A DNA stretch of 11,428 nucleotides from a bacterium (GTDB lineage: Bacteria > UBA9089 > CG2-30-40-21 > SBAY01), in assembly GCA_040757115.1 (NCBI GenBank), contig JBFLYA010000121.1, forward strand, positions 1 through 11,428, given 5' to 3'. Positions 1 to 11,428 of this stretch are shown in pieces. The notes under the pieces were generated by a model. The model saw only the letters and a program-made list of their open reading frames with translations. It was not told the DNA's origin and ran no database searches. Positions within the stretch are counted from its first letter, which is position 1; every line of letters starts with the position of its first letter. Made by a program: the position numbers and the translations under genes.

Positions 1-25
1 TTCTGGACACATACATAATGATTAA

Positions 26-54
26 ATAATAGCATATTAATTAAATTTTGTCAA
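26..54 (-). promoter_or_regulatory. Sigma70-type promoter firing left, out of the window
   Basis: On the minus strand a perfect TTGACA (49-54) is followed after exactly 17 nt by TATTAT (26-31), one mismatch from the TATAAT consensus. It lies about 90 nt beyond the rnc stop, so it probably drives the next minus-strand gene, outside the window. The 60-125 stretch between rnc and this promoter is almost pure A/T with no GC-rich hairpin, so I see no clear terminator for the fab cluster. The AT-rich context raises the chance of a random match, but both boxes and the spacing are near ideal. Confidence 0.6.
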
Positions 55-140
55 GCATTTTTTAAAAAAAATAATAAAATTTTTTAATAATACTCGTATG
101 CACACTTTTAAGGTCTAAAATTTGCCTCTCCCCTTGATTA

Positions 141-881
141 TTAAAAGGTTATCCCTTCTTTATAGGCTCTTTTTGAGGGGAAGTTCCGTTGCAAAGCAGA
201 GAATGCGGCTTGTTGTTCTGCCTCTTTTTTACTTCTACCTCTTCCAATTCCCCATGTTTTACCTTTTACCATAACCGCTATTTCAAAAATCCGATTATGG
301 TCAGGACCTTTTCTACTAATTACTTTATAAAGAGGCAGGATTTTAAATCTCTTTTGAGTAAATTCCTGGAAATCACTTTTATAATCTTGAACATGAACAT
401 TATCGCTAATTTTTTCAATTTCTTCCTCAAGTTGTGATAGGATAAAAGTCCGTGCTGGTTCCAATCCTGAATCTAAATAAATCGCTCCAATAACTGCCTC
501 ATAGGTATCAGCTAAAATAGAATGTCTATTTCTACCCCCGGTCATCTCTTCACCTTTACCCAGAAGTAGATATTTACCCAATTCTAAATGTTTAGCACAC
601 TTGGTCAATATAGGTGTGCTGACGACTTTAGCTCTAATCTTGGCTAAATCCCCTTCCATATAATCAGGATATTTAAAATAGATATACTCACTGACTACAA
701 GTCCTAAAACTACATCTCCTAAAAATTCCATCCGTTCATTTTGAAGGGTGCCATTATTTCTTTCTAATTCATAGGCGTAAGATGTATGAGTTAATGATTG
801 ATTAAAAATCTGGAGGTTTTTAAATTCTACACCCATTATCTCTTGTAATTTTTTAAGTTCTTGAATTCTATTTTCATCCAT
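141..881 (-). CDS. rnc: Ribonuclease III
   Basis: This is a cytoplasmic double-strand-specific endoribonuclease that processes rRNA precursors and structured mRNAs. The 246-aa protein has the usual bacterial length and order. The N-terminal RNase III domain carries the signature NERMEFLGD at residues 48-56, with acidic metal ligands expected at E52, D56, D125 (in LADTYEA) and E128. A double-stranded RNA binding domain follows at about 166-233, ending in the typical GRGRSKKEAEQQAA stretch. The start codon overlaps the fabF stop by one base (TAATG), so translation is probably coupled to fabF. It is the last gene of the cluster. Association of rnc with acpP-fabF is common across bacteria and does not imply a role in lipid synthesis. 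No residue is missing and the gene looks functional. Confidence 0.97.
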   Translation of the reverse strand: MDENRIQELKKLQEIMGVEFKNLQIFNQSLTHTSYAYELERNNGTLQNERMEFLGDVVLGLVVSEYIYFKYPDYMEGDLAKIRAKVVSTPILTKCAKHLELGKYLLLGKGEEMTGGRNRHSILADTYEAVIGAIYLDSGLEPARTFILSQLEEEIEKISDNVHVQDYKSDFQEFTQKRFKILPLYKVISRKGPDHNRIFEIAVMVKGKTWGIGRGRSKKEAEQQAAFSALQRNFPSKRAYKEGITF

Positions 882-2137
882 TAATTTTTATACCTCTTAA
901 CTATTAAACTCACATTATGACCTCCAAAGCCAAGAGAATTAGATAAGGCGATATCGATATTTTGAATTCTGGCTTGGTTTGGGACATAATCTAAATCACA
1001 TTCTGGGTCTTTATATTCATAATTTATCGTTGGTGGGATAACTCCTCTTTCAATAGTTAAACAGCAGATAATAAATTCTACTGCTCCGGCAGCACCTAAC
1101 ATATGGCCGGTCATAGATTTGGTCGAACTAACAGGAACAGAATAGGCATAGTCACCAAAAACGGACTTAATGGCTTGTGTTTCACATTTGTCATTTAATG
1201 ATGTAGAGGTGCCGTGTGCGTTTATGTAATCTATTTGTTGTGAGGTTAAGTTAGCATTTTGCAATGTTCGTTGCATTGCTTTTGCTGCCCCTTTTCCTTC
1301 AGGAGCAGGAGAAGTAATATGGTAGGCATCACCCGTCATCCCATAGCCAATAATTTCAGCGTAAATATGTGCATTTCTTGCTTGAGCATGTTGTAAGGAT
1401 TCTAAAATAATTATGCCCGCTCCTTCAGCCATAACAAATCCATCGCGCAGTTTATCAAAAGGTCGAGAGGCTCTTTCAGGGTCATCATTTCGAGTAGATA
1501 GTGCTCTTGCCGAACTAAAACCCGCTAATCCTAAAGGGGTGACAGCCGCTTCTGCACCACCAGTTATCATAACTTCTGCTTCACCCCTTTCTATAATTCT
1601 ATAGGCATCACCAATAGCATGAGCACCACTGGCGCATGCAGTTACAACTGCAGAATTAGGGCCTGTTGCTCCATATCTTATCGCTACTTTGCCTGAGGCA
1701 ATGTCTATAATTAACATTGGAATAAGAAATGGTGTTACCCTTCTGGGACCTTTTGCTAATAAAACCTTATGTTCGTTTTCAATAGTTGCCAGCCCACCAA
1801 TACCCGAACCGATATAAACCCCTATGCAGTCAGGATTTTCATTACCAGGTAAATCTATTTTGGCGTCCTCAACAGCTAATTTAGTGGCGGCAATAGCAAA
1901 TTGCGCAAATCTATCCGTATGCCTTATATCCTTTTTCTCCATATACAGATTTGGGTCAAAATCTGTTACCTCACCGGCAATCTGACACTCATAATCCTCA
2001 ACAGGAAATAAAGTTATTCGTCTAACTCCATTTTTCCCGGCGACGACATTGTTCCAGAATTCCTCTTTCCCAATTCCAATAGGTGTAAGCACACCCATTC
2101 CTGTTACTACAACTCGATTTTTAATATACGACTCCAT
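881..2137 (-). CDS. fabF: Beta-ketoacyl-ACP synthase II (FabF)
   Basis: FabF catalyses the condensation of malonyl-ACP with acyl-ACP in fatty-acid chain elongation, in the cytosol. The 418-aa length is typical for the KAS I/II family. The nucleophile is C168 in TACASGAHA. The active-site histidines are H308 in NAHGTSTSLND and H345 in KSMTGHMLGAAG, with K340 just before the latter. The gatekeeper phenylalanine is F404 in the C-terminal GFGGHN motif. The two-histidine set and length separate it from FabH, which uses His-Asn. It starts at an ATG overlapping the acpP stop (TAATG) and ends overlapping the rnc start in the same way, so acpP-fabF-rnc form a translationally coupled trio. No repeat intrudes into this gene. 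Confidence 0.97.
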   Translation of the reverse strand: MESYIKNRVVVTGMGVLTPIGIGKEEFWNNVVAGKNGVRRITLFPVEDYECQIAGEVTDFDPNLYMEKKDIRHTDRFAQFAIAATKLAVEDAKIDLPGNENPDCIGVYIGSGIGGLATIENEHKVLLAKGPRRVTPFLIPMLIIDIASGKVAIRYGATGPNSAVVTACASGAHAIGDAYRIIERGEAEVMITGGAEAAVTPLGLAGFSSARALSTRNDDPERASRPFDKLRDGFVMAEGAGIIILESLQHAQARNAHIYAEIIGYGMTGDAYHITSPAPEGKGAAKAMQRTLQNANLTSQQIDYINAHGTSTSLNDKCETQAIKSVFGDYAYSVPVSSTKSMTGHMLGAAGAVEFIICCLTIERGVIPPTINYEYKDPECDLDYVPNQARIQNIDIALSNSLGFGGHNVSLIVKRYKN

Positions 2138-2373
2138 TAAGCCCGCTCCTCAATGTAAGTTACTGCATCCCCAATAGTAAGGATTTTCTCAGCGTCTTCA
2201 TCTGGAATCTCTATACCAAATTCCTCTTCAAAAGCCATTACCAACTCTACTGTATCCAGAGAATCTGCGCCTAAATCATCCACAAAGGATACTTCTGAAG
2301 TTACTTGTTCTTCATTTACTCCTAATTGGTCGATAATGATTTGTTTTACTCGTTCAAAAACTCCTTCTGCCAT
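2137..2373 (-). CDS. acpP: Acyl carrier protein
   Basis: This small acidic protein carries growing acyl chains on a 4'-phosphopantetheine arm attached to the serine of the [10 protein letters not shown] motif (S38). At 78 aa it has the normal ACP length, and helix II (about 38-52) and the acidic C-terminal half are intact. A strong Shine-Dalgarno (AAAGGAGGTG) lies about 11 nt before the ATG, in line with the high expression ACP needs. Its stop overlaps the fabF start. An imperfect inverted repeat of 7-nt units (2400-2441) lies directly upstream of the ribosome binding site. Everything from there to fabG is made of gene remnants, so acpP is separated from fabG by 489 bp instead of the usual short gap. 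Confidence 0.97.
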
Positions 2374-2399
2374 TTTATTTCATTCACCTCCTTTAATTT

Positions 2400-2441
2400 G
2401 GTAATTGGTAACTGGTGAATAGTAATTAGTTACCAATTACC
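2400..2441. repeat. Inverted repeat of GGTAATT-type heptads
   Basis: The left arm 2400-2413 (GGTAATTGGTAACT) is a perfect 14-bp inverted match to 2428-2441. Read in 7-nt steps the stretch is GGTAATT, GGTAACT, GGTGAAT, AGTAATT, AGTTACC, so it is both a degenerate heptad tandem repeat and a hairpin with a 14-nt loop. There is no T-run on the transcribed (minus) strand, so it is not a standard terminator. It abuts the acpP Shine-Dalgarno and could form a stem in the fabG-acpP transcript. Confidence 0.8.
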
Positions 2442-2451
2442 AGTTTATAAG

Positions 2452-2608
2452 TTAATCTTCTTTCGTAAGATTGCTAAGTCTTTCAATAAACACTGTTGCA
2501 TTCTTCAAAGCCTCTTTTACAACAGGTGTCGAGCGTAGTGTCCCACGATGACTTACTCAATATCTCCTTAGCATTTTCTATAAATCTCATTGCTTCTTTT
2601 CTCTTCAT
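2452..2608 (-). pseudogene. Internally deleted, frameshifted small helical-protein remnant
   Basis: From an ATG at 2608 the first frame reads MKRKEAMRFIENAKEILSK and then runs into out-of-character sequence. From the middle onward a different frame gives LRSTPVVKEALKNATVFIE and on to a TAA at 2452-2454. The two halves look like the N- and C-termini of one short alpha-helical protein with the middle lost and the frame shifted. From memory the ends resemble the small DUF5618/HEPN-like proteins often scattered in candidate-phylum genomes, but I cannot confirm that. A functional product is unlikely. Confidence 0.5.
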
Positions 2609-2630
2609 AATGACTTTCCTCATTATTTAT

Positions 2631-2659
2631 AATCAGACAGAAATCAGATATCAGATTTT
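2631..2659. repeat. Short heptad array of CAGATAT type
   Basis: The units CAGAAAT, CAGATAT and CAGATTT follow one another at a 7-nt period, preceded by a related AATCAGA. The array separates two gene remnants and contains the stop codon of the chimeric ORF ending at 2658. No inverted partner of good quality was found nearby, so it may be a single surviving arm of a decayed cassette. Confidence 0.55.
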
Positions 2660-2831
2660 AAAGGATATATCTTAAATATCTGTCCTCTGTCTTATGTATT
2701 TCAATTGATGCCCCAATAATTTTTCTGTTATCTGATTTATTTCCATGTTTTCTCTGTTCCTCTGCGCCTCTGCGGTGAAGAGTTACAATTTCTCTTGCAT
2801 TTTGTAAATATTTTAAAGATTCTCTTTCCAT
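2658..2831 (-). pseudogene. Chimeric remnant: small-protein start fused to a GxxExxY cassette
   Basis: An open frame of 57 codons begins MERESLKYLQNAREI and then enters a cassette end (2770-2788) and the stretch HRRGAEEQRKHG, which is the translated CACCGCAGAGGCGCAGAG repeat. In a second frame, inside it, an ATG at about 2745 reads MEINQITEK. The first frame then supplies IIGASIEIHK. Together these match the remembered start of GxxExxY proteins with one base missing at the join. The related copy at 9747-9815 has the extra base, supporting a 1-nt deletion. The first 15 residues resemble the start of the 2452-2608 remnant, suggesting the GxxExxY cassette landed in a small helical-protein gene. 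Unlikely to be functional. Confidence 0.55.
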
Positions 2832-2862
2832 ACCTTTTGCCCTCTAACTTCTGTTTTCTATC

Positions 2863-3615
2863 CTACATTGCCATCCCACCGTCAACTACAATCACCTGAC
2901 CGGTGATATAAGACGCAGATGGTGAGACTAAAAATCCAACTGCATTAGCAATATCTTCAGGCTTACCATATCTTGCCAGTGGTATGTGTTCTAAATATTG
3001 TTTTTTTACCTCATCGGACAATTTAGAAGTCATTTCAGTTTCTATAAATCCTGGGGCTACCGCATTAACATTTATCCCTCTTTTTGCCAGTTCACGAGCC
3101 ACTGATTTAGTCAATCCAATAACCCCGGCTTTAGATGCCGAATAATTAACCTGACCGATATTCCCTTGTAGTCCTACGGTAGATGAGATATTAACTATTT
3201 TGCCTTCTCGTTGTTTAATCATCACCTTCGCTACTTCTTTAGTGCAGTTAAAAGTCCCAGTTAGATTAACATCTAAAACCGCTTTAAAATCTTCACAGGA
3301 CATACGAATAAGAAGTGTATCTTTTGTTATCCCGGCGTTATTAATAAGTATATTAATCTTGCCAAATTTGTCAAGCACAATTTGTACCATTTTTTCAACT
3401 TGCAAATTATCAGCCACATTAACCTTGAGACTCAATGTTTGAACATTAAATTTTTGTTTTAACTCATCAGCGGTTGCATTTGCCTGGTCAGAATTTATAT
3501 CCACGACTACAATCGAGGCGCCTGCATCGGCTAATGTCTCACAAATAGCCTTACCAATTCCCCTTGCTCCGCCAGTAACAATCGCTACTTGGTCTAATAA
3601 AATTCTTTCACACAT
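2863..3615 (-). CDS. fabG: 3-oxoacyl-ACP reductase (FabG)
   Basis: FabG is the NADPH-dependent short-chain dehydrogenase that reduces 3-ketoacyl-ACP in each elongation cycle. The 250-aa protein carries the Rossmann glycine motif TGGARGIG (14-21), NNAG (92-95), N117, the catalytic S145 in NISSTVG, and Y158/K162 in the YSASK motif. The C-terminus has the usual GQVIVVDGGMAM end. The chosen ATG has an AAGGTG ribosome binding site 7 nt upstream, and the protein starts close to its first beta strand as expected. The gene is complete, but both sides carry inserted material: remnants downstream, and a four-helix-bundle cassette upstream that separates it from fabD. Paralogous short-chain dehydrogenases exist, but the operon context makes FabG firm. 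Confidence 0.96.
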   Translation of the reverse strand: MCERILLDQVAIVTGGARGIGKAICETLADAGASIVVVDINSDQANATADELKQKFNVQTLSLKVNVADNLQVEKMVQIVLDKFGKINILINNAGITKDTLLIRMSCEDFKAVLDVNLTGTFNCTKEVAKVMIKQREGKIVNISSTVGLQGNIGQVNYSASKAGVIGLTKSVARELAKRGINVNAVAPGFIETEMTSKLSDEVKKQYLEHIPLARYGKPEDIANAVGFLVSPSASYITGQVIVVDGGMAM

Positions 3616-3645
3616 TTTCTTTCACCTTCTTTCCCTTGAAAATCG

Positions 3646-4118
3646 GTTTATAGTTTATAGTTGATAGTTTATAGTTTATGGTTTATAATGATTGTGATTT
3701 TGAAAGTTTAGAAAGCATCTTTGCTATATACTCTGAATCATTATAAAGTTCATTAAATAAATCATTTGTTAAATAATTATTATCTAAAGCAACAAATAAT
3801 TGAGATACTGTTTCATACAATGAACCGATAGAAATTTGGAGATATCGCTTAAAGTCAGTTTTACTAAATCTACTACTACCTTCAGCTATAGATGAAAGAA
3901 TAGATACAACACTTTTCCTCGTATGTTGAATTAATCCAAATTGCTCTTGTTTTGGATAAAATGAGGTAATTTCATAAATCCTTTTTAGAAATTTTCTTGT
4001 TTTCTGCCAAACTTCAAGTTTCTCAAAACTATACATCTTCTCCTCACATCAACTCTCAACTACCAACTATCAACTATAAACTATAAACTATCAACTATCT
4101 ACTATCTACTAAACTATC
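3646..4118. mobile_element. Putative cassette: TAGTTTA-heptad inverted repeats around a four-helix-bundle gene
   Basis: Left arm 3646-3687 and right arm about 4050-4118 are tandem arrays of 7-nt units (TAGTTTA, TAGTTGA, TGGTTTA) in opposite orientation. A perfect 21-bp inverted match pairs 3658-3678 with 4077-4097. Between them lies one small gene. The left boundary is followed on the minus strand by CCGATTTTC, nearly the same flank as at the ORF-less copy near 5042. The right arm runs into the end of fabD and contains its stop codon. No transposase is present, so movement would need help from outside. Boundaries are approximate because the arrays fade into flanking DNA. Confidence 0.65.
3683..4036 (-). 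CDS. Four-helix-bundle protein (S23/23S rRNA intervening-sequence family)
   Basis: This 117-aa all-helical protein shows the family signature: an N-terminal FEKLEVWQKTRKF, the central IAEGSSRFSKTDFKRYL (50-66), and ISIGSLYETVSQL (68-80). The family was first noticed inside 23S rRNA intervening sequences and includes the Avd accessory protein of diversity-generating retroelements. The biochemical role of stand-alone members is unknown. A GAGGAG ribosome binding site sits only about 3 nt before the ATG, which is tight but acceptable. The TAA stop is formed by the first bases of the flanking TAGTTTA array. The gene lies between fabD and fabG, to which it has no expected functional link, and looks like cargo of the surrounding repeat cassette. 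It has no frameshift, which suggests selection or recent arrival. Confidence 0.88.
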   Translation of the reverse strand: MYSFEKLEVWQKTRKFLKRIYEITSFYPKQEQFGLIQHTRKSVVSILSSIAEGSSRFSKTDFKRYLQISIGSLYETVSQLFVALDNNYLTNDLFNELYNDSEYIAKMLSKLSKSQSL

Positions 4119-5021
4119 CATATTCTCAACATTTTTAACCTCTACGGCTGAATCTATCCTTCTAATCAATCCCTTTAAAACCCTGCCTGGTCCTATTTCA
4201 ATAAAGGTATTTATCCCTTCGTTTATCATAAATCTCACGCTATCTTCCCATAGTACCGTGCAGGCAATCTGCTTTGTTAGAGATACCCTTATTTCATTCG
4301 GCTCTATTACTGGTTTTGCAGTAACATTGGCAATAATAGGTATCTGTGGAGTTCTAATCTCTACCGCAGACAATGCCCTGGCTAATTTTTCTTGAGCAGG
4401 TAACATATAACTTGAATGGAAGGCACCGTTTACGGCTAATGGAATTGCCTTTTTTGCCCCTGCTGACACTGCTTTTTGAGCGGCTTTTTCCAGATAGTCC
4501 TTCATTCCAGAGATGACAATCTGCCCCGGGCAATTAATATTGGCTATCTCTACGGATTCCTCCAGGCAAATTCGCTCTACCTCAGTCCTTTCCAATCCGA
4601 GGACAGCTATCATTCCTGTTGGATGTTTTTCTGCCTGCTCCTGCATAAATTGTGCCCTTTTCTGAACGATGCACACCGCCTCTTTAAATTCTATACCCCC
4701 AGCGGCAGCTAAGGCACTGTATTCCCCCAGACTATGGCCAGCCAGGTAAACAGGCAGTTGGCAGTAAGCAGTAGGCAATAAGATTTCTTTTAATACTTGT
4801 AGACAAGCGATGGTGGTGGTTAATATTGCAGGCTGAGAATATTGGGTTTGCGAGAGTTTTTCAATCACACCTTCAAAACATAACTTTGTCTGGGGATAAC
4901 CTAAGACCGCATCTGCCTGGTCAAAAATTTCCTTTGCAGATTTAAAATTCTGATAGAATTCATAGCCCATACCTACATATTGTGAGCCCTGTCCTGGGAA
5001 AACATACGCTATTTTTTTCAC
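4095..5021 (-). CDS. fabD: Malonyl-CoA:ACP transacylase (FabD)
   Basis: FabD transfers malonyl groups from CoA to ACP. The 308-aa protein has the N-terminal FPGQGSQ (8-14, oxyanion Q11), the nucleophile S97 in GHSLGEYSAL, R122 in KRAQFMQ, and H202 in GAFHSSYM. The start is GTG, chosen because MKKIAYVFPGQGSQ matches the family start and AAGGA lies 7 nt upstream. Two oddities involve repeats. Residues about 80-90 (ILLPTAYCQLP) replace the usual short loop before the active serine and are encoded by a GGCAGTA-type heptad array. The last residues (roughly VDSR) and the stop are encoded by the inverted-repeat arm of the neighbouring cassette. Core catalytic residues are all present, so the enzyme is probably active. 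ORF-less repeat DNA separates it from fabH. Confidence 0.95.
   Translation of the reverse strand: MKKIAYVFPGQGSQYVGMGYEFYQNFKSAKEIFDQADAVLGYPQTKLCFEGVIEKLSQTQYSQPAILTTTIACLQVLKEILLPTAYCQLPVYLAGHSLGEYSALAAAGGIEFKEAVCIVQKRAQFMQEQAEKHPTGMIAVLGLERTEVERICLEESVEIANINCPGQIVISGMKDYLEKAAQKAVSAGAKKAIPLAVNGAFHSSYMLPAQEKLARALSAVEIRTPQIPIIANVTAKPVIEPNEIRVSLTKQIACTVLWEDSVRFMINEGINTFIEIGPGRVLKGLIRRIDSAVEVKNVENMDSLVDSR
4753..4779. repeat. GGCAGTA-type heptad array inside fabD
   Basis: The plus strand reads GGCAGTT, GGCAGTA, AGCAGTA, GGCAATA in 7-nt steps. The array lies within the fabD coding frame just before the active-site GHSLG motif and is read as part of PTAYCQLP. Compared with remembered FabD sequences the loop here is a few residues longer. 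This looks like a repeat insertion tolerated because it kept the frame. Confidence 0.6.
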
Positions 5022-5045
5022 TTATCAATCCTTATTCTGAAAAAT

Positions 5046-5158
5046 CGGTTATAGTTTATGGTTTATAGTTTATGGTTTATGGTTTATAGTTTATGGTTTA
5101 TAGTCCTTCAACTATAAACTATAAACTATAAACTATCAACTATCTACTATCAACTATC
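5046..5158. repeat. ORF-less TAGTTTA inverted-repeat hairpin (solo cassette, copy 1)
   Basis: About eight TAGTTTA/TGGTTTA heptads (5048-5104) are followed by the loop CCTTCA (5105-5110) and then by the reverse-complement array (5111-5158). The result is a long nearly perfect hairpin that nearly fills the fabH-fabD gap. Positions 5078-5121 are identical over 44 bp to 11117-11160. It has the same arms as the gene-carrying cassette at 3646-4118 but no gene, and CCGATTTTTC again follows the array on the fabD side. It begins a few nt after the fabH stop. It may affect read-through or stability of the fab transcript. Confidence 0.8.
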
Positions 5159-5165
5159 TCCCCTT

Positions 5166-6161
5166 TTAAAATCGAATGACTGTTCCTGCCCAACAAAGTC
5201 CGCCACCAAAAGAGCTTAATAAAACAATATCGCCCTTTTTTATTCTACCTTGTTTTTTTGCTTCATCGATAGAGACAGCCGTAGAAGCCGCAGACATATT
5301 ACCATATTTATGTAAATTCACAAAAACTTTGTCTGGACCAATATGAAGTCGTTTATCTACAGCTTCAATGATACGGATATTAGCCTGATGTGGAATGAAT
5401 AAATCTACCTCACTAACATCTAAATGAGCCAGATGTAATGCCTTTCTTGCAGATTTACACATTGCATCAACGGCATATTTGAATACCTCTCTACCATTCA
5501 TTTTGATATAATGGAATCTTTCGTCTATAATTTTTTGAGAGATAGGGTTTCTGCTGCCGCCACCAGGAATTTGCAATTTATCAGTTTTGGAACCATCAGC
5601 CCCTAAGTAACTACTAAGGATTCCAGTTCCTTTTCGGACTGGTTGTAACACGACTGCTCCAGCCCCATCACCAAATAAAACACAGGTATTACGGTCTGTC
5701 CAATCGGTAATTTTAGTAAGGCAATCTGCGGCAATAACCAAAACAGTCTTATAGGTATGGGTAGCAATTAGATTTTTGGCTAATTCTAAGGCATAACTAA
5801 ACCCGGCACAGGCGGCGGATAAATCAAAACAGGCGGCATGAATCGCCCCTATTTTATGCTGAATAAAACAAGCAGTAGATGGAAAAAGCATATCCGGAGT
5901 AACGGTGGCGACAATAATCATTTCTACCTTTGAAGGATGAACTTTTGCATCTTCCAGAGCGGCTAATGCGGCTGGAACGGCTAAATCCGAAGATGCCTGA
6001 TTATCTTCAGCAATCCGTCGCTCACTTATGCCACTCCTTGTTCGTATCCACTCATCTGAAGTATCAACCATTTTCTCAAGGTCAAAATTAGTCAATACTT
6101 TAGAAGGTGTATAAGAACCTGTGCCAACTATACCTACTGCCCTTAATTCATCTTTTTTCAT
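5166..6161 (-). CDS. fabH: Beta-ketoacyl-ACP synthase III (FabH)
   Basis: FabH starts fatty-acid synthesis by condensing an acyl-CoA primer with malonyl-ACP. The 331-aa length is typical. The catalytic triad is visible as C118 in SAACAGF, H258 in IPHQANIRI, and N288 in KYGNMSAAS. The N-terminal GTGSYTP and TSDEWI motifs and the C-terminal SSFGGGLCWAG are also present. The ATG follows the plsX stop with no gap, and a GAGGGA ribosome binding site lies within the last plsX codons, so the two are translationally coupled. The TTT-TAA end is intact and the solo hairpin begins just after it. Primer choice (acetyl or branched) cannot be read from the sequence. Confidence 0.97.
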   Translation of the reverse strand: MKKDELRAVGIVGTGSYTPSKVLTNFDLEKMVDTSDEWIRTRSGISERRIAEDNQASSDLAVPAALAALEDAKVHPSKVEMIIVATVTPDMLFPSTACFIQHKIGAIHAACFDLSAACAGFSYALELAKNLIATHTYKTVLVIAADCLTKITDWTDRNTCVLFGDGAGAVVLQPVRKGTGILSSYLGADGSKTDKLQIPGGGSRNPISQKIIDERFHYIKMNGREVFKYAVDAMCKSARKALHLAHLDVSEVDLFIPHQANIRIIEAVDKRLHIGPDKVFVNLHKYGNMSAASTAVSIDEAKKQGRIKKGDIVLLSSFGGGLCWAGTVIRF

Positions 6162-7157
6162 CTATCCCTCTTTAATTCCTTTTTCGATATGAAGATTGAC
6201 TTGATGGTTAATAAATTCGCAAGCTACCCTGATTCCATTCTTTACTGCCTTCGGAGAAGAAGCACCATGACAAATAATACACACACCATCTATGCCTAAA
6301 AGTGGTGCTCCGCCATATTCTGAATAATCAACTAATTTTTTAAACTTTTTAAATGCAGGTTTAGAAAGAAAAGCACCAATCTTCAAACTGAGACTTTTAG
6401 ATAATTCCTGTTTTAAAAAGCTAATTATCATTTCGGCTAAACTTTCACCAAATTTTAAAACCACATTACCCACAAATCCATCACAGACAATTACATCTAC
6501 CGTGCCATTTATAATATCTCTTCCTTCAACATTGCCGATAAAATTTAGAGAAGAGTGTTTTAGCAGGTCAAATGTCTGAGAAGTAAGTGTATTCCCTTTA
6601 CCTTCTTCTTCCCCAATACTTAAAAGTCCTATTTTAGGATTGGGCTTTCCCATAATATCTTTGGCATAGACATTACCCATTATGGCAAATTGTAAGAGAT
6701 GTTGTGGTTTGCAGTCAACATTAGCGCCCACATCAAGAAGTATGGATGCTCCGGATAAAGTCGGAATAAGTGTTGCAATTGCAGGTCTAAAAATACCTTT
6801 TAGTCTGCCAGGATACATTAAAGCACCTGCCATTACCGCGCCAGTATTACCTGCTGAAATAAAGGCATCTACCTCACCTTGTTTTAATGCCTTTATCGCG
6901 ACAACAATTGAAGAATCTTTTTTAGTTTTAACTGCTTGTGCCGGAGATTCATGCATTTCAATAATTTCTTTTGTATCCCTGATGACAATTGGTAATCCTT
7001 TTGTTTGATAACGAGCCAATTCATTAGTAATTGCCTTTTCTTGACCAAATAAGGTTATTTGAGTTACTTCTTTTAACTCATTCAATGCCTCAACCACACC
7101 AGCTACAATAGACTGTGGTGCATGGTCTCCGCCCATAGCATCAACTGCAATACGCAT
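6162..7157 (-). CDS. plsX: Phosphate acyltransferase (PlsX)
   Basis: PlsX is a peripheral membrane enzyme that converts acyl-ACP to acyl-phosphate, the donor used by PlsY to make lysophosphatidate. The 331-aa protein has the family landmarks in order: VDAMGGDHAP (5-14), ISAGNTGA (100-107), LLDVGAN (140-146), CDGFVGNV (225-232) and the C-terminal HGAS (297-300). It starts one base after the rpmF stop and abuts fabH. The compact rpmF-plsX-fabH order is conserved widely and links phospholipid and fatty-acid synthesis. No missing motif and no repeat inside the gene. Confidence 0.97.
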   Translation of the reverse strand: MRIAVDAMGGDHAPQSIVAGVVEALNELKEVTQITLFGQEKAITNELARYQTKGLPIVIRDTKEIIEMHESPAQAVKTKKDSSIVVAIKALKQGEVDAFISAGNTGAVMAGALMYPGRLKGIFRPAIATLIPTLSGASILLDVGANVDCKPQHLLQFAIMGNVYAKDIMGKPNPKIGLLSIGEEEGKGNTLTSQTFDLLKHSSLNFIGNVEGRDIINGTVDVIVCDGFVGNVVLKFGESLAEMIISFLKQELSKSLSLKIGAFLSKPAFKKFKKLVDYSEYGGAPLLGIDGVCIICHGASSPKAVKNGIRVACEFINHQVNLHIEKGIKEG

Positions 7158-7158
7158 T

Positions 7159-7347
7159 TTATTTTTTCTTTTCCTCTATTGTTAATACAACGCGGCCGTT
7201 GTAAAAACCACAATTTAAACAAATACGATGAGGTAATTTTGGTTGTCCACATTGGGAACAGGTAGAAATATCTACTGGTGTTATTTTCCAGTGACTTCTT
7301 CTTTTATCTCGTTTTGCCTTTGATGTTTGTCGTTTTGGATTAGCCAT
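7159..7347 (-). CDS. rpmF: 50S ribosomal protein L32 (zinc-binding form)
   Basis: This 62-aa basic protein is a component of the large ribosomal subunit. It begins MANPKRQTSKAKRDKRRSHW, the standard L32 start, and has two CxxC pairs (C30/C33 and C43/C46) forming a zinc ribbon. This is the C+ form rather than the cysteine-free variant some bacteria use under zinc limitation. A strong AAAAGGAGG ribosome binding site precedes the ATG. Normally rpmF follows yceD directly; here a four-helix-bundle cassette of about 420 bp separates them. Its stop is one base from the plsX start. Confidence 0.97.
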   Translation of the reverse strand: MANPKRQTSKAKRDKRRSHWKITPVDISTCSQCGQPKLPHRICLNCGFYNGRVVLTIEEKKK

Positions 7348-7369
7348 TTTTTAAAACCTCCTTTTAGAA

Positions 7370-7792
7370 GTAGTCAGTAGTCAGTAGTTAGTCGTAAACT
7401 TTACTAACCAATGTATATAACATCGCTTGTATTTCATCTAATTGTGCTACTCTCTTATTGATTATTTCTGCAGGTAAAAATTTTGTGCATCTGATATATC
7501 TACCTTTACTTTCACCTGCTGACCCACGCGAAATCCTAAAAAATTGTTTCAGTTCTTTACCTGCTTTACGACCATAACCTTCTTCCATATTAGCACAAAT
7601 GGAATCAAGGCTTCTAATTTGTTGTCTTGCCAATTCTTTCCCAGCAAAATTTTCACTCAAAACTGGTAAATCTTCTTTTATAAATTCGTCAAACAATTTC
7701 ATTGCTTTCTGATAGACAATAAAATCTTCTACACTTTTAACTTTTATTTTGTTCTCCATTTTTCCTTACTCTCTCTACTGACTACTGACTAC
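7370..7792. mobile_element. Putative cassette: perfect 18-bp GTAGTCA inverted repeats around a four-helix-bundle gene
   Basis: GTAGTCAGTAGTCAGTAG at 7370-7387 is the exact reverse complement of 7775-7792. Each arm is a tandem of 7-nt units. The 423-bp span contains one gene and little else: the ORF stop begins at 7388, the base after the left arm. The right arm supplies the last codons and stop of yceD, so arrival of the cassette probably truncated that gene. The arm sequence differs completely from the TAGTTTA cassettes while the layout is the same. No transposase and no clear target-site duplication seen. Confidence 0.7.
7388..7759 (-). CDS. Four-helix-bundle protein (S23/23S rRNA intervening-sequence family)
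   Basis: This 123-aa helical protein belongs to the same broad family as the gene at 3683-4036 but to another branch. The conserved centre reads ICANMEEGYGRKAGKELKQF (54-73), followed by FRISRGSAGESKGRYIRC (74-91); the family's usual IAEG is altered to MEEG. An AAGG ribosome binding site lies 4 nt before the ATG. Function of stand-alone members is unknown. It sits between yceD and rpmF, a pair normally adjacent, and fills its inverted-repeat cassette wall to wall. The low identity to the other copy by eye means the two cassettes are not recent duplicates of each other. Confidence 0.87.
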   Translation of the reverse strand: MENKIKVKSVEDFIVYQKAMKLFDEFIKEDLPVLSENFAGKELARQQIRSLDSICANMEEGYGRKAGKELKQFFRISRGSAGESKGRYIRCTKFLPAEIINKRVAQLDEIQAMLYTLVSKVYD

Positions 7793-8258
7793 ATGTAGTT
7801 TTATTCAAATTTACGCCGCAATGACTACACAATCCCTGACAGTTTTCTTGACAAATTGGTTTTATCGGTAACGATAATATTATTTGCTCTCGAATTTGTT
7901 CCATTAAATTAATATTATCCTGGCGATAAAAAATCCTTTCTATGTCCTCTACTTGTAATTCTCCTCCATAATCTTCTGTTTTTTCACATTTGGTTTCGTA
8001 TAAATCTATTTTAAAATCCCGGTTTAATTTAAAATTAAAATCTTCAAGACAACGACTGCATTGAAGCAGAACATCAACTTTTAAATTACCTCTAAGTCTA
8101 ATACTCTCACCGATATTAACTAAATGGAATTTAATAGAAATAGGAGAGGTAAGTTTTATGTCTTCAATTGTGTCAAGAGATTCATCTTGTTCAATAAAGA
8201 GTTCACTGCCGATATTTTGTTTTATTTTAGAGATGTCAACACTAACTAAATCAATCAT
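7782..8258 (-). CDS. yceD: YceD/DUF177 family protein, C-terminus cut by cassette
   Basis: The YceD (DUF177) family is linked to 23S rRNA/large-subunit maturation and almost always sits before rpmF. The 158-aa protein keeps the first cysteine pair, CSRC (67-70), and the second cluster C136, C140, C144, C147 ending in CGVNLN. Family members then usually run on to a DPR..AL-type tail. Here the frame goes into the GTAGTCA repeat as TTCSQ and stops, so roughly 10-20 residues are missing. No Shine-Dalgarno is evident before the ATG: the upstream bases belong to a repeat-like GGTGTTATCTGGTGGTGT stretch. It may be poorly translated or partly impaired. It is the first gene after the strong promoter at 8592-8620. 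Confidence 0.88.
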   Translation of the reverse strand: MIDLVSVDISKIKQNIGSELFIEQDESLDTIEDIKLTSPISIKFHLVNIGESIRLRGNLKVDVLLQCSRCLEDFNFKLNRDFKIDLYETKCEKTEDYGGELQVEDIERIFYRQDNINLMEQIREQIILSLPIKPICQENCQGLCSHCGVNLNKTTCSQ

Positions 8259-8309
8259 TTTTTATGGTGTTATCTGGTGGTGTCTTAATCTAGCATAAAG
8301 GTTGAAATA

Positions 8310-8428
8310 GTGTAAGAAAAGGAGATATGGGGATTATGGAGATTAGAAGATAAATTTATTCTAAAATTTTGGAAATTACAATGAATAATCTCCCTATCTC
8401 CCTTTATCTCCTTATCCCTTTTTTACAC
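8310..8428. repeat. Inverted repeat of GGAGATA-type units in the operon leader
   Basis: The left arm 8310-8346 begins GTGTAAGAAAAGGAGATA and contains GGAGAT/GGGGAT units every 8-9 nt. The right arm 8385-8428 is its imperfect reverse complement, ending CCCTTTTTTACAC. The internal segment is under 40 bp and AT-rich with no ORF. The layout matches the other cassette arms in the window, with yet another unit sequence, so I read it as an emptied cassette. In the transcript it would form a long imperfect stem. Confidence 0.65.
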
Positions 8429-8588
8429 CAAATCTGCATAGATTTCGCTATTAGCGTTATTTTCAAACACCACCTGTTATCTCCAATTCAGATTTAATTT
8501 ACAGAGCCGTTACAGGTGACGAATCAATAATTGTCGTAAACTGTGAAAAACATTGGTAACTGATTACCAGCTATCACCTAATCAGGAA

Positions 8589-8599
8589 TGTATCATACA
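8589..8599. promoter_or_regulatory. Operator-like palindrome over the -10 box
   Basis: TGTATCATACA is a perfect 5-bp inverted repeat with a one-base centre, and it covers the -10 box of the promoter. A repressor bound here would block initiation. It does not match the FapR site as I remember it, and such a short AT-rich palindrome may be chance. Confidence 0.25.
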
Positions 8600-8620
8600 C
8601 TATTTTTATTTTTATGTCAA
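8592..8620 (-). promoter_or_regulatory. Near-consensus sigma70 promoter for yceD and the fab cluster
   Basis: Minus strand: a perfect TTGACA (8615-8620), exactly 17 nt, then TATGAT (8592-8597), one mismatch from TATAAT. The -35 hexamer is the last two sense codons of the isocitrate dehydrogenase gene, and the stop codon lies directly inside the spacer. Predicted start is near 8585. No other promoter this close to consensus was seen before the end of the cluster, so it likely drives all genes from yceD to rnc. Confidence 0.78.
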
Positions 8621-9622
8621 GGGAATTTTTTGAATGATAGATTTAGTCATCTGGGAGGTTGTTGAGGAACCACCTAAATCATAGGTAAGTGTTTTCCCTT
8701 CTTTAATCACCAAACCCACTGCGTTCACAATTTTTTTAGCCGCCTCTTTCTCTCCTAAATATTCAAGCATCATTGCCCCGGATAAAATACAGGCACAGGG
8801 ATTAATTTTATCTTGACCGGCATATTTAGGTGCTGAGCCATGGACAGGCTCAAAAACTGCCACACCATCTCCTATATTTGCCGAAGGGGCTAATCCTAAT
8901 CCGCCGATTAAACCGGCACATAAATCAGAAAGAATATCTCCAAACAGATTAGTCGTAACCAAGACATCATATTCCTCTGGTTTTTTCACCAATTGCATAG
9001 CCATATTATCTACAATTTTATCTTCAAATGCTATCTGGGGATATTGTTTTGCTACTTCCCTTGCCGTTTCTAAAAATAACCCACAGGTAACCTTTAAAAT
9101 GTTAGCTTTATGAATACAGGTAACCTTTTTGCGGTTATGGGCAATGGCATATTCAAAAGCAAATTTGACAATTCGTTCACTGGCTTTTTTTGAAATCACC
9201 CGAATACTTTCACCAATAGTTTTCTCTTGGTTAATGAAATGTTCGATTCCAGAATATAATCCTTGTGTATTTTCTCTAATCATCACCAGGTCGATATTTT
9301 CATATCGGCTGGGAGCTCCAACAAAAGAAACAGCTGGTCTAACCCCCGCATAGAGATTTAGTTCTTGTCTTAAAACAACATTAATACTTCTAAATCCATA
9401 GCCAACTGGGGTAGAAGTAGGTCCTTTTATGGCTACTTTGTTTTTTCTAATCGAGTCTAAAACCGCGGCAGGTAATGGTGTTTTTTCTTTCTCTAAAGCA
9501 CACTCACCGGCTAAAACCTTTTCAAATTTAATGTCAACACCAGTGGCAGACACCACATTCACCATTGCCTCAGTTATTTCTGGTCCTATCCCATCACCTG
9601 GGATTAAAGTTACATTATACAT
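8612..9622 (-). CDS. icd: Isocitrate dehydrogenase, short NAD-IDH/IDH3-like form
   Basis: It oxidatively decarboxylates isocitrate to 2-oxoglutarate. The 336-aa protein belongs to the isocitrate/isopropylmalate dehydrogenase family: IPGDGIGPE (7-15), substrate residues S79, N81, R85 (FRSINVVLR), R95, R116 and Y123 in [11 protein letters not shown]172, and metal aspartates D205, D229 and D233 in NLFGDILSD. The FRSIN serine and GLYSGIEH favour isocitrate over isopropylmalate; overall it resembles mitochondrial IDH3 alpha. The cofactor loop [15 protein letters not shown] has the K and Y that bind the NADP phosphate in E. coli Icd, while the later arginine is replaced by glycine (LTYDLGG), so NAD versus NADP is open. 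Homoisocitrate or tartrate activity cannot be excluded. A GAGGGG ribosome binding site supports the ATG. Confidence 0.88.
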
Positions 9623-9654
9623 TGTTTTTTTCCCCTCTCTATAGTTTTGTAATT

Positions 9655-9837
9655 TTGTAACTGTTCACCGCAGAGACACAGAGACGCAGAGAAAAAAATT
9701 AAAATCTATGGACGAGACGTAAACAGCTCATATATATTTCCATGTCTGCCTCAATAATCTTTTATGTTATCTGATTTATTTCTATGTCTTCTCTGTTCCT
9801 CTGCGTCTCTGCGGTAAAGGACTACCTGAACGGTTAC
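9655..9837. mobile_element. Decayed GxxExxY-type cassette with CACCGCAGAG inverted ends
   Basis: The left end TTGTAACTGTTCACCGCAG (9655-9673) continues as CAGAGACA/CAGAGACG 8-nt units. The right end (9791-9837) carries the reverse array CTCTGCGTCTCTGCGGT and TGAACGGTTAC, an inverted 10-of-11 match to 9657-9667. The left end also matches, with one difference in 19, the reverse complement of 2770-2788, so this terminus is a shared element end rather than random sequence. Inside lies a gene remnant. It fills most of the 234-bp gap between pilT and icd. Confidence 0.68.
9737..9785 (-). pseudogene. GxxExxY-family N-terminal remnant
   Basis: The frame reads IEINQIT, a TAA stop, then KIIEADMEIY, matching the remembered GxxExxY start MEINxITEKIIGAxxEVH with the start codon mutated to ATA and the glutamate codon mutated to a stop. 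The aligned region at 2709-2776 shares the same bases upstream of the start and within the first codons. The rest of the gene is gone. Clearly non-functional. Confidence 0.6.
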
Positions 9838-9856
9838 CAAATTCTGCTAAATTAAG

Positions 9857-10966
9857 TTAATACTGCATATCCATTCCGCCAATAACTATCCCGCCACCGG
9901 CATGAGCTCCTTTAAGTCCCAGTCTTAAATCATCAGGATAAGGTGTGGCAGAAAGTGCCTCTTCTATTGTAACCAACCCAATATTAACAACTTTAGCAAT
10001 AGCCTGGTTTAAACTTTGCATCTGCCAATAGGTTGTGGAAGATTCAATCACCTTACGGATACCGGATGTATTTCCTTTTTCGATTAAATCCTTGATTAAA
10101 GGAGAATTAATCATAATTTCAACTGCGGCAATTCTACCTTTTTCATCTTTTCTCCGCAATAATCTTTGAGAAACTACACCCAGTAAAGTCAGAGATAATT
10201 GAATTCTAACCTGGGTTTGCTGAGAAGTCGGAAAAACATCAATGATACGGTCAATTGTTTGTGTGGCATCATTAGTGTGAAGTGTTGATAAAACCAGATG
10301 ACCGGTTTCAGCGGCACTCAGCGCGGTAGACATTGTCTCAATATCACGCATCTCACCGATTAAAAGCACATCCGGGTCCTGACGAAGTGCTCGCCGTAAT
10401 GCCTCACGAAAACTTTTCGTATCAACATCTAATTCGCGTTGGTCAATCGTGCTTTTATCATCACGATGTAAAAATTCTATTGGGTCTTCTATGGTAATTA
10501 TGTGACAATTACGATTTTTATTAACAAAACCCACCATTGCCGCTAATGTTGTGGATTTTCCACTTCCAGTAGGCCCGGTGACTAATATCAACCCTTGTGG
10601 TTTGGCAACTAAATTTTTTATAACAGGTGGTAAGCCTAATTGCTCTACAGTCGGAATCTCGTAAGGAACAGCTCGAATAATACAACCTATCACACCACGC
10701 TGTTTAAACACATTTACCCTGAATCGAGCCACACCTGGTAAACTGTATGAAAAATCGATATCCAGATTCTCTACGAATTTCTTAATCTGCTCCTGATTCA
10801 TCATACTATAAACTAAATTCATCACATCCTCAGGACCAAGTTTTGGTAAATCAGTTGGGGTTAATATGCCCGCAATTCTAATAAGTGGAGGTCTGGCTAC
10901 CTTTAAATATAAATCAGATGCGTGTCGTTCTACTAACATCTTTAATAATTCTGGCATCTTTAACAT
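9857..10966 (-). CDS. pilT: Type IV pilus retraction ATPase (PilT)
   Basis: PilT is the hexameric cytoplasmic ATPase that depolymerises type IV pili, powering twitching motility and DNA uptake. The 369-aa protein has the PAS-like N-terminal domain, Walker A GPTGSGKST (131-139), acidic Asp-box residues around ITIEDPIEF (157-165), Walker B VLLIGEMRD (200-208), and the His box TGHLVLSTLHTND (221-233). The MxDxE-like GEMRDIET and PilT-style length separate it from the larger PilB/GspE ATPases, although PilU is a close alternative. The C-terminus ends in a glycine-rich tail and MDMQY. GGGAG lies about 11 nt before the first ATG; an in-frame ATG at codon 4 is a less favoured start. No other pilus gene is in the window. 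Confidence 0.93.
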   Translation of the reverse strand: MLKMPELLKMLVERHASDLYLKVARPPLIRIAGILTPTDLPKLGPEDVMNLVYSMMNQEQIKKFVENLDIDFSYSLPGVARFRVNVFKQRGVIGCIIRAVPYEIPTVEQLGLPPVIKNLVAKPQGLILVTGPTGSGKSTTLAAMVGFVNKNRNCHIITIEDPIEFLHRDDKSTIDQRELDVDTKSFREALRRALRQDPDVLLIGEMRDIETMSTALSAAETGHLVLSTLHTNDATQTIDRIIDVFPTSQQTQVRIQLSLTLLGVVSQRLLRRKDEKGRIAAVEIMINSPLIKDLIEKGNTSGIRKVIESSTTYWQMQSLNQAIAKVVNIGLVTIEEALSATPYPDDLRLGLKGAHAGGGIVIGGMDMQY

Positions 10967-11071
10967 TGTTTTTAATTCTCCCTTCTTAATTCATAGATTA
11001 GAGTTCTGCAAAACCAGGAAACTGTAGTTTTTAAGCGGGTATTTAAAACCTCTATTTTATCAATTCTCTCC

Positions 11072-11300
11072 AAATATCAAAATGCAAAACTCGTTTATAG
11101 TTTATAGTGTATAGTGTATGGTTTATAGTTTATGGTTTATAGTCCTTCAACTATAAACTATCTACTATCAACTATCAACTAAAAATTATCTCTTCCCTTT
11201 CAGCGTTAAAATACTTGAAGCAAAGATATTACCAATTTGAAATTTGATTTGTAATTTTGCATTTTGATATTTATATTTGATATTTGATATTTAATATTTA
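11072..11300. repeat. Outer inverted repeat with TTTGATA heptads enclosing the solo hairpin
   Basis: AAATATCAAAATGCAAAA (11072-11089) is the perfect 18-bp reverse complement of 11255-11272. The right arm continues to 11300 as TTTGATA/TTTATAT heptads. Between the arms lie the TAGTTTA solo hairpin and about 70 bp of unrecognised DNA. The arrangement suggests one repeat cassette inserted into another. Confidence 0.68.
11094..11182. repeat. ORF-less TAGTTTA inverted-repeat hairpin (solo cassette, copy 2)
   Basis: TAGTTTA/TAGTGTA/TGGTTTA heptads run to 11143, then the CCTTCA loop, then the reverse-complement array to about 11182. Its core (11117-11160) is identical over 44 bp to 5078-5121, including the loop. 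The left flank AACTCGTTTATAG echoes the AATCGGTTTATAG flank of the other copies. Confidence 0.8.
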
Positions 11301-11308
11301 ATTGCTAC

Positions 11309-11424
11309 ATAGCATAACATCGTGCACCCTATTTTAATACAAATTTATAGCAGGACATCGTGCACTCTCACCCCATGGGGTGAGCGAAATTCTAATCCTC
11401 AAAAATAGCAGGACATCGTGCACC
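11309..11424. repeat. Three direct copies of a 20-bp repeat
   Basis: ATAGCAGGACATCGTGCACY occurs at 11309-11328 (two changes, TA for GG), 11347-11366 and 11405-11424. Start-to-start distances are 38 and 58 bp. It contains the palindrome GTGCAC. Intervals are AT-rich and unequal, so this is not a normal CRISPR array. It may continue past the window edge. Confidence 0.75.
11367..11384. repeat. Perfect 18-bp palindrome
   Basis: CTCACCCCATGGGGTGAG is a perfect palindrome directly after the second 20-bp repeat. Being GC-rich in an AT-rich context it stands out. It could be a protein-binding site or part of a REP-like unit with the flanking repeats. There is no T-run to make it a terminator. Confidence 0.7.
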
Positions 11425-11428
11425 TTAC

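Follow-up and report, generated by a model that had tools for sequence, protein, structure and literature searches.

Small genes and repeat arrays at the locus

In the window (the whole analyzed stretch of DNA, 11,428 nt), both small genes flanked by inverted 7-nt arrays encode PF05635 proteins (23S rRNA intervening-sequence protein, "IVP"). These cassettes and the other arrays are as follows.

2398..2446, unstranded: GGTAATT hairpin without an ORF, upstream of acpP
2638..2790, minus strand: decayed GxxExxY gene with a single 8-nt arm (2752-2779) and CAGATAT repeats (2638-2656); frames give MEINQITEK...IIGASIEIHK
3646..3687, minus strand: IVP1 3' arm in operon sense, TAGTTTA array of 7-nt units; TRF period 7, 6 copies; inverted pairs
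3683..4036, minus strand: IVP1, 23S_rRNA_IVP (four-helix bundle/S23), 117 aa, fabD-fabG gap; PF05635 E 2.2e-33; TIGR02436
4048..4111, minus strand: IVP1 5' arm in operon sense, ATAGTTG/TAGTTTA units in a 7-nt array; TRF period 7, 9.1 copies; inverted pairs
4749..4777, minus strand: GGCAGTA heptamer array, in frame within the fabD coding sequence (fabD alignment)
5045..5157, unstranded: TAGTTTA inverted array (tight hairpin) without an ORF, fabH-fabD gap; arms 79-83% complementary; RNA fold z -7.3
7369..7392, minus strand: 3' arm of IVP2, AGTAGTC units
7388..7759, minus strand: IVP2, 23S_rRNA_IVP, 123 aa, yceD-rpmF gap; PF05635 E 6e-16
7775..7795, minus strand: 5' arm of IVP2, AGTAGTC units, overlapping the end of yceD
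8321..8420, unstranded: GGAGATA inverted array without an ORF, period 8-9 nt, between a leuB-like gene and yceD
9657..9837, minus strand: decayed GxxExxY cassette; inverted arms of 8-nt units (CGCAGAGA), within GTAAC..TTCA MITE ends; frames give a MEINQIT-like relic
10996..11300, minus strand: IVP element of L015 type, internally deleted (blastn to L015)
11093..11191, unstranded: TAGTTTA hairpin without an ORF, nested within the decayed IVP element

The original prediction had described TAGTTTA, AGTAGTC, GGTAATT, and TTTGATA as 7-nt tandem units in an inverted layout, and GGCAGTA and CAGATAT as single arrays, and the observation was confirmed. It had also stated that the arrays bracket small genes, which is true of IVP1 and IVP2; the others are hairpins or inverted arrays without an ORF, decayed elements, or single arrays. 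The TTTGATA array (11235-11299) is the 5' arm of the internally deleted IVP element, whose partner arm lies at ~11069-11090 and whose coding 3' end occupies 11182-11238. Blastn against L015 aligned two segments of this element, one of 57 nt (96%) and one of 61 nt (90%), and the gene has lost ~290 nt. The in-frame heptamer array of fabD has a different unit in G002 and G003.

GGAGATA and CAGAGACG had been taken for similar arrays with periods nearer 8. The period is indeed 8-9 nt, but they are not a looser version of the same thing, as the CAGAGACG arrays (9657-9837, and one arm at 2752-2779) are decayed cassettes of an unrelated gene family, GxxExxY (PF13366), a PD-(D/E)XK-type protein. No exact target duplication was found at the 9657-9837 element, and an Rfam search of the window gave no family match.

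Arm period and the enclosed protein family

The IVP sample comprised 176 distinct genes, drawn from the phylum of the window, more than 20 other phyla, and plasmids. Inverted arms were present on 103 of these genes (59%), compared with 0.4% of control ORFs at the same loci, and no arms were detectable on the other 41%. The arm period was 7 nt in 86 of the 103. The units vary between elements and differ even at one site in two congeneric genomes, and the earlier claim that period and layout are kept while unit sequence varies was thus borne out over the IVP sample. Unit sequence is not wholly free: 58 of 68 units contain the AG dinucleotide, against 42.5 expected (z 4.7), and the 5' arm is C-poor.

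Arms around GxxExxY genes have a period of 8 or 9 nt in 27 cases and of 7 nt in none (Fisher p=5e-18 versus IVP). Since these arms have sequence in common across elements (cross-element null 5%), their period may be partly inherited. Arm period depends on which family is enclosed (7 nt for IVP and 8-9 nt for GxxExxY), and this correlation suggests that the protein causes the period. A tie of the period to a protein or a replication step had been suggested; it follows the former, and no replication link was found. The cassette anatomy and its link to the two families hold across many phyla, and we regard the observation as real and general.

Generic slippage might have produced the arrays, with the small genes nearby by chance or inserting into repeats. 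Among long simple repeats of bacteria, heptanucleotides are the most frequent, because ~7 nt contacts DNA polymerase (Mrazek et al. 2007, as summarized in PMC4679880). The heptamer excess is known from many genomes, and unit copy number differs fast between congeners. However, slippage yields no inverted partner, and it sits poorly with the contrast between armed IVP genes and control ORFs and with the 8-9-nt GxxExxY arms found within the same genomes. In addition, four sampled genomes without IVP and GxxExxY had no 7-nt arrays, whereas five genomes with them had 50-214 per Mb, a comparison of nine genomes that is confounded by kinship. We consider slippage as the whole explanation quite improbable.

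Array periods and pairing in the genome

In 800 kb of the 4.3-Mb genome, a period of 7 nt was found in 106 arrays, followed by 14 nt (n = 23), 21 nt (n = 20), and 8 nt (n = 20), with every other period at 11 or fewer; dinucleotide shuffles of the sample yielded none. This is the sharp 7-nt peak that the original prediction had anticipated. A more sensitive array scan, assessed against a permutation null, revealed inverted partners above chance in every gap class, namely 29 versus 1.1 expected at 0-60 bp, 18 versus 2.6 at 61-250 bp, and 11 versus 2.9 at 251-600 bp. Same-orientation neighbors were more weakly enriched in these classes (3, 13, and 11 versus 1.9, 2.5, and 2.6). Inverted partners a few hundred bp apart had been predicted, and they are enriched, but tight hairpins form the majority of inverted pairs, and many genome arrays are single. 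When strict high-scoring arrays alone were counted, the pairing signal was weak (10 inverted versus 9 direct). Unit order was mirrored between the arms in just 1 of 9 long cases, and the idea that the arms are mirror copies in unit order was rejected.

Mobility and candidate movers

The cassettes behave like mobile DNA, in agreement with what had been proposed. Both derivatives without an ORF and cassette swapping at fixed slots are demonstrated: one slot in two congeneric genomes holds a different cassette with a different unit, and slot comparison shows that IVP2 is missing from the matching slot of congener G001, where another hairpin sits. Moreover, one IVP element was found at three unrelated places. 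Some arrays are carried within IS66-type MITEs, with which they share GTAAC..TTCA ends and 8-bp target duplications; exact duplications flank 37 of 92 elements with such ends elsewhere in the genus (control, 0 of 276), and the best IS66 transposase match sits between GTAAC..TTCA ends. Arrays and small genes could accordingly be passive cargo of these MITEs, the arms having no role of their own. Yet the ends are absent from IVP1, IVP2, the gyrA-slot cassettes, and the rRNA copies at helix 45, and arms recur with IVP in phyla that have other transposons, which makes passive carriage rather improbable.

RAYT/REPIN systems work in a similar manner, combining a small gene with many dispersed nonautonomous hairpins, but they have an HUH (Y1) transposase, which the window cassettes lack. 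Neither RAYT, for which the genome has 6 Y1_Tnp matches, nor reverse transcriptase, for which it has two RVT_1 matches, was seen to be associated with cassettes; all of these matches lie outside the window, and both were dropped as candidate movers. Avd of diversity-generating retroelements is a distant homologue of IVP (bAvd 27 bits, below the cut-off), but those elements have a reverse transcriptase and the window has none. Phages are almost devoid of IVP: a single Bacillus phage accounts for three records, and one is annotated as Avd. IVP genes within cas loci have been noted earlier, in a passage that does not mention arms (PMC3936711).

Transcribed slots and RNA stems

Cassettes occupy transcribed slots, mostly in sense, that lie between operon genes, next to tRNA, or in 23S rRNA helix 45, and the upstream neighbor is preferentially on the same strand (123:32 for IVP, 39:10 for GxxExxY). 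The arms could be merely RNA stems for cutting by RNase III, in which case any repeat would suffice and 7 nt would be meaningless. This sense bias is in keeping with such a role, as are the strong operon-sense RNA folds of the window elements (z -4.0, -7.3, and -6.1) and the Coxiella IVS, which has tandem GACAGAT heptamers at its 5' end, before S23p, and is excised by RNase III (PMC4990558). On the other hand, some cassettes are antisense to both neighbors, as in 15 of the 93 cases where an IVP gene lies between tandem genes, and RNase III alone leaves the family-specific period unexplained. Wobble pairing is not favored either, the arm mismatches comprising 93 of G.U type and 134 of A.C type; as a G.U excess is absent, we do not claim RNA-level selection on the stem. 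Stems for RNase III alone are, in our judgment, an unlikely explanation.

Relation to rRNA intervening sequences and heptanucleotide repeats

Helix 45 is the classic site of insertions in 23S rRNA, and there this genome and its relatives carry inverted arrays without an ORF and with genus-specific units. The 23S rRNA IVSs with an S23p ORF (Coxiella, Leptospira, and Brucella) have the same protein family as the window cassettes in the loop of an inverted-repeat stem, and their terminal repeats, like those of the window elements, can pair in a predicted stem. However, they lie in rRNA, whereas the window cassettes lie between protein genes. Cyanobacterial STRR heptanucleotides resemble the present arrays in being intergenic tandem 7-nt units of many copies with an organism-dependent unit. 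The predicted likeness to STRRs holds, since plasmids of filamentous cyanobacteria have S23/four-helix genes whose inverted heptamer arms (AGTAGGG, ACAGGGA, GGTGACA, and GTGTAGG) look alike when compared by eye. Xanthomonas GGGAATC repeats are also 7-nt, tandem, and intergenic, with inverted pairs recorded (PMC4692102); earlier reports tie neither these nor STRRs to a gene or mobile element. Further differences from rRNA IVSs are the arms, built of short-period arrays in many phyla, and the second protein family with a period of its own.

Taken together, we think that these elements are probably IVS-like selfish cassettes, in which an IVP or GxxExxY gene is looped by two inverted short-period arrays and inserted, mostly in sense, into transcribed slots. 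The encoded protein, or a partner, may read or copy the arms in fixed steps of 7 nt for IVP and 8-9 nt for GxxExxY; working in such steps would explain why step length is conserved while arm sequence drifts by slippage. By analogy with rRNA IVSs, pairing of the arms would flag the cassette to be processed and moved. A bolder and more tentative possibility is that the cassettes are recognized by step length and not by sequence, each small protein family (IVP, GxxExxY, and perhaps others) reading or writing its own period, with STRRs and rRNA IVSs among the products. Arms could then change sequence wholly and still work, because the array period of each family is fixed.

The S23/four-helix-bundle and GxxExxY families are widely annotated, with no function. 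Our reading would join three puzzles, namely bacterial heptanucleotide repeats, these orphan families, and rRNA intervening sequences. If true, several bacterial repeats that have long lacked an explanation would trace to a single type of mobile cassette. Self-recognition of an element through a period that stays with the protein, even as the sequence changes, would be unusual.

As for cassette anatomy, copies differ freely in repeat sequence, apart from the AG excess and the C-poor 5' arm, but repeat length follows the kind of gene inside.

Repeat content of the fatty-acid operon

The window (contig C121, 11,428 bases, from a genome of 4.3 Mb in 462 contigs) carries a minus-strand fatty-acid operon with the order pilT, leuB-like, yceD, (IVP2), rpmF, plsX, fabH, fabD, (IVP1), fabG, acpP, fabF, and rnc, its gene names being taken in part from the translated sequence and gene order. 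IVP1 and IVP2 are copies of the 23S rRNA intervening-sequence protein gene (IVP), each forming a cassette with the inverted tandem arrays (arms) that bracket it. Every repeat family listed in the original prediction was located in the window as a hairpin, the fabD array, an IVP element, or a relic of a second small-gene family, GxxExxY:

Window: TAGTTTA (two copies), GGTAATT, and GGAGATA, tight hairpins without an ORF
Within the fabD reading frame: GGCAGTA array
10996-11300: TTTGATA, third IVP element, internally deleted, with a nested hairpin
9657-9837: decayed GxxExxY gene with 8-nt arms, CAGAGACG
2752-2779: one 8-nt arm of a second decayed GxxExxY gene; CAGATAT adjoins

At 7782-7795, the IVP2 heptamer array provides the yceD stop codon, and the last residues of yceD therefore differ from those in the congener G001.

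Period and pairing of arrays genome-wide

A scan of 800 kb of the window genome revealed a sharp peak at 7 nt (106 arrays, with 23 at period 14 and 20 at period 21), and dinucleotide shuffles yielded 0 arrays. The 134 heptamer arrays fell into 46 unit families. Inverted partners exceeded those among permuted arrays at ≤60 bp (29 versus 1.1), 61-250 bp (18 versus 2.6), and 251-600 bp (11 versus 2.9), and direct pairs were less enriched. The anticipated peak and inverted pairing were thus recovered, but since inverted partners concentrate within 60 bp, most pairs are hairpins and not partners a few hundred bp apart. Identifiable genes inside the wider pairs all belonged either to IVP, at 7 nt, or to GxxExxY, at 8-9 nt; a few contained no clear gene.

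IVP arms across phyla

IVP genes were collected from the window genome (26 matches), its relatives, another phylum, plasmids, and 80 named loci spanning >20 phyla, archaea and CPR included. Among the 168 distinct genes with both flanks, 59% were armed (a score of 32 or more for the 5' flank against the reverse complement of the 3' flank). The corresponding figures were 0.4% for 1004 control ORFs and 0.5% for comparisons across elements. In an extended set, 103/176 were armed, with period 7 in 86, 8 in 10, 9 in 3, and 6 in 2; the named loci alone gave 7 nt in 32 and 8 nt in 5. On the gene-sense strand, the 5' arm is purine-rich and C-poor, and its units are non-random, with AG present in 58 of 68 distinct units (42.5 expected, z 4.7). 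Plasmid-borne IVP genes are concentrated in filamentous cyanobacteria and bear heptamer arms (e.g., AGTAGGG, ACAGGGA, GGTGACA, and GTGTAGG), in keeping with the suggested likeness to cyanobacterial STRR repeats. A distant genome (G026) has 19 IVP matches, many of which are short and paired head to head at a spacing of a few hundred bases (e.g., C7:104028-104554).

Arm period differs between protein families

GxxExxY (PF13366, TIGR04256) has 65 matches in the window genome. Arms flank 38 of 62 distinct genes, with period 8 (11), 9 (16), 10 (3), 11 (1), or undefined (7), and never 7. Arm period therefore correlates with protein family (Fisher p = 5e-18 against IVP, a value that overstates the evidence because GxxExxY arms are often sequence-related, CGCAGAG.., and the copies not fully independent). 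Of the GxxExxY proteins that are near-full, 59 of 61 keep the D-x(6-14)-E-x-K pattern that PD-(D/E)XK nucleases would be expected to show. In the IVP tree, periods other than 7 show modest clustering (12 changes versus 14.9 when shuffled; 6/300 shuffles as low).

Polymerase slippage alone could be invoked for such arrays. This is quite improbable given the control ORFs and the nine genomes compared, a small sample not independent of kinship: arrays with a period of 7, 14, or 21 number 50-214 per Mb in five genomes with IVP, and four without IVP and GxxExxY have none in about 397 kb.

Exchange of cassettes at fixed slots

G001 and the window genome share 90-98% identity in the flanks compared. 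Their tRNA-Leu/gyrA slot has identical flanking bases, yet holds an IVP with ATTAGAG arms in one genome and a different IVP with AGTTTAG arms in the other. Different cassettes are likewise exchanged at a second slot, and a third has the gene in one genome and arms alone in the other. At yceD-rpmF, G001 carries a GGTAATT hairpin in place of IVP2. The fab operons of relatives show hairpins of other units in their gaps (GAAATTA, AAGGTTC, and GAATGTA), the unit of the fabD-internal array differs in another genus, and one IVP element was found at three unrelated sites in two genomes.

In relatives, the fabH-fabD and fabD-fabG gaps, which carry cassettes in the window, contain other foreign-looking genes at L106 and L107 (G002:C111, G003:C18), including a HicA/HicB-like pair and, in G002, restriction-enzyme-like and DNA-methyltransferase-like frames. 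On a plasmid of Sphingomonas parapaucimobilis, unrelated to the window bacterium, the fabD-fabG slot, that of IVP1, is occupied by a GxxExxY gene (NZ_CP155749.1 482097-484038).

Orientation, RNA stems, and rRNA intervening sequences

Cassette genes mostly share the strand of the upstream gene (IVP 123:32, GxxExxY 39:10) and, between tandem genes, are co-directional (78:15 and 28:2); this sense bias may arise because the cassettes insert where there is transcription or because expression is selected for. Three stems folded in the operon sense gave z of -4.0, -7.3, and -6.1. Selection for RNA pairing is not supported, since G.U-type stem mismatches (93) were fewer than A.C-type ones (134). That the arrays serve solely as RNase III stems is unlikely, as this leaves the family-specific period unexplained.

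At helix 45 of 23S rRNA, the classic site of intervening sequences (IVSs), the window genome carries an ORF-less inverted array of 9-nt AGTTTATAG-like units, and other genera of the phylum have different units (e.g., AGAGGAC, 7 nt, in G002; AGAGTCA-like in G009 and G014). The Coxiella IVS has an S23p ORF, a terminal stem excised by RNase III, and three tandem GACAGAT heptamers before the ORF, in strain-variable number (PMC4990558). Cassettes and rRNA IVSs thus have an anatomy in common (S23p ORF, stem, and heptamers), and we infer that operon cassettes may be processed like rRNA IVSs.

The likeliest reading is that the cassettes are selfish elements akin to IVSs, and that their protein, by itself or together with a partner, would measure the arms by a fixed step length. 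Slippage would let the unit sequence drift, and the proposed fixed step would account for the conserved period.

Heptamer excess in bacteria was already known (Mrazek 2007, as cited in PMC4679880), as were inverted GGGAATC pairs in Xanthomonas, not tied to mobile elements by the authors (PMC4692102), and IVP in cas loci (PMC3936711) and CPR rRNA inserts (PMC11270868). In the open-licence literature searched, we found no earlier report of inverted arrays linked to IVP across phyla, a GxxExxY counterpart with another period, or cassette exchange.

Carriers of the arrays

Ends of the form GTAAC..TTCA delimit 92 elements in the genus, with an exact target duplication of 8 bp in 37, 7 bp in 2, and no other length (control 0/276). 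Many enclose 7-, 8-, or 10-nt arrays, and the best IS66 transposase match, decayed, sits between such ends. GTAA ends and 8-bp duplications are features of IS66 elements, so some of the arrays move as cargo of IS66-type MITEs. MITE cargo as the whole explanation is rather unlikely, however, leaving unexplained the naked cassettes, in which these ends are absent.

A further kind of carrier is the element at L012 and L013 (G000:C6, G000:C222), where two copies of an IVP gene have the terminal inverted repeats ACCCTACAACG. IVP cassettes whose arms are built of CGGGACT and GCAGAGA units (G000:C42 near 6810; G000:C7 near 38447) adjoin copies of a CRISPR-like-looking repeat, ACCTGATGAATAAGGGATTGCGA, and contig C42 also carries a 955-aa reverse-transcriptase frame.
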